From positions 1 to 64,000 of the forward strand of contig JAEUPW010000066.1 of NCBI GenBank assembly GCA_016790045.1: a DNA stretch of 64,000 nt, written 5' to 3'. Below the pieces are notes generated by a model. That model saw only the letters and a list, made by a program, of their open reading frames with translations, searched no databases and was not told where the DNA came from. How positions within the stretch are numbered: position 1 is the stretch's first letter; every line of letters begins with the position of its first letter. Shown here piece after piece: positions 1 to 64,000 of this stretch. The translations under genes and the position numbers were made by a program. The DNA is from Candidatus Competibacteraceae bacterium (GTDB taxonomy: Bacteria > Pseudomonadota > Gammaproteobacteria > Competibacterales > Competibacteraceae).

Positions 1-639
1 CGCGCATTCGCCGTCGTTGTGGGTGTGGATGCCGAAGGGATGGCGGATCGCCTCCTTCATCTCGCGGATGATCCGTTCCACGTCCCACGGCAGGCTACCG
101 CCGTTGGTGTCGCACAGCACCACCGTTTCGGCCCCGCCCCGGATCGCCGCCTTCAGCGTTTCGAGCGCGTAGCCAGGATCGGCCTTGTAGCCGTCGAAGA
201 AATGTTCGGCGTCGTAAATGACCCGACGGCCGGCGGCGCGCAAATACGCGATGGATTGCTCGATGATCCGCAGGTTGTCGTCCAGCGTGGTCAGCAGCAC
301 GTCGGTGACGTGCAGGTTCCAGGTTTTGCCAAACAGGGTGCAGACCGGGGTCCGCGCCTCCAGCAGCGCTTGGATGTTGGCGTCGTCTTCCGGCCCGCCC
401 TTGACCCGGCAGGTCGAGCCGAAGGCGGCGATCAGCGCGGTCTTCCACTCCAGGTCGCGGGCGCGCTCGAAAAATTCGGCGTCCTTGGGATTGGAGCCGG
501 GCCAGCCGCCTTCGATGAAAGCCACGCCCAAATCGTCCAGCCGTTGCGCCACGCGAATTTTGTCGTGGCCGGATAGCGTGAACCCTTCGCTCTGGGTGCC
601 ATCGCGCAGGGTGGTATCGTAAATTTGAATGAGTGACAT
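1..639 (-). CDS. cimA: Citramalate synthase, N-terminal part (cut by window edge)
   Basis: This is the first 213 codons of a DRE-TIM metallolyase of the isopropylmalate/citramalate synthase family, which condenses acetyl-CoA with an alpha-keto acid. The N-terminus reads MSLIQIYDTTLRDGTQSEGF, so the DTTLRDG motif that supplies the metal-binding Asp and catalytic Arg is intact. A later IYDAEHFFDGYKAD stretch is typical of the CimA branch (pyruvate to citramalate, isoleucine pathway) rather than LeuA. The start is the ATG at 639. The rest of the gene lies beyond base 1, so the C-terminal regulatory domain cannot be checked. The CimA-versus-LeuA choice is from sequence recall. Confidence 0.88.
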   Translation of the reverse strand, partial: MSLIQIYDTTLRDGTQSEGFTLSGHDKIRVAQRLDDLGVAFIEGGWPGSNPKDAEFFERARDLEWKTALIAAFGSTCRVKGGPEDDANIQALLEARTPVCTLFGKTWNLHVTDVLLTTLDDNLRIIEQSIAYLRAAGRRVIYDAEHFFDGYKADPGYALETLKAAIRGGAETVVLCDTNGGSLPWDVERIIREMKEAIRHPFGIHTHNDGECA

Positions 640-1098
640 AGGGTTATCTTCAAGCCTCAAACGTCGCGGACGCTTTTGCGACATACCGGATCGAATCCGG
701 CGCAGCCGTCGCGTGAAACGGGCGGATTCCAGTCAACTGGCGACGATTCAGCGAAGTAGAGCTTCGCAACGCTCCACCGAAGCCCCCTCTCTTCTCAAAA
801 ATTGGTTTTGACATGACAAACCGATGAACGTGAAGTGCATTGCTAGGGTTAAAGGAACGCGGGCGGACAAGTCTAGCGCCGTCGGCCAGGTGGACGAACC
901 TCCTCCGCGCCGACGCTTGATAGAGGTCCGACGCGGATTTTCCCACAGTTTTAAAAAAAGGATAGGGCATTCATGAGCCCCGACCTGGAGAATGGCAGCC
1001 GTCGGCACCCGCGCGGTAAACTTCGCGCTGGCGATCACCGTGAACCAAAAGCCGCCTCCCACATTTTTTTAATGGACCATCCCTTGACCGTGACCGCG
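640..1098. other. Intergenic gap between divergent cimA and mscS
   Basis: About 460 bases separate the cimA start from the preferred start of the channel gene. No convincing gene was found on either strand. A TTGACA hexamer occurs at 808-813 on the plus strand, but no good -10 box follows at the right distance. An AAGGA sequence precedes an in-frame ATG at 973, so the channel gene may start there and shorten the gap to 333 bases. Confidence 0.4.
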
Positions 1099-2355
1099 AT
1101 GAAAACCGGCGGCCTCCCCTTGCTGCTGGCGCTCGGCCTGACCTTATTGCTGGCCGCCTTCCCCGACTCGTCGCGGGCGCAGACCAGCCGCGCGACGGTG
1201 CGGCTAGACGGTCGCGCCCTGTTTCAAGTCAGCGCGGATAACCGCGACCAAGCGCGGAGCCGCGCCGATGAAATCGAGCGTCGCCTCAACCGACTGCTCG
1301 AAACCCCCAAGCTCATCGAGCCGGTCAAGATCGAACAGCAAGGCGACGCCCGGCTCCTGAGCGTAGCCGGGCGACCGTTGGCCGCGCTGCTGCCCGATGA
1401 CGCCAGCGATAACGGGATCACCGGCGACGCGCTCGCCGCAGAATGGAAAAACGCGATCGACGCCACGCTGGCGCAAGCGGCCACGCGCCGCCTTTCGGCA
1501 TGGGGGCGCTTCGCCGTGGAAACCCAGGCGAGCGTGGAAACCGCGTTCGCGCGTTTGCTCGAATCGGCCATCGTGATCATCCCCCGGCTGTTGGCTTCCT
1601 TGTTGGTGCTGCTGTCTTTCTGGATGATCGCGGCGCTGGTGCGCTGGTTGATGCGTTTGGTCTTTCACCGCTTCGTCTCCGATTTAACGGTGGAAAACCT
1701 TATCAAGCAAGTCGCTTACTATACGGTTTGGGCCATCGGTTTGATCGTGGCGACCAGCGCTTTGGGGTTCGACCCGCAGGCGCTGGCGACCGGCTTGGGG
1801 CTGACCAGCGTGGCGTTGGGTTTCGCGCTAAAGGACATTCTGTCGAATTTCGTGGCGGGCATTCTCATCTTGGCGATGCGGCCTTTCAAGATCGGCGACC
1901 AAATCGTGATCGGCAACACCGAGGGCGGCGTCGAGCGCATCAACCTGCGCGCCACCCACATCCGCACCTACGACGGCCGCGCCGTGCTGGTGCCCAATGC
2001 CGAAGTCTTCACTTCACGGGTGACCAACAACACCGAAAGCCCGGTCCGACGGGGGGTGATCGAGATTCCCCTGGATTACCAAACCGACTTGAAAAGCGCT
2101 GCGAACATCATGCGCCGAGCCGCGCAAAACGCTGACGGCGTTCTGGCCGATCCGCCGGCCAACGTGCGCGTGCGCGAATTGAAAGAGGACGCCATCATCC
2201 TGGAGGCACGTTTCTGGACGGATTCGCGCCGCAGCGATTTCGTGCTCACCTGCTCCAACGTGCGCACCGCGGTGGTGGAAGCCTTCAAAACCGCTCGCCT
2301 CGCGTTGCCCGACCCGAGCGTTCGGGTCTTAGTGTCGCACTCGACCGAACGGTAG
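1099..2355 (+). CDS. MscS-family mechanosensitive channel
   Basis: The product is a small-conductance mechanosensitive channel of the inner membrane that would release solutes on hypo-osmotic shock. A signal-peptide-like segment (MKTGGLPLLLALGLTLLLAA) is followed by a periplasmic region of about 100 residues and then membrane helices. The pore-lining signature is clear: GLGLTSVALGFALKDILSNF with the following FVAGILIL. The beta domain and C-terminal cytoplasmic domain follow (RPFKIGDQIVIG, VLVPNAEVFTSRVTN). The start at 1099 is chosen because it begins the signal sequence. In-frame ATGs at 1072 and at 973 are alternatives, and the one at 973 has the better ribosome-binding site but would add a non-hydrophobic leader of 42 residues. 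Confidence 0.9.
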   Translation: MKTGGLPLLLALGLTLLLAAFPDSSRAQTSRATVRLDGRALFQVSADNRDQARSRADEIERRLNRLLETPKLIEPVKIEQQGDARLLSVAGRPLAALLPDDASDNGITGDALAAEWKNAIDATLAQAATRRLSAWGRFAVETQASVETAFARLLESAIVIIPRLLASLLVLLSFWMIAALVRWLMRLVFHRFVSDLTVENLIKQVAYYTVWAIGLIVATSALGFDPQALATGLGLTSVALGFALKDILSNFVAGILILAMRPFKIGDQIVIGNTEGGVERINLRATHIRTYDGRAVLVPNAEVFTSRVTNNTESPVRRGVIEIPLDYQTDLKSAANIMRRAAQNADGVLADPPANVRVRELKEDAIILEARFWTDSRRSDFVLTCSNVRTAVVEAFKTARLALPDPSVRVLVSHSTER

Positions 2356-2452
2356 GTGCATAATCGGTCGCCGTACCGCCACGAACGCGGACACGGCGCT
2401 CGCGGTCACACGATGATGGTCTCGCTCCATACTCCTCGCGGAGGTTGAAACC

Positions 2453-2659
2453 GTGGTTCAAAAAGCTTTCGTCCCTTACGGCAGCGACGTTTCGGCGGGC
2501 ACTTACCGATGCGTCGATTGCGGCTATAAACTGTCCAGCCAATCGCTCGAACATCTCCCGCCTTGCCCCCATCACGACAGCCAACCTCACACCAAAAACG
2601 GCTGGGCGATCCTGTCAGGACAAGGCGACGCTCCCGACGATCCGTATCCGAAAAGCTGA
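2453..2659 (+). CDS. Small zinc-ribbon protein
   Basis: This 68-residue protein has one treble-cysteine/histidine zinc-ribbon-like motif: YRCVDCGYKL followed about 13 residues later by PPCPHH. It resembles short zinc-ribbon proteins of proteobacteria, where the usual pattern is CxxC...CPxC; here the last position is His instead of Cys, which could still bind zinc. The start is a GTG at 2453, supported by a GGAGGT ribosome-binding site at 2440-2445 with a seven-base gap. The function is unknown. It lies about 100 bases after the mechanosensitive channel gene and may share its transcript. Confidence 0.72.
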   Translation: MVQKAFVPYGSDVSAGTYRCVDCGYKLSSQSLEHLPPCPHHDSQPHTKNGWAILSGQGDAPDDPYPKS

Positions 2660-2906
2660 TTCACCCGTCCGATCACCCTGACACCGCCACCGCCCACACC
2701 TGCGGCGGCGGTCGGGTGGTTCGGAACGCGCGACCAACGCGCGCGCTTTGTCGCGGGCGACGGATTTCTTTTTTGCCGCCAGAACCTCCAGCGCCCGACG
2801 GGCGGCCGAATCGTGCGAGGCGCGCCCGGCTTCCGCGAAAATTGCATCATCTCTGACAGTTCGCTATATCTGTCGCTCACTTCAAATCACCCGAATGAGA
2901 CAGCGC

Positions 2907-3743
2907 ATGTCAAATCGCTTATTGATCCCGCTGGCGGCCGCGTTGCTGGCGCTCGCCCTGCTGTTACCGCCGCTCGCCCGCGCCCAAAACGCCAACCAAC
3001 AACTCGCCGGCAACAGCGTGTTGGAAACCATCAAAAAACGGGGCTCGATCAAAATCGGGATGTCCACTTTCGTCCCCTGGGCGATGCGCGACAAAAACGG
3101 AGAATTGATCGGTTACGAAATCGATGTCGCCAAGCAGTTGGCCGAGGATATGAAAGTGAAAGCCGAATTCGTGCCGACGGCTTGGGACGGGATCATCCCC
3201 GCGTTGCTGGCCGGCAAATTCGATCTGATTATCGGCGGCATGTCGATCACGCCGGAGCGCAACCTGACGGTCAACTTTACCCTGCCGTACGCGAATTCCG
3301 GCATCCATCTGGTCGCTCACAAGGAACTGGCGGCCGGACTCAAATCGCTGAGCGATTTCGATAAGCCGGAAGTGGTGCTGGCGGTCCGGCGCGGCGCGAC
3401 CCCGGCGACCGCCGCCAAGCGGCTGATGCCCGCTGCCACGCTGCGGCAATTCGACGAAGATGCGCTGGCCTTGCAAGAGGTGTTGAACGGCAAGGCGCAC
3501 GCCTTCGTCACCAGCACCCCCACCCCGGCCTTCGAGGCGCTCAAGCATCCCGACAAGCTGTTTTTGCCTATCGCCGAACCTTTCGTGCAAGGCGCGGAGG
3601 GTTTTGCGCTGCGCAAGGGCGATCCGGATGCGCTAAACTTTTTCAACAATTGGATTCTGCTTCGCCAGCAGGATGGCTGGCTGAAAGAACGGCACGACTA
3701 TTGGTTCAAGAGCCGCGACTGGGCGGCCCGAGTCGTCGAGTAA
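2907..3743 (+). CDS. Periplasmic substrate-binding protein (amino-acid type, family 3)
   Basis: The protein is an ABC-type periplasmic binding protein of the polar amino-acid/family 3 fold. It has a signal peptide (MSNRLLIPLAAALLALALLL, cleaved near ARAQ), then the family pattern KIGMSTFVPWAMRDKNGELI with GYEIDVAKQLAEDM and WDGIIPALLAGKFDLIIGGM. No permease or ATPase gene accompanies it, so its transporter must be encoded elsewhere or it may have a sensing or other role. The ATG at 2907 is preferred because GAGA sits just upstream; an ATG four codons earlier (2895) is possible. The next gene begins 29 bases downstream and may be cotranscribed. Confidence 0.87.
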   Translation: MSNRLLIPLAAALLALALLLPPLARAQNANQQLAGNSVLETIKKRGSIKIGMSTFVPWAMRDKNGELIGYEIDVAKQLAEDMKVKAEFVPTAWDGIIPALLAGKFDLIIGGMSITPERNLTVNFTLPYANSGIHLVAHKELAAGLKSLSDFDKPEVVLAVRRGATPATAAKRLMPAATLRQFDEDALALQEVLNGKAHAFVTSTPTPAFEALKHPDKLFLPIAEPFVQGAEGFALRKGDPDALNFFNNWILLRQQDGWLKERHDYWFKSRDWAARVVE

Positions 3744-3772
3744 CACCTTCTTGGTCGCAAAAGAGCATCACC

Positions 3773-4438
3773 ATGACGATCCCGGTTTGGAGAGCGCTGT
3801 TTTTTCTGCTCGGCGCATTGAGTGGCGCGGCGAGCTGGGCGGCCGAGGACCTCGATGCCCTGGCCCGCGCCCTGTTGAAATCCGCGAGGGATCTGCCCTT
3901 TCCGCAGCAGTGGGCCAGCTATCAGGTTTACGCTTATCACACGCTCGATCGGGAAGCATTTCAGCGCCCCTACCAAAACGCGATCAACCAGTTGCCGGCC
4001 GCCGTCAAGCGCGGCGAAGGGCCTTGGCTCGCGCCGATGAAGATGACCTCCGCGCTCAACCGCTTTTTGAGCACGCCGCTGGGCGAGTTCATCTACATCA
4101 GCGGCTGCCAGCCTCATCGCTGCGGCAACAACGTCGCCGCGATATTCGATCCGGCCACCGGCAAGCTGGCGCTACTGTTGGAAAAGGCTGTCGGGACGTC
4201 CGGGCGAAACCCGCGAAGCTGGCTGGCCGGCGATTACACGCCGGCGATGGCCGCGTTGCTGAAAGCGGTGCGCACCGCCGAAAAACGGGGTCACGACCGG
4301 CTGCCGCTACCGTTTAAGGCGCAGGCCGCGACGGCGCAAGCGGTGGCTCAAATAAATCCGACGTCGGTGAAATCGGCCCTTCGAGCGCCTTTAGCGCCGC
4401 TTCCGACCCCACAGCACATCACCACCGTTCACCAGTAA
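3773..4438 (+). CDS. Ivy-like periplasmic lysozyme inhibitor
   Basis: The product resembles Ivy, the inhibitor of vertebrate (C-type) lysozyme, which protects peptidoglycan in the periplasm. A signal peptide (ending near ASWAAED) precedes a domain with SGCQPHRCGNN and VAAIFDPATGKLALLL. The Ivy inhibitory loop is CKPHDC, held by a disulfide; here it reads CQPHRC, so the two cysteines, Pro and His are kept and Lys and Asp are replaced. The protein (221 residues) is longer than typical Ivy because of a low-complexity Ala/Pro-rich tail. The stop codon overlaps the convergent fpr gene by ten bases. Ivy family membership is fairly sure, but whether it still inhibits lysozyme is open. Confidence 0.75.
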   Translation: MTIPVWRALFFLLGALSGAASWAAEDLDALARALLKSARDLPFPQQWASYQVYAYHTLDREAFQRPYQNAINQLPAAVKRGEGPWLAPMKMTSALNRFLSTPLGEFIYISGCQPHRCGNNVAAIFDPATGKLALLLEKAVGTSGRNPRSWLAGDYTPAMAALLKAVRTAEKRGHDRLPLPFKAQAATAQAVAQINPTSVKSALRAPLAPLPTPQHITTVHQ

Positions 4439-5205
4439 TTTTCCACCGCCAGATGGCCCGGCTTGCCGCGCAGGCTCAAGCTCAACCCGCGTTCGGTCAA
4501 CAGTTGCCGGGTTTCCTGCACCATGTCGGGATTGCCGCAGATCATGATGCGGGAGCGCTCCGGCTCGATGGGCAGCCCGACATGCGCTTCCAGCCGACCA
4601 TCGGTCAACAGCTCGGTGATCCGGTCGTTCAACAGAGCGCGCTCGACGGTATCGCGCGTCACCACCTGCACGTATTTCAATTTGTGAGCGTAAGCGGCAA
4701 ACAGCTCATTTTGTTGGAACGAGCGGATGAATTCTTCGTAGGCCAGCTCGTGCCGGTACCGCACGCTGTGCACCAACACGATATTCTCGTAATGCTCCCA
4801 GGTATCGAATTCCTGGAGAATCGACAAGAACGGCGCGAGCCCCGTGCCGGTGGACAACAACCATAAATCCTTGCCGCACTCGAAGCGGTCCGTGGTCAGA
4901 TAGCCGTAATTCTTCTTCTCGACCAGCACCCGATCGCCGATTGACAGCTTGGCCAGCCGCGAGGTGAACGCGCCATCGGGCACCACGATGGAATAGAACT
5001 CCAGAAACTCGTCGTAAGGGGCCGAGCAGATCGAATAGGCCCGCCACACCCGCTCGCCGTCGTCGCCTTCGACGCCCAACCGCGCAAACTGGCCGGCGAT
5101 AAAGCGATAGGATTGGCTGCGGGTGGTTTTGAAGGAAAACAGATTCGACGCCCAAGTGCGGATTTCGGTAATCGTTTCGGCGGTGTAGTTGTCGCTGGCC
5201 TGCAT
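4429..5205 (-). CDS. fpr: Ferredoxin/flavodoxin-NADP+ reductase
   Basis: This FAD enzyme passes electrons between NADPH and ferredoxin or flavodoxin (EC 1.18.1.2) in the cytoplasm. The FAD-binding motif RAYSICSAPYDEFLEFY, the pyrophosphate/NADP motif LLSTGTGLAPFLSIL and the CGNPDMVQE motif are all present, and the protein ends in VENYW as usual for bacterial subclass FprA enzymes. It has 258 residues, normal for Fpr. The start at 5205 follows AAAGGA; a longer frame upstream to 5280 has no good leader. The gene faces the Ivy-like gene and the two overlap by ten bases at their stop codons. Confidence 0.92.
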   Translation of the reverse strand: MQASDNYTAETITEIRTWASNLFSFKTTRSQSYRFIAGQFARLGVEGDDGERVWRAYSICSAPYDEFLEFYSIVVPDGAFTSRLAKLSIGDRVLVEKKNYGYLTTDRFECGKDLWLLSTGTGLAPFLSILQEFDTWEHYENIVLVHSVRYRHELAYEEFIRSFQQNELFAAYAHKLKYVQVVTRDTVERALLNDRITELLTDGRLEAHVGLPIEPERSRIMICGNPDMVQETRQLLTERGLSLSLRGKPGHLAVENYW

Positions 5206-5432
5206 CGCGCTCGGTCCTTTCAGGGTTGAATCGACGCTTGGGCCGCCCTCCGGAAGCGGGCGGATACCCCAGTGGAGCAATCGGTTTAAACCGGCAGTGT
5301 ATCGGCTAAAAATGCGATGAAAAGGAATATAAATTCATTTGATTATTCCAATAAGTAATATTCCGCGCTTCATCTCAACCCCTGTCAGGATTTGTGGCAA
5401 GATTTTGATCGCGCTGACCGGAGACGCCTGCC

Positions 5433-5939
5433 ATGCGACGCTTTTTGCTGGCTTTTATCGGAATTGGGCTATTGCTGTACGGGATCGTTTATTTGCCGCC
5501 GGTGCGGGCGCAGATCATCGAGCCTTTCACCGAAAGCCTGACGGCGGTGGCCGGCGGGTTGATCGCGCTGTTGGGCGGGCAGGTCTGGGTTCACGGCAAC
5601 GTGTTGAGCGTTCCCGGCTTTAGCGTCCGCATTCTCGATTTGTGCAACGGGGTGGAAGCGACCTTGCTGCTGTGGACCGCCATGCTGGCTTTTCCCGCCC
5701 CGTGGCGGCACCGTTTGGTTGGCCTGCTGGTCGGCTGGTCGGCGGTGCAAGCGCTCAACATGGCGCGGATCATCAGTCTGGTTTATCTGGGTGTCTGGAA
5801 ACCGGCGTGGTTCTACTGGGTGCACTGGTACGTTTGGGATGCCTTGATCCTGATGGATGTCTTGCTGGTTTTCCTGCTGTGGCTGCGCCGGCTGCCGCTG
5901 GGCGCCGCGCGGCCTCTTCCGCATGCGCGCGCGGGTTGA
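5433..5939 (+). CDS. xrtH: Exosortase, XrtH-type
   Basis: The protein is a short (168 residues) multi-pass membrane transpeptidase of the exosortase/archaeosortase superfamily, which cuts a C-terminal sorting signal and anchors surface proteins. The expected catalytic residues are visible: Cys in LDLCNGVEA, Arg in LNMARIIS and His in YWVHWYVWD. The size and the membrane-protein partner encoded next to it fit exosortase H, which acts on proteins with IPTLxxWG-type C-termini. No such substrate is encoded in this window. The start follows CGGAG. It overlaps the next gene by 17 bases, so the two are translationally linked. Confidence 0.85.
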   Translation: MRRFLLAFIGIGLLLYGIVYLPPVRAQIIEPFTESLTAVAGGLIALLGGQVWVHGNVLSVPGFSVRILDLCNGVEATLLLWTAMLAFPAPWRHRLVGLLVGWSAVQALNMARIISLVYLGVWKPAWFYWVHWYVWDALILMDVLLVFLLWLRRLPLGAARPLPHARAG

Positions 5940-6609
5940 CCCGCTGCTGCTGCGCTTGCTGGTGGGCGGGAGTCTTTGCCTGCCGTTGTGTCTGGTGCTG
6001 TGGTGGCAGTGGCTGCGGGAACCGCTGGCGAAAATTCTGGCGCACGGCGCCGGTTTCGCCAGCCAATGGCTGTGGTCGGAAACCGTGTTGGGCGTCGGCT
6101 TTGGCGGCGATAAGGGTATGGTCGTCAGCCTGGTGCCGCCGCTGACCGACTCGGCTCAACTGTTTATGGCCCTGCCGCTGCCGCTGGACCGCGCGACCGT
6201 GATCTTGCCGCTGTTTTGGGCGCTGACGCTGCCGACGCCGGGTCGGGCGCTGCTGCGACGCCTGCTGTGCGGCACGCTCGTTTTGCTGCCGGTGATCGGG
6301 TTGACGGTCGCCCTGTACGTGCAATTTCAACTGGCCTTGTATCGGACACACCTGCCGCTGATGACCGAAATTCCGCCCGCGGAATACGCGCTCGCATTGC
6401 CGGATGCGCCGGTTCCTTATTACCTGGCGGGTTTGGGCCGGCAACTGGCGGTGCTGGTCTTGCCGATTGTCGCGCCGCTGCTCGCCTGGCTGCTGCTGCA
6501 TCAAGCCTACCTGCGCAAAATGATCCTGGGCGGTTGGCTGCAACGAGCGCTGAAATCCGCGCCCCCAACGGGTTCGCCGCCCTCGCCCTCCGCGGACGCT
6601 GACGGATGA
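5923..6609 (+). CDS. Exosortase-H-associated membrane protein
   Basis: This 228-residue protein has about four hydrophobic helices (for example PLLLRLLVGGSLCLPLCLVL and LLPVIGLTVALYVQFQLALY). It matches what I recall of the membrane protein regularly found beside exosortase H, and its position supports this. Its role is not known; an accessory or substrate-presenting function at the inner membrane is an inference. The start at 5923 lies within the end of xrtH, and its stop shares ATGA with the next gene. The C-terminal tail is Pro/Ser-rich and probably cytoplasmic. Confidence 0.72.
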   Translation: MRARVDPLLLRLLVGGSLCLPLCLVLWWQWLREPLAKILAHGAGFASQWLWSETVLGVGFGGDKGMVVSLVPPLTDSAQLFMALPLPLDRATVILPLFWALTLPTPGRALLRRLLCGTLVLLPVIGLTVALYVQFQLALYRTHLPLMTEIPPAEYALALPDAPVPYYLAGLGRQLAVLVLPIVAPLLAWLLLHQAYLRKMILGGWLQRALKSAPPTGSPPSPSADADG

Positions 6610-7205
6610 GCGCTCCCGCCACCCGCGCCTTGATTCTGGGCCTGTTGCTGGCGCTGGCGGGCTGCGACGAGCGGCAAGCGCAATACCGGGTGGCGATGAA
6701 GCATTTATTCCAACGCGACTATCGCGACGCCGCCGCCCTGCTCTCCACGCTCGCCAACAACGGCCATGCCACGTCCCAGTTCCGCTTGGGGTATCTCTAT
6801 CGGCAGGGTCTTGGCGTGCCGCGCAATCCCCGCCTGGCGATCTATTGGTTCGAAAAAGCGGCGCGGCAGGAGGATGTGGGCGGACAGTATTGGCTGGCCG
6901 AATCCTACCGGCGCGGCGAAGGGGTGCCCGCTTCGCCGGAATTGGCGTTTCAATGGTTCCAGCGCCTGGCCGAGCGCGGCTATGCCCCGGCCCAATATCA
7001 GGTCGCCCTGGCCCATATCGACGGCCGGGGCGCGCCGAAAGACGGGCCGGCCGCCGTCGAGTGGCTGCAAAAAGCCGTCGCCGGCGGCCACGCGGATGCG
7101 GCGCGACGGCTGGCGCGGGCGTATCGCGCCGGCGAACTGGGGCTGCCGCCGAATCCCGAACAAGCCGCCGAGTGGGAGCGCAAGAGCCAACCGACGCGCT
7201 TTTAA
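6606..7205 (+). CDS. Sel1-repeat lipoprotein
   Basis: This 199-residue protein begins with a lipoprotein signal whose lipobox is LALAGC (Cys at about residue 20). It then carries at least four Sel1-like repeats, helical pairs with the pattern AxxxLGxxYxxGxGVxxxxxxAxxWxxKAA (for example SQFRLGYLYRQGLGVPRNP and QYWLAESYRRGEGVPASPE). Sel1 repeats bind other proteins, often as periplasmic scaffolds. It is coupled to the exosortase partner gene through an ATGA overlap, so a part in sorting or in assembly of sorted proteins is plausible but not shown. Confidence 0.8.
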   Translation: MSAPATRALILGLLLALAGCDERQAQYRVAMKHLFQRDYRDAAALLSTLANNGHATSQFRLGYLYRQGLGVPRNPRLAIYWFEKAARQEDVGGQYWLAESYRRGEGVPASPELAFQWFQRLAERGYAPAQYQVALAHIDGRGAPKDGPAAVEWLQKAVAGGHADAARRLARAYRAGELGLPPNPEQAAEWERKSQPTRF

Positions 7206-7247
7206 AACGCGATCACCCTCGCTTTTGAAGGCATCCGATGCCTTCGG

Positions 7248-8489
7248 CTAGGACGCGCGGCATTGCACCACCTTGAACTCGACCCGACGGTCCAGCGCAT
7301 CCCTGGCATCGTCGGTTCCCGTCCCGATCAGCGTCTCTTTCGATCCGACCCCGTTGGCGATGGTGCGGGCGCGCAACGCTGGCGCGCCGGCCTCCAACCG
7401 GGTCTTGACTCGCTCGGCCCGCAAGGTGGACAGGCGCTCGTTGATCGGTTCGGGACCGGTGCGGCTGGTGTGTCCGACGATTTCCAAACAACCCTGGTGC
7501 GCCGAGGTCCGTTGCGCGATCTGCTTCAGCCACAGCGGATACGGGCCGCTCACCTGCCGGTCCGGCCAAAACTCGGTCGAGCCGGGCTTGAACAGGAATT
7601 TGACGGCGAGGCGCTGGTTGGCGAGCCCGTGATCCACGATTTTGCCGAACGCTTCAAGCGCCTCGTTGCGGCGGCCCAGTTTCCAACTGGTCAGATACAG
7701 GCCGTTGTAGACCCGCAATTGTTCGCCGCCCGGCGAGCGGAGCGCGCTTTGGTATAAATCCAGCGCGGCCGGGTATTGCCGGTTGTTGTAAGCGTCTATC
7801 GCTTCGCTGATCAAGGCCGCCGTCAGGATGCGATCCGCGTAGGCCGCGCTAATCGGATCGCCGGCTTTGGTGCCCTGGCAGGTTTTGATATAGCCTTCGG
7901 TCGCTTTATCCGGAACCCAGGCGGGACTGTCCTGGAAATGAGGGGTCGGGGTGATGTCGACGCCTTCGGGCCTGGCCCGCGCGGTGCCCTTGGCAATGAT
8001 CTTGCCGGACTTGAGATCGGCCAGCGCCAGGCAGACCCGATAGGCTTCGCGCGCGCCTTCGGTCTTGCCTTCCGGGTTGACGCCGGTGAAGGTGCCGACC
8101 AGCACGATGGGCGATTGGGCCACCGCCGCCGCCGAAAACGGTTGCACCGCGAATTGGGGATATTTTTCTTGCACCAACTCGACGAGGCGGGCCTCCATCG
8201 ACCGGGTCGCGACCGACTGCGCGCCCGATACGCCGTCAATCAGGGGATCGATCACCAAGGTATAGCGCGCCGGAGCCCGACCGCTCCCTTCAGGGAGCTG
8301 GGCGCGGCCGAATAAATCGTTGGCGGCTTTCAAGACCGCTTCGTCGAAAGGCACCGGCTGGACCGGCGGCGCGGGCGCGGCGGTCTGCTTCGTGTCGGCG
8401 GGCGGGGCGGCGCATCCCCACAGCAGCGCCGCGACCAGCAAACTCGCGCCTGCCAGCACGGCCCGCGCGGGGCGTTCGATCATCGTCAT
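7248..8489 (-). CDS. OmpA-domain lipoprotein
   Basis: The protein (413 residues) has a lipoprotein signal (lipobox LLWGCAAPP), a central domain that is probably periplasmic, a short TPR-like stretch (IDAYNNRQYPAALDLYQSAL) and a C-terminal OmpA-like domain that would bind peptidoglycan. The OmpA signature appears as EIVGHTSRTGPEPINERLS with RAERVKTRLEAGAP, ending in DRRVEFKVV. The start at 8489 follows AAGGAG by eight bases. Its ATG overlaps the stop of the upstream Ser/Thr kinase gene (ATGA), so the two are very likely an operon, and the kinase may control or sense this outer-membrane/peptidoglycan-linked protein. Confidence 0.82.
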   Translation of the reverse strand: MTMIERPARAVLAGASLLVAALLWGCAAPPADTKQTAAPAPPVQPVPFDEAVLKAANDLFGRAQLPEGSGRAPARYTLVIDPLIDGVSGAQSVATRSMEARLVELVQEKYPQFAVQPFSAAAVAQSPIVLVGTFTGVNPEGKTEGAREAYRVCLALADLKSGKIIAKGTARARPEGVDITPTPHFQDSPAWVPDKATEGYIKTCQGTKAGDPISAAYADRILTAALISEAIDAYNNRQYPAALDLYQSALRSPGGEQLRVYNGLYLTSWKLGRRNEALEAFGKIVDHGLANQRLAVKFLFKPGSTEFWPDRQVSGPYPLWLKQIAQRTSAHQGCLEIVGHTSRTGPEPINERLSTLRAERVKTRLEAGAPALRARTIANGVGSKETLIGTGTDDARDALDRRVEFKVVQCRAS

Positions 8490-10789
8490 GGTCTGCACTC
8501 CTTCTGTTCGGTGGCGGATAGCGGTTCGCCGAGTTGCGCCTTGAGCAGGGCTTCCCCGCAGTTGATCCTCGTTTTCGCCTGACGCGGCGGAGCGGGCGGC
8601 GACTTGGCCGGCTTGACCGGCGTCGGCGCGTCCGATCCCGCAACGGCGGCCGGCGCTTTCATGCGCGCCTCGCGCGTTTCCGATGGCGCTTTGCGGCCGC
8701 TATCTTGGGCGGGCCGGTTTTTTTCTTGTTCGGCGGCCCGGCGCCTGGCCTCCTCGGCCGCCTGACGCCTGGCTTCGCCCTCGATCAGACGGCGAACTTC
8801 GCTCTCCGCCTGTTTGCGCTTGGCTTGCAACAGGCGATACAACGTCGCCAAACGGGAATGCTCGGGCCCGATCCGCTGCAATTGCGCCAGATAGCCTTCG
8901 GCGCTCTGAAATTCTGCCTTGCCGATGGCCGCGTCGGCCAAACTCGCGTAGCGGTCCGCGATCTGCGCGATCCTGGCCTGCGCCTGAGGATCGGCGGGCG
9001 CCGACGCCGCGATGCGCCGGTAACAGGCCGCAGCTTCCACGCCTTGCGGGCCCGTCAACCGTTCGAGCGGAAAGCGGTCGGCGCAGTCCTTTAGCATCGC
9101 GCCGATGCGCCGTTGGGTTTCCAGGGCCGCCGTCACTCGCTCGCGCAACTTCGTCAGTTCAGCTTGCTCTGGAACCAAGCTTAGCCCTTCGTCGATCCGT
9201 TGCAAGCTCTCGTCCAACCGGTTTTGCCCGACCAGCTCTCGCGCTTCGGCCAGCAGTTTCGGGAGCAGTTGCCGTTCCTTGAGCCGATGGTCCACCACCG
9301 AGCGCAAGGTGGACAATTCGGGATGGCCGGGGGACTCTCGCAAGCCCTGCTCGATCCGCTGCAAGCTCCCTTCGAGATCGCCCGCCTGCCAGCGGGCGTG
9401 GGCTTGCGACAATATCCGCTCGGCTTGCTGCTGCCGTTCTTTGGACTGCGCCTGCAGGGTCGCGCGCAGCGCCGTCAACCCCGCGTGATCGGGGACGAGT
9501 TGCAGGCCCTCCTCCGCCTGCCGCAACCCCTGTTCGGCCAAACCGTCGCGCGCGCTTTGCCGGGCCTGCTCCAACCGCCGGCCCGCCGCTTGCTGGCGCT
9601 CGACCCGCTCGCGCAAGGCCAGCAGCCCCGGATCGTCCGGCGCGGCGTTGAGGCCGAGCTCGATCAAGTCCAGGCCAGGCCCGAATTGCTCGTTTTGCAG
9701 GTGTTGGGCGGCGAGTTGCCGATAATGGGCCGCGAGGTTGGGCCGATCCGGCGCCGGCGACCCCATCGCGGTTTCCGTCTCGGCCGGCGCCGGTTGCCGT
9801 ATCGCCTTCAACGACAGGCCGCCCAACGCGATGACCAGCAAGGTCAGGCCGCCGGCCAGCGCCACTTTTCTCGGGAGCGGCGAGCGGTTGAAGGCATGGA
9901 ACAACCGGGCCGTGGGCAAAAAAGGGTGGAATGACGACCTGGATAGCGGCCGCTCCAGCGCCTGAATCAGTTGTTCCGCATTCTCGAAGCGGTCGCCCGG
10001 ATTTTTGGCCAGCAGCTTCTGCAAAACCGTTTGGTAGTGGCTGACATGATCGGGCAGGCGCGGAACGGGTTGGGTGCAATGCATCATGGCGACGCCGATC
10101 AGGTCATCCGCGCGATAGGGCGGCTGCCGGACCAGCATTTCGTACAAAACGATGCCGAGACTGTAAAGATCGCTGCGGTTGTCCAGCGCTTTGCCGGTGA
10201 TCTGTTCCGGGCTCATGTAGGCCGGACTGCCGATCGCCAGACCGGGCGCGGTCAACTGGGTGTCGTCGCCGCCCAAGGTCTTGGCGATGCCGAAATCGCT
10301 GAGCACCGGCGTGCCGTCCTTGCGGAACAGGATATTTTGCGGCTTGATGTCGCGGTGGATGATGCCCCGATGATGGGCGTAGGCCAGCGCCCCGGAAATC
10401 GACTTGGCGATCTCCAGCGCCCGCTCCGGGCTCAAACCGTCCGCGATCTGTTGGGCCAGCGTCCCTTCGGAGAGAAACTCCATGGAAAAGTAGGAATGGC
10501 CTTCGTGCGACCCGAAATCGTAGATCGTGATGATCTGCGGGTGCTGGAGCTGGGCGATGATCCGCCCCTCTTTCAAGAACCGATCAGTAAAATGCTCGTC
10601 GTTGATCCGGGTCGAGCGCATCACTTTGAGGGCGACTTGACGGCCGAGCGATTCCTGCACGGCGAGATAAACCGTCGCCATGCCGCCCTCGCCGATCTGG
10701 CGCAGAATCGTGTAGCCCGGAATGTCCTTCACCAGCGGATACTCCCGCGCATCCGGCCGCCCGTTGCCCGATCGCGCGCGCTTTGCCAT
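8486..10789 (-). CDS. Membrane Ser/Thr protein kinase (PknB-like) with helical repeat C-terminus
   Basis: The N-terminal kinase domain has all key motifs: glycine loop IGEGGMATVYLA, lysine in VALKVM, catalytic loop HRDIKPQNILF, DFG in LSDFGIAKTLGG and the SPAYMSPEQI segment. A single membrane helix follows (KVALAGGLTLLVIALGGLSL). The remaining ~420 residues, which should face the periplasm, hold several related helical repeats (GLNAAPDDPGLLALRERVE; GLQLVPDHAGLTALRATLQ; GLRESPGHPELSTLRSVVD; GLSLVPEQAELTKLRERVT) and a Lys/Ala-rich linker. This looks like a sensor kinase with an external repeat domain. The ATG at 10789 was chosen; a GTG six codons upstream is possible. It is coupled to the OmpA lipoprotein gene. 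Confidence 0.88.
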   Translation of the reverse strand: MAKRARSGNGRPDAREYPLVKDIPGYTILRQIGEGGMATVYLAVQESLGRQVALKVMRSTRINDEHFTDRFLKEGRIIAQLQHPQIITIYDFGSHEGHSYFSMEFLSEGTLAQQIADGLSPERALEIAKSISGALAYAHHRGIIHRDIKPQNILFRKDGTPVLSDFGIAKTLGGDDTQLTAPGLAIGSPAYMSPEQITGKALDNRSDLYSLGIVLYEMLVRQPPYRADDLIGVAMMHCTQPVPRLPDHVSHYQTVLQKLLAKNPGDRFENAEQLIQALERPLSRSSFHPFLPTARLFHAFNRSPLPRKVALAGGLTLLVIALGGLSLKAIRQPAPAETETAMGSPAPDRPNLAAHYRQLAAQHLQNEQFGPGLDLIELGLNAAPDDPGLLALRERVERQQAAGRRLEQARQSARDGLAEQGLRQAEEGLQLVPDHAGLTALRATLQAQSKERQQQAERILSQAHARWQAGDLEGSLQRIEQGLRESPGHPELSTLRSVVDHRLKERQLLPKLLAEARELVGQNRLDESLQRIDEGLSLVPEQAELTKLRERVTAALETQRRIGAMLKDCADRFPLERLTGPQGVEAAACYRRIAASAPADPQAQARIAQIADRYASLADAAIGKAEFQSAEGYLAQLQRIGPEHSRLATLYRLLQAKRKQAESEVRRLIEGEARRQAAEEARRRAAEQEKNRPAQDSGRKAPSETREARMKAPAAVAGSDAPTPVKPAKSPPAPPRQAKTRINCGEALLKAQLGEPLSATEQKECRP

Positions 10790-10825
10790 CCCCACGCATT
10801 TGACCACCCGACCAGGCGATGATCG

Positions 10826-12052
10826 CTAGGCTTCACGCCATTTTGCCAGCAGCCAAAGCCAGGCCAGCAGTTGCCCCGCCAGCGCGAGGCCGAACGCCAG
10901 CTGATAGCCGGTTGCGGCGTAACCGCCGCCCGGACCCGGCCAGCGGTCGATGATCGCGCCCATTCCCCACTGTCCGACAAACGCCAACACGAACACCAGC
11001 AAGTTCAATGCCGTGTTCACCCGTCCCGCCAGCGCCGGCGGAAAGGCTTGCGATAAGATCGCGTAGGTCAACACCGCGCTCGTGCCCAAAAACCCGAAGA
11101 GCGCCCACAGCGCCCACAATGGCCCGATCTTCAGCAACAGCGCCAGTTGCACCAGCATGAACAACGCCATGCCGACCGCCGACACCGCAATCGGCTTCAC
11201 CCCCAGCCGCGACAGCCGATAAGTCAACTGGCCCATGCCGAGAAAGCCCGCCACCATGGCCGCCGCCGTCCAAAACAGCACCTCGGCGGCGGCGGCCTTG
11301 TCCAGACCTGAAACATCGCGCAGCCAGGGTCCGGCCCACAAGCTCTGAATCGCCAGAAACGAGGCTTGCGACAGCACGCTGACCGGCGCGATCCGCCAAA
11401 ACACCGGGCTGCCAAACACGTCGGCCACCCCGCGCCATTGCGCCCGCAGATCGCCCGCCGGCGCGCCGGCTCCGCGCTCCGGCACCAAAACCAGCAGCGC
11501 GAGCGTCACCGCCACGCTCAAACCCGCCAACCCGCCGAACAGCCCCCGCCAGCCGATCCACTGCAAGGCCGCTTCCACCGGTGCGGTGGCCGCCAGTGCG
11601 CCCAAGCCGCCCGCCGCCAGCACCCAGCCGTTGGCCACCGCCAACCGCTCGGCCGGCAGCCACAGCACGAACGCCTTGAAACTGGCCATCAGGCAGGCCG
11701 ACACGCCGAGCCCGATCAAGCCCCGCCCGATCGCCAGTTCCAGCGAGCTGTGGCCCACCGCGAACAGGCTCGCGCCCGCCGCCGCGAACAGCAGCAACAC
11801 CGCCTCGACCCGGCGCGGCCCGAAGCGGTCCAGCAACATGCCCAACGGCAATTGAAACGCGGCGAAAGTCAGGAAATAAACGCTGGTCAACAGGCCGAGA
11901 TCGGCGGCGGTCAGCCGCAATTCCGCCGCCAGATAAGGCGACAGCACCGCGTTGATGGTGCGGTACAGATAGGATAGGAAATAACCAGCGGCAAACGGCA
12001 GAAAAATCCGCAACCCGATGGCGGCGGGGCTCAGGAGGGGGGCGGAAGTCAT
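10826..12052 (-). CDS. MFS transporter
   Basis: The protein (408 residues) is a 12-helix major facilitator. The motif-A loop LGMLLDRFGPRRVEA lies between helices 2 and 3, and the N-terminal YFLSYLYRTINAVLSPYL resembles the NarK/ANP-type and sugar-phosphate MFS branches. The substrate cannot be named. The start at 12052 shares ATGA with the stop of the methyltransferase gene upstream, so the two are translationally coupled. It ends 37 bases before the preferred start of the Ser/Thr kinase gene. Confidence 0.85.
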   Translation of the reverse strand: MTSAPLLSPAAIGLRIFLPFAAGYFLSYLYRTINAVLSPYLAAELRLTAADLGLLTSVYFLTFAAFQLPLGMLLDRFGPRRVEAVLLLFAAAGASLFAVGHSSLELAIGRGLIGLGVSACLMASFKAFVLWLPAERLAVANGWVLAAGGLGALAATAPVEAALQWIGWRGLFGGLAGLSVAVTLALLVLVPERGAGAPAGDLRAQWRGVADVFGSPVFWRIAPVSVLSQASFLAIQSLWAGPWLRDVSGLDKAAAAEVLFWTAAAMVAGFLGMGQLTYRLSRLGVKPIAVSAVGMALFMLVQLALLLKIGPLWALWALFGFLGTSAVLTYAILSQAFPPALAGRVNTALNLLVFVLAFVGQWGMGAIIDRWPGPGGGYAATGYQLAFGLALAGQLLAWLWLLAKWREA

Positions 12053-12720
12053 CGGCCGGGCGCCGCGCGGTGCGTCAGCCGGTAGGCCCGCTCCAACAGC
12101 CAGTCCAGACCGCGCTCCCGCCAACGGGATTCCTCCGCCAGCGCGTCGCGCGTTTCGATCAGCTCCACGGCATGACCCGATTCGAACAATGCCCGCACCT
12201 CGCTTTCGCCCACCGAGAACGGCGGACCGTCCAAGCGCGCCTGATCGTATTCCAGCGTCACCAGCAGCGTCTGGATTCCGGCCGGCAACAGCGCCGCCAG
12301 CGCGCGGGCGTAGTCCTCGCGCATCGGCGGGGGCAGGGCGATCAAGGACGCGCGGTCGTAAACGGCGGCGATATCCGCCAGATGGCGCGGCTCCAGCGCA
12401 AAGAAATCGCCCAGCAGCAGGCGGATTTCATCGTGCTCCCAGACTTCGAACGCCCCGTCGCGCCAGCGCCGGGGCCGCAGGCCGTTTTCTTCGAAAAAAG
12501 CTCCGACGGCGATCGGGCTGATTTCCACGCCGGTCACCGCATGGCCCTGGCCGGCCAGCCACAACAGATCCCGGCTTTTGCCGCACAGCGGCGCGAATAC
12601 CCGCCGGCCCGCCGGCAGGTTCAGCCGGCCCCAAAACTGCTGGAGATGAACGTTGATGTCTTGCTGGTGAAAACCGATTTCGGTCCGCTCCCAGCGTTCG
12701 TGCCAAAAGCTCAGGTCCAT
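12049..12720 (-). CDS. tpm: Thiopurine S-methyltransferase family protein
   Basis: This 223-residue SAM-dependent methyltransferase has the family start MDLSFWHERWERTEIGFHQ and the SAM-binding pattern VFAPLCGKSRDLLWLAGQGH with VTGVEISPIAV. Bacterial TPMTs methylate thiols and, in several species, selenium and tellurium oxyanions, usually as detoxification. The start at 12720 fits the conserved N-terminus; upstream codons in the same frame do not. It is coupled by ATGA to the MFS gene, which could be an exporter for a related compound (inference). Confidence 0.88.
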   Translation of the reverse strand: MDLSFWHERWERTEIGFHQQDINVHLQQFWGRLNLPAGRRVFAPLCGKSRDLLWLAGQGHAVTGVEISPIAVGAFFEENGLRPRRWRDGAFEVWEHDEIRLLLGDFFALEPRHLADIAAVYDRASLIALPPPMREDYARALAALLPAGIQTLLVTLEYDQARLDGPPFSVGESEVRALFESGHAVELIETRDALAEESRWRERGLDWLLERAYRLTHRAAPGR

Positions 12721-12786
12721 GCCTCGATCCCCGTGCCAACAAAGGCCGGTCAAGCCGGCCGCAAGCCCTGGGGCGGCGGGACCCGG

Positions 12787-14244
12787 TCAAGCCGGCCACC
12801 ACGCCCGAGGCGTGAACAGCGCGCCCAAAGCGCGCGCGGCGTAGTACAGATCTCGCCCGGCGCTGCGCTGGCGGGCGTAGAACGCATCGCTCATCAAGCG
12901 CTCCTCGCGCGGGGCGGCCGCCGGCAACAGCAACTGGGTCGGGCCGATCAAACCGGCCGGGGCGCGGTCGCCCAGGCGCTCCCATTCCTCGGAACGCTCC
13001 GCCGCCTGTTCCGGCGTCAAAGGCTCGGTCCCGATCAAGCGCAAATCGCCGCTCGCCACCGCCAGCAGGCGCGGCAGATAGCGCAGTATCGGAACCGGGG
13101 TCGCCCATTCCCAGGCGGGGAAACGCCGCCGCTGGCGCATCCCGAAATCGTCGAAATCCAGGCGGTTGCCCCGCAGCCAGACCGCTTGCAGCGGTTGACG
13201 GGGATTGTCGGCCAAGCCCGCCAGCAACGCCAGCGGCCACAGCGGCAGCGACAGCCCGAGCAGCAGCACGCCCAGCAGCCGGTTGAGCGGTTCGGCCAAC
13301 GCCCCGGCCAAAGTCGTCTCGCCCAAATCGGCCAGCAGGAAGGTCTCCGCCACCGACAGCACCGCGCCGATATCGACCCGGATCAACCGGTTTCCCTGGA
13401 CGATGGCGTTGCGCACCTCCACCAATTCACCGATATAGGTGTCCGGCAGCACCACGCTATCCCGCAGGGTGGCGAGCCGATCCACGATCACGTGCTCGCC
13501 GATCACCACTTCGCCGTGCAATTCGGCGCTCGAATCGATCCGGCAACCGCCGCCGATCCAGGCGACGCCTTGGCGGAGACTGCGGGGCGAGACGCTCGAA
13601 CGCAAGCCCACAGTCAAACCCAGCGCCACCTGTCGGCCCGGCGCGAGCAATTCGGGAAGGCGTCCGGCGGCGGCGTCCAAATTGGCCTGATGATACGCCC
13701 GCAACGACTCTAAAGGGCGCACGCTCCCTTCGATCTCCACCGCCGGCCAGACCGGCGCGGCGGAATCCGGCCGCGCGCTCCAGCGCAGCCGTTCGAGCCC
13801 GCCGCGACCGCCGGCCCGATGCAGGCAATAACCGATCATCCCCGCAGCGGTTTTGCCGTAAACGACCGGGCCGGTCACCCCGGAAGCCGCTTGCAAGAAC
13901 GCGCTCAAATTCGCGCCGTGCAGCACATCGCCCCGCAACGCCAGCAGCTCGCCGGTCAAGTGCGGTTGCGCCAGGGCCAGAATGTCGTCGGGTTCGGCCT
14001 CGCCGCGCGTCAGCACGTAATGCAAGCGCATGCCCCAGCGGCTGCCGTCCCCGAACGCCGCCCGCAGCTCCTCGGCTTGCGGCGAAATGGCGATCAGCGC
14101 CTGCCGCAAGCCGGCGGCGGCCAGCCGTTCCAGCGCGTGTTCCAACACCGCCTTGCCGACCACCGGCAGCAACGCCACGCACGAGCGCTCGACGAGCGGC
14201 TGCAATTCCCGGCCCAGCCGGTCCGCGAAAATCAGAGCGCGCAC
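12787..14244 (-). CDS. Nucleotidyltransferase / left-handed beta-helix / sugar-transferase-like fusion
   Basis: The protein (485 residues) has three parts. Residues 1 to ~225 resemble a sugar nucleotidyltransferase (start VRALIFADRLGRELQPLVER; the usual GGxGTRL loop is degenerate). Residues ~230-310 are hexapeptide-like (IGGGCRIDSSAELHGEVVIG). The last ~170 residues resemble the bacterial sugar-transferase (phosphoglycosyltransferase) domain, with VWLRGNRLDFDDFGMRQRRR and LLAVASGDLRLIGTEPLTPE, but the catalytic Asp-Glu pair before LPxxxNVL is absent. It is probably a pseudo-enzyme or regulator for polysaccharide assembly. The GTG start lies three bases after the stop of the intact sugar transferase gene, so the genes are likely one operon. 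Confidence 0.7.
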   Translation of the reverse strand: MRALIFADRLGRELQPLVERSCVALLPVVGKAVLEHALERLAAAGLRQALIAISPQAEELRAAFGDGSRWGMRLHYVLTRGEAEPDDILALAQPHLTGELLALRGDVLHGANLSAFLQAASGVTGPVVYGKTAAGMIGYCLHRAGGRGGLERLRWSARPDSAAPVWPAVEIEGSVRPLESLRAYHQANLDAAAGRLPELLAPGRQVALGLTVGLRSSVSPRSLRQGVAWIGGGCRIDSSAELHGEVVIGEHVIVDRLATLRDSVVLPDTYIGELVEVRNAIVQGNRLIRVDIGAVLSVAETFLLADLGETTLAGALAEPLNRLLGVLLLGLSLPLWPLALLAGLADNPRQPLQAVWLRGNRLDFDDFGMRQRRRFPAWEWATPVPILRYLPRLLAVASGDLRLIGTEPLTPEQAAERSEEWERLGDRAPAGLIGPTQLLLPAAAPREERLMSDAFYARQRSAGRDLYYAARALGALFTPRAWWPA

Positions 14245-14247
14245 GAT

Positions 14248-14997
14248 TCAGTAGGCCCCCCGCCCCAACAGCACCGCCGGCACGGTTTTCATCAAAATCA
14301 GGATATCCTGCCACAGCGAGGAGGATTCGATGTAGCGCACATCGAGCTTGACCTGCTCCGGAAACGGGATGTCGGAGCGCCCCGAAACCTGCCAGATGCA
14401 GGTGATGCCCGGAAACACTTCCAGACGCCGCCGGTCGGCCAGCGAATATTTGTCCACCTCGCTCGGCAAGGCCGGGCGCGGCCCCACCAGCGACATGTCG
14501 CCGACCAGCACGTTCCAGAACTGCGGCAATTCGTCGATGGAGGCGCGGCGGATGAACCGCCCGACCCGGGTGACGCGCGGGTCGTGTTTCATTTTGAAAA
14601 TCACGCCGCCGGCGGACTCGTTGCGGGCCAGCAGTTCCGCCTTGCGCGCTTCGGCGTCGACGTACATCGAGCGGAATTTCCACATCGGAAACAGCTTGCC
14701 CCAGCGACCGACCCGGATTTGCTTGAAAAACACCGGCCCCGGCGATTCCAGCTTGATCAGCGCCGCGACCGTCAAAAACAGCGGCGCGAGCACCAGCAGC
14801 AGCTCCGCCGACACCACGATATCCAGCAGGCGCTTGAAAACGTAAGTGCTGCCGATCACCGCCTTCCAGGTCAGCCGCTTGAGCTGAAAGCGCGACTGCT
14901 GCCAGAAGCCGTCGGGCCGGATCTGACCGTAACGGTGCAGCAGCGCTTCCCGCAACTGGGGATCGGGTTCGAACCAGCGGTCGGATTGTTCGCTCAT
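14248..14997 (-). CDS. Undecaprenyl-phosphate sugar phosphotransferase (bacterial sugar transferase)
   Basis: This 249-residue monotopic-type phosphoglycosyltransferase should load the first sugar phosphate onto undecaprenyl phosphate to begin a repeat unit of a surface polysaccharide. The membrane segment LLDIVVSAELLLVLAPLFLT is followed by GPVFFKQIRVGRWGKLFPMW, then RRASIDELPQFWNVLVGDMS with the catalytic Asp-Glu pair, GPRPALPSEV and PGITCIWQVSGRSD. The sugar is not predictable. The start at 14997 follows AAGGAGA and overlaps the upstream gene by ATGA. It is the only one of three adjacent related proteins that keeps the catalytic pair. Confidence 0.9.
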   Translation of the reverse strand: MSEQSDRWFEPDPQLREALLHRYGQIRPDGFWQQSRFQLKRLTWKAVIGSTYVFKRLLDIVVSAELLLVLAPLFLTVAALIKLESPGPVFFKQIRVGRWGKLFPMWKFRSMYVDAEARKAELLARNESAGGVIFKMKHDPRVTRVGRFIRRASIDELPQFWNVLVGDMSLVGPRPALPSEVDKYSLADRRRLEVFPGITCIWQVSGRSDIPFPEQVKLDVRYIESSSLWQDILILMKTVPAVLLGRGAY

Positions 14998-16271
14998 GCT
15001 TTCTCCTTGCGAGCCTGAAGCCAAACGCGATACAAAAATAACGGATTGCCGATCAAATAGCGCCGCCACATCCGGCCCGGCTCCTGCGCGAGCCGCCACA
15101 CCCATTCCAGGCCGATCTCGCGCAGCCACAGCGGCGCGCGGGGAATCCGGCCCGAATAAAAATCGAACAGCCCGCCCACGCCCATCCGCACCGGCGGTTG
15201 CAAGCGTTTCCGGTGTTGGGCCAGCCAAAGTTCCTGCCGGGGCACGCCGAAAGCGACCAGCAGGATGCGCGCGCCCGAGCCGTTGATGCGCCCGATGATG
15301 GCCGCTTCCTCGGCCGCGTCGAAATAACCGTGCTGGACGCCGGCGACGATCAAGCCCGGATGGCGCCGCCGCATGTTTTCGGCGACCTGTTCGGCCACGC
15401 CCGGCCGCGCGCCGAGCAGGAACAGCGCCAAGCCCTCGCGGGCGGCGCGCTCGCATAGCCGCGGAAACAGGTCGGTGCCGTTGACGTTGGCGGCCAAGCC
15501 CACCCCGAGCATCCGGCAGCCGATCTTCAAGCCGATCCCGTCCGGCAACACCCGCGCCGCGCCCTGGAGCACGGCCCGATAGGCGTCGTGGGTGTAGGCG
15601 ATGTTGAGGCAATCGGGGTTGACGAAGGCCAGCAGCGAGCTGTTGGCTTCGCCTTGCCCGCCGGTCGCCCGTTCCGCCGAAGCGGGCGAGGCGCGGGCGA
15701 CGATCCAGTCCAGCGCTTCATCCATGGTGGTGTTGACGATGGGCACCCCGAAAAAATCGAGCCTGGGGGGCGCGGGCCGCTCGCTTCCGCCCAACAGCCC
15801 GGCGAGCAGGGAACGCGCGATCAACCCCACGCTTCCGCGCAGGCTCATCCGCTCGACAAACGCTCGATCGACCTGAGTTTCGGAATCGTGGGCGATGCCG
15901 GTTTGACGCTGTAGCTGATAAGGCGAAAACACCCCCGGCCGCACCGAAAAACGCCGCTCGGCTTCGAGGGGCAGCGATTCGGCTTGGGCGGCGGTCAGCG
16001 GTCGCGGCCCGGCGAAGGCCAAGTCGCCGCGCAGGACATTGAAAAGCACCGCCAGACCGCGGCCCGCCGCCGGCCCCGCGAAAGCCAGCCGGCAGAAAGG
16101 CTGACGGTCGCGGCCCAGCAACGGCTCGCGCTCGAACAGCCGACCCGTTTGCCACCCGGCCGCCAGCAGGCGCGCCAACCAGAACGGCGCCAGCGCGGCC
16201 GCCAACAGCGAGGCCAGCGTCAAATCGAAGAGCCTGATGGTTCCCGCCACCGACGACGGTTGATCCCGCAC
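14994..16271 (-). CDS. Degenerate sugar transferase fused to WecG/TagA/CpsF glycosyltransferase
   Basis: The N-terminal ~170 residues align by eye with a bacterial sugar transferase (FDLTLASLLAAALAPFWLAR; LAVLFNVLRGDLAFAGPRPL; RPGVFSPYQLQRQTG), but the DELPQ segment is replaced by GLAVL, so the catalytic Asp-Glu is lost. The C-terminal ~250 residues are a WecG/TagA/CpsF glycosyltransferase (PIVNTTMDEALDWIV, NPDCLNIAYTHD, ARVLPDGIGLKIGCRMLG, VAFGVPRQELWL), which adds the second sugar to the lipid-linked unit. The preferred start is GTG at 16271, eight bases after AGGAG; an in-frame ATG at 16331 is an alternative. It is ATGA-coupled to the active sugar transferase. Confidence 0.8.
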   Translation of the reverse strand: MRDQPSSVAGTIRLFDLTLASLLAAALAPFWLARLLAAGWQTGRLFEREPLLGRDRQPFCRLAFAGPAAGRGLAVLFNVLRGDLAFAGPRPLTAAQAESLPLEAERRFSVRPGVFSPYQLQRQTGIAHDSETQVDRAFVERMSLRGSVGLIARSLLAGLLGGSERPAPPRLDFFGVPIVNTTMDEALDWIVARASPASAERATGGQGEANSSLLAFVNPDCLNIAYTHDAYRAVLQGAARVLPDGIGLKIGCRMLGVGLAANVNGTDLFPRLCERAAREGLALFLLGARPGVAEQVAENMRRRHPGLIVAGVQHGYFDAAEEAAIIGRINGSGARILLVAFGVPRQELWLAQHRKRLQPPVRMGVGGLFDFYSGRIPRAPLWLREIGLEWVWRLAQEPGRMWRRYLIGNPLFLYRVWLQARKEKA

Positions 16272-16362
16272 CTGATGTTCTCCTGTTCGCCGCATCCGAC
16301 GCGCGGGTGTAAGCGGCGGTTGTTCCCGCATCCCATTTTATCCTATCCGCCGCTTTTGGCTC

Positions 16363-17145
16363 TCAATCCCCGGTTTCCGAGCCGTTTTGCAGGCGTCGCC
16401 CCGACCACCGCCAATCCAGGCCAACGCCCGCCAGCGCCCCGCTCCAGCCGGTTTCCAGCGGCAAATTCAACACGCTCCAATCCCGCCCCTCGGCATCGCG
16501 AAGCGCGATCCGTCCCTCGGGTTCCAAGCCGTCGCCGAAACCCACTTCCAGGGTCCGAAAGCCGCTGGCCAAGCCGCCGCCCAAGGCTTTGGCCATGGCT
16601 TCCTTGCGGGTCCAGCACGCAAAAAACAGCGGCCGCCGATCTTCCGGCGCTTGATTTTGAAAGTGAGCCAGTTCGCGCGCCGTGCAAATCCGGTCGACGA
16701 TGGCTTCATAGCGCAGGGTTCGGGCGTGACATTCAAGATCCGCGCCCACCTCTCGGCGGGAGATGGCGTACAAAACGCCTTCTTCGCTGTGGGAAACGTT
16801 GAAATGCAAGCCGGCTCCCCGCGCGCCGGCCAATGCGGGCTTGCCGTGCGCGCCCTGCTCGAACCGCAAGGACGCCGCCGGCCGGTCCAGATAGTGTCCC
16901 AACAAAACCCGCAACATGCCCCGTCCGGCGCTGAAGCGCTCCCGATGTTCGGGAAAGCGAAACCGCGCCGCCCGCTCCCGTTCATCCGGCGACAGCGTCG
17001 CGGCCAACCGCAACAGGCGTTCAGGGGGCTGGCGCAGGCTCGCCCGCCACACCTGCACCTCGCCGGCACCCGGCATCGCCGTGGGGATTGCCGGCGGCCA
17101 AGCGCCTTCTCCATCCTTTGATCCCGCCGGTCGGCCAGACGTCAC
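16363..17145 (-). CDS. 4'-phosphopantetheinyl transferase (Sfp type)
   Basis: The enzyme transfers phosphopantetheine from CoA to a conserved Ser of acyl- or peptidyl-carrier proteins. The family motifs are GADLECHAR (usually GVDxE, binding Mg2+) and FACWTRKEAMAKALGGGL (WxxKEA), with FNVSHSEEGVLYAIS before them. At ~260 residues it fits the Sfp/Gsp class. No polyketide or peptide synthetase is encoded nearby, so it probably serves a carrier protein elsewhere. The start is uncertain: the GTG at 17145 gives the longest frame and an internal ATG lies at 17076. It sits upstream of the WecG fusion gene on the same strand. Confidence 0.85.
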   Translation of the reverse strand: MTSGRPAGSKDGEGAWPPAIPTAMPGAGEVQVWRASLRQPPERLLRLAATLSPDERERAARFRFPEHRERFSAGRGMLRVLLGHYLDRPAASLRFEQGAHGKPALAGARGAGLHFNVSHSEEGVLYAISRREVGADLECHARTLRYEAIVDRICTARELAHFQNQAPEDRRPLFFACWTRKEAMAKALGGGLASGFRTLEVGFGDGLEPEGRIALRDAEGRDWSVLNLPLETGWSGALAGVGLDWRWSGRRLQNGSETGD

Positions 17146-17316
17146 CGCCGCTCGACCCGCGTCCGATTGAGCCTGTAAACCGATGCGTCGGACGCTTTGA
17201 CGGCGCGGCCCAAACGCTCGTGTCTCGGGAAGACAGGTCCATTACAATCAACCGTCCGCAGCATCAACCCCTCGCTTTCCCATACCCCGTTGCGGCCGAT
17301 CTAACGGAGCGCGCTC

Positions 17317-17721
17317 ATGCACCATCGCATCGAAATCAAGGTTCGCGGCTACCATCTCGATTTGTACCGCCACGTCAATAACGCCCGCTATCTGGAATTC
17401 CTGGAGGAAGCGCGCTGGAGCTTGCTGGAAAGTCGGGGCGGGCTCGCTTTCCTGCAAGAGCGCGGCTATACCTTCGCGCTGGTCAACATCAACATCAACT
17501 ACCGCCGCGCAGCCTACATGGGCGAAATCTTGGACATCGCCAGCTCGGTCAAAGCCATCGGCAACCGCAGTTGCGTGATGCGCCAACTCATCACCCTCAA
17601 GGGTAGCGATACGGTCGTGGCCGACGCCGATGTCACCTTTGTCATCGTCGACACCCGCACCGAAAAATCGGCGCCGCTGGAAGGCGAATTGCGCGCGGCG
17701 CTGGAACGGATGGCGGCGTGA
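17317..17721 (+). CDS. Acyl-CoA thioesterase (4-hydroxybenzoyl-CoA thioesterase-like hotdog)
   Basis: This 134-residue single hotdog-fold protein resembles FadM/YbgC-type thioesterases that cleave acyl-CoA. The catalytic-Asp signature is present as YHLDLYRHVNNARYLEFLEE, and the second half reads NININYRRAAYMGEILDIAS. The start at 17317 follows CGGAG. It stands alone on the plus strand between minus-strand genes. The substrate could be long-chain or aromatic acyl-CoA and cannot be decided from the sequence. Confidence 0.85.
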   Translation: MHHRIEIKVRGYHLDLYRHVNNARYLEFLEEARWSLLESRGGLAFLQERGYTFALVNININYRRAAYMGEILDIASSVKAIGNRSCVMRQLITLKGSDTVVADADVTFVIVDTRTEKSAPLEGELRAALERMAA

Positions 17722-17733
17722 CGCCAGCCGGCG

Positions 17734-18699
17734 CTAGCGCGTTTCCCAGCGCCAGGCGTGGCCGATGATCGTTTCCAGCGCCGCGTGGCGCGGCCGCCAT
17801 CCCAACTCGTCCCGCGCGCGCCGGGAATCGGCCACCAGCCGCGCCGGATCGCCGGGCCGGCGCTCGCCGTAAACCACGGAAAATTCCCGGCCGCTCACCG
17901 CGCGCGCCGTTTCGATCACCTCGCGCACCGAAAAGCCGTTGCCGTTACCCAAGTTGTACGCGGCGCTCTCCCCGCCTTCCCACAGCCGCCGCAACGCCAG
18001 CCAATGCGCCTCGCACAAATCGGCCACGTGGATGTAGTCGCGGATGCAGGTGCCGTCCGGGGTATCGTAGTCGGCGCCGAATACGGTGACGTTGGCGCGA
18101 CGCCCGGAAGCCGCCTGCAACACCAGCGGGATCAAATGCGTTTCCGGCTCGTGGCGTTCGCCCAACTGGCCCTCGGGGTCCGCGCCGGCCGCGTTGAAAT
18201 AGCGCAACTTCACCGCTTTCAAACCATAGGCCAGATCGTAATCCTCCAGCATTTGCTCGACCATCCACTTGCCGCGCCCGTAGGGGTTGATGGGATTTTT
18301 CGGATGCGCTTCGTCGATGGGCGTGCGCACCGGCTCGCCGAAAATCGCCGCCGTGGAGGAAAAGATGAAATGCCGGACCTGATGGGCAACCATGGCGTCC
18401 AGCAGCGCCTGGGTCTTGAAGACATTGTTGCGGTAATACTTGGCCGGTTCCCGCACCGATTCGCCCACTTGAATATGGGACGCGAAATGCATCACTCCAT
18501 CGAAACGCTGGGCCGCGAACACTTCCGCCAAGACCCGCGCCTCCCCCAAATCGCCCAGGACGAACCGCCCGCCGGTCACGGCGTCGCGATAGCCCGCCGA
18601 CAAATCGTCCAGCACGGTCACTTCGCAATCTCGCCGACACAGCAGTTTGACCATGTGAGAGCCGATGTAACCCGCGCCGCCGACCACAAGTACGTGCAT
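17734..18699 (-). CDS. galE: UDP-glucose 4-epimerase
   Basis: The enzyme interconverts UDP-glucose and UDP-galactose (EC 5.1.3.2), supplying precursors for surface polysaccharide. The NAD-binding motif is VLVVGGAGYIGSHMVKLLCR. The catalytic Ser/Tyr/Lys set is seen in IFSSTAAIFGEP and NPYGRGKWMVEQML, and LRYFNAAGADPEGQLGE and GTCIRDYIHVADL are classic GalE blocks. The length of 321 residues is slightly short of the usual ~338. It follows the coiled-coil membrane protein gene on the same strand after ~250 bases, and the nearby sugar transferase genes suggest a shared pathway. Confidence 0.93.
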   Translation of the reverse strand: MHVLVVGGAGYIGSHMVKLLCRRDCEVTVLDDLSAGYRDAVTGGRFVLGDLGEARVLAEVFAAQRFDGVMHFASHIQVGESVREPAKYYRNNVFKTQALLDAMVAHQVRHFIFSSTAAIFGEPVRTPIDEAHPKNPINPYGRGKWMVEQMLEDYDLAYGLKAVKLRYFNAAGADPEGQLGERHEPETHLIPLVLQAASGRRANVTVFGADYDTPDGTCIRDYIHVADLCEAHWLALRRLWEGGESAAYNLGNGNGFSVREVIETARAVSGREFSVVYGERRPGDPARLVADSRRARDELGWRPRHAALETIIGHAWRWETR

Positions 18700-18947
18700 G
18701 ACCCTATTCCCGCCGAGCGAACGACAACTATTTCGGGCGGCGATGCCGCGCCGCCGCTATCCGTCGAACGCGATAAAATTAGAATTGACCCCGCGATTGA
18801 CGGTTCTGGCCGCAGCCCGTGCCGGGCGATCGAGCCCGGACGCCCCTGCGTTGCCGGGCGGGAGGCTCGGGTCATCACGCCTGCCGCGAGGGGTCGCTGG
18901 CCCCGGAAGCCGAAGGCCCGGCCCGAACACCTGGACCGCGCGGCTCT

Positions 18948-19931
18948 TTACTGTTCCTCGTGCATCCTCAGGAATCGCTCCATCAATTGCTCGATTTCGG
19001 CCTCCAGCGCGCCGCGTTCCTGCTCCGCCTGACGCTCCTTGGCGTGCATCTTTTCTTCGAGCTCCCGGCGCAACTGATGGGCGTGCTCCAACTGTTGCAG
19101 CAGGCTCTGTTTTTCCTGCTCCCAACCGCCGGGTTGCAGCAGCGGTTGCTGGCCGCCGGATTCCGGCCCGCCGCGCCGCTGGGCCTGCAAGCGCTCCACC
19201 TGCTCCTGCAAAGACTTGCGTTCGGCCTCCCATAAGGTTCGCTGCCGCTCGCGCTCGCCATTCGCCTCGGCGCGCAATTGCTCGACTAGCTGGGCGGCGT
19301 CGGGCGGCAACTGTTGCTGGGCGCGCGCTTTATAAAGCGATACGCTGTCTTCCAAGGTGTTGATCTGGACTTGCATTTCCAGGCGTTCGCCTTCCCAGGC
19401 TTCCTGCTGTTGCTCCAGGCGGGCGTTCACCAGCGATTTGTCCCGCTGCAATCCTTGCAATTGGTCCTCGATGTGGTTGTTTTGCAACAATAAACTTTGC
19501 AGTTGCCGGTCCCATTCCACCCGCTCCTGGGCGAATTGCTTTTGCAGGGCCGTTTTTTCCTGCTCGGTGCGCGTGGTCGCATCGCGCAAGCGGGTGGCTT
19601 CCAGCAGATGGTTTTGCCGGTCCCGCTCGTAGCGGGCTTTCAGCTCGTTGCACTGTTGCTCGAAATGGGCCCGCTGCTCGTCGGTCCGGGCCAATTCTTC
19701 CTCGAGGTGCTTCTGCTGCGCCAGCAGCGCCTGGCGGGATTGATAAGCGCTCGACTGTTGGCCGAGCAGCGTATTTTGCAATTCGTTGTTCTTCGCCTGT
19801 TCTTCCGCCAGTTCGTTTTGGGTCCGGACGAAAGCCCCGCGCAGGGAACCGTACGGCAACAGAAAGATGATGACGCCGCCCGCCACCAACCCGACGATCG
19901 CTCCAACGACCAGATACATGATGTCCGTCAT
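18948..19931 (-). CDS. Membrane-anchored long coiled-coil protein
   Basis: The protein has one N-terminal membrane helix (MYLVVGAIVGLVAGGVIIFL) followed by about 290 residues of Gln/Glu/Lys/Arg-rich heptad sequence with almost no Gly or Pro until a short break near residue 250 (GGPESGGQQPLLQPGG). It should form a long cytoplasmic coiled coil tethered to the inner membrane. The layout recalls the N-terminus of RmuC-like or SMC-like scaffolds, but no named family is recognised. It lies 67 bases after the receiver-coiled-coil-tail protein gene, which is also membrane-bound, so the two may interact. Confidence 0.78.
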   Translation of the reverse strand: MTDIMYLVVGAIVGLVAGGVIIFLLPYGSLRGAFVRTQNELAEEQAKNNELQNTLLGQQSSAYQSRQALLAQQKHLEEELARTDEQRAHFEQQCNELKARYERDRQNHLLEATRLRDATTRTEQEKTALQKQFAQERVEWDRQLQSLLLQNNHIEDQLQGLQRDKSLVNARLEQQQEAWEGERLEMQVQINTLEDSVSLYKARAQQQLPPDAAQLVEQLRAEANGERERQRTLWEAERKSLQEQVERLQAQRRGGPESGGQQPLLQPGGWEQEKQSLLQQLEHAHQLRRELEEKMHAKERQAEQERGALEAEIEQLMERFLRMHEEQ

Positions 19932-19998
19932 GATTCGTCATCCGCTTTTTGGGCTTTTATCCTGGGGGCAGCCACGCGCGGCGGGCCGCCGCAGTCTT

Positions 19999-21105
19999 TC
20001 AGCGCAAGGCGTAGGCCAACACCGCCGCTCCGATGCCGATGGCCGCCGCCCAGGTCGCCGCCTGATAAATGCGCCGCTGCAAATCGCGCTTGGCCTCGGC
20101 CAACAGCTGCTGAAAGATGTGCTCCGCCACCAGATTGCTGGCGGCGTTGGCGCTTTCGGCTTCGCTGATGGCTTTCAGCGCCACGTCCCGCGAGGTTTGA
20201 ATCACGGCCTCCTGAATCGACTCCTTGACCTTCTCGGCGGCTTCGGTCGCGCTGGCGGTCAACTTGCGGCTCAGCCGCTCGGTCAGCTCGGGCGATTCGC
20301 TCTGCCAGATCCGCGACGCCGTTTCGTTGATTTGGCGCTCCACGGCGGTCCGCCCTTCCCGTTGCAGCGCTTCGACCCGCTCTTGCAACAGCGGCGGCAA
20401 CTGCGCCCGCAGCGCTTCCGCCACGATGGCGTTCAAGTCGGCGGAATCCGGCGACGATGAAGGCGGTTGCCATTTCGCCAGTTGCGCCTCGCACTCCCGG
20501 CTGGCGACGCGGGCGCTGACGGTTTCCTGGCCCGCCTCCAGATCCCGGCGCACCTTGGCGATCACGTCGTTGATCAGGGGCAGCACCTGGGATTCGATGG
20601 CGTTGTAGACCACCGCTTCGGCTTTTTCGAGCGCGATCCTTTCTATCTGCTCGGTCGAAACTCTCTCGCCGACCGCGGCCGGGACCGTGACCGCCGGCGC
20701 GGGCGCGGGGATGCCCGCCGCCATCGCCGCGTCGAACAGCTCGTTCATTTGCTTCAGGATGATGCCCAGCGCATCGGGCGTAGCCGGTTTGACCAGCACG
20801 CCGATGGCCCCCGCCGCGCGGGCCTCGTCCTGATAGGCCTGATCGTCCTTGGACGTGTACATGGTGACCGGGATCTGCGCGGTTCCCGGCTCGCGCTTGA
20901 TCTGGCGCACGGCGGCGATCCCATCCAGGCCCGGCATGGTGTGATCCATGAAAATCGCGTCCGGCCGCTGGCCGCGCAAATAGTTGAGCGCTTCCTCGGC
21001 GGAATCGACCGTATCGACCGTTAATCCGAACCCCTGCAACATCTTGCGCAACATCAAACGCGCGGATTTTGAATCATCTACGATAAGTACGTGTCGGACA
21101 GGCAT
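19999..21105 (-). CDS. Response-regulator receiver protein with helical region and C-terminal membrane tail
   Basis: Residues 1-120 are a CheY-like receiver (VLIVDDSKSARLML; phosphoacceptor Asp54 in AIFMDHTMPG; MYTSKDD; VLVKPATP). Residues ~150-345 are helical and charged, with no DNA-binding or enzyme domain seen. The last ~20 residues (TWAAAIGIGAAVLAYALR) form a hydrophobic tail, so the protein looks tail-anchored. A receiver whose output is a membrane-anchored helical rod is unusual. The start at 21105 follows AGGAGGG; the upstream in-frame codon is unlikely. It follows the STAS gene in the same direction. Confidence 0.8.
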   Translation of the reverse strand: MPVRHVLIVDDSKSARLMLRKMLQGFGLTVDTVDSAEEALNYLRGQRPDAIFMDHTMPGLDGIAAVRQIKREPGTAQIPVTMYTSKDDQAYQDEARAAGAIGVLVKPATPDALGIILKQMNELFDAAMAAGIPAPAPAVTVPAAVGERVSTEQIERIALEKAEAVVYNAIESQVLPLINDVIAKVRRDLEAGQETVSARVASRECEAQLAKWQPPSSSPDSADLNAIVAEALRAQLPPLLQERVEALQREGRTAVERQINETASRIWQSESPELTERLSRKLTASATEAAEKVKESIQEAVIQTSRDVALKAISEAESANAASNLVAEHIFQQLLAEAKRDLQRRIYQAATWAAAIGIGAAVLAYALR

Positions 21106-21269
21106 AAACCCTCCTGGTTTTCTTTTCAGATTAACAGCTTTTGGGCGCGGAAAAAATAAGCCTTCAAACGGGAAGCGCGCTCGTGGAGCGCGCGATTCGC
21201 CCATCTTTCCGCCCGGCGCGACGATACGCCAAAGACCGCCATCCGCCCCGGCCGGCGTGGCCGGCGCGC

Positions 21270-21605
21270 CTAGCGCAACCGCGCCAGCGCCGTGGCCTCT
21301 TCATCGAAAATCGAGAAAATTTGTTGCAGGCGAGTCAGCTCGATCAGCGAGCGCACGGTCGGGTTCGGCCGCAGCAACACCACTTCGCCGTTTTTGAGGC
21401 GGGCGGCCTTGAACACCGACACCAGCACCGAAAGCCCGCTGGAATCCATGAAGCCCACCTCGGCCAGATCCAGCGCCAGCTTGCCGCCGCCTTTTTCGAC
21501 CACATCCAGCAAACGCTGGCGAACCTGCGCCACGTCCGCCATCATCAACCGCCCCGATAGAGCGATCACGTCAATCCCCTCAACCGTCCGATGCGTTACG
21601 ACCAT
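21270..21605 (-). CDS. STAS-domain anti-sigma-factor antagonist
   Basis: This 111-residue SpoIIAA/RsbV-like protein has the characteristic phosphorylation site block VGFMDSSGLSVLVSVFKAAR, where the first or second Ser is the target of the partner kinase. In partner switching, the unphosphorylated form binds the anti-sigma kinase and frees its client. The gene sits between the RsbW-like kinase gene and the receiver-tail protein gene and is very likely regulated by them. Confidence 0.88.
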   Translation of the reverse strand: MVVTHRTVEGIDVIALSGRLMMADVAQVRQRLLDVVEKGGGKLALDLAEVGFMDSSGLSVLVSVFKAARLKNGEVVLLRPNPTVRSLIELTRLQQIFSIFDEEATALARLR

Positions 21606-21692
21606 GATTGGATATCCCGAAGCAATAAACCTGTCCCCACAATCGGCTCCCCGACCGGTCCCGCGCCTGCGCGTATCGCCGGCGGTCTTTCC

Positions 21693-22145
21693 TCAGGCCG
21701 GCCGCGACCCCTTGAGCGTCCGGCGCATGGTCAGGGTGTTCTGCCCATCGCCGACATGATACTCGACCGAATCCATGCACGACTTGATGATGCTCAATCC
21801 GCGCCCGCGCAGCGGCCACGTCTCCGGATCGGCCCGATCCGGCTTGACGGCGGCGACCGGCGCGGTCAATTGCAAAGGGTCCATCGGATCGCCGCGATCG
21901 CGCACCGACACGCTGAACGCCTCCGGGCTCAGCCGGAATTCCACCAGCACCGCATGGCCGGGTTCACCGTGATAGGCGTGTTCGACCGCGTTGTTCACCG
22001 CCTCGACCACGGCCAGCTCGATTTGCGCGACATCGGCCGGCGGCAACGCCGTCAGACCGCAGAGTCCGTTGACCGCGCCGCCCAGCAATTCGATGCATTC
22101 AGGCCGGCTCTCGATCGCCAGGCTGATCGTCCGGGTCATAGCCAT
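21693..22145 (-). CDS. RsbW/SpoIIAB-like anti-sigma serine kinase
   Basis: The protein (150 residues) is a GHKL ATPase/kinase with the N box VVEAVNNAVEHAYHGEP, the G1-like VRDRGDPMDP and the G2-like LRGRGLSIIKSCMDSVEY. It should phosphorylate the STAS protein encoded next to it. It has no sigma factor neighbour, so its client may be another protein. The ATG at 22145 lies 47 bases inside the end of the upstream phosphatase gene, which links their translation. Confidence 0.86.
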   Translation of the reverse strand: MAMTRTISLAIESRPECIELLGGAVNGLCGLTALPPADVAQIELAVVEAVNNAVEHAYHGEPGHAVLVEFRLSPEAFSVSVRDRGDPMDPLQLTAPVAAVKPDRADPETWPLRGRGLSIIKSCMDSVEYHVGDGQNTLTMRRTLKGSRPA

Positions 22146-23361
22146 GCTCGCGTTCCAAGACTAGCAAGGTGATGTCGTCCTCGAGATTAGCGTCACCCTT
22201 CCATTCCAGTAACGCCTCGCCGACGCGCGCCGCCACCGCGGCGGCGACCAAATCGCGGGTCTCTTCCAACAACTGTCTCAACCGCGATTCAGCGAAGGGC
22301 TCTCCGGCGGGATTGGGGCACTCGGTGATGCCATCTGAGTATAAAAATAGACGATCTCCCGCCGCCAGTTCAAAGTCGGTAGTATCGTATTCGACATCGG
22401 GAAACATGCCGACCGGGAACCCCCCGCCGCCCACCAGTTCGGCGCGCCCGCTGGCGCGGCGCAGCAGGATCGGTTTGGGATGGCCGGCTTGGGCGAGGCG
22501 CACCCGCCCGGAACGCAAATCCAAGTTGCCGTAAATCATGGTGAAATACTGCAAGGGCTCGATGCCGGATTGAAAGCGCCGGTTCAGTTCGCCGACCAGC
22601 ACTTGCGGGATCGCCGTCTCGCTCGGGCCGACCTCCTGCCGGCGCAGGCGTCTTTCCTCGGCCCCTTGCGACAGCAGGCGGCTTAAGGTGAACGACAGCA
22701 GCGCGGCGGGCACGCCGTGACCCACCACATCCAACTGATAAAAACTCAACTGGTGCGCGTCGACCGTAAAGTAATCGAAAATATCGCCGGCCACGAACGA
22801 GCAGGGGTGGAACAGCCACTCCACCGTGACGCCCGGCAGCCGCAGCGGCGGCGGCAGGAGCGACTTTTGCAGGCCGGCGGCCGACTCCAAGTCGTTGCGG
22901 ATGGTCGAGTACGCTTCGGACAGAGTGTGATTGATCTGGTTGAGGCGGCGATTGCGCTCGTCCAGCTCCTCTTCCAGCCGCAAGATGCGCTCGCCGGCGC
23001 GAACCCGCACCCGCAGTTCCTCGGGGTGGACCGGCTTGACGATGAAATCGTCGGCCCCGGCGTCCATGCCCTGCACCAGCGAGTTGCGGTCGTTGCGGCC
23101 GCTCAACAGAATCAGATAGATATAATTATCGAACGGGGTGGCTCGCACCCGCCGGCACAGGTCGGGACCGTTCAAACCGGGCATCATCCAATCGCTGATC
23201 ACCAGTCGGATGTCGCCGTGTTGTACAATCTCCCAGGCTTCCAGGCCATCCCGCGCCACGCGGGTCTCATAGCGCCACTGCCGGAGCATGGCCGTGATGA
23301 TGCGCAGCATGGCCGGATCGTCGTCCACCACCAGAATATGGTTGCTTGAGCTGGGAGCCAT
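22099..23361 (-). CDS. Receiver-PP2C (RsbU/SpoIIE-type) phosphatase
   Basis: The N-terminal receiver (HILVVDDDPAMLRIITAML; Asp in LVISDWMMPGLNG; IVKPVHPEE) is joined by a coiled linker to a PP2C-like phosphatase. The phosphatase has LQKSLLPPPLRLPGV, FVAGDIFDYFTVDA (metal-binding Asp), VGHGVPAALLSF, LYSDGITECPNP and LEDDITLLVLE. Phosphorylation of the receiver should switch on dephosphorylation of the STAS protein. It heads the operon of phosphatase, kinase, STAS, receiver-tail protein and perhaps coiled-coil protein. The 420-residue length is normal for this fused form. Confidence 0.9.
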   Translation of the reverse strand: MAPSSSNHILVVDDDPAMLRIITAMLRQWRYETRVARDGLEAWEIVQHGDIRLVISDWMMPGLNGPDLCRRVRATPFDNYIYLILLSGRNDRNSLVQGMDAGADDFIVKPVHPEELRVRVRAGERILRLEEELDERNRRLNQINHTLSEAYSTIRNDLESAAGLQKSLLPPPLRLPGVTVEWLFHPCSFVAGDIFDYFTVDAHQLSFYQLDVVGHGVPAALLSFTLSRLLSQGAEERRLRRQEVGPSETAIPQVLVGELNRRFQSGIEPLQYFTMIYGNLDLRSGRVRLAQAGHPKPILLRRASGRAELVGGGGFPVGMFPDVEYDTTDFELAAGDRLFLYSDGITECPNPAGEPFAESRLRQLLEETRDLVAAAVAARVGEALLEWKGDANLEDDITLLVLEREHGYDPDDQPGDREPA

Positions 23362-23544
23362 ACGTTTGCAGAGTCAGTCAATCCGGTCGGAACCGAGCGG
23401 CGAACGAATTCGGGCCGGGGTCGGTCTTAGCAGTCTAACGCCAATCGGGTTTACGATCATCCGGATTAGCGCGCGAAACCGGTGCGGCTGCGCCCGCCGG
23501 ATGTTCGAGGTTCAACCCTGAATCCCCGCCGAGAGTCCCCTGCC

Positions 23545-23802
23545 ATGCCCGCCGCGCCGCCCGTCAAACCCCTGCGTTTCGCCATCGGCGGCATGAGCTG
23601 CGCCGGCGGCGTCGCCTCCGTGGAAACCGCTTTGCGCGAAGTTCCCGGCGCGCTCGACGCCCGCGTCAACCTGGCCGAACCCGCCGCGCACGTGTCCGGG
23701 ACCCCCGATCCCGCCACCCTGATCGCGGCGGTGCGCGAGGCCGGTTACGCCGCCGCCGAATTGCGCGAGGCCGGCGACCAACAGGATCGCGCGCCACGGT
23801 GA
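23545..23802 (+). CDS. Heavy-metal-associated (HMA) domain protein, copper ATPase N-terminus remnant
   Basis: This 85-residue protein is a ferredoxin-like HMA domain of the type found in CopZ and at the N-terminus of copper P-type ATPases. The metal loop reads [20 protein letters not shown]; the usual pattern is GMxCxxC, so the second Cys is a Gly here and metal binding should be weak or altered. The tail ([16 protein letters not shown]) resembles the linker after the first HMA domain of CopA. The ATG at 23545 gives the standard N-terminus. The stop overlaps the next small gene (GTGA), which encodes the C-terminus of the same kind of ATPase. Confidence 0.72.
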
Positions 23803-24002
23803 GCAACATTCGCCAGAATTTGTTCGGCGCTTTCCTTTACAATACCCTGGGCATTCCGCTGGCGGCGGGCGCGCTCTACCCCGCGACCGGGATGCTGCTG
23901 GACCCGATGCTGGCCGGCGCGGCCATGGCGCTGCCCTCGTTCACCGTGGTCAGCAACGCCAATCGGTTGCGCGGTTTTCGTCCCAAAGGTGCGCCGACAT
24001 GA
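23799..24002 (+). CDS. C-terminal two-helix fragment of a CopA-type copper P-type ATPase
   Basis: The 67 residues correspond to the very end of CopA (the last two membrane helices). [20 protein letters not shown], the [20 protein letters not shown] helix and [17 protein letters not shown] match the E. coli CopA C-terminus from memory almost throughout. All middle parts are absent: the A domain, the CPC helix, and the P and N domains with the DKTG phosphorylation site. It cannot pump ions. Translation would start at GTG 23799, overlapping the HMA stop. It could be debris of a deletion, or a retained small membrane protein. It is in a different frame from the HMA gene. Confidence 0.7.
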
Positions 24003-24079
24003 CCGCTTATCTCGTCAATCTGCTCGGACTAGGGCCGATCGCCCTGATCGTCTGGTGGTTTTGGATGACCCGCCCATGA
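23999..24079 (+). CDS. 26-residue membrane peptide, possibly the anchor of a lost cupredoxin
   Basis: A short frame encodes [20 protein letters not shown] followed by FWMTRP, a single hydrophobic helix. It shares ATGA overlaps with both neighbours (stop of the CopA fragment gene, and start of the 111-residue gene), which argues that it is translated. The sequence resembles, from memory, the N-terminal anchor (NLLGxxLIxLIVWWFWL) of small cupredoxin-domain proteins that often follow copA. Here it ends before any copper-binding domain. This link is an inference. Confidence 0.5.
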
Positions 24080-24411
24080 CCTCGCCGCCGTTGCCCAAGC
24101 CGGCCTGGCTTTACCGGAAACCGTCCTGGCTGCAACGTTTGGCCCTGGGCCTTGTTTCCGCCCTGGCTCTCGTGGCCGCGTTCGCGGTCGCCTCGGTGCT
24201 GTTCGCCGCGCTGTTGGTGATCGGTCTGGTGGGGGGCGCTTGGTTGTGGTGGCGCTACCGCGCATGGGTTCGGCGGGTTCGAGACGCCCAACCCACCGTT
24301 TTGGAGGGCGAGTACCATGTCGAGCCCGGCCCCGCCGCGCTGGAGGATCGCGCGGGAGATGCTGTCCGGACCGCGCCCGACAAAGCGCCCGCCGATCCGC
24401 GCGCCCCATGA
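24076..24411 (+). CDS. Small membrane protein of unknown function
   Basis: This 111-residue protein has a hydrophobic stretch of about 45 residues (LGLVSALALVAAFAVASVLF and on to GLVGGAWLWW), probably two helices, followed by a basic patch (RYRAWVRRVRD) and the short motif LEGEYHVEP, with a Pro/Ala/Asp-rich tail. Similar LEGEY-type small proteins are known to me only as uncharacterised. It is joined by ATGA overlaps to the peptide gene before it and to the histidine kinase gene after it, so it may act with the kinase at the membrane. Confidence 0.65.
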   Translation: MTSPPLPKPAWLYRKPSWLQRLALGLVSALALVAAFAVASVLFAALLVIGLVGGAWLWWRYRAWVRRVRDAQPTVLEGEYHVEPGPAALEDRAGDAVRTAPDKAPADPRAP

Positions 24412-26360
24412 ACGCCCCCGCCTCCGCCGGTCTCGGTGACGATTTTATTGCCCGCCGCATCGCCGCCGAGCAGGTCAGGCTGCTGTACGATCAAGCGCCG
24501 CTGGGCGTCGCCGCCAGCCTGATGGTGGCGCCCATTCTAGCCTTCCTGCTCTGGGGCGAGGTGCCGGACGCGGTTCTGCTGATCTGGCTCGTCTCGCTGA
24601 CATGCACCCTCGCCATCCGCCTGCTTTTGCTGGTCGCCCACCAGCGCCGCGCGACGGGCATCGAGGGCGTGGAGCGCTGGGTCGAACGCTATATCTGGGC
24701 GTGCGGCGCGACCGGGATGTGTTGGGGGGGCTGCGTGTTTTTGCTGGCGCTGACGCCATCGCTCGTCCACCAAATTTTCGTTTGCTTGATTTTGGGCGGC
24801 GTGCTGATGGGCGGCATCCTCACCATGACCCCGGTGATGACCGCCTGCATGGCCTACGCCTTGCCCTCGATGCTGCCGCCGGCGCTGTGGCTTTTGCTGC
24901 AAGACGATCTGATGCGCGTCACCATGGGCTTCACCGGCGTCTTGTATGTGCTGCTGGCCCTGGGCACCGCCCATCGCTATAACCGAACCCTCGGCCAATC
25001 GTTGCGGCTGGCCTTGGAAAACCTCGATCTGGCGCGCTCCTGCGCCAGGGCTCAAGAGCAGGCCGAACGCAGCAACCGCCATCTGGCCGACCAGCAGGCG
25101 GCGCTGCAAGACAACGTGGAAGCGCTGCGGGAGTTCTATCGCAGCATCTCCGCGCCCCGCCGCCATGCTGGCGATCAGATTCAAGCCTTGCTGACCATGG
25201 GTTGCCATCGCTTCGGCGCGGCCACCGGACTTCTGGCGCGGATCGAGGGCGACCGCTACGAGATCGTGCAACTGATTTCGCCTCGCCATCTCACGCCGGG
25301 CGAAGTCTTTCCGCTGGCGGAAACCTGCTGCCAGAACACGCTGCGCGCGCGCCAACCGATGGCGTTCGACCGCAGCCCGGCCTGGCCGCCCCGCCATCAA
25401 GCCCGCCATCTCGGATCGCCGGTCGAAACCTATCTCGGCGCCGTGGTCCAGGTCGGCGGGCAGCCGTTCGGCACCTTGAACTTTTCCGATTCCCGCCCTC
25501 GCCCGGCGCCGTTTGCCGCCGTGGACCTCGAACTGATCCAACTGATGGCGCAATGGGTCGGCGCCCTCATCGACCAGGATCGCACCAGCGCCGCCATACA
25601 GCGCCAGCACGCGCTGCTGGCGCACGCCTCGCGCCTCAACACCTTGGGCGAGATGGCCTCCGGCCTGGCCCACGAGATCAACCAGCCGATCACCGCCATC
25701 GCGCTCTACACCGAGACCTGTCTGGCCCGGCTGCGCGCCGGCCAGACCCAGCCCCACGAAGTGCGCGAGACTTTGGAAAAAATCGCCGCGCAAAGCGTGC
25801 GGACCAACACCATCATCCAGCAGGTTCGCCACTTCGCGCGCCAGAGCAAACCGCAGTATCTCACGGTCCGGATCAAGGATCTGTTCGACGACATCGCCGA
25901 TTTCCTGCGCCTGGAAATGCGCCGCAACCGCATCCAGTTCCACCAGCGCATCAATCCCAACCTGCCGCCGGTGCTGGCCGATCCGCTGCAATTTCAGCAG
26001 GTGGTGCTCAATCTGATCCGCAACGCGGCGGACGCCATGAGCGCGAGCGAAGAGCCGAGGGTCATCACCGTTTTCGCCCGACAGGTCGCGGACGAGGTGG
26101 AGATCGGGGTCAAAGACACCGGTCCCGGCGTGGCTCCCGACATTCTCAATCAAGTGCTGAACCCTTTTTTCACCACCAAGCCGGACGGGCTCGGTTTGGG
26201 GCTGTCGATCAGTCAATCCATTGTCGAAGCCCACGGCGGCCGGCTATGGGTCACCCCGAACCAAGGTCCCGGCGCCACTTTTCACTTCAGCTTGCCCGTC
26301 GCCAGCCGCGTGGCGGCGCCCGAGCGGCGTTCCGGGGATCTGTCCCTGGAAGCCAACTGA
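24408..26360 (+). CDS. Membrane histidine kinase with GAF-like domain
   Basis: The protein (650 residues) has about five N-terminal membrane helices (to residue ~190), a coiled linker, a GAF-like sensor region (~240-395, GCHRFGAATGLLARIEGDRY), a HisKA domain with GLAHEINQPITAIALYTETC (phosphoacceptor His) and a HATPase domain with NLIRNAADAMSA, DTGPGVAPDI and FFTTKPDGLGLGLSISQSIV. The H-box AHEINQPI places it in the FixL/TtrS-like group. The start at 24408 overlaps the preceding stop (ATGA). A second kinase and a FixJ-like regulator follow, so the signal probably goes to that regulator. Confidence 0.88.
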   Translation: MNAPASAGLGDDFIARRIAAEQVRLLYDQAPLGVAASLMVAPILAFLLWGEVPDAVLLIWLVSLTCTLAIRLLLLVAHQRRATGIEGVERWVERYIWACGATGMCWGGCVFLLALTPSLVHQIFVCLILGGVLMGGILTMTPVMTACMAYALPSMLPPALWLLLQDDLMRVTMGFTGVLYVLLALGTAHRYNRTLGQSLRLALENLDLARSCARAQEQAERSNRHLADQQAALQDNVEALREFYRSISAPRRHAGDQIQALLTMGCHRFGAATGLLARIEGDRYEIVQLISPRHLTPGEVFPLAETCCQNTLRARQPMAFDRSPAWPPRHQARHLGSPVETYLGAVVQVGGQPFGTLNFSDSRPRPAPFAAVDLELIQLMAQWVGALIDQDRTSAAIQRQHALLAHASRLNTLGEMASGLAHEINQPITAIALYTETCLARLRAGQTQPHEVRETLEKIAAQSVRTNTIIQQVRHFARQSKPQYLTVRIKDLFDDIADFLRLEMRRNRIQFHQRINPNLPPVLADPLQFQQVVLNLIRNAADAMSASEEPRVITVFARQVADEVEIGVKDTGPGVAPDILNQVLNPFFTTKPDGLGLGLSISQSIVEAHGGRLWVTPNQGPGATFHFSLPVASRVAAPERRSGDLSLEAN

Positions 26361-26375
26361 TCGGGCGTCCCGGCG

Positions 26376-28247
26376 ATGGTCGGCGCTCAAGACCGCAAGC
26401 CGCGCGCGCGCGAACGCGATCCCGAGCCCGCGGCGAACCGCTGGCGCCCCAGCCAGCTCCACCCGGCCACGCTCAGCCTGCTGTTCGTGCTGGCGGGCCT
26501 GTTGTGGGTCTTGTGCGTCGATCCGCTGCTGGCGCGCTGGCTCGATGCCGCCGCGCAAGCCCCGAAACCGTGGCCCAGCGCGCTGGCGATCACCCTCGGC
26601 GGAATGCTGCTGTATTGGCTGCTGCAAGCCCGCGCCACCAGCGCCCGCCAGACCCAGGATCTGCGCTTGGCGGAATTCATCGAGCAGATCACCGACGTCG
26701 CGTTCATCAAAGACCGGCAGAGCCGTTATAGGCTGCTCAATGCGGCGGGCGCGCGGCTGGCCTGCCGCCCGTTGGCGGAGTGCCTGAACCGGGACGATCT
26801 GGCCTTGTTTCCCCCCGAGATGGCCCACCGGCTGCTCGAGGAAGACCGCCAGGTGCTCGCCGGCGGCGCGTTGCTGAGCTGCGAACACACCTTCGTGCTG
26901 CAAGGCGACACCCGCACTTTTCTTTCCACCAAATGGCCGTGCCGGAACGCGGGCGGCCAGATTATCGGCATTCTCGGCATCGCCCGCGATATCACGGCGC
27001 GCAAGCAAGTCGAGGAACGCTCGGAGCGCGCCCGCGCCGATTTGGAATCGCGCGTGCGGGAACGCACCGCGCAGCTTTCCGCCATCAATCAGGATTTGGA
27101 GCGCCAGATCGCCGCGCGGATTCAGGCGGAAATCGCGCTGCGCGAGAGCGAGGAACGCTTCCGGCAACTGACCGAGCACATCCAAGAAGTGTTCTGGGTG
27201 CACGGCATCGGCGAGGAGCGGACCCTTTACATCAGCCCGGCTTACGAGGCCGTTTGGGGGCGCCCGATCCACGGCCTGCACGAGCGCCCCCTGGACTGGC
27301 TGGAGTCGATCCACCCGGACGACCGCGCCCGCGTTCAAGCCGCCCATGTCGCCAAACAGTGTTCGGGACATTTCGATGAGGAATATCGGATCGTGCGCCC
27401 CGACGGCGCGATCCGCTGGATTTGGGACCGCGGTTTTCCGATCCGCGACGACGCCGGACACGTCTACCGGATCGCGGGATTGGCCGAGGACATCACCCGC
27501 CGCAAGCTGGCCGAGGATCAATTGCGGCGGCAGCAGGTGGAGCTGGCGCGGATGGCGCGGCTCAGCCTAGCGGTCGAGCTGGCCTCCAGCCTGGCGCACG
27601 AACTCAACCAACCGCTGGCGGCCATCGTCGCCTATACCCAGGCCTGCCTGGCTTTATTGCGCCAGGACCACGCCGATCCCCGCGTCTTGACCGGACCGCT
27701 CGACGAGGTGGTCAATCAGGGGATGCGCGCCGGGGAAATCATCCGCCATCTGCGGGAGCTGGTGCAGAAGCATCCCGCCGCGCAGTCCGCGCTCGATCTG
27801 AACGCCCTGATCCGCTCCGTCGTGCACTACGCGCAACTGGAATTGCGCCAAGCCGGGGTGGTGTTGAATCTGGAACTGGACGAAAGCTTGCCGGCGGTGT
27901 TGGCCGACGATATTCAAATCCAACTGGCGGTGCTCTACGTGCTGCGCAACGCCATCGAAGCGCTCAACGAAAAGCACGGCGACCCGCGCGTGCTGACGGT
28001 GCGCACTGCCCGGATGGACCCCGAACGGGTGCTGGCGACCGTTCACGACACCGGCCGGGGATTCAGCCAGGAGGTGGAAGCGCATTTGTTTCAGCCGTTT
28101 TTCACCACCAAGCCCGGCGGCATGGGGCTGGGTTTGTCGGTCAGCCGCTCGATCGTCGAAGCGCAAAACGGACAACTCTGGGCGAGCGCCAACCCCGAAG
28201 GCGGCGCGTCGTTCCATTTCAGCCTGCCGGTTCACCCCGATACCTGA
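26376..28247 (+). CDS. Membrane PAS-domain histidine kinase, FixL-like
   Basis: The protein (623 residues) has two membrane helices (LSLLFVLAGLLWVLCVDPLL; ALAITLGGMLLYWLL), a PAS domain (~95-215), a coiled linker, a second PAS/PAC domain (~260-385, ESEERFRQLTEHIQEVFWVH and RPDGAIRWIWDRG), HisKA with SLAHELNQPLAAIVAYTQAC and a HATPase domain with VLRNAIEALNEKHGD and FFTTKPGGMGLGLSVSRSIV. No haem-binding His context of true FixL was identified. It lies 15 bases after the first kinase gene, and both kinases resemble each other in the core. The likely target is the FixJ-like regulator 15 bases downstream. Confidence 0.88.
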   Translation: MVGAQDRKPRARERDPEPAANRWRPSQLHPATLSLLFVLAGLLWVLCVDPLLARWLDAAAQAPKPWPSALAITLGGMLLYWLLQARATSARQTQDLRLAEFIEQITDVAFIKDRQSRYRLLNAAGARLACRPLAECLNRDDLALFPPEMAHRLLEEDRQVLAGGALLSCEHTFVLQGDTRTFLSTKWPCRNAGGQIIGILGIARDITARKQVEERSERARADLESRVRERTAQLSAINQDLERQIAARIQAEIALRESEERFRQLTEHIQEVFWVHGIGEERTLYISPAYEAVWGRPIHGLHERPLDWLESIHPDDRARVQAAHVAKQCSGHFDEEYRIVRPDGAIRWIWDRGFPIRDDAGHVYRIAGLAEDITRRKLAEDQLRRQQVELARMARLSLAVELASSLAHELNQPLAAIVAYTQACLALLRQDHADPRVLTGPLDEVVNQGMRAGEIIRHLRELVQKHPAAQSALDLNALIRSVVHYAQLELRQAGVVLNLELDESLPAVLADDIQIQLAVLYVLRNAIEALNEKHGDPRVLTVRTARMDPERVLATVHDTGRGFSQEVEAHLFQPFFTTKPGGMGLGLSVSRSIVEAQNGQLWASANPEGGASFHFSLPVHPDT

Positions 28248-28262
28248 CGCCTGCCCGCGCAC

Positions 28263-28877
28263 ATGCCCCACACCCCGACGGTTTTTCTCATCGACGACGA
28301 CCAGGCCGTGCGCGACGCCATCGGCCTGCTGCTGCAAGCCAGCGGGCTTGCCGTGGAAACCTTCGCCAGCGCGGCCGATTTTCTGGAAGCCGGCGTCGTC
28401 CAGCGCCCCGGCTGCCTGGTGTTGGATGTGCGGATGCCGGGATTGAGCGGGCTTGACCTGCAAAAGCAGCTCCGGGCCCAAGGCTATCGCATTCCGATCA
28501 TCTTCATGACCGGTCACGGCGACGTGCCGATGGCGATTCGCGCCATGAAGGCCGGCGCGTTCGATTTCATCGAAAAACCCTTTCAGGGCCAAATTCTGCT
28601 GGCCCGCATCCGGGAAGCCCTGGATTTGGATAGCCGCGAACGGCGGCGGCAGGCTTGTCGGGACAGCGCGGCGGCCCGCATGGCGCTGCTGTCGCCGCGC
28701 GAGCGGGAAGTGCTGGAGCGGGTGGCGGAAGGCCAGTACAACAAGGTCATCGCCGCCGAATTGGGCATCAGCCTGTCCACCGTGGAAATCCATCGCAAGC
28801 GGGTCATGGAAAAATTAAAAGCCGAATCGCTGTCGGATTTGATCCGCTTGCTGGCGCTCCTGAACGCCCAAAGCTAG
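28263..28877 (+). CDS. FixJ/LuxR-type response regulator
   Basis: This 204-residue regulator has an N-terminal receiver (TVFLIDDDQAVRDAIGLLL; phosphoacceptor Asp in CLVLDVRMPGLSG; FMTGHGDVPMAIRAMKAGAF; FIEKPF) and a C-terminal LuxR-type helix-turn-helix (LLSPREREVLERVAEGQYNK with VIAAELGISLSTVEIHRKRV). It closes the operon of two kinases and should activate transcription of unknown target genes when phosphorylated. Two kinases with a single regulator suggests integration of two signals. Confidence 0.92.
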   Translation: MPHTPTVFLIDDDQAVRDAIGLLLQASGLAVETFASAADFLEAGVVQRPGCLVLDVRMPGLSGLDLQKQLRAQGYRIPIIFMTGHGDVPMAIRAMKAGAFDFIEKPFQGQILLARIREALDLDSRERRRQACRDSAAARMALLSPREREVLERVAEGQYNKVIAAELGISLSTVEIHRKRVMEKLKAESLSDLIRLLALLNAQS

Positions 28878-28910
28878 CTTCGGGCCGACCGCCGGCGACA
28901 TTGCGGCCGG

Positions 28911-29678
28911 TCACGGGCGCGCAGGCCGTTGGCCCGCGAATCCCTCCAGGGCGGCCCGCGCCTGCGAGGACCGCAAAAGCTCCACGAAATGGCGGCTTTC
29001 TCGGGCGATGGCCTCGCGCACCCGCTCCGCCTCAGGCCCTTTCAACAGCGCCTTGGTCAGCCGCACCGCCACCTGGGGCTGAGCGGCCAGCCGCTTCGCC
29101 GCCGCCAGCGCCAATTCCAAGGTCGCTTCCGCGTCGGCCCCGACCCCATTGATCAACCCCCACGCCAACGCTTGTTCGGCGCTGAAAGGCTCGCCGAGCA
29201 GCAACAATTCCGCCGCGCGCGCATGGCCGATCCGCTGCGGCAACAGCACGCTGGAGCCCGCTTCGGGGCAAAGGCCCAGATTGGCGAACGGCAGCCGCAG
29301 CAGCGCGCCGGCCCGCGCATAAACCAAATCGCAATGCAGCAGCAGCGTGACCCCAATGCCGACCGCCAGGCCGTTCACGGCGGCGATCAGCGGCTTCTCG
29401 AAACGCTGTAGCGCTGTCAAGAACTGAAAGACCGGACTGTCCTCGCCGGTGGGAGGGGCCGTCAAAAAATCGGCGATGTCGTTGCCGCTGGTAAAACTGT
29501 CGCCGCTGCCGGTCAAGACCAAAACCCGCGTTTCGGGATCGGTCTCGGCTTCCTTCAAGCGTGCCGCCAGCGCGGCGTACATCGCCACCGTCAGGGCATT
29601 TTTCTTTTCGGGCCGGGTGATGCGCGCCAACAGCACGCCATCCCGCGCCTCCGTTACAATTTCGCGCGTTGCGATCAT
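28911..29678 (-). CDS. Enoyl-CoA hydratase/isomerase family protein
   Basis: The protein (255 residues) is a crotonase-fold enzyme that handles enoyl-CoA thioesters. The oxyanion-hole blocks are GSGDSFTSGNDIADF and AVNGLAVGIGVTLLLHCDLV. The catalytic segment FANLGLCPEAGSSVLLPQRI keeps the second Glu position, with no Glu at the first, which is more like a delta3,delta2-enoyl-CoA isomerase than a classical hydratase. Exact reaction not certain. It converges on the FixJ-like gene and shares no operon with it. Confidence 0.85.
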   Translation of the reverse strand: MIATREIVTEARDGVLLARITRPEKKNALTVAMYAALAARLKEAETDPETRVLVLTGSGDSFTSGNDIADFLTAPPTGEDSPVFQFLTALQRFEKPLIAAVNGLAVGIGVTLLLHCDLVYARAGALLRLPFANLGLCPEAGSSVLLPQRIGHARAAELLLLGEPFSAEQALAWGLINGVGADAEATLELALAAAKRLAAQPQVAVRLTKALLKGPEAERVREAIARESRHFVELLRSSQARAALEGFAGQRPARP

Positions 29679-29801
29679 CGCGATAAGCCTTTTTAGACCG
29701 TGGGTTAAACCGCCATCGTCGAGTCGGTGGAGTCCGCCGGCCGGCGCCGATGGAGAAAGCCGGCCGGCGGCGCTTCTTCGCCTCTCGTTCAGGTAGATGC
29801 C

Positions 29802-31139
29802 ATGACCCTTGAAACCAGCGCGCTGCTAACGGATTTCTATCAGCTCACCATGCTGCAAACCTACCACACCGAAGGCATGGAAGACCTGGCCGCGTTCGAA
29901 CTGTTCGCGCGCCGGCTGCCGCCCCAACGCGGTTTTCTGATCGCCGCCGGATTGGAGCAGGCGCTCGATTATTTGGAAAACCTTCGTTTTGCGCCAGACG
30001 AGTTGAGCTGGCTGGCCGCTTGCGGTCGTTTCTCCCCGCGCTTCCTGGATTTTCTGGCCGAGTTTCGATTTACCGGCACGGTTCATGCTTTAGCCGAGGG
30101 CACCGCGTGTTTCGCCGATGAACCGATAGTGCGCATCACCGCCCCGCTGCCGCAAGCGCAACTGGTGGAAAGCCGATTGATCAACCTGATTCACTACCAA
30201 ACCTTGATCGCGTCCAAGGCCGCCCGCTGCGTGTTGGCCGCGCCCGACAAGCGGTTGGTGGATTTTGGGATGCGGCGCGCCCACGGGGCCGAAGCCGGGC
30301 TGTTCGCCGCGCGGGCGGCTTATCTGGCCGGTTTCGACGGGACCGCCACGGTGCTGGCGGGGATGCGATTCGGCATTCCGCTGTTCGGAACGATGGCGCA
30401 TTCGCTGATTCAGGCCCACGACCGCGAGGAAGACGCTTTCGAACATTTTGCCGCCGCTCAACCGGATCACGTCGTGCTGCTGATCGATACCTACGATACC
30501 GAAGCCGCCGCGCGCAAGCTGATCGCGCTCGCCCCCCGGCTCCGGGCGCGCGGCATCGCGATCCGAGGCGTGCGGATCGACAGCGGCGATCTGAGCGAGG
30601 CCGCGCGCCGCGTCAGAGCGATTCTCGATCGGGGCGGGCTGCGCCAAGCCACCATTTTCGTCAGCGGCGATCTCGACGAAACGCGGCTCCAGCAGTTGTT
30701 GGCCGATGGCGCGCCCATCGACGGTTTCGGCGTCGGCACCCGCCTGGACGCCTCGACCGACGCCCCCATCCTGGAACTGGTTTACAAGCTCCAGGAGTAC
30801 GCCGGCCGACCCCGGCGCAAGCGCTCGCAAGGCAAAGCGACCTGGCCGGGACGCAAGCAAGTGTATCGGACTCTCGCTGCGGGCGGCGCTTTCGCGGGAG
30901 ATTATCTTGGCCTGGACGCGGATTCCCAGCCGGGCGAACCGCTGCTGCGGCCGGTCATGATCGACGGGCGGCGGCTGTCGCCTCCCGAACCGTTAACCGC
31001 GGTGCGGGATCGGGTTCGGCAGCAATTGGCGGCGCTACCGCCCGCCCTGCGCGCCAACCGGACCGCACCCGCTTATCCGGTCCATATCGCTGCGGAGTTG
31101 CGCCAATTGGCCGACCGGCTGGATCGGGAACCTCATTAA
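29802..31139 (+). CDS. pncB: Nicotinate phosphoribosyltransferase
   Basis: The enzyme makes nicotinate mononucleotide from nicotinate and PRPP (EC 6.3.4.21) in NAD salvage. It has the family start TSALLTDFYQLTMLQTYH, FELFARRLPPQRGFLIAAGL, the RRAHGAEAGLFAARAAYLAG block, GTMAHSLIQAHD (likely the phosphorylated His) and the PRPP-binding segment RGVRIDSGDLSEAAR. At 445 residues it is of normal size for the bacterial branch. The start at 29802 has AGGTAG nearby. It is divergent from the enoyl-CoA hydratase gene. Confidence 0.9.
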   Translation: MTLETSALLTDFYQLTMLQTYHTEGMEDLAAFELFARRLPPQRGFLIAAGLEQALDYLENLRFAPDELSWLAACGRFSPRFLDFLAEFRFTGTVHALAEGTACFADEPIVRITAPLPQAQLVESRLINLIHYQTLIASKAARCVLAAPDKRLVDFGMRRAHGAEAGLFAARAAYLAGFDGTATVLAGMRFGIPLFGTMAHSLIQAHDREEDAFEHFAAAQPDHVVLLIDTYDTEAAARKLIALAPRLRARGIAIRGVRIDSGDLSEAARRVRAILDRGGLRQATIFVSGDLDETRLQQLLADGAPIDGFGVGTRLDASTDAPILELVYKLQEYAGRPRRKRSQGKATWPGRKQVYRTLAAGGAFAGDYLGLDADSQPGEPLLRPVMIDGRRLSPPEPLTAVRDRVRQQLAALPPALRANRTAPAYPVHIAAELRQLADRLDREPH

Positions 31140-31183
31140 CTTTTACTGACGCCAACGTTATTTCATCGATTGCATTGACGACC

Positions 31184-32959
31184 ATGCTCTTCGGCCAACC
31201 CATTAAAGCCTATAGTCTTTTAACTCTGCTGCTGCTGATTTTTGCGAGGACGGCAGCGGCCGTGGACTGGTTTGTCGCCGTCAACGGCAACGACAGCGCA
31301 ACGACCAGTGGTTCAATCAACAATCCGTTCGCCAGCATTAACGGCGCTTTTGGACAGGGCTATGCCGGACCCGGCGACACGGTTTACGTGCGCGGTGGAA
31401 CTTATGCGCTCAATCAAGAGCAACGGATCAGCGCGGGCGGCACGGCGCAAGCCCCGATCACCGTACGGCCCTACCCGAATGAAACGGTGATTCTGGACGG
31501 CTCCGGAATCCCGTCGTCCGAGCCGGCGGTCCTTACCGTGCTGGCAAGCCACGTCATCGTCGAAGGCTTCAACGTCAGAAACTCGACCGGCATCGGCATC
31601 CAGATTTGGCCCGATTCCGCGCCGGTCGAAAATGTCGTAATCCAAAACAACACCATTCACGATTGCCAAAAATCGGGCCTTTTCATCGGTCACAAGCTCG
31701 ATCAAACGACGGCTGGGGTAAGCAATGTCCAAATTCTCAACAACACGCTCTACCACAACGTGTTGGAGAACCAAGCACGCACTTGGGAGAGTAATTGGCA
31801 CCCCACGTTGGGCATCCTCTACAGCCAGGATATCCTCGTTCGGAACAATCAGGTTTACGAGAATTACGGCGAAGGCATCAGCCTCATGCAATCGCGGCGG
31901 ATCAACGTCATCCGCAATGTGGTGCATGATAATTATTCGGTGAATCTCTATATCGACGGCAGCGTTCAAACGCGCCATGAAGCCAATCTGGTTTATTCGA
32001 CCGGACAGCAAGCCTATTTTCGCGATTTCTACCGCACTCCCGGCAGGCCGTCCCTACCCGCTTCCGGCATTCAGATCGCCAACGAAAGTTGGTCGGATTG
32101 GACCAATCCTTTGACCGCTTCCGATAATACGATCATCAACAACATTTTTATCAAAAATCGCGCCGCCCTGAATTACGGTGGTTATCAAACCGGGGGTGGG
32201 TTGAACAACGTGCGCTTTGCTTTCAACACCCTCTATGGCCAAGTCGAGACCGCCCTCCAGATTGATCCTGACACCCACAGCAACAATGAGATCGCCAACA
32301 ATATTTGGATGCAAATCGGCGGCATCCCTCAAACCTGGTTGAGTGGCGACACCAGCGGTTTTCGCTTTCATCACAACCTCTGGTTTGGGGGGTTGCCGGA
32401 GTCCGTTGCCCAAAGTTCGACCGACGTTTATGCCGATCCCGCTTTCGCCCAAGCAGGCGGCTATGCGCCAAATCATTACGTTGTGCAATCGGCATCGCCC
32501 GCCGTTTCCGCCGGTCAAACGCTGGCGACCGTAACCGGGGACTACGCCAGCAGGCTTCGTCAAAACCCGCCAACTTTAGGCGCTTTCGAACCGCAAAATA
32601 GCGTTGTGTTAGCTGGCCTCACCAGCGCCGGCAGCATCTATTACTCCGACAACTTATCCGGTTGGATCAATATTCCTGGTGGGCTCGATCAGCTCGTAAC
32701 CGGCGATTTCAACGGCGACGGCAAAACCGATCTGGCCGGCCTCACCGGCGCCGGGCAAATCTTCTATTCCACCAATCTCGTCACCTGGACCCACCTCCCC
32801 GGCACCCTGAACAAGCTGGCGACCGGCGATTTCAACGGCGACGGCAAAACCGATCTGGCCGGCCTCACCGGCGCCGGGCAAATCTTTTATTCGACCGATC
32901 GGCTCCAATGGGCTTCGATCTTCGGACAGTTGAACAAGCTCGCCGGGGAGACCGATTGA
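31184..32959 (+). CDS. Secreted right-handed beta-helix protein with C-terminal FG-GAP-like repeats
   Basis: The protein (591 residues) begins with a signal peptide (MLFGQPIKAYSLLTLLLLIF, cut near TAAAVD). Residues ~30-470 are a right-handed parallel beta-helix (repeated NN-rich turns such as VENVVIQNNTIHDCQKSGLF and DILVRNNQVYENYGEGISLM), the fold of pectate-lyase-like polysaccharide lyases and epimerases. The C-terminus carries three 41-residue units with Ca2+-loop-like TGDFNGDGKTDLAGL sequences similar to FG-GAP/VCBS repeats. The start is ATG 31184. It ends without a CTERM anchor motif. Substrate unknown; a surface or secreted carbohydrate-active protein is likely. Confidence 0.8.
   Translation: MLFGQPIKAYSLLTLLLLIFARTAAAVDWFVAVNGNDSATTSGSINNPFASINGAFGQGYAGPGDTVYVRGGTYALNQEQRISAGGTAQAPITVRPYPNETVILDGSGIPSSEPAVLTVLASHVIVEGFNVRNSTGIGIQIWPDSAPVENVVIQNNTIHDCQKSGLFIGHKLDQTTAGVSNVQILNNTLYHNVLENQARTWESNWHPTLGILYSQDILVRNNQVYENYGEGISLMQSRRINVIRNVVHDNYSVNLYIDGSVQTRHEANLVYSTGQQAYFRDFYRTPGRPSLPASGIQIANESWSDWTNPLTASDNTIINNIFIKNRAALNYGGYQTGGGLNNVRFAFNTLYGQVETALQIDPDTHSNNEIANNIWMQIGGIPQTWLSGDTSGFRFHHNLWFGGLPESVAQSSTDVYADPAFAQAGGYAPNHYVVQSASPAVSAGQTLATVTGDYASRLRQNPPTLGAFEPQNSVVLAGLTSAGSIYYSDNLSGWINIPGGLDQLVTGDFNGDGKTDLAGLTGAGQIFYSTNLVTWTHLPGTLNKLATGDFNGDGKTDLAGLTGAGQIFYSTDRLQWASIFGQLNKLAGETD
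32609..32952 (+). repeat. Tandem 123-bp coding repeat (2.8 units)
   Basis: Units begin at 32609, 32732 and 32855, giving a strict 123-base (41-codon) period inside the beta-helix protein gene. Units two and three are nearly identical over their first 70 bases, and the DFNGDGKTD-encoding block ending units one and two is repeated exactly, which points to recent duplication or gene conversion. The third unit stops early at the gene end. Confidence 0.85.
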
Positions 32960-33128
32960 AGGGCATTGGCTTTCGATGTTCCGGGCCAAACACTCTTTTT
33001 AACACGCTGCTTTAGCGGCATTGCCCATCAATAATTGTAATAAAGTATTTACTTTCTCAGCGGAGAACCTATAAATTTTGTTCTACTTAAATCTCTTATC
33101 AAAATATTTTTACCGGTTTTCTGTATCT

Positions 33129-33157
33129 TTGATGTCCGTATAGATGTATCCTATACT
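33129..33157 (+). promoter_or_regulatory. Sigma70-like promoter for pta
   Basis: A -35 box TTGATG (33129-33134) is followed after 17 bases by TATACT (33152-33157), placing transcription start near 33164 and giving a leader of about 29 bases. The 233-base gap before pta is distinctly AT-rich compared with its surroundings. AAGG precedes the pta ATG at 33193. Confidence 0.65.
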
Positions 33158-33192
33158 GCATCGCAACATCGCCGATTTATAAGGCAACGGCC

Positions 33193-35352
33193 ATGACCAC
33201 CGCCATTCTTGTCGTGCCCACCGAACAGCGGGTCGGTTTGACCACAGTCGCTCTAGGCCTCGTCCACGCGCTCGACCGCGAAGGCATTCCGGTGGGTTTC
33301 TGCAAACCCATCAGCCAGCCGCACGCCAGCGATACCGGCCCGGAGCGGTCGACCCGGCTGGCCAGGATGGTCACCAGCTTGAATCCCCCCGAACCCATTC
33401 CGGTGACCGACGCGGAAAAACTGCTCGGGCACGACCGGGAAAATGTGCTGCTGGAGGAAGTCATCGCCCGCTACGAGCAGGCCGCGCATCAGGCCAACGC
33501 CGTCATCGTCGAGGGCTTGGTGGATACCGAGGAACAGCCCTACGGCACTCGGCTCAACGCCAAGATGGCGCAAAGCCTCGACGCCAAAATCATCATCGTC
33601 ACCGCGCCAGGTCGCGATACGCCGCGCCAAGTCGCCGATACGGTCGAGGTCATCGCCCGCGCTTATGGGGGCATCCGCCACGAGCGGATGCTCGGGGCCA
33701 TCATCAACCTGCTGGACGCACCGGTCGATCAAACCGGACATATCCGCTTCGATTTCAGCCGCGCCGAAAACGGCCGCCATCCCCGCCACGAAGCCGAATT
33801 TCGCGCCGAATGCGCCCGCCACTGGCCCGAAACCTTCAAATTGCTGGGCTGCATCCCATGGGAGCGCGAGCTGAGCGCCCCTCGGGTGCGCGACATCATG
33901 CAATTGATCGGCGCGCAAGCCCTCAATGAAGGCCAGTTGAACCGGCGGGTGACCCACGTGGTTTTGGGCGCGTCCACCCTGGTCAATAGCTGCCAGGAAC
34001 TTCGGCCAGGGGCCATGGTGATCATTCCCGGCGACCGCGACGATCTGCTGTTGGCGATCTGCATGGCGACCATGGGCGGAACTCATGTCGCCGGCGTGCT
34101 GCTGGCGGGCGGGTTCAAACCCGATTTGCGGGTCTGGAAACTGTGCGGCCCGGCGCTCGATGTCGGCCTGCCGGTGCTGAGCATGCCCTACAGCACCTTG
34201 CAATCGGTGCTCTATTTGCCCCATCTCAATCTGGAAGTGCCGCTCGATGACCGGGATCGCATGCAGCAAGCGGTCGAAGCCGTCGCTTCGCACATCACGC
34301 TGGATTGGAAAGAGCCGTTATTGAGCCGCATCGAGGAACGGCGGCTTAGCCCGCCCGCCTTCCAACACACCTTGGTGGAACGGGCGCGCAAAGCCAACAA
34401 GCGCATTATTCTGCCCGAAGGCAACGAGCCCCGGACGATCGAGGCCGCGATCATCTGCCATCAACGCGGACTGGCTCGCTGCGTGCTGATGGGCGACGGC
34501 GGCCGCATGCACCGCCTGGCGGCCCGGCGCGGCACCAGCATCCCGCCGGATATCGAGATCATCGACCCGACCCGGATCGAGCGGCGCCACATCGAGGCGA
34601 TGGTCGACCTGCGCCGATCCAAAGGCTTGACGCCGGGACTGGCCGAAGAAGAGCTGCACGATTCGGTGGTGCTGGGCACGGTGATGCTGCAATTGGGCGA
34701 GGTGGACGGACTGGTTTCGGGTGCCGTGCACACCACCGCCAACACCATTCGCCCGGCCCTCCAACTGATCAAGACCGCACCCGGCGCCCGGCTGGTCTCC
34801 TCGATTTTCTTCATGTGCCTGCCCGAGCAGGTGCTGGTCTATGGGGACTGCGCCATCAACATCAACCCGAATGCCGAAGATCTGGCCGATATCGCCATTC
34901 AAAGCGCCGAATCGGCCAAAGCCTTCGGCATCACCCCGCGCGTCGCCATGTTGAGCTACAGCACCGGCACCTCCGGCAGCGGCAGCGACGTGGAAAAAGT
35001 CAAGGAAGCCACCCGTCTCGCCCGCCAGCGGCGGCCGGATTTGCTGATCGACGGCCCGCTGCAATACGACGCGGCCACGATCAAAACCGTGGCGCAAAGC
35101 AAGGCTCCCGACAGCCAGGTCGCGGGGCGGGCGACGGTGTTTATTTTTCCCGATCTCAACACCGGCAACACCACCTACAAGGCGGTCCAGCGCAGCGCCG
35201 ATGTGATCAGCATCGGCCCGATGCTGCAAGGGCTAAACAAACCGGTCAACGATCTCTCGCGCGGCGCGCTGGTAGAAGACATCGTCTTTACCATCGCCCT
35301 GACCGCGATCCAGGCCGAGCAAGCCTCCGAACAGCAGCGCGAACGGCGCTGA
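33193..35352 (+). CDS. pta: Phosphate acetyltransferase
   Basis: The enzyme interconverts acetyl-CoA and acetyl phosphate (EC 2.3.1.8). It is the long form (719 residues): an N-terminal P-loop-like DRTGG/BioD-type domain (VVPTEQRVGLTTVALGLVHA), a central DRTGG region ([18 protein letters not shown]) and the C-terminal catalytic domain (KRIILPEGNEPRTIEAAI, MLSYSTGTSGSGSDVEKVKE, GPLQYDAA, FPDLNTGNTTYKAVQRSADV, GPMLQGLNKPVNDLSRGA). No acetate kinase gene is next to it in this window. Its stop codon directly abuts the stop of the convergent methyltransferase gene. Confidence 0.95.
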   Translation: MTTAILVVPTEQRVGLTTVALGLVHALDREGIPVGFCKPISQPHASDTGPERSTRLARMVTSLNPPEPIPVTDAEKLLGHDRENVLLEEVIARYEQAAHQANAVIVEGLVDTEEQPYGTRLNAKMAQSLDAKIIIVTAPGRDTPRQVADTVEVIARAYGGIRHERMLGAIINLLDAPVDQTGHIRFDFSRAENGRHPRHEAEFRAECARHWPETFKLLGCIPWERELSAPRVRDIMQLIGAQALNEGQLNRRVTHVVLGASTLVNSCQELRPGAMVIIPGDRDDLLLAICMATMGGTHVAGVLLAGGFKPDLRVWKLCGPALDVGLPVLSMPYSTLQSVLYLPHLNLEVPLDDRDRMQQAVEAVASHITLDWKEPLLSRIEERRLSPPAFQHTLVERARKANKRIILPEGNEPRTIEAAIICHQRGLARCVLMGDGGRMHRLAARRGTSIPPDIEIIDPTRIERRHIEAMVDLRRSKGLTPGLAEEELHDSVVLGTVMLQLGEVDGLVSGAVHTTANTIRPALQLIKTAPGARLVSSIFFMCLPEQVLVYGDCAININPNAEDLADIAIQSAESAKAFGITPRVAMLSYSTGTSGSGSDVEKVKEATRLARQRRPDLLIDGPLQYDAATIKTVAQSKAPDSQVAGRATVFIFPDLNTGNTTYKAVQRSADVISIGPMLQGLNKPVNDLSRGALVEDIVFTIALTAIQAEQASEQQRERR

Positions 35353-36006
35353 CTAACTCTTGCGCTCGAACACTTCGACTCGGGCCGGCGGCAGGTTGCT
35401 CCAGATGATCTTGCTGGAAAGCCGCCGAAAGCGCGGCAGCAAGCCGGCGCGGGTGCCGCGCAGGTCGTAAGTGAATTGCACCAGCAGCCCACCCCATTCC
35501 AGCAGGGTTTCGAATTGATGGTTGATCGCGCGGGTGGTGGCGGGATGCAGCGACCGCAACGGCAGGCTGGATACGATGCTGCCGACGCTTTTCATCTTTT
35601 CGTGGTTCAACAATTGGCCCAGTTGGGCGGCATCGCCCTGAATGACGCGCAGTTGGGGAAACCGCTGGCGCAGGTGATGGGCCAGTGTCGGCGACCGTTC
35701 CACCACCACCAGCTTCCACGGCGGCAATCCCCGTTTGAGCAAGGCGGCGGTTACCGCACCGGTGCCGCCGCCCAACTCCAAGACCATCCCCTCGCGGTCC
35801 CAGGGCACTTGAGAGGCCATGTAACTGGCTAAAGCGGGCGCGCTCGGACAGGCTGCCCCCATGGCTCGCGGGTTGGCGAGCAGTTCGCGCGCGAATAGCG
35901 CCAGCGAGGCCGCTCCCGGATTTTGCAGCAAAACCTTGACAAACTGTTTCATACCCAACTTGGTGTAAAGGTCGGACGGGCTATCGGAACGGAGTTTCGC
36001 TTTCAT
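35353..36006 (-). CDS. SAM-dependent methyltransferase, phospholipid N-methyltransferase-like
   Basis: This 217-residue class I methyltransferase has the SAM motif MVLELGGGTGAVTAALLKRG, an acidic second-strand end (VVVERSP) and SSLPLRSLHPATTRAI, which resembles PmtA-type phospholipid N-methyltransferases and rRNA adenine dimethylase relatives. It may methylate phosphatidylethanolamine, but other substrates are possible. The start at 36006 is used; MKQFVKVLL at 35952 is an alternative start. It abuts pta tail to tail with no spacer. Confidence 0.75.
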   Translation of the reverse strand: MKAKLRSDSPSDLYTKLGMKQFVKVLLQNPGAASLALFARELLANPRAMGAACPSAPALASYMASQVPWDREGMVLELGGGTGAVTAALLKRGLPPWKLVVVERSPTLAHHLRQRFPQLRVIQGDAAQLGQLLNHEKMKSVGSIVSSLPLRSLHPATTRAINHQFETLLEWGGLLVQFTYDLRGTRAGLLPRFRRLSSKIIWSNLPPARVEVFERKS

Positions 36007-36234
36007 CGCCGATCACCGCTCGACGCCGCGCGCGGGCGCGAGGCAGCGGAAGCCGCATCGGGAAATGGACAGCCGGACGACTGTGGGAAGAACCTCATGA
36101 TTTTCATCGAAGTAACGACCGGGGCCACGGCAGGGTCAGCGCGCGCTGGGCGGACCGCAAAGCCACGGTTAGAGGTAAAAAAAGCGAGGGCGCCGGCGCG
36201 CGCCGCCAGGTGATGCTGGCCGCTCCAAGCCAGA

Positions 36235-36627
36235 TCAGGACGGGTCGCGCAACCGTTCCTGTTCGGCCTCGAACAGCGTCGAGGCCAAATGGTGTAGCCC
36301 TTCCTGTTCGGCCAACTCCGAAATCTCTTCCCAAGCAGCGCCGCGATCGATGGCGGCGGCGGTGGCGCTATCGTTGGGCAAGGTGGCGCGGATGGCTCTG
36401 ATGAATTCATGGGTGGCGATGGCCGGGTCGTCTTTCGGAGCCGGGCCTGTGCGGAGCGCTTCCTGCTCGGCCTCGAACAAGACCGTGGCGAGCTTGTGCA
36501 AGCCTTCCTCTTCGGCAAGCTCGGAAATTTCCTCCAACCGGACTCCCCGATCGATGGCGGCCGCCGTCTTGCTGCCGCGAGGGAGATCGCTCCGGACCGA
36601 CTGTAGGATTTGGTCGAGGTTTTTCAT
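36235..36627 (-). CDS. Protein made of a duplicated helical module, function unknown
   Basis: This 130-residue acidic protein consists of two copies of a ~60-residue unit. Both contain AAAIDRG, then EEISELAE-E-EGLH and FEAEQE: copy one TAAAIDRGVRLEEISELAEE and copy two TAAAIDRGAAWEEISELAEQ. The units are predicted to be mostly helical. No catalytic or binding motif is recognised. The ATG at 36627 is chosen; a GTG two codons upstream is spaced better from a GGAG. It stands alone between the methyltransferase gene and the divergent PepSY gene. Confidence 0.65.
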   Translation of the reverse strand: MKNLDQILQSVRSDLPRGSKTAAAIDRGVRLEEISELAEEEGLHKLATVLFEAEQEALRTGPAPKDDPAIATHEFIRAIRATLPNDSATAAAIDRGAAWEEISELAEQEGLHHLASTLFEAEQERLRDPS

Positions 36628-36859
36628 TTCCACAGAATGCAACTCCGCTCTAGCTTTTTGGTTATGCCACGAAAGGTCAAGTCTAAAGCGGTCTTTTCAA
36701 ATTGCCAACTTCGAGTATCGCCGCCGCAAACGGGTTTCAGCTTGATTTAAGAATCTCCATCGTAAACTGGCGCCGTCCTCTAAATGCGGGCGCGGTTTGC
36801 GGGCATCGCAAGTTCTCCGATCCGCGCGTTTCTGTTTAATTTCAGTAGGAGTCGCCTCG

Positions 36860-37177
36860 ATGAAAATTCGCAATCTGTTTCCGGCCGCCGCTTTGTTGGC
36901 GGTGGTGAGCTTCTCTGGCGGCACGGCCTTTGGCGCAGAAAGCCAGAACGCCATGCCGGCCGCTCAACCGAGCCCGGCCGCCGCTCAGGAACTGAGCAAG
37001 GAGCAAGCGATCGAGCGAGCGCTCAAAGCGCATCCCGGCAAGGTGACCAAGGCTTACGAGGACACCAAAAAAGGCAAAAAAACCTGGGAAGTGAAAATCG
37101 ACGGCGACGACGGCAAGAAGTGGGAGGTCTATTACGAGATCAAAACCGGTCAACTCGTCGCCGAGGAAGGCAAATAA
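36860..37177 (+). CDS. PepSY-domain periplasmic protein
   Basis: This 105-residue protein has a signal peptide (MKIRNLFPAAALLAVVSFSG, cut near FGAES) and one PepSY domain (LSKEQAIERALKAHPGKVTK, then TWEVKIDGDDGKKWEVYYEI with KTGQLV). PepSY domains act as small periplasmic modulators or chaperone-like parts in haem/redox and protease systems. The start at 36860 follows AGGAG by eight bases. A cytochrome b561 gene, a second PepSY gene and a two-component system follow in the same direction. Confidence 0.85.
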   Translation: MKIRNLFPAAALLAVVSFSGGTAFGAESQNAMPAAQPSPAAAQELSKEQAIERALKAHPGKVTKAYEDTKKGKKTWEVKIDGDDGKKWEVYYEIKTGQLVAEEGK

Positions 37178-37247
37178 GCCGTTCGTTGACCATCTGACGC
37201 GCCGCTTCTCCGCACGCGGATGGCGGCGCTAAACGGAGGATTCTCTC

Positions 37248-37859
37248 ATGGCTGGCACCAGTCATTCTGAAGTGGTCGTCTGGGATCCGTTGGTTCGGCT
37301 GTTTCACTGGGTGTTGGTGGCCGCGTTTTGCGCCGCCTACTTCACCCAAGGCGAGCCGTTTGAAGCCATCCAGGATCGCCTGGACGGCGCATGGCTGCAA
37401 ACCGTGCACGTTTGGGCCGGTTACGCCGTCGCGGGCTTGCTGCTGTTCCGGCTGCTGTGGGGTTTTTGGGGGCCACGCCACGCCCGATTCAGCGATTTCG
37501 TGCGCCGGCCGGACGTGACGCTCCGCTACGTCAAAGAGGTGTTGCTGCTGCGCGCGCCCCGCCATCTCGGGCATAACCCCGCCGGCGGCGCGATGATTGT
37601 CATCCTACTGCTGAGCCTGACGGTGACGGTTGCCGCCGGGCTGGCGCTCTACGGGGCCGATAAAGGCTTGGGCCCTCTCGCCGGCTGGTTGGCGGACACC
37701 GGCGACGCCACCATCCACACCTTCGAGGAAGTTCACGAATTTTTCGCCAACTTTACCCTGCTGCTGGTGGGCGGCCATTTGGTTGGGGTCATTTGGGAGA
37801 GCCTGCTGCATCGCGAAAATCTGGCGCTCGCCATGTTCACCGGCCGAAAACGAGCTTAA
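37248..37859 (+). CDS. Cytochrome b561-type membrane protein
   Basis: The protein (203 residues) is a four-helix di-haem cytochrome b of the Ni/Fe-hydrogenase/b561 type. Candidate haem ligands lie in VRLFHWVLVAAF, LQTVHVWAGYAVAG, HTFEEVHEFFANFTLLL and VGGHLVGVIWE. It would carry electrons across or within the inner membrane. The start at 37248 follows CGGAGG. It is placed between two PepSY protein genes, an arrangement seen with redox systems controlled by the adjacent sensor kinase. Confidence 0.88.
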   Translation: MAGTSHSEVVVWDPLVRLFHWVLVAAFCAAYFTQGEPFEAIQDRLDGAWLQTVHVWAGYAVAGLLLFRLLWGFWGPRHARFSDFVRRPDVTLRYVKEVLLLRAPRHLGHNPAGGAMIVILLLSLTVTVAAGLALYGADKGLGPLAGWLADTGDATIHTFEEVHEFFANFTLLLVGGHLVGVIWESLLHRENLALAMFTGRKRA

Positions 37860-37926
37860 AATCGACCCGTCAAACCCGCTTTGCCCGCTCGTGTGTCAGC
37901 GAGGCGCATTTTTTGCGAGCACGCTC

Positions 37927-38238
37927 ATGCAGGCCCACCGCTATCTCATTTCGCTTGCCCTGACGTGGGTCTTGTCCGGCGCCTATCCGTCGACCGCCAG
38001 TGTCGATCACGATGAAATCCGCCGTTTGCACCGCGCCGGAAAAATTCTATCGCTGGGCGCCATCATCGCCAGACACCAGCGTCGCTATCGGGACGGACAG
38101 TTGCTGGAGGCGGAACTCGAATTCGAAAAAGGCCGCTACGTGTACGATCTGAAAATTCTCGACGATGAGGGCGTGGTGCGCGAGTTCGAATACGATGCCG
38201 CCAGCGGCGAACTGTGGCATCTGGAACACGAAGATTAG
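37927..38238 (+). CDS. Second PepSY-like periplasmic protein
   Basis: The protein (103 residues) has a short signal peptide ([19 protein letters not shown]) and a PepSY domain ([20 protein letters not shown], then [20 protein letters not shown] with [13 protein letters not shown]). It follows the cytochrome b561 gene and ends two bases before the response regulator gene, so it probably belongs to the same operon and may modulate the sensor kinase or the cytochrome. Confidence 0.82.
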
Positions 38239-38240
38239 CG

Positions 38241-38912
38241 ATGCGCCTGCTGTTGGTCGAAGACGACCCGTCGCTGGTGCAGCGCCTGCGCAGCGAGTTG
38301 GAGCGAGCGGGATTCGCCGTCGATGCGGTCGGCGACGGCGTGGAAGCCGAATTCATGGGCGCTTCCGAACCTTACGATGTCGCGGTGTTGGACCTTGGCC
38401 TGCCCCGGCGCTCGGGTCTGGAGGTATTGGCGCGCTGGCGGGCGGGCGGCAATCCGCTGCCCGTGCTGATTCTGACCGCCCGTGACGCCTGGTACGAAAA
38501 GGTGGACGGCTTCAAAGCCGGCGCCGACGATTACTTGAGCAAGCCCTTCCACAGTGCGGAGCTTATCGCGCGCCTCCACGCGCTGCTGCGGCGCAGCCGC
38601 GCCCAACCGCAAGGCCCGCTGCGCGTGGCCGGTTTCGAACTCGACGAGGAAACCCAGACCGTCATCGTGCTCGCCACCGCCGAAGCTTTCGACTTGACCG
38701 GCACCGAATTTCGCCTGCTGCGTTATTTCATGCTGCATCCGGGACGAATCCTCTCCAAAACCCGCCTGACCGAACACGTTTACGACTTCGTGACCGAGCG
38801 CGACAGCAACGTCCTGGAGGTCTACGTCAACCGGCTGCGACGCAAGCTCGGTCACGAGTCCATCGTCACCCGGCGCGGCCAGGGCTACGTCTTCGGCATC
38901 GAGGCGGCATGA
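38241..38912 (+). CDS. OmpR-family response regulator
   Basis: This 223-residue regulator has a receiver domain ([20 protein letters not shown]; Asp in [36 protein letters not shown]; Lys in SKPF) and a C-terminal winged helix ([44 protein letters not shown]). It closely resembles PhoP/QseB-type regulators. The gene overlaps the sensor kinase gene by ATGA. The upstream PepSY and cytochrome genes are likely coexpressed and may be its targets. Confidence 0.92.
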
Positions 38913-40267
38913 GTTCCCTGCAAACCCGCTTGTCGGTCGGTTTGATCGCGGGGCTTGCCGCGCTGACCGCGCTGGTGCTCGCCGGCGGTTACTACTCCCT
39001 GCGGCAAATCACCGAAAATTTCGTCGCCGCCCGCCTGGAGCACGACATGGAAACGCTGCTGTCGGCGCTGGAATTCGATGCCGACGGCCGACCCCTGCTC
39101 GCTCTGGAACGGGTTGGCGCGCCGTTCCGGCAGCCGTATTCGGGCCATTATTACCGGATCGAAGCCCCTGGAGGGGAACTGCTTTCGCGTTCGTTGTGGG
39201 ACGCCGAACTGCCGGCGGCCGCGATCGGGCATCACTCGACCCGGACCTTCGTGGTCGGCCCGCAAAACCGGCAACTGCTGATGGTCAGCCGGGCCTTCCA
39301 GCTCCGGCATCGGCCGGTCTCGATCGTCGTGACCGAAGATTTTACCCCGATCGACGCCGGTCTACGGCGCTGGTTTGTCCGGTTCGGCTTGATCGCCTTG
39401 ACGCTGTTCGGCGCGCTGCTGCTGCTGCAACGGTGGCTGGTGCGCAGCGGACTGGCTCCCTTGGAGCAGGTCCGCCGGGAGTTGCCCCGACTGGCGCGCG
39501 GCGAAATCGGTCAATTGTCGGTCAACGCTCCCGACGAGGTCCGGCCGCTGGTCGAGGAGCTGAATCGCTTGCTGGAGTTGATGAACCAGCGCCAGCGCCG
39601 CACCCGTCACGCCCTCGGCAACTTGGCCCACGCCTTGAAAACCCCCCTGACCGCGCTGATCCAGCTCAGCGATCAACCCCCGCCCTCCGGGGACGCCAAG
39701 GCGTGGTGGCAGGATCTGCGCCAGCAGATTCAACGCATCCGCCGGCTGACCGAACGGGAGCTCAAACGGGCCCGGATCGCCGGCGGCGGCACGCCGGGCC
39801 AGCGGGTGGTGCTGGCGCGGGAAATCAGCGATTTGGCGGAAACGCTGCGTCGCATCCACCGGGATTGCTCGTTGCATTTCGAATTGCGGGTGCCGCCGGA
39901 CAGCGTGTTTCCCGGCGATCGCGACGATCTGTTGGAACTGCTCGGCAACTTGCTGGACAACGCCTGTCAATGGGCGAGACGGGTCGTCGTGCTGACCGCG
40001 AACACCGACGCCGGCGGGCTGTGGCTTCAGGTGGAAGACGACGGGCCCGGCTGCCCGCCGGATCAACTGGAACTGTTGCGCCAGCGCGGCACCCGAATCG
40101 ACGAATCGCGCGCCGGCCACGGTCTGGGGCTGGCCATCATCGGCGATATCGTCGCCCAATACGGCGGCACGCTGCGCTTGGGCCGCTCCGAGGCCCTCGG
40201 CGGCTTGCTCGCCGAGGTCGCGCTACCGCGGCCGCCCGGCGCCGGGATCGAGCCCTCGCCTCAATAG
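38909..40267 (+). CDS. Sensor histidine kinase, PhoQ/QseC-like
   Basis: The protein (452 residues) has two membrane helices ([20 protein letters not shown] and [20 protein letters not shown]) around a ~130-residue periplasmic domain, then HAMP, a HisKA with [20 protein letters not shown] (phosphoacceptor His) and a HATPase domain with [20 protein letters not shown] and [23 protein letters not shown]. It is coupled by ATGA to the response regulator. Its end overlaps the convergent ATPase gene by seven bases. Confidence 0.9.
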
Positions 40268-43050
40268 GCCTCGAAGCTAAATTGCGCCGACCCGATGGTC
40301 AGCACATCCCCCGTTTCCAGCGCCAGCACCTCGTTGGTCGCCAAACCGTGATGGCCGACCCGCACCGCGCCCGGTTCGGCCAGATTTTGTAGCCAGTACA
40401 TGCCTTCTCGAAACAGAATTTCGGCATGGTGCGGTTTTACATCCCCGGCCTCGATGCGCAAGCCCGCCTGGGGAGAATTGCCCAGCGACACCCATTTCGG
40501 CACATAAAAATGAGCCACTTGCCGGCGGGCGGCGTCCTCGCGCTCGAAGCGGGCGTAAAGCAGGGAACCCGGATTGCCGACGCCGTTTAACTTGGATACC
40601 CGATCCTGCACGCGCAGCAGATTCAAATAGCGCTGGCGCAACGACTTGCGCAAATCGTCAGCGCCGCCTTGACGGTCCCGCTGGCGCAGCACCTCGACCA
40701 GATCGAGCAGATAGCGGCCAAACTTTTCGCGCGGCTGGCGCGGATCCCAGTTGCTCGGGGCGCGCTCCCATTTTCGATCCCAGGCCAGCACCAAATTCAA
40801 CCGGTAGAGATCGCAAATATCCACGGTGTCGTCGGATTCCAGCAGCTCCCAGCGACCGCGCGGCAGCCGCTGGCCGTTGCGTCCGGTATAGGTGTGGCCG
40901 ACATCGCTGGCCGGCATGACGGCCAGTTGATCGCCCAACGCGCAAATCACGCAATGCAGCCTGGAGATTCGGGTGTATTTCGGCACGAAACCCAAGGTGA
41001 AATCGCCAAAGCCGGTGCCGGCGGTCGAACTGTGCCGGCCGAAGATCATGAAGGGTCGCGACACCAGCTCGATGCGTCCCGGCGCTTGCGAGGGATCGGC
41101 CGCCAACAGCAGCGCCCGGGTCAGCGGCGTACCCCGGCTGAGCGCGTGCTCGATCGCGGTGCGCAAACTGCTGGTGCGCGCCTGCTCCGCCCGCAGTTCG
41201 AGCGGGTAGGTGCACACCAGGTTGTCGCCCTCGTCTTTGGCGAGACCGGCGGCGCTATCGCTCGACGCCAGGTCCACCCATAGCCAGGAACCGGCCAGCG
41301 GCTCGGCGGCTAAAGGTTCGGGCCAGAAGCGGTCGTTGGCGCCGGTTGCGGTATCCCGCATCTCGGGGCGCGACCGGCCGGGAAAATCGAGCCGCGCCTG
41401 TTGCCGGCTGTCGTAAGCGGTCCACTTGCCGCGATGGTCGCAAAGGTCGAGCTCCACCCAGAGCGTGGCTTGCGCGGAATCGCCCAGCGGGTAGCGGTAG
41501 TCGATATAGGCCACCTGGCCGTCACGCCCGTCCAGCAAGCGCAACGGCGGAATTTTCCCGTCGTTGGCAAACACCAGATCGGTACTGCGCAACCGTAGCC
41601 GGACTTCCCGATATAGCCACCAGGTGGGATTGATCAACAGCGCGCACAATACGCCGTCTTGCCCCGACGCGGGATTGATGGCGGTCGCCAGCGCGACGTG
41701 GATCGGCTGTTGCGTTTCCCGCAGCCGCTCCATGCGCTGCGCGAATTCCTGGGCTCGCGCGGGTTCTCCGCCCTGCAGCAGCCGAAGGTAGCGGTTGCGA
41801 AAGTAATCCAGCGCTCGCTGGTCGCGCGGGTCCTTCCGTTCCAGTTTTTCGGCGAGCTCGTTCAACAACTGGGCGAATTCGGCCAACTGAGCCGTGGCCA
41901 GATCGGCGTCCAACACCGTGGCCCGAGCGACGGCGGGGGCTTCGAGCGCATCGGCGACGGCGGTCGCTCCACCCCGCTCGCCGGCGACTTTGGCGGTCGC
42001 GAGGGCTTGGCCGGACCCCAGCCTGGAAGCGGGCTCGCCCGCTGATGGCGTCGGGCCCGGCGGCGTTGCAGCGCGGTTGGGCTCCGGCGCCGAGGCCAGC
42101 TCCTTGGCTTTCATCGCCTGCTCGTTATAGTCGAACGAGAAGTCGAACTCTGATAAATCCAAATCGTAGTTGAGGCCCGCCGAGGGTACCGACAGCGGCT
42201 CTGCCAGCGACCTGTCGCTCGGCGCCTTGGGCGGGTCGGCCGCTTTCTGGTCGCTCAAAAAGCAATTTTGGGCGGCCTCGTCGATCAGCTCCGGCGTGAT
42301 CTCGCGCTCCGACTGCAAGCTGGCCAGCAACAGCACCGTATCGCACAAAACGGCGATGGCGCGGGTAATTCCCTTGCAATGAAAGCCGATCCTCTCCAGC
42401 GCGGCCGGCGACAATAAAACGCCTTCCTTCTGGCCCGCCACTTCAAACTGATGGGCGATAAACAGCTCGGTTTCCAGTTCGTTCAGCCGTTCGAGACGGC
42501 AGCGAACCCGGATGCTGTCTTGCAACGGACGCAAAGCGGCTTGCTCCAGCCGGCTTTCCATTTCCAGCAATCCGACCAGGACCACTTGGAGTCGCTGGTT
42601 GGGCAAGGCCGGCGTTTCCACAAATTCCCGCAAGCGCAGCAGCACCTCGTCGGGCAAATGCTGGGCGTCGTCGAACAGCAGGGCGATGGCCCGGTTTCGG
42701 CGCGCTTGAGCGGCCAGGGCATCCAGCAGCAACTGCGGGCGCCGATCGGGCTCCAGACCGTCGGTGTCCAGTTCCAGATTGGCGGCCAAATAATTCAAAA
42801 TATCGGGAAAATCGAGATTGGCGTTGCCGAGCAACACGAAATGGACGTCGTCCGCTTCCTGCATGCAACGTCGCAACGTCAAGGTCTTGCCGACCCCGGC
42901 CTCGCCGGTCAGCAAAATAAAACCGCGCCGCTCCCGAATGCCATCGACGATATCGGCGCAAGCCGCATCGAAATTGGTGTTGCGGTAATAGTCTTTCGGA
43001 TCCTTCGGTTTGAAGGGTTTGCTGTTGAAACCGAAGTAGGCGGTATACAT
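40261..43050 (-). CDS. ExeA/GspA-like AAA ATPase with two FHA domains
   Basis: The protein (929 residues) begins like ExeA/GspA ATPases (MYTAYFGFNSKPFKPKDPKD) with Walker A in LLTGEAGVGKTLTLRR, Walker B in AIALLFDDAQHLPDEVLLRL and a C-terminal AAA lid to ~270. After a variable linker, residues ~650-760 form an FHA-like domain (FMIFGRHSSTAGTGFGD; RISRLHCVICALGDQLAVMP) and the last ~85 residues form another (GLRIEAGDVKPHHAEILFRE; VLALETGDVLTIGSAQFSF). FHA domains bind phosphothreonine. The ATPase in secretion systems works with peptidoglycan; here the FHA parts suggest control by a Ser/Thr kinase. The start follows AGGAGAGG. Confidence 0.82.
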   Translation of the reverse strand: MYTAYFGFNSKPFKPKDPKDYYRNTNFDAACADIVDGIRERRGFILLTGEAGVGKTLTLRRCMQEADDVHFVLLGNANLDFPDILNYLAANLELDTDGLEPDRRPQLLLDALAAQARRNRAIALLFDDAQHLPDEVLLRLREFVETPALPNQRLQVVLVGLLEMESRLEQAALRPLQDSIRVRCRLERLNELETELFIAHQFEVAGQKEGVLLSPAALERIGFHCKGITRAIAVLCDTVLLLASLQSEREITPELIDEAAQNCFLSDQKAADPPKAPSDRSLAEPLSVPSAGLNYDLDLSEFDFSFDYNEQAMKAKELASAPEPNRAATPPGPTPSAGEPASRLGSGQALATAKVAGERGGATAVADALEAPAVARATVLDADLATAQLAEFAQLLNELAEKLERKDPRDQRALDYFRNRYLRLLQGGEPARAQEFAQRMERLRETQQPIHVALATAINPASGQDGVLCALLINPTWWLYREVRLRLRSTDLVFANDGKIPPLRLLDGRDGQVAYIDYRYPLGDSAQATLWVELDLCDHRGKWTAYDSRQQARLDFPGRSRPEMRDTATGANDRFWPEPLAAEPLAGSWLWVDLASSDSAAGLAKDEGDNLVCTYPLELRAEQARTSSLRTAIEHALSRGTPLTRALLLAADPSQAPGRIELVSRPFMIFGRHSSTAGTGFGDFTLGFVPKYTRISRLHCVICALGDQLAVMPASDVGHTYTGRNGQRLPRGRWELLESDDTVDICDLYRLNLVLAWDRKWERAPSNWDPRQPREKFGRYLLDLVEVLRQRDRQGGADDLRKSLRQRYLNLLRVQDRVSKLNGVGNPGSLLYARFEREDAARRQVAHFYVPKWVSLGNSPQAGLRIEAGDVKPHHAEILFREGMYWLQNLAEPGAVRVGHHGLATNEVLALETGDVLTIGSAQFSFEAY

Positions 43051-43513
43051 GCCCCTCTCCTCGCCCCGAGGGCCAGCGCGACTTCGCGCGCCCCGGAGCC
43101 ACTCCCGGTAAATTCCCTGACAAGGTCAACCACGCCGCGTTCGGCGCTACCCTTGGCATTGCGGCGGACCATCCGCCTTCAGTGGCCAACCCTGTCCCAC
43201 CCATCCGCTAGGGTTACCCCAAAATTCGCGAATAAAGCCGCTGGCGCGCGACGATAGGCCCTCGCTTGGCAACTCAAGTCAAGCGGGGTGACGCTTCAGG
43301 TCATCATCGCCGCGCGCTTGAGAACGCCCGCGCTGTCGAATCGCTGATGTCGCGCTCCGCGCCAAGCGCAGCGCGACCACTTTCGCTCCCGCTCGAAAGC
43401 TCCCAAAATTTTAGCAACTTTGATGCCACTGAACGTTGCCGGCCCGCTCTCGCTGAAAGCGCGCCGCTCCCGATATTTTGGGCGGCCCGATTTGAGCTGG
43501 AGCGGCCGTGCGG
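43051..43513. other. Intergenic gap between protease and ATPase genes
   Basis: These ~460 bases lie after the protease gene and before the ATPase gene, both on the minus strand. No convincing gene, RNA or terminator was seen. A TTGACC hexamer occurs on the minus strand near the ATPase gene, without a clear -10 box. The ATPase ribosome-binding site lies at its left edge next to 43051. Confidence 0.4.
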
Positions 43514-46033
43514 TCAATGCACGTCAGCTTCTTTGATGGTGAAGTTTTGCAGGTTCTCCTGCCAGATCACGACCACGCTATCGCCGCCCTTGGGAAAATC
43601 GGCCAGCCGATAAGTCTTGCTCAGGCCGCGCAGGTAGTCGCCGCCGAGGGTGGTGACGGTAAAATCGGCGCGGCCCAATTCCACCCCATCCACCAGCGCG
43701 CGCGCCGTGTGCAAACCGTCTCCCAAGCTGTTGGTGTTGAATAATACGCCCCAGCCGTTATCCGTGCCCGCACAGATGGCGCTGGTATCGGGCCGTTCCG
43801 TGCCATAGCTCGCCGGCACCGGCAAACCATCGATTTCCACGCTCACTCGCTTGATCGCCGCAGGCTGACAAGCCCAGCCCGAAAGCACGGTGATGCCGCT
43901 GAGATAAGATTTGGGCTGCGGGTTTTCCAGGTAGCCCCGCAACCCCGCCGCCGCCGGCGACGCGGCCAACGTCGCGGCGTTCTCCGCCGAGGGCCGCGCC
44001 ACGGAACCGGTTCCTGGCGGTGCGGCTATCGGGGTTTGCCCGCTCCGGGTGTCGGCCGAAACGTTTCGGGCGCTGATCACAAAATTTTGCAGGTTTTCTT
44101 GCCAGCTAATCAGCACATTTTGACCGGTGGCCGGAAAATCGGGGATCCGATAAGTGCCGCTCGCGCCGCGCAGGTAGTCGCTGCCCAACGTGGTGACCGT
44201 AAAACTGGCCCGGCCGATTTCCTGGCCGTCGGCCAGCGCTCGCACCGAATGCGCGCCGGGACCGAAACTGTTCATGTTGACCAGCAAGCCAAAACCGTTG
44301 TTGATGTCGCCGCAATCGCTTCGGGTGTCTTCGCGCGACGTGCCGTAACTGGCGCGCAGCAGGGTCTTGCCGTCGATTTCAAGCATGACTTGCCCGACTT
44401 CGGGCGTGGCCTGATTCGCGCCGGGAATACAGGTCCAGCCGGAAATGACGGTGATCCCGCTTTGATAAGACGACGGCTGCGGATTCTCCAAAAAACCTAT
44501 TTTGTTGTTCTCCAGCCATTTGTTCAGGCCGCTGTCGTAACCGGCCTTGAGGCGGCCATAAATGCCGTACGAATCGTTGCAAACGCCGCTGCCCGCCGTC
44601 AGCGTGCCCACCAGATAAGCGTTATCCTTGAAAATGCCGGAGCCGCTGCTGCCCTGCTCGGTAAAGCCTCGGTCGAACAGCATCCGGAAATAACTGCCGC
44701 CGGCATCGGGAAAGCAGATCACCTGATCGCCCGAACCCGTATCGCAACGATAGCCCCGCTGCGCCGCGCCGAAGCTGATTTTTTTCAAATCCCCTTCCGG
44801 GTGGTGGATCCCCGCATAGCTTTCACCTTCCGCGTTCCAGTCCCAACCGGCATAGATGACGCCGGCGGGCGGCTGCTCGTTGAGACGCAGCAGCGTCATG
44901 TCGTTTTGGCTATAGCTCTCCAGCAAACTCGCGCCGCCGGACCGGTACTGGACGTTGGCCGCGAGGGTGCGGCTGTTGCATTCCGAAGACTCGTAAAACC
45001 ATGCGGTTTCAAGCGAAGACGCCTCGGCCGCCGTCGAGATGCAATGCCGGGCGGTCAAAAAAAAAGGGATATTGGAATGGGCTCGATCCGCCAGCAACGT
45101 GCCGCTGCAAAGTCCGGTGCCATCGACGGTGGTAAAAACCATCCGGGCGACCGCCGCGGAAATATCCTCGCCCTTTTGGTTGAGCGTGGAATAGCAGTTG
45201 ACATCCAGATTGCAACTGGCCGCCGCTTGCGGCGCCAAGTTGCTCGACTGTTTGGGGTCGAGCAGCAAGTGAGACACGGCGTGGATTTCCAAATCGAGCC
45301 GGTCGAGATCGGCCGGCGAGGCCAGACGGATCTCCACGATCACCTGATCCCCCTCCAGAGTCGGCGACCAATAAACGTCCGGGTTCTCGCCCGCCCGCGC
45401 GCCGGCATTGCGGCTGGCGTCGAGGATGTGTTGCACGCTCTTGAACTCCACCCGATAGGCGCGACTTTGCGCGGCTTGGCCGGAGAAAAAGCGCAACTCG
45501 CCCGACGCGGGCATGCGCTTGACCCGAACGCCCACGCGCAAAGCCGCCGCGCCCGGCGAGCGGACTTGCACCCGCGTCACCCGCTCGCCGCTCGCCAGCG
45601 CCCGCCATGGCCAAGACCGAGAAGCCGCCTGCGACGGCTCCAAAAAGTCCGCCAACAGGCGGTTGAAACCGATTTTTCGAGGCCCGCCTTGCGAGGGTTT
45701 CGACGCCATTTTCTCGGCCACCGCCGCCGGTGCCGGAAGATCCAGCCGCAGCGGAATAGCGTCCTCGCCCTCTCGAGCGGCGCGCGTTTGCGATGGCGCG
45801 GCGGGGATTTCCTCGACGATTCGCGGCGCTTCGCGCTCGGGCTGATAGCGTTGCGGCCGCACCGGGCGGGCCGGAGCCGCCTGATCGCCGGCGTGGGATT
45901 CCTGATCCGAAAACGCCACATCCGCCGCCCGCGCGGGCGCGTGCGAGCAAATAAGCCCGGCGCTGAGCATGAACACCGCCAGTCGGGCGACAGGCGACCA
46001 AGCCGCGAGCGCGGGGGCGATAGCTGAGGTCAT
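43514..46033 (-). CDS. Secreted trypsin-like serine protease with two repeated C-terminal domains
   Basis: The protein (839 residues) has a long signal peptide (SPVARLAVFMLSAGLICSHA, cut near ARAADV), a ~250-residue pro-region, and a chymotrypsin-fold protease resembling lysyl endopeptidases. The triad is His330 in FLTARHCIST, Asp378 in YSQNDMTLLRL and Ser463 in EQGSSGSGIF; NLDVNCYSTLNQKG begins the domain. Two copies of a beta-rich domain follow (residues ~515-658 and 702-839), sharing LENPQP, SGITV-SGW-C, NNGFG/DNGWG, FTVTTLG-DYLRG and WQENLQNF. The start at 46033 begins the signal peptide. It should act outside the inner membrane. Confidence 0.85.
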   Translation of the reverse strand: MTSAIAPALAAWSPVARLAVFMLSAGLICSHAPARAADVAFSDQESHAGDQAAPARPVRPQRYQPEREAPRIVEEIPAAPSQTRAAREGEDAIPLRLDLPAPAAVAEKMASKPSQGGPRKIGFNRLLADFLEPSQAASRSWPWRALASGERVTRVQVRSPGAAALRVGVRVKRMPASGELRFFSGQAAQSRAYRVEFKSVQHILDASRNAGARAGENPDVYWSPTLEGDQVIVEIRLASPADLDRLDLEIHAVSHLLLDPKQSSNLAPQAAASCNLDVNCYSTLNQKGEDISAAVARMVFTTVDGTGLCSGTLLADRAHSNIPFFLTARHCISTAAEASSLETAWFYESSECNSRTLAANVQYRSGGASLLESYSQNDMTLLRLNEQPPAGVIYAGWDWNAEGESYAGIHHPEGDLKKISFGAAQRGYRCDTGSGDQVICFPDAGGSYFRMLFDRGFTEQGSSGSGIFKDNAYLVGTLTAGSGVCNDSYGIYGRLKAGYDSGLNKWLENNKIGFLENPQPSSYQSGITVISGWTCIPGANQATPEVGQVMLEIDGKTLLRASYGTSREDTRSDCGDINNGFGLLVNMNSFGPGAHSVRALADGQEIGRASFTVTTLGSDYLRGASGTYRIPDFPATGQNVLISWQENLQNFVISARNVSADTRSGQTPIAAPPGTGSVARPSAENAATLAASPAAAGLRGYLENPQPKSYLSGITVLSGWACQPAAIKRVSVEIDGLPVPASYGTERPDTSAICAGTDNGWGVLFNTNSLGDGLHTARALVDGVELGRADFTVTTLGGDYLRGLSKTYRLADFPKGGDSVVVIWQENLQNFTIKEADVH
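43517..43930 (-). repeat. Second copy of the GWxC domain (protease)
   Basis: This 138-residue unit begins LENPQPKSYLSGITVLSGWA and ends WQENLQNFTIKEADVH at the C-terminus of the protease. It has the matching Cys pair (SGWACQ and SAICAGTDNGWG). A Pro/Ala/Ser linker of ~40 residues separates it from copy one. Confidence 0.75.
44060..44491 (-). repeat. First copy of the GWxC domain (protease)
   Basis: This segment encodes a ~144-residue unit that opens with LENPQPSSYQSGITVISGWT and ends near WQENLQNFVISARN. It pairs with the copy at 43517-43930 at about half identity by eye, including two Cys (after SGW and in TRSDCGDINNGFG). The copies have diverged at DNA level, so the duplication is old. Confidence 0.75.
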
Positions 46034-46326
46034 TTCCCGATTCTCTTGAGTGAAATGGAGCAACCGCCATCCTACTACGACTCCCGAAAAAACGCAGGTC
46101 ATGTTGCCAACCTCGGCGACGCGAGAGACCAAAACCGGCCAAATTCGCCCGGCTCCGCTGATCGATCGGCCGCCGCGCGGCTTGGGGCGCGCCCGATTCT
46201 GGACTCGGCCGAGCGCATCGTGTCTAATTCCGGGCGAGCACCGCACGACGCGACCCACTCCGGCATGACGGCTTGGCTGCCGCGCACCCGAACTCGCCGG
46301 ATAAATCCCAGACAACGAAGGCGATC

Positions 46327-46620
46327 ATGTCCCATATCGCTATCCACCGCGCGCATCGACTCAACCCCGAACAAGTCCGCCAAGCGACCGAAGAGTTCAT
46401 CGCGCGATTGGCCGAACGCTACGAAATCACGTATCACTGGCAAGGCGATTCCCTGTATTTCGAGCGCACCGGCATCGGCGGGCAAATCGACCTGGAACCG
46501 GGCGCGATCCGGATCAACGCTCGGCTGGGTTTTCTGTTAGCGCCGCTCAAATCGGTGTTGGAGCAGGAAATTCACCAGCGGTTGGACGAGTTCTTTGACG
46601 CGCCACCCGCAGCGGTTTGA
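46327..46620 (+). CDS. Polyhydroxyalkanoic acid system family protein
   Basis: This 97-residue protein matches small PHA-system (granule-region) proteins: HRLNPEQVRQATEEFIARLA, ITYHWQGDSLYFERTGIGGQ and INARLGFLLAPLKSVLEQEI. Members are found near PHA synthesis genes and are thought to associate with polymer granules, although no phaC or phaB is seen here. The ATG at 46327 gives the conserved N-terminus. It is divergent from the protease gene. Confidence 0.82.
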   Translation: MSHIAIHRAHRLNPEQVRQATEEFIARLAERYEITYHWQGDSLYFERTGIGGQIDLEPGAIRINARLGFLLAPLKSVLEQEIHQRLDEFFDAPPAAV

Positions 46621-46727
46621 GCCGCCTGGGCCGTTGCTCCCGACGCGCGGGCACCCTGACAGCGACGCGCGGATGCGCGCGGACGCCTTCTGCCGCGCGC
46701 CGCCCGCTTCCGCCGCTCAAGGGGCGG

Positions 46728-48383
46728 TCAGCGCAGCTCGCGCCGCAAAATCTTGCCGGCGTTCGATTTGGGCAAGCTGTCCCGAAATTCGATATGGCGG
46801 GGAATTTTGTGCGACGCCAGTTGCTGGCGGCAGCGCGCCAGAATGGCGTCGGCCGACAGCGAGACGCCCGGCTTGCGCACCACGCAGATTTTGACCGCTT
46901 CCCCGGTTTTTTCGTCCGGGATGCCGACGCACGCCACTTCCGACACGCCCTCGCACCCGCCCACCACCTGTTCGATTTCGTTGGGAAACACGGTAAAGCC
47001 CGAAACCTGAATCAGGTCCTTGCGCCGGTCCACGATCCGCACGAAACCCCGTTCGTCCACGGTGGCGACATCGCCGGTCAGCAGCCAGCCATCGCGCAAG
47101 TTGCGGGCGGTTTGCTCGGCCTGCCGCCAGTAACCGCGCATCACTTGCGGTCCGCGAACCCACAGCTCGCCTTGCCCGCCGGGCGCGACTTCCTGGCCGG
47201 CGCTATCGCGCAACTGGATCTCGGTGGACGGCAGCGGCAACCCGACGCTGCCGTTGAACTCCTCGATATCGACGGGATTGAGGCACACCAGCGGCGAGGC
47301 TTCGGTCAAGCCGTAGCCTTCCAGGATCGGCGTGCCCGTGACCGCCCGCCAGCGTTCCGCCACCGCCTGCTGGATCGGCGCGCCGCCGCCGACGGCGAGC
47401 TTGAGCGTTCCAAAATTCAACTTCCTGAATTTGTCGTTGTTCACCAGCGCGCCGTACAAGCTGTTGACGCCGATCAGCGCGGCGAACTTCCAGCGGCGCA
47501 GTTCGGCCACGAACGCGGGCACATCGCGCGGGTTGGCGATCAACACGTTCAGCCCGCCGTAGCGGACCCAGCACAAGCAGTTGACCGTCAGCGAGAACAG
47601 GTGATAGAGCGGCAGCGCGGTGATGGCGATGTCCTCGCCGCCGCGCACCAGCGGCCCGAGGTAAGCGGCGCACTGCTCCATGTTGGCCACGAGGTTGCGA
47701 TGGGTCAGCATCGCGCCCTTGGGCATTCCGGTAATGCCGCCGGTGTATTGCAGGAAAGCCATATCCTGACCGCCGATCTTGACCGGCTGCAAGGAACGGC
47801 CGCTCGCGGCCGCCAGGACGTCCTTGAAAGCGACCGCTTTGGACAAAGTGTAAGCCGGCGCTTTCTTTTTGCTGTGCTTTTCCGCCAGATTGACGACCTT
47901 GGCCTTCCAATAGGACAACAGATCGCCAATTTCGGTAACGATGGCGGTCACAATCGGCGTATTAGAGACCACTTTGGCCAGCAGATGGCCGAAACCAGAC
48001 AGGATCACGATGGCCTTCGCGCCGGAGTCTTGCAGCTGATGCTCCAACTCGCGCGGCGCGCAAAGCGGGTTGACGTTGACGACCACCAGGCCGGCGCGCA
48101 AGATCCCGAACAGCGCCACCGGGTATTGCAGCAGGTTCGGCAGCATGATCGCCACCCGCTCGCCTCGCTCCAAACCCAAGTCCTGTTGCAAATAGATGGC
48201 GAACGCGCGGCTTTTCTGCTCCAGCTCGTGGTAGCTCATGCCCTGGCCCATGCAGTGAAAGGCCTGGCGGCGGCCGAACTGACAGCAACTGCGCTCCAAC
48301 ACCTCCACCAGCGAGCGGTATCGCTCGGGATCGATCTCCGCCGGCACGCCGGACGGATAGCGGGTCAACCACACCTTTTCCAC
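46728..48383 (-). CDS. fadD: Long-chain fatty acid-CoA ligase
   Basis: The enzyme activates fatty acids to acyl-CoA using ATP (EC 6.2.1.3). The N-terminus (VEKVWLTRYPSGVPAEIDPE) is like FadD, and VDERGFVRIVDRRKDLIQVS and GYGLTEASPLVCLNP are the adenylating-enzyme blocks. The P-loop-like motif reads QYTGGITGMPKGAMLTH where FadD normally has YTGGTTG, a Thr-to-Ile change at a phosphate-contacting position. The start is GTG 48383, seven bases after GGAG. The C-terminal Lys needed for adenylation is present in LPKSNAGKILRREL. It runs in the same direction as the iron transporter genes but is separated by 190 bases. Confidence 0.92.
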   Translation of the reverse strand: MEKVWLTRYPSGVPAEIDPERYRSLVEVLERSCCQFGRRQAFHCMGQGMSYHELEQKSRAFAIYLQQDLGLERGERVAIMLPNLLQYPVALFGILRAGLVVVNVNPLCAPRELEHQLQDSGAKAIVILSGFGHLLAKVVSNTPIVTAIVTEIGDLLSYWKAKVVNLAEKHSKKKAPAYTLSKAVAFKDVLAAASGRSLQPVKIGGQDMAFLQYTGGITGMPKGAMLTHRNLVANMEQCAAYLGPLVRGGEDIAITALPLYHLFSLTVNCLCWVRYGGLNVLIANPRDVPAFVAELRRWKFAALIGVNSLYGALVNNDKFRKLNFGTLKLAVGGGAPIQQAVAERWRAVTGTPILEGYGLTEASPLVCLNPVDIEEFNGSVGLPLPSTEIQLRDSAGQEVAPGGQGELWVRGPQVMRGYWRQAEQTARNLRDGWLLTGDVATVDERGFVRIVDRRKDLIQVSGFTVFPNEIEQVVGGCEGVSEVACVGIPDEKTGEAVKICVVRKPGVSLSADAILARCRQQLASHKIPRHIEFRDSLPKSNAGKILRRELR

Positions 48384-48573
48384 GCAAGCACTCCAACCCG
48401 AAATCGTCTGCTTTATTGTTGGTTTTCGATTCGAACGGTCGCCGAACGCCGCTCCCACCTGGAACCGGTTCGGCGGTTCGCCCCCATAAGACCTTCAGGG
48501 CTAGCAATTGTTGCGCCAGACTGATGGTCGGACCGGCGGCCCCGGCAAAGCGCGCGCCGCGACCGGGCGACGT

Positions 48574-49620
48574 TCAGGCGGTTCGGAACATCACCAGATG
48601 GTCGATTTCCAGCCGGATGCCGATCCGCTCGCCCGGCGCGTGGTCGTGATGGCTGGGCGCAAGACACAGCAGCCGCGCGCCGCTGGGCAACTTGAGGGTG
48701 TAGAGAAAGTCCGCGCCGCGAAAAGCCCGCTCGACCACTTCCGCCGTCAGCGGGCTGGCGTCGTCGTGGCTCACGTCGTCCGGGCGCACCAGCACTTCCA
48801 CCGGATCGCCCGGAGCCCCATCGGCCAGCGGCACGCCGTCGATATCCCCCAATTCGGTGCAGACCCGGCTGCCCTCGCCCATCCGCCCGGCCAGCAACAC
48901 GCCCTGGCCGATAAAACCGGCGACGAAGCGATCGGCGGGACGGTGATAGAGATTGTAAGCGCTATCCCACTGCAACAGCCGCCCTCGATGCAACACGCCG
49001 ATTTCGTCGGCGAAAGCGAAGGCTTCGAACTGGTCGTGGCTGACCAGCAAGCCGCCGATGCCCTCGCGCAGCAGGATGGCGCGAATCTCGCGCGCCAAGC
49101 CTTCGCGCAGGGTCACATCCAGGCTGGAAAACGGTTCGTCCAGCAACAGCAGGCGCGGGCGCGGGGCCAAGGCGCGGGCCAGCGCGACCCGCTGTTGCTG
49201 CCCCCCGGAAATCTGGTGCGGATAGCGCTTGGCATAGTCTTCCAGCCCCACCAGCCGCAACAGATCGCGCACCCGGCTTTGCCTTTCCCCGGCCTTCCAA
49301 GCGCGCAGGCCAAACGCGATGTTATCGGCGAGAGTGAGATGCGGGAACAGGGCCAAATCCTGAAACATCATCCCGATCCGCCGCCGCTCCGGCGGCAACG
49401 TTCGGCCGGAATGGCTCAGTTCCAGCCCTTCCAGGCGGATGGAACCCCGCTGGACCGGCTCGAAGCCGGCGATGGCGCGCAACAGCGTGGTCTTGCCGCA
49501 ACCGCTCGGACCGAGCAGACAACCGATGCCGGTCTCCTCCATGCGCAATGACAGATTCTCGATCACCCGGCGGGGCGGATAGGCGATGTCGATCTCGTTC
49601 AATTCAAGGAACGGCGTCAT
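48574..49620 (-). CDS. fbpC: Iron(III) ABC transporter ATP-binding protein
   Basis: This 348-residue ATPase powers ferric iron import. It has Walker A GPSGCGKTT, the Q-loop MMFQDLALFPHLTLADNIAF, signature ISGGQQQRVALARAL, Walker B LLLLDEPFSSLDVTLRE and the H-loop LLVSHDQFEAFAF, followed by a C-terminal TOBE-like regulatory region (VEVLVRPDDVSHDDA). The start overlaps the end of the permease gene by 17 bases. Confidence 0.9.
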   Translation of the reverse strand: MTPFLELNEIDIAYPPRRVIENLSLRMEETGIGCLLGPSGCGKTTLLRAIAGFEPVQRGSIRLEGLELSHSGRTLPPERRRIGMMFQDLALFPHLTLADNIAFGLRAWKAGERQSRVRDLLRLVGLEDYAKRYPHQISGGQQQRVALARALAPRPRLLLLDEPFSSLDVTLREGLAREIRAILLREGIGGLLVSHDQFEAFAFADEIGVLHRGRLLQWDSAYNLYHRPADRFVAGFIGQGVLLAGRMGEGSRVCTELGDIDGVPLADGAPGDPVEVLVRPDDVSHDDASPLTAEVVERAFRGADFLYTLKLPSGARLLCLAPSHHDHAPGERIGIRLEIDHLVMFRTA

Positions 49621-51346
49621 AATCCGTTCTCGTGCGGCCGATGGCGCGGCTGAGCAGAATGACCGGGCCGATTCCGGCCAACACGATGGCCAGCGCGAAA
49701 CTGGCCGAGTCCGCCAGCCGCTCGTCCGAGGCCAGCTCGTAGGTCCGCACCGCCAGCGTGTTGAAGTTGAAAGGTCGCAGAATCAGCGTGGCCGGCAATT
49801 CTTTGAGCACGTCGACGAACACCAGCAACAGCGCGACCCATAAACTGCCGCGCAGCATCGGCAGGTGAATCCGACCCAGCACGCCCCCGGGCGATGAACC
49901 CAGCGCGCGGGCGGCATCGTCCATGCTCGGCCGAATCCGGCTGAGGCCCGCTTCGACGCTTTGCAGCGCCACCGGCAAAAACCGGGCGCAGTAAGCGAAC
50001 AGCACTGCGGCCACGGTGCCGCTCAACAGCAAGCCGGTCGACACGCCGAACCACGCCCGCGCCCAACCGTCCACACCGCGATCGATCGCCGCGAACGGCA
50101 GCAGCACCCCGATGGCGACCACCGTGCCGGGCACCGCGTACCCCAAACCGGCGGCGCGCACCGCCAGCCGCACCAGCGGATGCGGCCGCAGCCGCAGCCC
50201 GTAGCCCAACAAAAGCGCCAGCGCCAAGATCAGCAACGCCGCGCCCGAGGCCAATAACAGACTGTGCGCCAGCAGCGGCCAAAAGCGCCCGTCCATCATC
50301 CGGGGCGCGGTCCGCAGCGCCCAAATCGCCAACTGCGCCGCCGGAATCACAAAACCGAACAGCAGCGGCATCGCACAAGCCACGCTGGCCAGCGCGCCGC
50401 CGCGACCGACCAGCGGTTGCCGGCGCGGCCGAGAATGCCGGTTGCCGGCGTGATGAAAGCGCGCCCGCCGTCGCGACACGCGCTCGAACACCAGCAAGGC
50501 GAACACGAACAGCAACAATTGCGCGGCCAATTGCGCGGCGGCAACCGCGTCGTTCATGCCGTACCAGACCCGGAAAATGCCGGTGGTGAAGGTGCCGACC
50601 CCAAAATACTGCACCGTGCCGTAGTCGGCCAAGGCTTCCATCTGCACCAGCGACACGCCGGCGATCAGCGCCGGCCGGGCCATCGGCAGCGACACGGCGA
50701 CGAAGCGTCGCCACGGTCCCGCCCCAAGGGTGCGGCTCACTTCCGAAACCGCGACCGACTGATCGAGAAACGCCGCGCGGGCCAGCAGATAAACGTAAGG
50801 GTAGAGCACGAGCGCCAACATGATGACCGCGCCGGGCAACGACCGGATTTCGGGAAACCAATAATCCTGACGGCTCCAGTGAAACTGCTCCCGCAGCACG
50901 CTCTGCAAGGGACCGGCATAATCCAGCAGGCCGGTATAGGTGTAGGCGATGATATAAGCCGGCACCGCCATCGGCAGCAGCAGCGCCCACTCGAACCAGC
51001 GCCGGCCGGGAAATTCGTGCAGGCTGACCAACCAGGCGGCGGGCACGCCGATCAGCAGCGTGCCCGCGCCCACGCCGAGCATCAACCACAGGGAATTGAG
51101 CACATAATCCGCCAGCACGGTATCGGCCAGATGCCGCCAGACCGGGCCGGCGGGTTGCAATGCGGTCAGCAAAACCGTCAACACCGGCAGCGCCAGACAA
51201 AATGCGACCCCGATCACGGGCAAAGACCCACGGTCGAGGTGACGCCAGCGCCCGCGCCGCCGCCGGATCGCTTCGCGTTTGGCTGCGGGGGGCATGGCGA
51301 CCGGCGGCCCGGACGCGAGCGCGGTCCGGTCGGGAGAATCGGTCAC
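49604..51346 (-). CDS. fbpB: Iron(III) ABC transporter permease
   Basis: The protein (580 residues) is a fused two-domain permease with about 12 helices, as in FbpB/SfuB-type iron importers. Each half has an EAA-like loop (SEVSRTLGAGPWRRFVAVSL and DDAARALGSSPGGVLGRIHL) that contacts the ATPase. The GTG start at 51346 is without a good ribosome-binding site; an ATG at 51295 is an alternative. It lies 84 bases after fbpA. Confidence 0.88.
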   Translation of the reverse strand: MTDSPDRTALASGPPVAMPPAAKREAIRRRRGRWRHLDRGSLPVIGVAFCLALPVLTVLLTALQPAGPVWRHLADTVLADYVLNSLWLMLGVGAGTLLIGVPAAWLVSLHEFPGRRWFEWALLLPMAVPAYIIAYTYTGLLDYAGPLQSVLREQFHWSRQDYWFPEIRSLPGAVIMLALVLYPYVYLLARAAFLDQSVAVSEVSRTLGAGPWRRFVAVSLPMARPALIAGVSLVQMEALADYGTVQYFGVGTFTTGIFRVWYGMNDAVAAAQLAAQLLLFVFALLVFERVSRRRARFHHAGNRHSRPRRQPLVGRGGALASVACAMPLLFGFVIPAAQLAIWALRTAPRMMDGRFWPLLAHSLLLASGAALLILALALLLGYGLRLRPHPLVRLAVRAAGLGYAVPGTVVAIGVLLPFAAIDRGVDGWARAWFGVSTGLLLSGTVAAVLFAYCARFLPVALQSVEAGLSRIRPSMDDAARALGSSPGGVLGRIHLPMLRGSLWVALLLVFVDVLKELPATLILRPFNFNTLAVRTYELASDERLADSASFALAIVLAGIGPVILLSRAIGRTRTDYDAVP

Positions 51347-51430
51347 GTTCGGTGCGGACGTCGGTTTAGCTCCCTCTCCTGCGCTATCAACAAACGGACC
51401 TCGAACGAACGGTGCGTGCAGCGCCTCGGC

Positions 51431-52465
51431 TTACTTCCAGCCCGCCCGATCCATCAGTCGCACGGCGGCGGGGTTCAGTTCGCCCAATTTGGCGACGTTG
51501 AGGGTATCGGCCTTGAACTCGCCCCACGCCTTGAGGGTGGCGCTGGGCGCGATGGCCGGATTGACGGGATATTCGTTGTTGGTTTCGGCGTACCAGCGCT
51601 GCGCCGCGTCAGACGCCATGAACTCCAGCAATTGGATGGCGTTGGCCCGGTTGCGCGCGTTGGCGGTGACGCCGGCCCCGCTGACGTTGACGTGGACGCC
51701 GGCGGTCTTGGCGCCGGGCCAGAACACCGCGACCTTGGCGGCGGCCTGCTTTTCTGCGTCATCGCCGGAAACGATCATGCCGCCCAGATAATAAGTGTTC
51801 GCCAGGGTCACGTCGCATTCGCCGGCCGCGACCGCCTTGATCTGGTCGCGGTCGCCGCCCTTGGGCGGACGGGCGAAGTTGGCGACCAAGCCCTTGGCCC
51901 ACGCTTCGGTCTTGGCCTCGCCCTGATGGCCGATCATGCCGGCGACCAGCGATTGATTGTAGACGCTGTCGGAGGAACGCACGCACACCTTGCCCTTCCA
52001 TTTCGGGTCGGCCAAATCTTCGTAGGTGGAGAGATCGGCGGGCTTGACCCGATCCTTGGCGTAGATGATCGGCCGGGCGCGCACCGACAGCCCGTACCAG
52101 TAGCCGTCGGGATCGCGGTAGGCGGCGGGGATTCGCGCGGCCAGCGCGTCCGAGTTGACCGCTTGCAGCACGCCCGCCTCGCGCGCGGCGGCCAACCGCC
52201 CGGCGTCGGTGGTCAGCAGCAGGTCGGCGGGGGTGTTGGCCCCTTCGCTCTGCAATCGCTGCAACAGCGCTTCCTCTTTTCCGGTCACCAGATTGACCGT
52301 GACGCCGGCCTGCTTGGAAAAATCATCCAGCAGCGGCTTGATGAGGTCTTCCTTGCGGGCGGAGTAAATGTTGACCTCGCCTTCCGCTTGCGCGGGTGCG
52401 TCCAACAGCACCGAGGCCAGTCCCGCCACCGAGCAAAGAATGAGATGCTTGAACGAATCGGGCAT
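51431..52465 (-). CDS. fbpA: Iron(III) ABC transporter substrate-binding protein
   Basis: The protein (344 residues) is a periplasmic ferric-iron binding protein. A signal peptide (CSVAGLASVLLDAPAQAEGE) is followed by VNIYSARKEDLIKPLLDDF, LLLTTDAGRLAAAREAGVLQ and the adjacent tyrosines in TLANTYYLGGMIV, which usually bind Fe3+. The start at 52465 follows TGGAG. It heads the fbpABC operon and has a promoter with an overlapping Fur box just upstream, so it should be repressed when iron is plentiful. Confidence 0.92.
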   Translation of the reverse strand: MPDSFKHLILCSVAGLASVLLDAPAQAEGEVNIYSARKEDLIKPLLDDFSKQAGVTVNLVTGKEEALLQRLQSEGANTPADLLLTTDAGRLAAAREAGVLQAVNSDALAARIPAAYRDPDGYWYGLSVRARPIIYAKDRVKPADLSTYEDLADPKWKGKVCVRSSDSVYNQSLVAGMIGHQGEAKTEAWAKGLVANFARPPKGGDRDQIKAVAAGECDVTLANTYYLGGMIVSGDDAEKQAAAKVAVFWPGAKTAGVHVNVSGAGVTANARNRANAIQLLEFMASDAAQRWYAETNNEYPVNPAIAPSATLKAWGEFKADTLNVAKLGELNPAAVRLMDRAGWK

Positions 52466-52499
52466 GAACCACTCCAGAGCATTCGAGATTTCCACTCAA

Positions 52500-52528
52500 A
52501 TGATATTAATTCTCATTTGATCTGTAAA
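52500..52528 (-). promoter_or_regulatory. Sigma70-like promoter of fbpABC
   Basis: Reading the minus strand, a -35 box TTTACA (52528-52523) and a -10 box TATCAT (52505-52500) are separated by 17 bases. Transcription should start near 52493, about 28 bases before the fbpA ATG. A Fur-like palindrome covers the -10 box. Confidence 0.68.
52501..52515. promoter_or_regulatory. fur box: Fur box overlapping the fbpA promoter
   Basis: The 15-mer TGATATTAATTCTCA (plus strand) compares with the 7-1-7 consensus TGATAATNATTATCA at 12 of 14 informative positions. It overlaps the -10 region of the fbpABC promoter and is 36 bases upstream of the fbpA start, which fits repression by Fe2+-Fur. Confidence 0.68.
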
Positions 52529-52628
52529 GTTTCGTTTCGAAAACAATTTAGTTGATTAAAATCGTCGTTATTTAAAATTAACGCCCCCGATCCGCGCGAG
52601 CGCGAATCGACCGGCAAGATCGCGATCT

Positions 52629-53672
52629 TCAAGCCAAATTCTTTCTCGGGTCGAAAGCGTCTCGCACCGCTTCGCCGACGAATACCAGCAAGCTCAGCAT
52701 CAGCGCCACCACCACGAAACCGGCGATGCCCAGCCACGGCGCTTGCAGGTTGTCCTTGCCCTGGCGCAGCAAATCGCCCAGCGAGGCCGATCCCGGCGGC
52801 AGACCCAACCCCAAAAAATCCAATGCGGTCAGAGCGACGATGGAGCCTGAGAGGATGAACGGCATGAAGGTCAAGGTCGCCACCATCGCGTTAGGGAGCA
52901 TGTGCTTGAACATGATCCGGCCATCGGTCATCCCCAAGGCGCGGGCGGCGCGCACGTAGTCGAAATTGCGGGCGCGCAAGAATTCGGCCCGCACCACCCC
53001 CACCAGCGAGGTCCAGCTAAACAGCATCAGCACCAACAGCAGCGTCCAGAAGCCCGGCGTCACCACGCTGGAGACGATGATCAGGATGAACAGTTGCGGC
53101 AACCCGCCCCAGATTTCCAGGAAGCGCTGGAACAGCAGATCGACTTTGCCGCCGAAATAGCCTTGCACCGCGCCTGCCGCCACTCCGATGATCGATGAGG
53201 TCAGCGTCAGCAGCAAACCGAACAGCACCGAAATTCGCAAGCCATAGATCAAGCGCGCCAGCACGTCGCGGCCCTGATCGTCGGTGCCGAGCCAGTTGTC
53301 GGCGGACGGCGGCGCGGGCGCGGGTACCGGCAAATTGTAATTGACCGTTTTGTGGCCAAAGCGCACCGGCGGCCACAACATCCAGCCGTTTTGCTCGATC
53401 AAATCGGCCAAAAACGGATCGCGATAATTGGCCTCGCTCGGGAACACACCGCCAAAATCGGTCTCGGCGTATTCCTTGAACACCGGAAAATAAAAGGCTC
53501 CTTGATACTTCACCAGCAAGGGTCGGTCGTTGGCGATCAACTCCGCGCCCAGACTCAGGCCAAACAGCAGCATAAACGACCAAAGCGACCACCAGCCGCG
53601 CCGGTTAGCGCGAAACTGGGCGAACCGGCGGCGGGTCAGCGGGGTGATGTGAATGCCCAGGCGCTCCGGCAT
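52629..53672 (-). CDS. yejE: Peptide ABC transporter permease, YejE-like
   Basis: The protein (347 residues) is a DppC-type permease with an N-terminal helix, a long YejE-type loop (YRDPFLADLIEQNGWMLWPP) and the core DDQGRDVLARLIYGLRISVL. The EAA loop is AARALGMTDGRIMFKHMLPN. It pairs with yejB four bases upstream. In E. coli YejABEF imports peptides such as microcin C. No yejF ATPase gene is found here: the gene downstream belongs to the iron importer. Confidence 0.9.
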   Translation of the reverse strand: MPERLGIHITPLTRRRFAQFRANRRGWWSLWSFMLLFGLSLGAELIANDRPLLVKYQGAFYFPVFKEYAETDFGGVFPSEANYRDPFLADLIEQNGWMLWPPVRFGHKTVNYNLPVPAPAPPSADNWLGTDDQGRDVLARLIYGLRISVLFGLLLTLTSSIIGVAAGAVQGYFGGKVDLLFQRFLEIWGGLPQLFILIIVSSVVTPGFWTLLLVLMLFSWTSLVGVVRAEFLRARNFDYVRAARALGMTDGRIMFKHMLPNAMVATLTFMPFILSGSIVALTALDFLGLGLPPGSASLGDLLRQGKDNLQAPWLGIAGFVVVALMLSLLVFVGEAVRDAFDPRKNLA

Positions 53673-53675
53673 CGC

Positions 53676-54785
53676 TCATCCCTCCCGCGCGGCGAAGTCG
53701 ATGCGGGGATCGACCCAGTGATAGGTGAGATCGCTGATCAAGTTGAGCAGCAAGCCGATCAGGCTGAACACGTACAGCGTGCCGAACATCACCGGATAGT
53801 CGCGCTTGATGACCGCCTCGAAGCCCAGCAGGCCGAGGCCGTCCAGCGAAAAGATGACTTCGATCAACAACGAGCCCGTGAACAGCATCCCCACCAGCGT
53901 GGCCGGAAATCCCGCAATGACCAGCAACATCGCGTTGCGGAACACGTGGCCGTACAGCACTTGCCGCTCGTCCAAGCCCTTGGCGCGGGCGGTCATCACG
54001 TACTGCTTGTTGATCTCGTCCAGAAAGGAATTTTTGGTGAGCATGGTCAGGGAGGCGAAGCCGCCGATCACCATCGCCGTCACCGGCAAGGTCAGGTGCC
54101 AGAAGTAATCCGCGATGCGCGCCGGCCAGCTCAAATCCGCCCAGTGATCCGACACCAGGCCCCGCAGCGGAAACCAGTCCAGATAACGCCCGCCGGCGAA
54201 CACGATGACCAGCAGGATGGCGAATAAAAAGGCCGGGATGGCGTAGCCGACGATCACCGCCGCGCTGCTCAACACATCGAAACGCGAGCCGTCGCGCACC
54301 GCCTTGGCGATCCCGAGCGGAACCGAGATCAGATAAATCAACAGCGTGCTCCACACGCCGAGCGAGATCGAGACCGGCAGCTTGTCCAGCACCAAATCCA
54401 TGACATCCCGATCCCGGAAATAGCTGCGCCCGAGATCGAAGCTCAGGTAATCGCGGATCATTCGCCCGAAACGCACGTAGGCGGGTTGATCGAAACCGAA
54501 CTGCCGGTTCAGTTCGGCGATGAAGGCGGGATCGAGCCCCTGCGCGCCGCGATAAGCCCCGTTGCCGCCCGCGCCTTGCTGGCCGGTGCTGCCCCTTCCG
54601 GCTTCCGCGCCCTCCCCGCCGCCGACGCGGGCGGTGGCGGAAACGGCGGTGTCCTTGAGTTGCGCCAGCAGTTGCTCCACCGGCCCGCCGGGCGCGATCT
54701 GGACGATGGCAAAGTTGATGGCGATGATGCCAAACAAGGTGAGCGGGATCAGCGCCAGACGGCGCAGGATGTAAGCGTACATCAT
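53676..54785 (-). CDS. yejB: Peptide ABC transporter permease, YejB-like
   Basis: The protein (369 residues) is a DppB-type permease with the start [40 protein letters not shown] and an EAA loop [20 protein letters not shown]. Between helix one and the next helix it has a Gly/Ala-rich low-complexity insert ([20 protein letters not shown]). It forms a transport channel with YejE. The usual partner yejA lies 3.6 kb away, past five plus-strand genes. Confidence 0.9.
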
Positions 54786-55014
54786 TGATTGAAGGAAAAA
54801 GTGTTTGAGAAATAAAGAGTGTTGGGAATTCTGAACAGGCGTTATTTCGCAAGAGGGATGGCGGCTTCATCTACAGGCCCTCGGCGATCTAACATTATAG
54901 CGATCCAGATAGAATGGAATGACGAGTTCGCGCATGGCACGAGGTCAACCGTAAACTTATGGGCAAACCCGACAGGCAACTTCCGCCGTTTATCGCCGGA
55001 GCCACATCAAGCCG

Positions 55015-56061
55015 ATGAATTTGCGAGAAATACTCGAACTTGAAATAGACCTGCCAATCATTCAAGCGCCCATGGCAGGCGTTCAAGATAACCAACTTGC
55101 CATTGCCGTTTCCAACGCCGGCGGATTGGGTTCGCTGCCTTGCGCCATGCTCGCTCCAGACACCTTGCGATCCGAGCTTACGACCCTCCAAGCCAGCACC
55201 GCCAAACCCTACAACGTCAATTTCTTCGCGCATACTCCGCCCGTACCGGATCCCGAAAGAGAGCGGGTCTGGCGCGCTTCGCTAGCCCGCTATTATCGAG
55301 AATTCGCCATCGATCCCGATAACATCGCTTCGGGGCTAAGCCGTCAACCTTTCGATAAAACCTCCGCCGAAATCTTGGACCACTTTAAACCGCCCATCGT
55401 CAGTTTCCATTTCGGTCTGCCGTCGCGGGACATGTTGGCGCATGTTCGTTCTTGGGGCGCGAAAATCCTCTCGTCGGCGACCACCGTCCAAGAAGCCCGC
55501 TGGCTTGAAGCGCGCGGCGCGGACCTCATCATCGCTCAAGGCCTGGAGGCCGGCGGTCATCGGGGAATGTTCTTAACCGAGGATTTAACTTCGCAATTGG
55601 GGACTTTGGCGCTGGTGCCGCAAATCGTTCGCGCCGTTCGCCTGCCCGTCATCGCGGCGGGCGGGATCGCCGACGCGCAAGGCGTGGCCGCCGTCATGCG
55701 GCTGGGCGCGGTCGGCGCGCAGGTCGGCACGGCCTATCTGCTCTGTCCCGAAGCCACGACCGGTCCCGTTCATCGCGCCGCTTTGAAAAGCGCCACGGCG
55801 AACCATACTGCGCTCACCAACCTGTTTTCCGGCCGACCGGCGCGCGGCATCGTCAATCGCTTCATGCGCGAGCGCGGCCCTTTGAGCGACCAAGCGCCGG
55901 CTTTCCCGTTGGCGACCGCCGCCGTGGCCCCCCTGCGCGCCAAAGCCGAAGCGCTCGGCGCCAGCGATTTTTCTCCGCTCTGGGCGGGTCAAAACGTCAG
56001 CGGCTGCAAAGAAATCCCCGCGGCAGAATTGACCCGCGAACTGGCGCGAGGAAGCGTGTGA
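55015..56061 (+). CDS. Nitronate monooxygenase-like flavoprotein
   Basis: This 348-residue FMN-dependent TIM barrel resembles 2-nitropropane dioxygenase/nitronate monooxygenase, with IIQAPMAGVQDNQLAIAVSN at the start, LIIAQGLEAGGHRGMF (catalytic His region) and PVIAAGGIADAQGVAAVMRL. It may detoxify nitronates; FMN enoyl reductases share the fold. It opens the plus-strand block that splits the yej genes and is divergent from yejB. Confidence 0.85.
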   Translation: MNLREILELEIDLPIIQAPMAGVQDNQLAIAVSNAGGLGSLPCAMLAPDTLRSELTTLQASTAKPYNVNFFAHTPPVPDPERERVWRASLARYYREFAIDPDNIASGLSRQPFDKTSAEILDHFKPPIVSFHFGLPSRDMLAHVRSWGAKILSSATTVQEARWLEARGADLIIAQGLEAGGHRGMFLTEDLTSQLGTLALVPQIVRAVRLPVIAAGGIADAQGVAAVMRLGAVGAQVGTAYLLCPEATTGPVHRAALKSATANHTALTNLFSGRPARGIVNRFMRERGPLSDQAPAFPLATAAVAPLRAKAEALGASDFSPLWAGQNVSGCKEIPAAELTRELARGSV

Positions 56062-56122
56062 CCGCGCCATATCAGCCGAGGGTTCGCTGGCCTCTTCTCA
56101 ACCGAAAGCAGCCTAGCTCAAT

Positions 56123-56665
56123 ATGACCAAACCCGAAATCGAAACCCTCGCATCAAAGGTCGTCTACCAAAATCGCTGGATGACGGTTCGGGAAGATCAA
56201 ATCCGCCGCCAGGATGGCAGTCCGGGAATTTACGGCGTCGTCGAGAAATCCGACTTCGCCGTAATCGCCGCCGTTCAAGATGGCTTGATTTATCTGGTCG
56301 AACAATACCGCTATCCTGTGGGGATGCGCCGCTGGGAGCTTCCGCAAGGCACTTGGGACTGCGGGAACAATGAGCCGCTGGAGTTGGCGAGAACCGAATT
56401 GCGCGAAGAAACCGGTCTCACGGCGGGTTGCATCCGACATATCGCCAAATTGCACGAAGCTTACGGGTACTCGACGCAATCGTTCGACCTGTTTTTTGCG
56501 ACCCAGCTCATCCAAGGCGAGGCGGATTTGGAACCGGAGGAACAGGGGCTGATCACCCAAGCTTTTCCGATTTATGCCGTAGAAAACATGCTCTGCGACG
56601 GACGGATCACAGATGCTGTCACGGTGGCCAGCTTCGGTTTGCTTCGCTTGAAAAGACTGCTATAG
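56123..56665 (+). CDS. NUDIX hydrolase, ADP-ribose pyrophosphatase-like
   Basis: The protein (180 residues) has the NUDIX region RRWELPQGTWDCGNNEPLEL followed by ARTELREETGLTAG, which carries the EExxG metal-binding Glu pair, and an N-terminal domain-swap-type segment (VVYQNRWMTVREDQIRRQDG). ADP-ribose or another NDP-sugar is the likely substrate. It starts 61 bases after the flavoprotein gene on the same strand. Confidence 0.86.
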   Translation: MTKPEIETLASKVVYQNRWMTVREDQIRRQDGSPGIYGVVEKSDFAVIAAVQDGLIYLVEQYRYPVGMRRWELPQGTWDCGNNEPLELARTELREETGLTAGCIRHIAKLHEAYGYSTQSFDLFFATQLIQGEADLEPEEQGLITQAFPIYAVENMLCDGRITDAVTVASFGLLRLKRLL

Positions 56666-56705
56666 CTATAAATAAAAAGCGCTCGCTTTATCGAGACCTC
56701 CATAA

Positions 56706-57245
56706 ATGCACGTCGAAACCGCCCACAACCAGATCGAAACAATCCTGGCAGATTGGAAAGAGCGGATTGGGGCCGACTATCTCGGCTACAAAGGACATGT
56801 CTACCGCATGTTCAATTTTTGCTTGGCCTTGCGGCGCTGCACCGAAGAAGAAAAAACCAAATTAGCCATCGCCGCGTGCTTTCACGACATCGGGCTATGG
56901 TCGGCGCACACGGTGGATTATATACCACCCTCCATTATCGAGGCGCGGCGCTACTTATCCGATGCGGGATTGCAAGCGTGGTCTGAAGAAATTGCCTTGA
57001 TGATTGAGATGCACCATAAAGTGCGTCGTTATCAAGATGACCGTTATCCGCTGGTAGAACTGTTTCGGCGAGGCGATTTGGTCGATTTTTCGCTTGGCGC
57101 TTTCAGCTCCGGACTTCCCCGCTCTTTTATCCAACAGGTCAAGCAAGCCATTCCCAACAATGGCTTCCATAAATTTTTATTGAAGGGTGCGGGAGAGTGG
57201 TTTAAAAAACACCCTTTCAGTCCGCCACCATTTGTGAAATGGTAA
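56706..57245 (+). CDS. HD-domain protein
   Basis: This 179-residue protein has a metal-binding HD motif (KTKLAIAACFHDIGLWSAHT) preceded by His in YLGYKGHVYRMFNF, and MIEMHHKVRRYQ later, so it is likely a phosphohydrolase acting on a nucleotide or related compound. The substrate is unknown. It follows the NUDIX gene by 40 bases and probably shares its transcript. Base composition is lower in GC than neighbouring regions. Confidence 0.82.
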   Translation: MHVETAHNQIETILADWKERIGADYLGYKGHVYRMFNFCLALRRCTEEEKTKLAIAACFHDIGLWSAHTVDYIPPSIIEARRYLSDAGLQAWSEEIALMIEMHHKVRRYQDDRYPLVELFRRGDLVDFSLGAFSSGLPRSFIQQVKQAIPNNGFHKFLLKGAGEWFKKHPFSPPPFVKW

Positions 57246-57269
57246 GGCTCAGAGATAAAGGTAAAATTT

Positions 57270-58031
57270 ATGCCAAGATGGATGATTCCGACAACTGGTT
57301 TAGTATTTTTAGTGTGCGGTGCGGCCTTTGGGCAGCCAGCAAACCTCCAGGAACCTCCACCGACCATCTCGGTTACCGGAGAAGCCGTCGTCAATGTCAA
57401 ACCGGATAAGATCGTGATCCGATTCGGCATCGAAACTTGGGATGCCAATATCGCCAACGCCAAAGAGAAAAATAACGAAATTGTCAAAAAAACTATCGGG
57501 GCGACAAAAGCATTAGGCGTTGCGGACAAAGATGTGCAAACCGATCACCTTTCGATCGAACCGCGCTGGAAAGACCAATACCATAATGACAGTTTTATCG
57601 GCTACTTTGTCCGAAACTCCATTGTCGTGACCCTCAATGACAGCGCAAAAATCGAAGAACTGGTGACCAAAGCCTTACAGGTCGGGGTCAATTACATTCA
57701 CGGCGTCGATTACGAGACCACCGAGTTAAAGAAACACCGCGAACAGGCGCGGGAACTCGCGCTCAAGGCGGCGGCGGAAAAAGCGGAAAAGATGGCCGCC
57801 GCCCTCGGCCAGTCCGTCGGCGAGCCATTACAGATCAACGAAAGTTTTAGTGGGCTCTATGGACGGCACAGATCGGGTTGGAGTGGATGGGGTTACGGGG
57901 GTGGTCAAGCTATGAGCCAAAATGTAAGCCAGAACGCGCCGGGCGGAGCAAGCGAAGCGAGCGAAACCCTCGCCCTGGGCACAATCGCCATTCGCGCCAA
58001 TGTGGGAGTGGTTTTCAAACTTCGCAGATGA
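57270..58031 (+). CDS. SIMPL-domain (DUF541) periplasmic protein
   Basis: The protein (253 residues) has a signal peptide (IPTTGLVFLVCGAAFG), the SIMPL/DUF541 pattern ISVTGEAVVNVKPDKIVIRF, and TDHLSIEPRWKDQYHNDSFI, with RELALKAAAEKAEKMAAALG near the end and a Gly/Ser/Trp-rich loop (GRHRSGWSGWGYGGGQ). Members form periplasmic oligomers and have been linked to stress protection. The start follows AAAGG. It is the fourth gene of the block between yejB and yejA. Confidence 0.86.
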   Translation: MPRWMIPTTGLVFLVCGAAFGQPANLQEPPPTISVTGEAVVNVKPDKIVIRFGIETWDANIANAKEKNNEIVKKTIGATKALGVADKDVQTDHLSIEPRWKDQYHNDSFIGYFVRNSIVVTLNDSAKIEELVTKALQVGVNYIHGVDYETTELKKHREQARELALKAAAEKAEKMAAALGQSVGEPLQINESFSGLYGRHRSGWSGWGYGGGQAMSQNVSQNAPGGASEASETLALGTIAIRANVGVVFKLRR

Positions 58032-58094
58032 GCGATCAAATCGATTCAAGCAAGTTTAATGGTTCGATCTCCAACCTGAACAGTCAATACCTTT

Positions 58095-58328
58095 ATGCAA
58101 ATTTACAAAAACCTCAACGGCAATTCGGGCATTAAAGCCTATGAAATCAATCGAGAATCGATCATCGTGGAATTTACGGCCGGCGGCTGTTATCTGTACA
58201 CGAACGACAGCGCCGGCGCGGCCCATATCAGCGAAATGCATCGGCTGGCCCAATTAGGCAAAGGGCTCAATACCTACATTAACCAGAACACCCACATGGC
58301 CTACGCCAAAGACCTGCAACAGGATTAG
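58095..58328 (+). CDS. KTSC-like small protein
   Basis: This 77-residue protein has the pattern AYEINRESIIVEFTAGGCYL with YTNDSAG and KGLNTYINQNTHMAYAKDL, similar to KTSC-domain proteins, a short RNA-associated-like fold of unclear role. It is the last gene of the plus-strand block and ends 37 bases before the convergent yejA stop. Confidence 0.72.
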   Translation: MQIYKNLNGNSGIKAYEINRESIIVEFTAGGCYLYTNDSAGAAHISEMHRLAQLGKGLNTYINQNTHMAYAKDLQQD

Positions 58329-58365
58329 TGGCCTTTAGCGCCGGCGGATCAAGTCGAAAGCCAAT

Positions 58366-60216
58366 TCAATTCGCCTTGCCCGCCTCCGGCGCGCGTTGGC
58401 TCAGCGCCGCCTCCTTGGCCGGATCGATCCACCACGCGCTCAACTGCACGCCCTGCATCGGCGTGACCGCCGGATAGCCGAACTTGTCCCAAAGCGCAAT
58501 GCGGTCGTAAGGCAGGTGCCATTGCGGAATCACCACATAAGTCCACTGGAGCGCGCGATCCAACGCCCGCACCCGCGCCACCAGGCTGAGGCGATCCGGC
58601 GCGGCGATCACCGCGTCCACCAAGCGATCCACCGCCGGGTTTTTCAAGCCCGCCAGATTGCGGCTGCCGGGCTGGTCGGCGGCGGCGCTGCTCCAGAATT
58701 CCCGCTGTTCGTTGCCGGGCGAGAGCGACTGTCCCCAGACATTGACGATCATGTCAAAATCGAAACTGCGCTCCCGATTTTCGTATTGGGCCGAATCCAC
58801 CGAGCGCACGGTCATCTCGATTCCGAGTCGCTCCAAATTGCGCGCGAAGGTCAAGCCGATCCGCTCCCAAGTGGGCTCGTTGATCAGCAGTTCAAAGCGA
58901 AACGGTTCGCCGGTCTTGGCGTTGACCAGCTTGCGGTCGCGGAACACCCAACCGGCTTCTTGCAGCAGTTGCAGGGCTTTTTGAAAATTGGCGCGCAATT
59001 CGGCGTCGTCTTTGGCGGTCGGCGGCTCGTAAGCCGCAGTAAAAACCTCCGGCGGCAACTCCTTGCGCAGCGGTTCCAGCACCGCCAATTCTTCCGGCGA
59101 CGGCAAGCCGCGCGCCGCCAGTTCGGAATTGTCGAAAAAGCTGCGGGTGCGGGTGTATTGGCCGTGAAAGAGATTGCGGTTGCTCCATTCAAAGTCGAAG
59201 GCATAGGCCAGCGCCTGACGGACTCTGGCGTCTTGAAACAGCGGGCGGCGGAGGTTGTAAACGAAGCCCTGCATCCCGGACGGGCGCTCGTGCTTGAAGA
59301 TTTCTTTCTTCACTAAACCTTTGCTGAGGGCCGGAAACTCATAGCCAGTCGCCCATTGCTTGGCGACGTTTTCCACCCGCAAATCGTAGGAGCCGGCCTT
59401 GAACGCCTCCAGCGCCACCGTGACATCGCGGTAGTAGTCGTAGCGCAACCGGTCGATGTTGTTCGACCCGCGATTGACCGGCAAATCCTGGCCCCAGTAA
59501 TGCTCGTCACGCTTGTAGACGATAAAGCGGCCCGGCTCGAAGCGCTCTATGCGATAGGGTCCGCTACCGACCGGCAAATCCAGCGTCGTTGCGCTAAAGT
59601 CCCGATCCTGCCAATACTTTTTCGACAGCACCGGCATTTGGCCCACGATCAGCGGCAACTCGCGATTTTGGCCGCCGCTGAAACCGAATTTCACCCGTCG
59701 CTCGTCCAGCTTCTCGGCTTTGGCGACGCTGGCGTAATAGAACCGATAGAGCGGACTGCCCTTGGCCTTCAGGATGTCCAGCGAAAACAGCACATCTTCG
59801 GCGGTGATCGCCGAGCCGTCGTGAAATTTGGCTTGCGGGCGCAGCGTGAAAATCACCCAACTCCGATCCTCGGCCACCTCCACGCTCTCGGCGATCAAAC
59901 CGTATTCGCTAAACGGCTCGTCGGCGCTGCCGACCATCAACGTTTCGAACAATTGGCCGATGCCGGCGGCGGCTTGACCCTTGATGTTGAACGGGTTGAA
60001 GGTGTCGAAACTGCCGATGGCGGCGAAGCGCGCCTCGCCGCCCTTGGGCGCGTCGGGATTGACGTAATCGAAATGCTTAAAGTCCGGTCCGTATTTCGGT
60101 TGGCCGTGCAAGGCGATCCCGTGCACGGGTGCGGCCAGCGCGCTCGGCAGCGCGCAAATTAACCCCAATACCGCCGCCGCCAGCCCGGATCGAAAATGGT
60201 TTTTTGCGCCCGTCAT
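58366..60216 (-). CDS. yejA: Peptide-binding protein YejA-like
   Basis: The protein (616 residues) is a family 5 extracellular solute-binding protein with a signal peptide (FRSGLAAAVLGLICALPSAL) and HGIALHGQPKYGPDFKHFDY, NPDAPKGGEARFAAIGSFDT, a YejA-type start. VYKRDEHYWGQDLPVNRGSN and WQDRDFSATTLDLPVGSGPY are further family blocks. The start at 60216 follows AAGGAAAGG. It should deliver peptides to the YejBE permease, although yejBE now lie about 3.6 kb away with a plus-strand block between. Confidence 0.9.
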   Translation of the reverse strand: MTGAKNHFRSGLAAAVLGLICALPSALAAPVHGIALHGQPKYGPDFKHFDYVNPDAPKGGEARFAAIGSFDTFNPFNIKGQAAAGIGQLFETLMVGSADEPFSEYGLIAESVEVAEDRSWVIFTLRPQAKFHDGSAITAEDVLFSLDILKAKGSPLYRFYYASVAKAEKLDERRVKFGFSGGQNRELPLIVGQMPVLSKKYWQDRDFSATTLDLPVGSGPYRIERFEPGRFIVYKRDEHYWGQDLPVNRGSNNIDRLRYDYYRDVTVALEAFKAGSYDLRVENVAKQWATGYEFPALSKGLVKKEIFKHERPSGMQGFVYNLRRPLFQDARVRQALAYAFDFEWSNRNLFHGQYTRTRSFFDNSELAARGLPSPEELAVLEPLRKELPPEVFTAAYEPPTAKDDAELRANFQKALQLLQEAGWVFRDRKLVNAKTGEPFRFELLINEPTWERIGLTFARNLERLGIEMTVRSVDSAQYENRERSFDFDMIVNVWGQSLSPGNEQREFWSSAAADQPGSRNLAGLKNPAVDRLVDAVIAAPDRLSLVARVRALDRALQWTYVVIPQWHLPYDRIALWDKFGYPAVTPMQGVQLSAWWIDPAKEAALSQRAPEAGKAN

Positions 60217-60286
60217 GCCCTTTCCTTTACAGTTTGCCAATTCGGTCACCCGTCTAAACGATACCTAAAAACCACAGGAGTTCATT

Positions 60287-61072
60287 ATGGGCTTTCTCGC
60301 CGGCAAACGCGCCCTGATCCTCGGAGTCGCCAGCAACCGTTCCATCGCCTGGGGCATCGCGCAGGCCATACGCCGCGAAGGCGCCGAACTGGCGTTCACC
60401 TATCAAAACGACAAGCTAAAGCCCCGCGTGGAAAAAATGGCGGCCGAACTCGACAGCGGCATCGCCTTGCCGTGCGAGGTGGAAAACGACGCCGATATCG
60501 ACGCCCTGTTCGAGCAATTGAAGGCCCGCTGGGACGGGCTGGACATCCTGGTGCACTCCATCGCCTACGCGCCGCGCGAGGCGCTGGAAGGCGATTATCT
60601 GGAAGGCATCAGCCGCGAGAATTTTCGGATCGCTCACGACATCAGCTCGTACAGCTTTGCGGCGCTGGCCAAGGCGGCGCGGCCCTTGATGCAAGGGCGG
60701 CGAGCCTCGCTGATCACCATGACCTATCTCGGCGGCGCGCGGGCGGTGCCCAATTACAATGTCATGGGGCTCGCCAAGGCCAGCCTGGACGCCAACGTCC
60801 GCTATCTGGCTCAAACTCTGGGCCCGGAAGGCATCCGGGTCAACGCCATCTCCGCCGGCCCGATCCGCACCCTGGCGGCGTCCGGCATCAAGAATTTTCG
60901 CAAGATGCTGGACACCTTCGAGCACATCGCCCCGCTGCGCAAGTGCGTGACCATCGAAGAAGTCGGCAACGCGGCCGCGTTTCTGTGCTCCGATCTCGCG
61001 TCGGGCATCACCGGCGAGATCGTGTATGTCGATGGGGGTTTCAACACGGTCGCGCTGGGCGCGATGGAGTAA
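60287..61072 (+). CDS. fabI: Enoyl-[acyl-carrier-protein] reductase (NADH)
   Basis: The enzyme reduces enoyl-ACP in the last step of fatty acid elongation (EC 1.3.1.9). It has [20 protein letters not shown] (NAD binding), [18 protein letters not shown], the catalytic Tyr/Lys pair in [20 protein letters not shown] and [18 protein letters not shown]. The start at 60287 follows AGGAG. A rho-independent terminator follows. It is divergent from yejA. Confidence 0.95.
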
Positions 61073-61105
61073 AGCCCCCGCGCGCTCCGGCAACCGTTTT
61101 CTCGA

Positions 61106-61135
61106 CCCTCTCCCGAGCGGAGAGGGCGCGTTTTT
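61106..61135 (+). terminator. Rho-independent terminator of fabI
   Basis: A perfect eight-base-pair hairpin (CCCTCTCC / GGAGAGGG, five-base loop) is followed four bases later by TTTTT. It lies 34 bases after the fabI stop. Read from the other strand, the hairpin may also help end ppiD transcripts, with a short T run. Confidence 0.75.
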
Positions 61136-61141
61136 GGAGGT

Positions 61142-63064
61142 CTACAGGCGGTCGGTGTAGCTGACGACCTTGACCTTGTTCCGGACGCTTTCAAGCAGGC
61201 CGTCGAATTGCCCGCCCCCGGTTTGTTGGGCCAGTTGCTGGGCCAGGTTTTTGCGCTCGTCCTCGGAAAGCGCGTCCTTGCCGCCGGGAACCACGCGGGT
61301 GACGGCCAACACGGCCTGATCGCCGCTGGCGAGCGGCGTCGAGCCCAGCGCCATTTTGCCGGCCTCGGGTTGCGGCAACCGGAAAGCCGCCGCCAGCAAG
61401 GCGCGATCCAAAGCGGCGGCATCGCGCGCCACCAGCCCCGGATTGTGGAAGGTTCCGCCGAATTCGCCCGCCAGGGTCTGCAGATGCGCGCCCTGGGCGA
61501 CGCGCGCTTTCAGATTCTCGACCGCTTGGCTCAAAGCCTCCCGCGCCTTGGCGTCGCGCAGCGTCTTGACGATTTCCTCGCGCGCTTCTTCCAGCGCGCG
61601 AGGTGTCGCCTCCTGGTGGCCCTTGGACCGGATCACCACGACATGGCCGCTATCCAGTTCGATCGGTTCGCTGTTCAAGCCGCGCTTGAGCACCTCTTCG
61701 CTGAAGGCGCTGGCGATCACCTTGGGATCGGCCGCAATCCCCTCGCCGCCCGCGCGACTGAACCAAGCGCTTTCCTGAACCGGCAGATCCAAGGTCTTGG
61801 ACGCGATCTCCAGGCTGTCCGGATGCTCGTAAGCCAGGTTGGCGAGATTTTGGGTGATCTCGTAGAACCGGCTTTCCGCTTGCTGCTGGCGCAGCTCCTT
61901 GGCCACCTGCTCGCGCACTTCCTCGAACGGCTTTACTTGCGCGGGCGTGACGCCATCCAGCCGGACCAGATGAAAGCCGCCCGGCATCCGCACCACGCCG
62001 CTCACCTCGCCCGGCTCTTTCAAAGCGAATAAAGCGTTTTCCAGCGCCGGATCGTCGAACATGCCCTTGCCGATCACGCCCAGATCGCCGCTTTCGAGCT
62101 GGCCGGAGGCATCCGCCTTGGCCTCCGCCATCGCCTGATTGAAGGTCTTCGAGCCCGCGCGGATGCTTTCGGCGATTTGCTGGGCTTTGGCACGGGCTGA
62201 TTCGGCTTGCGCTCCTGCGGCCTCAGGCGGCAATTTCACCAGAATGTGAGACGCCTTGCGCTCTTCGGGCCGGCCGTATTTTGCGATTTGTTCCTCGTAG
62301 CTCGCTTTAAGATCGGCCTCGCTCACCGAGACGCCCTCGGCGATTTTTGTCAGTTGCAGCTCGACAAACTGAAGCTGCGTTCGCTCGGGATTGACGAAGC
62401 GATCCTTGTTTTTTTCAAAATGCGCTTTGATGGCATCCTCGTCCACGCTGGCCTGAGCGAGCGCTTTCTCCAGCGGCAACACCACGTAATGCACTTCCCG
62501 CTGTTGCTTGAGCAAGGCGATCAACCGATCGAGTTCCGCCGGCGTCATCACCGTCGATGCCACCACCCCGTCGCGCAGTTGCTGGGTGGCCAGCGACTGG
62601 CGCAAACCTTCCTCAAAACTCGCCGCGCTAAAGCCCTGATTTTGCAGCAGCCGCTGGTACAGTTCCTGACTGAAACCGCCGCTTTGCTGGAATACCGGCA
62701 GCGAAACGATCGCGTCGTGCAACTGCGGATCGCCGATCCGCAAACCCTGATCGCGGGCGATCTGATCCAACACGCGCTCGTCGACCAATTGCCGCAACAC
62801 GTCCTGTTTCATGCGCGGCCCTTCCAGCAGCGCCGGGTCCACGTTGCCGCCCAACATGGCCTGCATCCGCTGGCGCTGCTGCTGGTAAGCGCGCTGGAAT
62901 TCCTGGACGGTGATCTTGCCATCGCCGACCACGGCCGCATCCATCGGCCCGCCGCCTTCGAAGTAGTAATTGATGCCCCAAACCGCAAAGGGAATAATGA
63001 GTAGGCCGATGATGGTATAAGCAAACCAGCCCTTGGCGTGATCGCGGATTTTTTGTAGCAGCAT
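61142..63064 (-). CDS. ppiD: Peptidyl-prolyl isomerase, PpiD-like membrane chaperone
   Basis: The protein (640 residues) is anchored in the inner membrane by an N-terminal helix (FAYTIIGLLIIPFAVWGINY) and extends into the periplasm. It has a SurA-type N-terminal chaperone region (LDQIARDQGLRIGDPQLHDA), a parvulin domain (ERKASHILVKLPPEAAGAQA; GQLESGDLGVIGKGMFDDPA; VRMPGGFHLVRLDG) and a C-terminal chaperone region. It helps fold outer-membrane proteins leaving the Sec translocon. It lies downstream of the tRNA genes, after a terminator. Confidence 0.92.
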   Translation of the reverse strand: MLLQKIRDHAKGWFAYTIIGLLIIPFAVWGINYYFEGGGPMDAAVVGDGKITVQEFQRAYQQQRQRMQAMLGGNVDPALLEGPRMKQDVLRQLVDERVLDQIARDQGLRIGDPQLHDAIVSLPVFQQSGGFSQELYQRLLQNQGFSAASFEEGLRQSLATQQLRDGVVASTVMTPAELDRLIALLKQQREVHYVVLPLEKALAQASVDEDAIKAHFEKNKDRFVNPERTQLQFVELQLTKIAEGVSVSEADLKASYEEQIAKYGRPEERKASHILVKLPPEAAGAQAESARAKAQQIAESIRAGSKTFNQAMAEAKADASGQLESGDLGVIGKGMFDDPALENALFALKEPGEVSGVVRMPGGFHLVRLDGVTPAQVKPFEEVREQVAKELRQQQAESRFYEITQNLANLAYEHPDSLEIASKTLDLPVQESAWFSRAGGEGIAADPKVIASAFSEEVLKRGLNSEPIELDSGHVVVIRSKGHQEATPRALEEAREEIVKTLRDAKAREALSQAVENLKARVAQGAHLQTLAGEFGGTFHNPGLVARDAAALDRALLAAAFRLPQPEAGKMALGSTPLASGDQAVLAVTRVVPGGKDALSEDERKNLAQQLAQQTGGGQFDGLLESVRNKVKVVSYTDRL

Positions 63065-63126
63065 GTCAGTTACCCGGCTTCAGATCGGATCGCGATTCGG
63101 GCCGTGGCCACGCCACGAGCGCCCAT

Positions 63127-63151
63127 AAAAAAGGGTGCCGTGAAGACACCC
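63127..63151 (-). terminator. Rho-independent terminator after the tRNA cluster
   Basis: On the minus strand, GGGTGTC and GGCACCC form a seven-pair stem (one G-U) with loop TTCAC, directly followed by TTTTTT. It lies just past the 3' end of the second tRNA-Asp gene, so it should end the hupB-tRNA transcript before ppiD. Confidence 0.8.
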
Positions 63152-63158
63152 CGAATAG

Positions 63159-63235
63159 TGGCGGAGCGGACGGGGCTCGAACCCGCGACCCCCGGCGTGA
63201 CAGGCCGGTATTCTAACCAACTGAACTACCGCTCC
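63159..63235 (-). tRNA. tRNA-Asp (GTC), second copy
   Basis: The minus strand reads GGAGCGGTAGTTCAGTTGGT in the 5' half, an anticodon loop CTGTCAC with anticodon GTC, a T arm GGGTTCGAGCC, and an encoded CCA end. The acceptor arms (GGAGCGG / CCGCTCC) pair fully. It is identical to the copy at 63302-63378. Confidence 0.95.
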
Positions 63236-63301
63236 AAAGCATAAACCGGAAAGATTTTGAAACTGCCGATTGCACGATAAACGCTAAAATACAAAGCATG
63301 T

Positions 63302-63378
63302 TGGCGGAGCGGACGGGGCTCGAACCCGCGACCCCCGGCGTGACAGGCCGGTATTCTAACCAACTGAACTACCGCTCC
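63302..63378 (-). tRNA. tRNA-Asp (GTC), first copy
   Basis: This 77-base gene has the same sequence as the copy at 63159-63235, including the encoded CCA, and is separated from it by 66 bases. Anticodon GTC in loop CTGTCAC. It is 14 bases after tRNA-Val in transcription order. Confidence 0.95.
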
Positions 63379-63392
63379 GGATAAGCGAGTCT

Positions 63393-63468
63393 TGGTGGGT
63401 GCTGAGGGGCTTGAACCCCCGACCCTCGCCTTGTAAGGGCGATGCTCTCCCAACTGAGCTAAGCACCC
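63393..63468 (-). tRNA. tRNA-Val (TAC)
   Basis: The minus strand begins GGGTGCTTAGCTCAGTTGGG, has an anticodon loop CTTACAA with anticodon TAC, a T arm GGGTTCAAGCC and an encoded CCA. The acceptor arms (GGGTGCT / AGCACCC) pair fully. It starts 13 bases after the hupB stop, so it is probably cut from a hupB-tRNA transcript. Confidence 0.95.
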
Positions 63469-63481
63469 TCAGGAGAATCAA

Positions 63482-63754
63482 TTATTTTATTCCATCTCGG
63501 AGTGTTTTGCCAGCCTTGAACACCGGCGCCTTGCTGGCCTTAATTTTCATTTGTTCGCCGGTTTTGGGGTTGTGTCCGGTCCGCGCCGGCCGTTCCCGGA
63601 TCGAAAAGGTGCCAAAACCGGTCAAGACGACCGAATCACCGCCCTTGAGCGACTTGCCGATGGCGGAGATCACGGCGTCCACGGCTTTGCCCGCCGATGC
63701 TTTGGATAAATCGGTGGCCTGAGCGACTGCTTCAACCAATTCAGTTTTATTCAT
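63482..63754 (-). CDS. hupB: DNA-binding protein HU-beta
   Basis: This 90-residue histone-like protein bends and compacts DNA. The start [20 protein letters not shown], the core [20 protein letters not shown] and [20 protein letters not shown] (the DNA-binding arm) and the end GKTLRDGIK are all normal. The start at 63754 follows AGGAAGGGG. Downstream are tRNA genes with no terminator between; upstream is a ~200-base leader with a strong promoter at its far end. Confidence 0.96.
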
Positions 63755-63967
63755 GAGCCCCTTCCTATTACAGTCTCTTGTGCGTTATTAGGCTTAGGCG
63801 CCGCCGGTTACGGCGGCCGCTGATCCTGACCTGGAGTTAGGACAGGCGTTTTTTCAAAGAACTCTCACTCTATAGTCCCGCTTGCGCCAAAGGACTGGCG
63901 CTGATGGCTCGAAGCCTCCAAAGCCTGACCGGAATGAAAACCTGTGGAGCCACCATCAAGCCTCGCC
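63755..63967 (-). other. Leader region of hupB with hairpins
   Basis: These ~210 bases between the promoter and hupB hold no gene. On the minus strand, near the expected 5' end, arms at 63947-63958 and 63902-63910 can form a stem (TGAT/ATCA and GGCTC/GAGCC with a small bulge). A second hairpin lies at 63801-63816 (CCGCCG, GTTA loop, CGGCGG). No U tract follows, so they are not simple terminators. They could affect mRNA stability or translation. Confidence 0.4.
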
Positions 63968-63997
63968 CTTATAGCAGGGCCTTGAAAGTAGTGTCAA
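63968..63997 (-). promoter_or_regulatory. Sigma70-like promoter upstream of hupB
   Basis: The minus strand has TTGACA (63997-63992), an 18-base spacer and TATAAG (63973-63968). Both boxes are close to consensus, fitting high expression of HU and tRNA. Transcription should begin near 63961, leaving a leader of about 205 bases before hupB. Confidence 0.68.
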
Positions 63998-64000
63998 TCG

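Follow-up and report, generated by a model that had tools for sequence, protein, structure and literature searches.

Small monotopic phosphoglycosyltransferases (PGTs) such as PglC, grouped in the Bac_transf family (PF02397), rely on an Asp-Glu dyad and carry a re-entrant helix, and in PglC a proline in the middle of this helix shapes it and is required for activity, a requirement that the authors connect with the binding of polyprenol (PMC6133551). In Bi-PGTs, a further functional domain is fused to a catalytic monotopic PGT (PMC10942596). Among the glycosyltransferases of the WecG/TagA/CpsF family (GT26), TagA (structures 7mpk and 5wb4) has been studied through its catalytic Asp (D65) and an Arg of its C-terminal appendage (R221), and this enzyme is active only when associated with the membrane, which it contacts through the appendage (PMC6493773). 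Control of an initiating PGT by a partner protein is known from Myxococcus xanthus, where EpsW activates EpsZ through direct binding (PMC12802240). Our literature search on PGTs that are inactive (pseudo-PGTs) or fused to WecG, which did not extend to the fusions listed in a 2021 PNAS survey of these enzymes, returned nothing relevant, and no description of pseudo-monotopic PGTs was found in the literature searched.

In this work, we analyzed a locus within a window of 64,000 nucleotides (the whole stretch of DNA studied) from a Candidatus Competibacteraceae bacterium, where three translationally coupled genes on the minus strand encode one live PGT flanked by two fusion proteins that carry inactive PGT copies (pseudo-PGTs):

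14994..16271, minus strand: P1, pseudo-PGT fused to a WecG/TagA/CpsF glycosyltransferase, 425 aa (Pfam Bac_transf E 3e-13, Glyco_tran_WecG E 1.5e-64; start from orthologue starts and ribosome-binding site)
14248..14997, minus strand: P2, intact small monotopic PGT, 249 aa (Pfam E 3e-68, TIGR03025 E 2e-90, WbaP 8t53 E 5e-48)
14530..14535, minus strand: catalytic Asp155-Glu156 of P2, motif IDELPQ (from the sequence; invariant in 12 orthologues)
12787..14244, minus strand: P3, pseudo-nucleotidyltransferase, left-handed beta-helix and pseudo-PGT, 485 aa

The start of P1 was assigned to GTG 16271, which is preceded by AGGAGAA; an in-frame ATG at 16331 was dropped in its favor on account of the orthologue starts and the ribosome-binding site. 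The residue numbers of P1 count from ATG 16331, not from GTG 16271. P1 and P2 overlap by 4 nt (ATGA), the stop of P2 and the start of P3 are separated by 3 nt, and this spacing is kept in most relatives. P2 is a member of the PglC-like enzymes, with a Bac_transf match spanning its full length and the D155-E156 dyad in place, so that the observation of an earlier note on this DNA that the middle protein keeps IDELPQ is borne out.

The fused domains of P1 and P3 present a different picture:

15786..16238, minus strand: pseudo-PGT domain of P1, residues 32-182, with a re-entrant-helix-like segment bearing the motif LAP (hhalign to P2; PglC match E 7e-16)
16056..16061, minus strand: R91-G92 of P1, aligned with the catalytic Asp-Glu
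12790..13344, minus strand: pseudo-PGT domain of P3, residues 301-485, with a re-entrant-helix-like segment and the invariant P334 (hhalign to P2 and P1; PglC 8e37 E 1e-7)
13078..13083, minus strand: R388-Y389 of P3, likewise aligned with the catalytic Asp-Glu

The Pfam matches of the two domains cover the C-terminal half of Bac_transf (E 3e-13 for P1 and 2.6e-6 for P3). Profile-profile comparison with hhalign extends the homology to the whole monotopic PGT fold, from the re-entrant helix to the C-terminus: the P1 domain aligns to P2 with a deletion of about 40 residues (98.5%, E 3.5e-15), the P3 domain to P2 (88%, E 2.8e-6) and the two fused domains to each other (97%, E 1e-10), whereas the control domains, WecG and the nucleotidyltransferase part, remained below 1% against P2. 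AlphaFold models of P1 and P3 reached mean pLDDT values of only 57 and 52. At this low confidence, the P1 model matched TagA, with PglC at E 7e-3 only, and the P3 model matched nucleotidyltransferases, with no PGT among its top 50 structure matches; therefore, the assignment of the PGT fold rests on the profiles.

Both fused domains differ from PglC and its relatives in lacking the Asp-Glu dyad, with Arg in place of the nucleophilic Asp, and also the approximately 40 residues ahead of it (KFRSM...DPRxTxxGxxIRRxSI). The profile alignment that the earlier note had proposed as a check thus upholds its view of the fused parts as PGT-related domains devoid of the catalytic pair. Its statement that the surrounding blocks persist fails for the upstream block, which is absent along with the 40 residues. 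The two pseudo-PGTs probably descend from one ancestral inactivated PGT. It is very improbable that they are still PGTs operating with another catalytic pair: P1 does keep GPRP and an invariant Glu (E151) in its C-terminal part, yet its domain has no Asp-Glu, the residues preceding the dyad are gone and the nucleophilic Asp is replaced across families (P1: R, Q, K, S or A; P3: R or A). Moreover, there is no DE or ED pair within the first 190 residues of P1, and no alternative pair was found in the fused domains. The hydrophobic re-entrant-helix segment, on the other hand, is retained in both, including the mid-helix Pro (LAP in P1; P334 in P3, invariant in alignment A6). As in Bi-PGTs, a PGT-fold domain is joined to another functional part, here WecG or a nucleotidyltransferase-like part; the PGT domain of Bi-PGTs (PMC10942596) is catalytic, whereas that of P1 and P3 is inactive, and the live PGT either has its own gene or is present as an extra domain.

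The other half of P1 is apparently intact:

15009..15764, minus strand: WecG/TagA domain of P1 (alignment to 7mpk)

This domain resembles TagA (E 2e-65), and the equivalents of D65 and R221 are present as D264 and R420, both invariant in Competibacteraceae. It differs from TagA in being attached to a PGT domain, which TagA lacks, using its appendage for the membrane instead, and in carrying F236 at the position of T37, a contact of the donor sugar; this replacement may reflect a different sugar rather than lost activity.

The N-terminal part of P3 comprises two domains:

13645..14244, minus strand: nucleotidyltransferase-like domain of P3, with the signature Arg replaced by E13 and the signature Lys by V23
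13345..13644, minus strand: left-handed beta-helix (hexapeptide) domain of P3 (Pfam Hexapep_GlmU; Foldseek to nucleotidyltransferase/beta-helix enzymes)

The first 300 residues share domain order and fold with tlr0611 (8x7s), GMPPB and GMPPA, and Foldseek matched the P3 model to enzymes of this type, including GMPPA/GMPPB. P3 differs from them in its added C-terminal pseudo-PGT and in the loss of the residues that define sugar-1-phosphate nucleotidyltransferases. In place of GxGTxR and the Lys of PKxLLP it has DRLGRE and CVALLP; across Competibacteraceae, GxGTxRP has become DRLGRELxP and the Lys V, A, I or T, and both signature residues are lost in all 17 Competibacteraceae P3 proteins as well as in L103, L125, L126, L144, L145 and L106-L108. 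P3 thus appears, from its residues, to be a double pseudoenzyme, and since its nucleotidyltransferase is dead too, it would bring no visible activity to an assembly, contrary to the idea that this activity is what is being positioned.

A mainly regulatory function is an unlikely but not negligible explanation: P3 may bind a nucleotide sugar and gate P2, or a pseudo-PGT may modulate the oligomerization of P2, in either case controlling the commitment of undecaprenyl phosphate. GMPPA is itself an inactive regulatory paralogue, and P3 retains D106 of the LRGD loop while missing the catalytic Arg and Lys, reminiscent of the catalytically weak subunits of nucleotidyltransferase complexes. EpsW offers a precedent as a non-catalytic partner acting on an initiating PGT, although P1 and P3 bear no relation to this response regulator and EpsZ is a large PGT (PMC12802240). 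Conversely, the P3 of family f144 has lost the RGD motif except for its Asp (EAD in L106 and L107), and P3 persists in genomes without P2.

Among the wastewater-associated Competibacteraceae, the genome survey for such fusions that the earlier note had suggested located the unit, with the same order and translational coupling, in at least 10 genomes, often adjoined by further glycosyltransferase genes; a scan of genome contigs gave Competibacteraceae bacterium UBA6584 (L031) among the relatives. Further families of Gammaproteobacteria have the unit as well, and two of them combine P1 and P2 in a single polypeptide. Single chains occur as pseudoPGT-WecG-PGT (L104, L105, L144) and as WecG-PGT (L109, L146, L147). 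P1 was accompanied by P3 in all four families of the class sample (nominal p 1e-7 by family), once with P3 on another contig, and again in f195 of the phylum sample; P1 without P3 was found in neither sample. Every domain is under purifying selection (median dN/dS 0.12-0.33), and in G020 decayed remnants of all three genes still lie together. It is thus hardly credible that the fused domains are functionless, decaying relics of duplicated PGT genes: the P1 pseudo-PGT does evolve at roughly double the rate of WecG (dN/dS 0.33 vs 0.16), but values well below 1 and deep conservation, with the same deletion and fold across several families and intact open frames, largely refute this explanation.

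We also considered that the pseudo-PGTs are plain inner-membrane anchors for WecG and P3 with no contact with P2, which we regard as unlikely. The hydrophobic segment with its Pro is the well-kept N-terminal feature of these domains, membrane association is required for TagA activity (PMC6493773), and P3 occurs where P2 is missing. However, a single helix would suffice as an anchor, and yet the C-terminal half (GPRP, RPG and TGIA..E in P1) is recognized by profiles and kept under purifying selection; furthermore, the pseudo-PGT persists in the three single chains where WecG is already fused to a live membrane PGT.

We give about even odds to the reading that the three genes encode a module priming the synthesis of an undecaprenyl-linked polysaccharide for export, in which the pseudo-PGTs would anchor WecG and P3 beside the live PGT for hand-over of the lipid-linked sugar. 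This reading draws on the loss of the same catalytic segment in both whole-fold domains with the mid-helix Pro conserved, the D65 and R221 equivalents of WecG, translational coupling, single-chain fusions, the constant association of P1 with P3, selection on all domains and the joint remnants in G020. Against it count the low confidence of the structure models, with no PGT among the best 50 matches for P3, at least four Competibacteraceae genomes that have P3 but neither P1 nor P2 (G007, G022, G027, G034), a 404-aa hydrophobic protein other than P2 between P1 and P3 in L103, the missing mid-helix Pro of P1 in L107 and L108, and the f144 P3, which has no pseudo-PGT.

In such a module, P2 would move the first sugar-phosphate onto undecaprenyl phosphate and the WecG domain of P1 would attach the second sugar to the resulting lipid, which would pass from P2 to WecG inside the complex without release. 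The pseudo-PGTs, keeping the fold and re-entrant-helix segment with the catalytic segment lost, would most likely insert into the membrane and dock WecG and P3 beside the live PGT, and P3 would probably be a non-catalytic scaffold or a partner responsive to nucleotide sugars at the priming site, possibly regulatory. Physical cooperation of P1 and P2 is likely, because the fused parts are genuine PGT-fold domains devoid of the catalytic pair, they flank a single live PGT in an operon with translational coupling, and other families join WecG to a PGT within one chain. This is the part of the multi-enzyme assembly proposed in the earlier note that is supported; the recruitment of a nucleotidyltransferase activity is not, and P3 also occurs on its own.

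The unit bears on two general problems, the passage of undecaprenyl-linked sugars from the enzyme that primes synthesis to the transferase that follows it, and the rationing of undecaprenyl phosphate among pathways. As the unit recurs in several bacterial families, the dead copies probably hold or control the assembly line. More tentatively, and with less confidence than in the module itself, the pseudo-monotopic PGTs might constitute a new pseudoenzyme family, derived from an ancestral PGT minus its catalytic segment that was grafted onto WecG and onto a dead nucleotidyltransferase; together with the live PGT they would assemble into a dedicated complex for priming, where two pseudoenzymes control the substrate hand-over and the commitment of undecaprenyl phosphate. 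Since the fold is common to the live and the dead domains, domain swaps can probe docking, hand-over and control, and a conserved unit of one live PGT and two inactive copies, one joined to the enzyme of the following step and the other to a dead nucleotidyltransferase, provides a natural and testable case of a priming complex.

The trio consists of three adjacent genes on the minus strand:

14994-16271, minus: P1, with a WecG/TagA domain (E 1.5e-64) C-terminal to a Bac_transf match (E 3e-13)
14248-14997, minus: P2, a full phosphoglycosyltransferase (PGT; E 3e-68)
12787-14244, minus: P3, with a hexapeptide beta-helix between a nucleotidyltransferase-like part and a C-terminal Bac_transf match (E 2.6e-6)

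P1 starts at a GTG preceded by AGGAGAA on the minus strand (P1 residue numbers are counted from an ATG at 16331). The three genes are coupled, with an ATGA overlap between P1 and P2 and 3 nt between P2 and the P3 start; this spacing is identical in most relatives, and in several genera the trio closes a series of GT4, GT2 and acetyltransferase genes.

Pfam recognised the PGTs of P1 and P3 only over their second half. Profile alignment, proposed in the earlier note as one check on the fused parts, related them to PGTs over the whole fold: 98.5% was covered for P1 against P2 (E 3.5e-15), 88% for P3 against P2 (E 2.8e-6) and 97% for P1 against P3 (E 1e-10), while the WecG and nucleotidyltransferase parts, used as control profiles in the same kind of comparison, gave <1%. 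Both domains also carry an N-terminal hydrophobic segment broken by a conserved proline (LAP in P1, P334 in P3), like the re-entrant helix in PglC, whose activity requires this proline; it has also been linked to polyprenol binding (PMC6133551). As the note had claimed, P2 keeps the catalytic Asp-Glu pair (D155-E156) and both fused parts lack it, their residues there being R91-G92 (P1) and R388-Y389 (P3); the Asp is replaced by R, Q, K, S or A in the P1 proteins of other families and by R or A in their P3 proteins. A stretch of ~40 residues ending at the pair is absent from both domains. Since they share this deletion and features missing from P2, such as PLTxxQA after the GD block, their sequences suggest descent from one ancestral pseudo-PGT, with convergence as the alternative. 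AlphaFold models from shallow alignments were weak (mean pLDDT 57 and 52); the P1 model matched TagA (E 5e-14) and PglC (E 7e-3), and the P3 model matched nucleotidyltransferase/beta-helix enzymes.

The WecG part of P1 retains D264 and R420, counterparts of TagA D65 and R221. TagA T37 corresponds to F236, and the sugar used may thus differ from that of TagA. The Arg of GxGTxR and the Lys of PKxLLP are catalytic in the RmlA/GlmU-type fold. In all 17 Competibacteraceae P3 proteins the former is Glu and the latter Val, Ala, Ile or Thr, and both residues are also gone in the relatives' loci L103, L125, L126, L144, L145 and L106-L108. The P3 nucleotidyltransferase part, previously read as an activity, has therefore lost its signature residues in all relatives compared, and appears to be a pseudoenzyme too.

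The trio domains are maintained. Median dN/dS was 0.33 for the pseudo-PGT and 0.16 for the WecG part of P1, 0.12 for P2, and 0.26, 0.21 and 0.24 for the nucleotidyltransferase part, beta-helix and pseudo-PGT of P3; this range, 0.12-0.33, speaks strongly against the pseudo-PGTs or the other trio domains being relics.

Among 39 Competibacteraceae genomes, this one included, 17 encode P3, 12 encode P2 and 11 encode P1 (one P1 being truncated at a contig end), with strict nesting: every P1 is accompanied by P2 and P3, and every P2 by P3. P3 stands alone in G007, G022, G027 and G034, so it could have a role without P1 and P2, or these copies could be remnants; the G019 contig breaks off at P3. An IS66 transposase lies directly upstream of P2 in G025, at the expected place of P1 (L038:10848-12272). 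Decayed pieces of P1, P2 and P3 lie side by side in G020 (L128:8225-8858), where, judging by sequence, the entire trio has decayed together.

At the thresholds used, 8 of 369 gammaproteobacterial genomes encode the pseudoPGT-WecG fusion (families f1, f137, f34 and f144) and 9 a P3 or short P3 (the same families plus f154), with 7 genomes shared; G293 has a short P3 in its operon that fell under the threshold. Nominal hypergeometric p values for co-occurrence, 2e-12 by genome and 1e-7 by family, are optimistic because of operon linkage and shared descent. In f34 both proteins co-occur although P3 sits on another contig. A phylum-wide sample of 398 genomes showed both proteins in f195 and, in f208 of another class, P2 and P3 paired with no P1. 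One such pair (L145:3877-6041, another class of the phylum) encodes a P3 whose nucleotidyltransferase looks dead and whose PGT-like C-terminus lacks Asp-Glu. At L103:7616-8830, a hydrophobic 404-aa protein without Pfam or NCBIfam match takes the place of P2 between P1 and P3.

Gene fusions vary among families. P1 and P2 form a single pseudoPGT-WecG-PGT chain in f34 and f195 (L104, L105, L144); f163, f214 and f224 carry WecG joined to a live PGT, with no pseudo-PGT (L109, L146, L147), which places the first two glycan-assembly steps in one chain; and P3 of f144 lacks the pseudo-PGT (L106-L108).

Elsewhere in the window, exosortase H (TIGR04177; 5433-5939) is followed by its XrtH-associated membrane protein (NF041730; 5857-6609). 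Consecutive genes for an anti-sigma antagonist (STAS), an RsbW-like kinase and an RssB-like response regulator (21270-23361) look like a partner-switching cassette, parts of which are kept close to the trio in some relatives.

Domain identity, lost catalytic residues, the motifs kept in P2 and WecG, gene coupling, natural fusions and selection form the firm part of this picture. On the mechanism proposed, the pseudo-PGTs would recruit WecG and P3 to the membrane surface beside P2 and, by placing WecG next to it, would allow the P2 product to be handed over to WecG. A mere tether is disfavoured, because the pseudo-PGT persists even in chains that already join WecG and a live PGT; this arrangement argues for a domain that may contact P2 or the lipid-linked substrate. 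For P3, a role as scaffold or as sensor of nucleotide sugar is possible. Non-catalytic control of an initiating PGT has a precedent in EpsW/EpsZ, where a non-catalytic partner controls the enzyme (PMC12802240).
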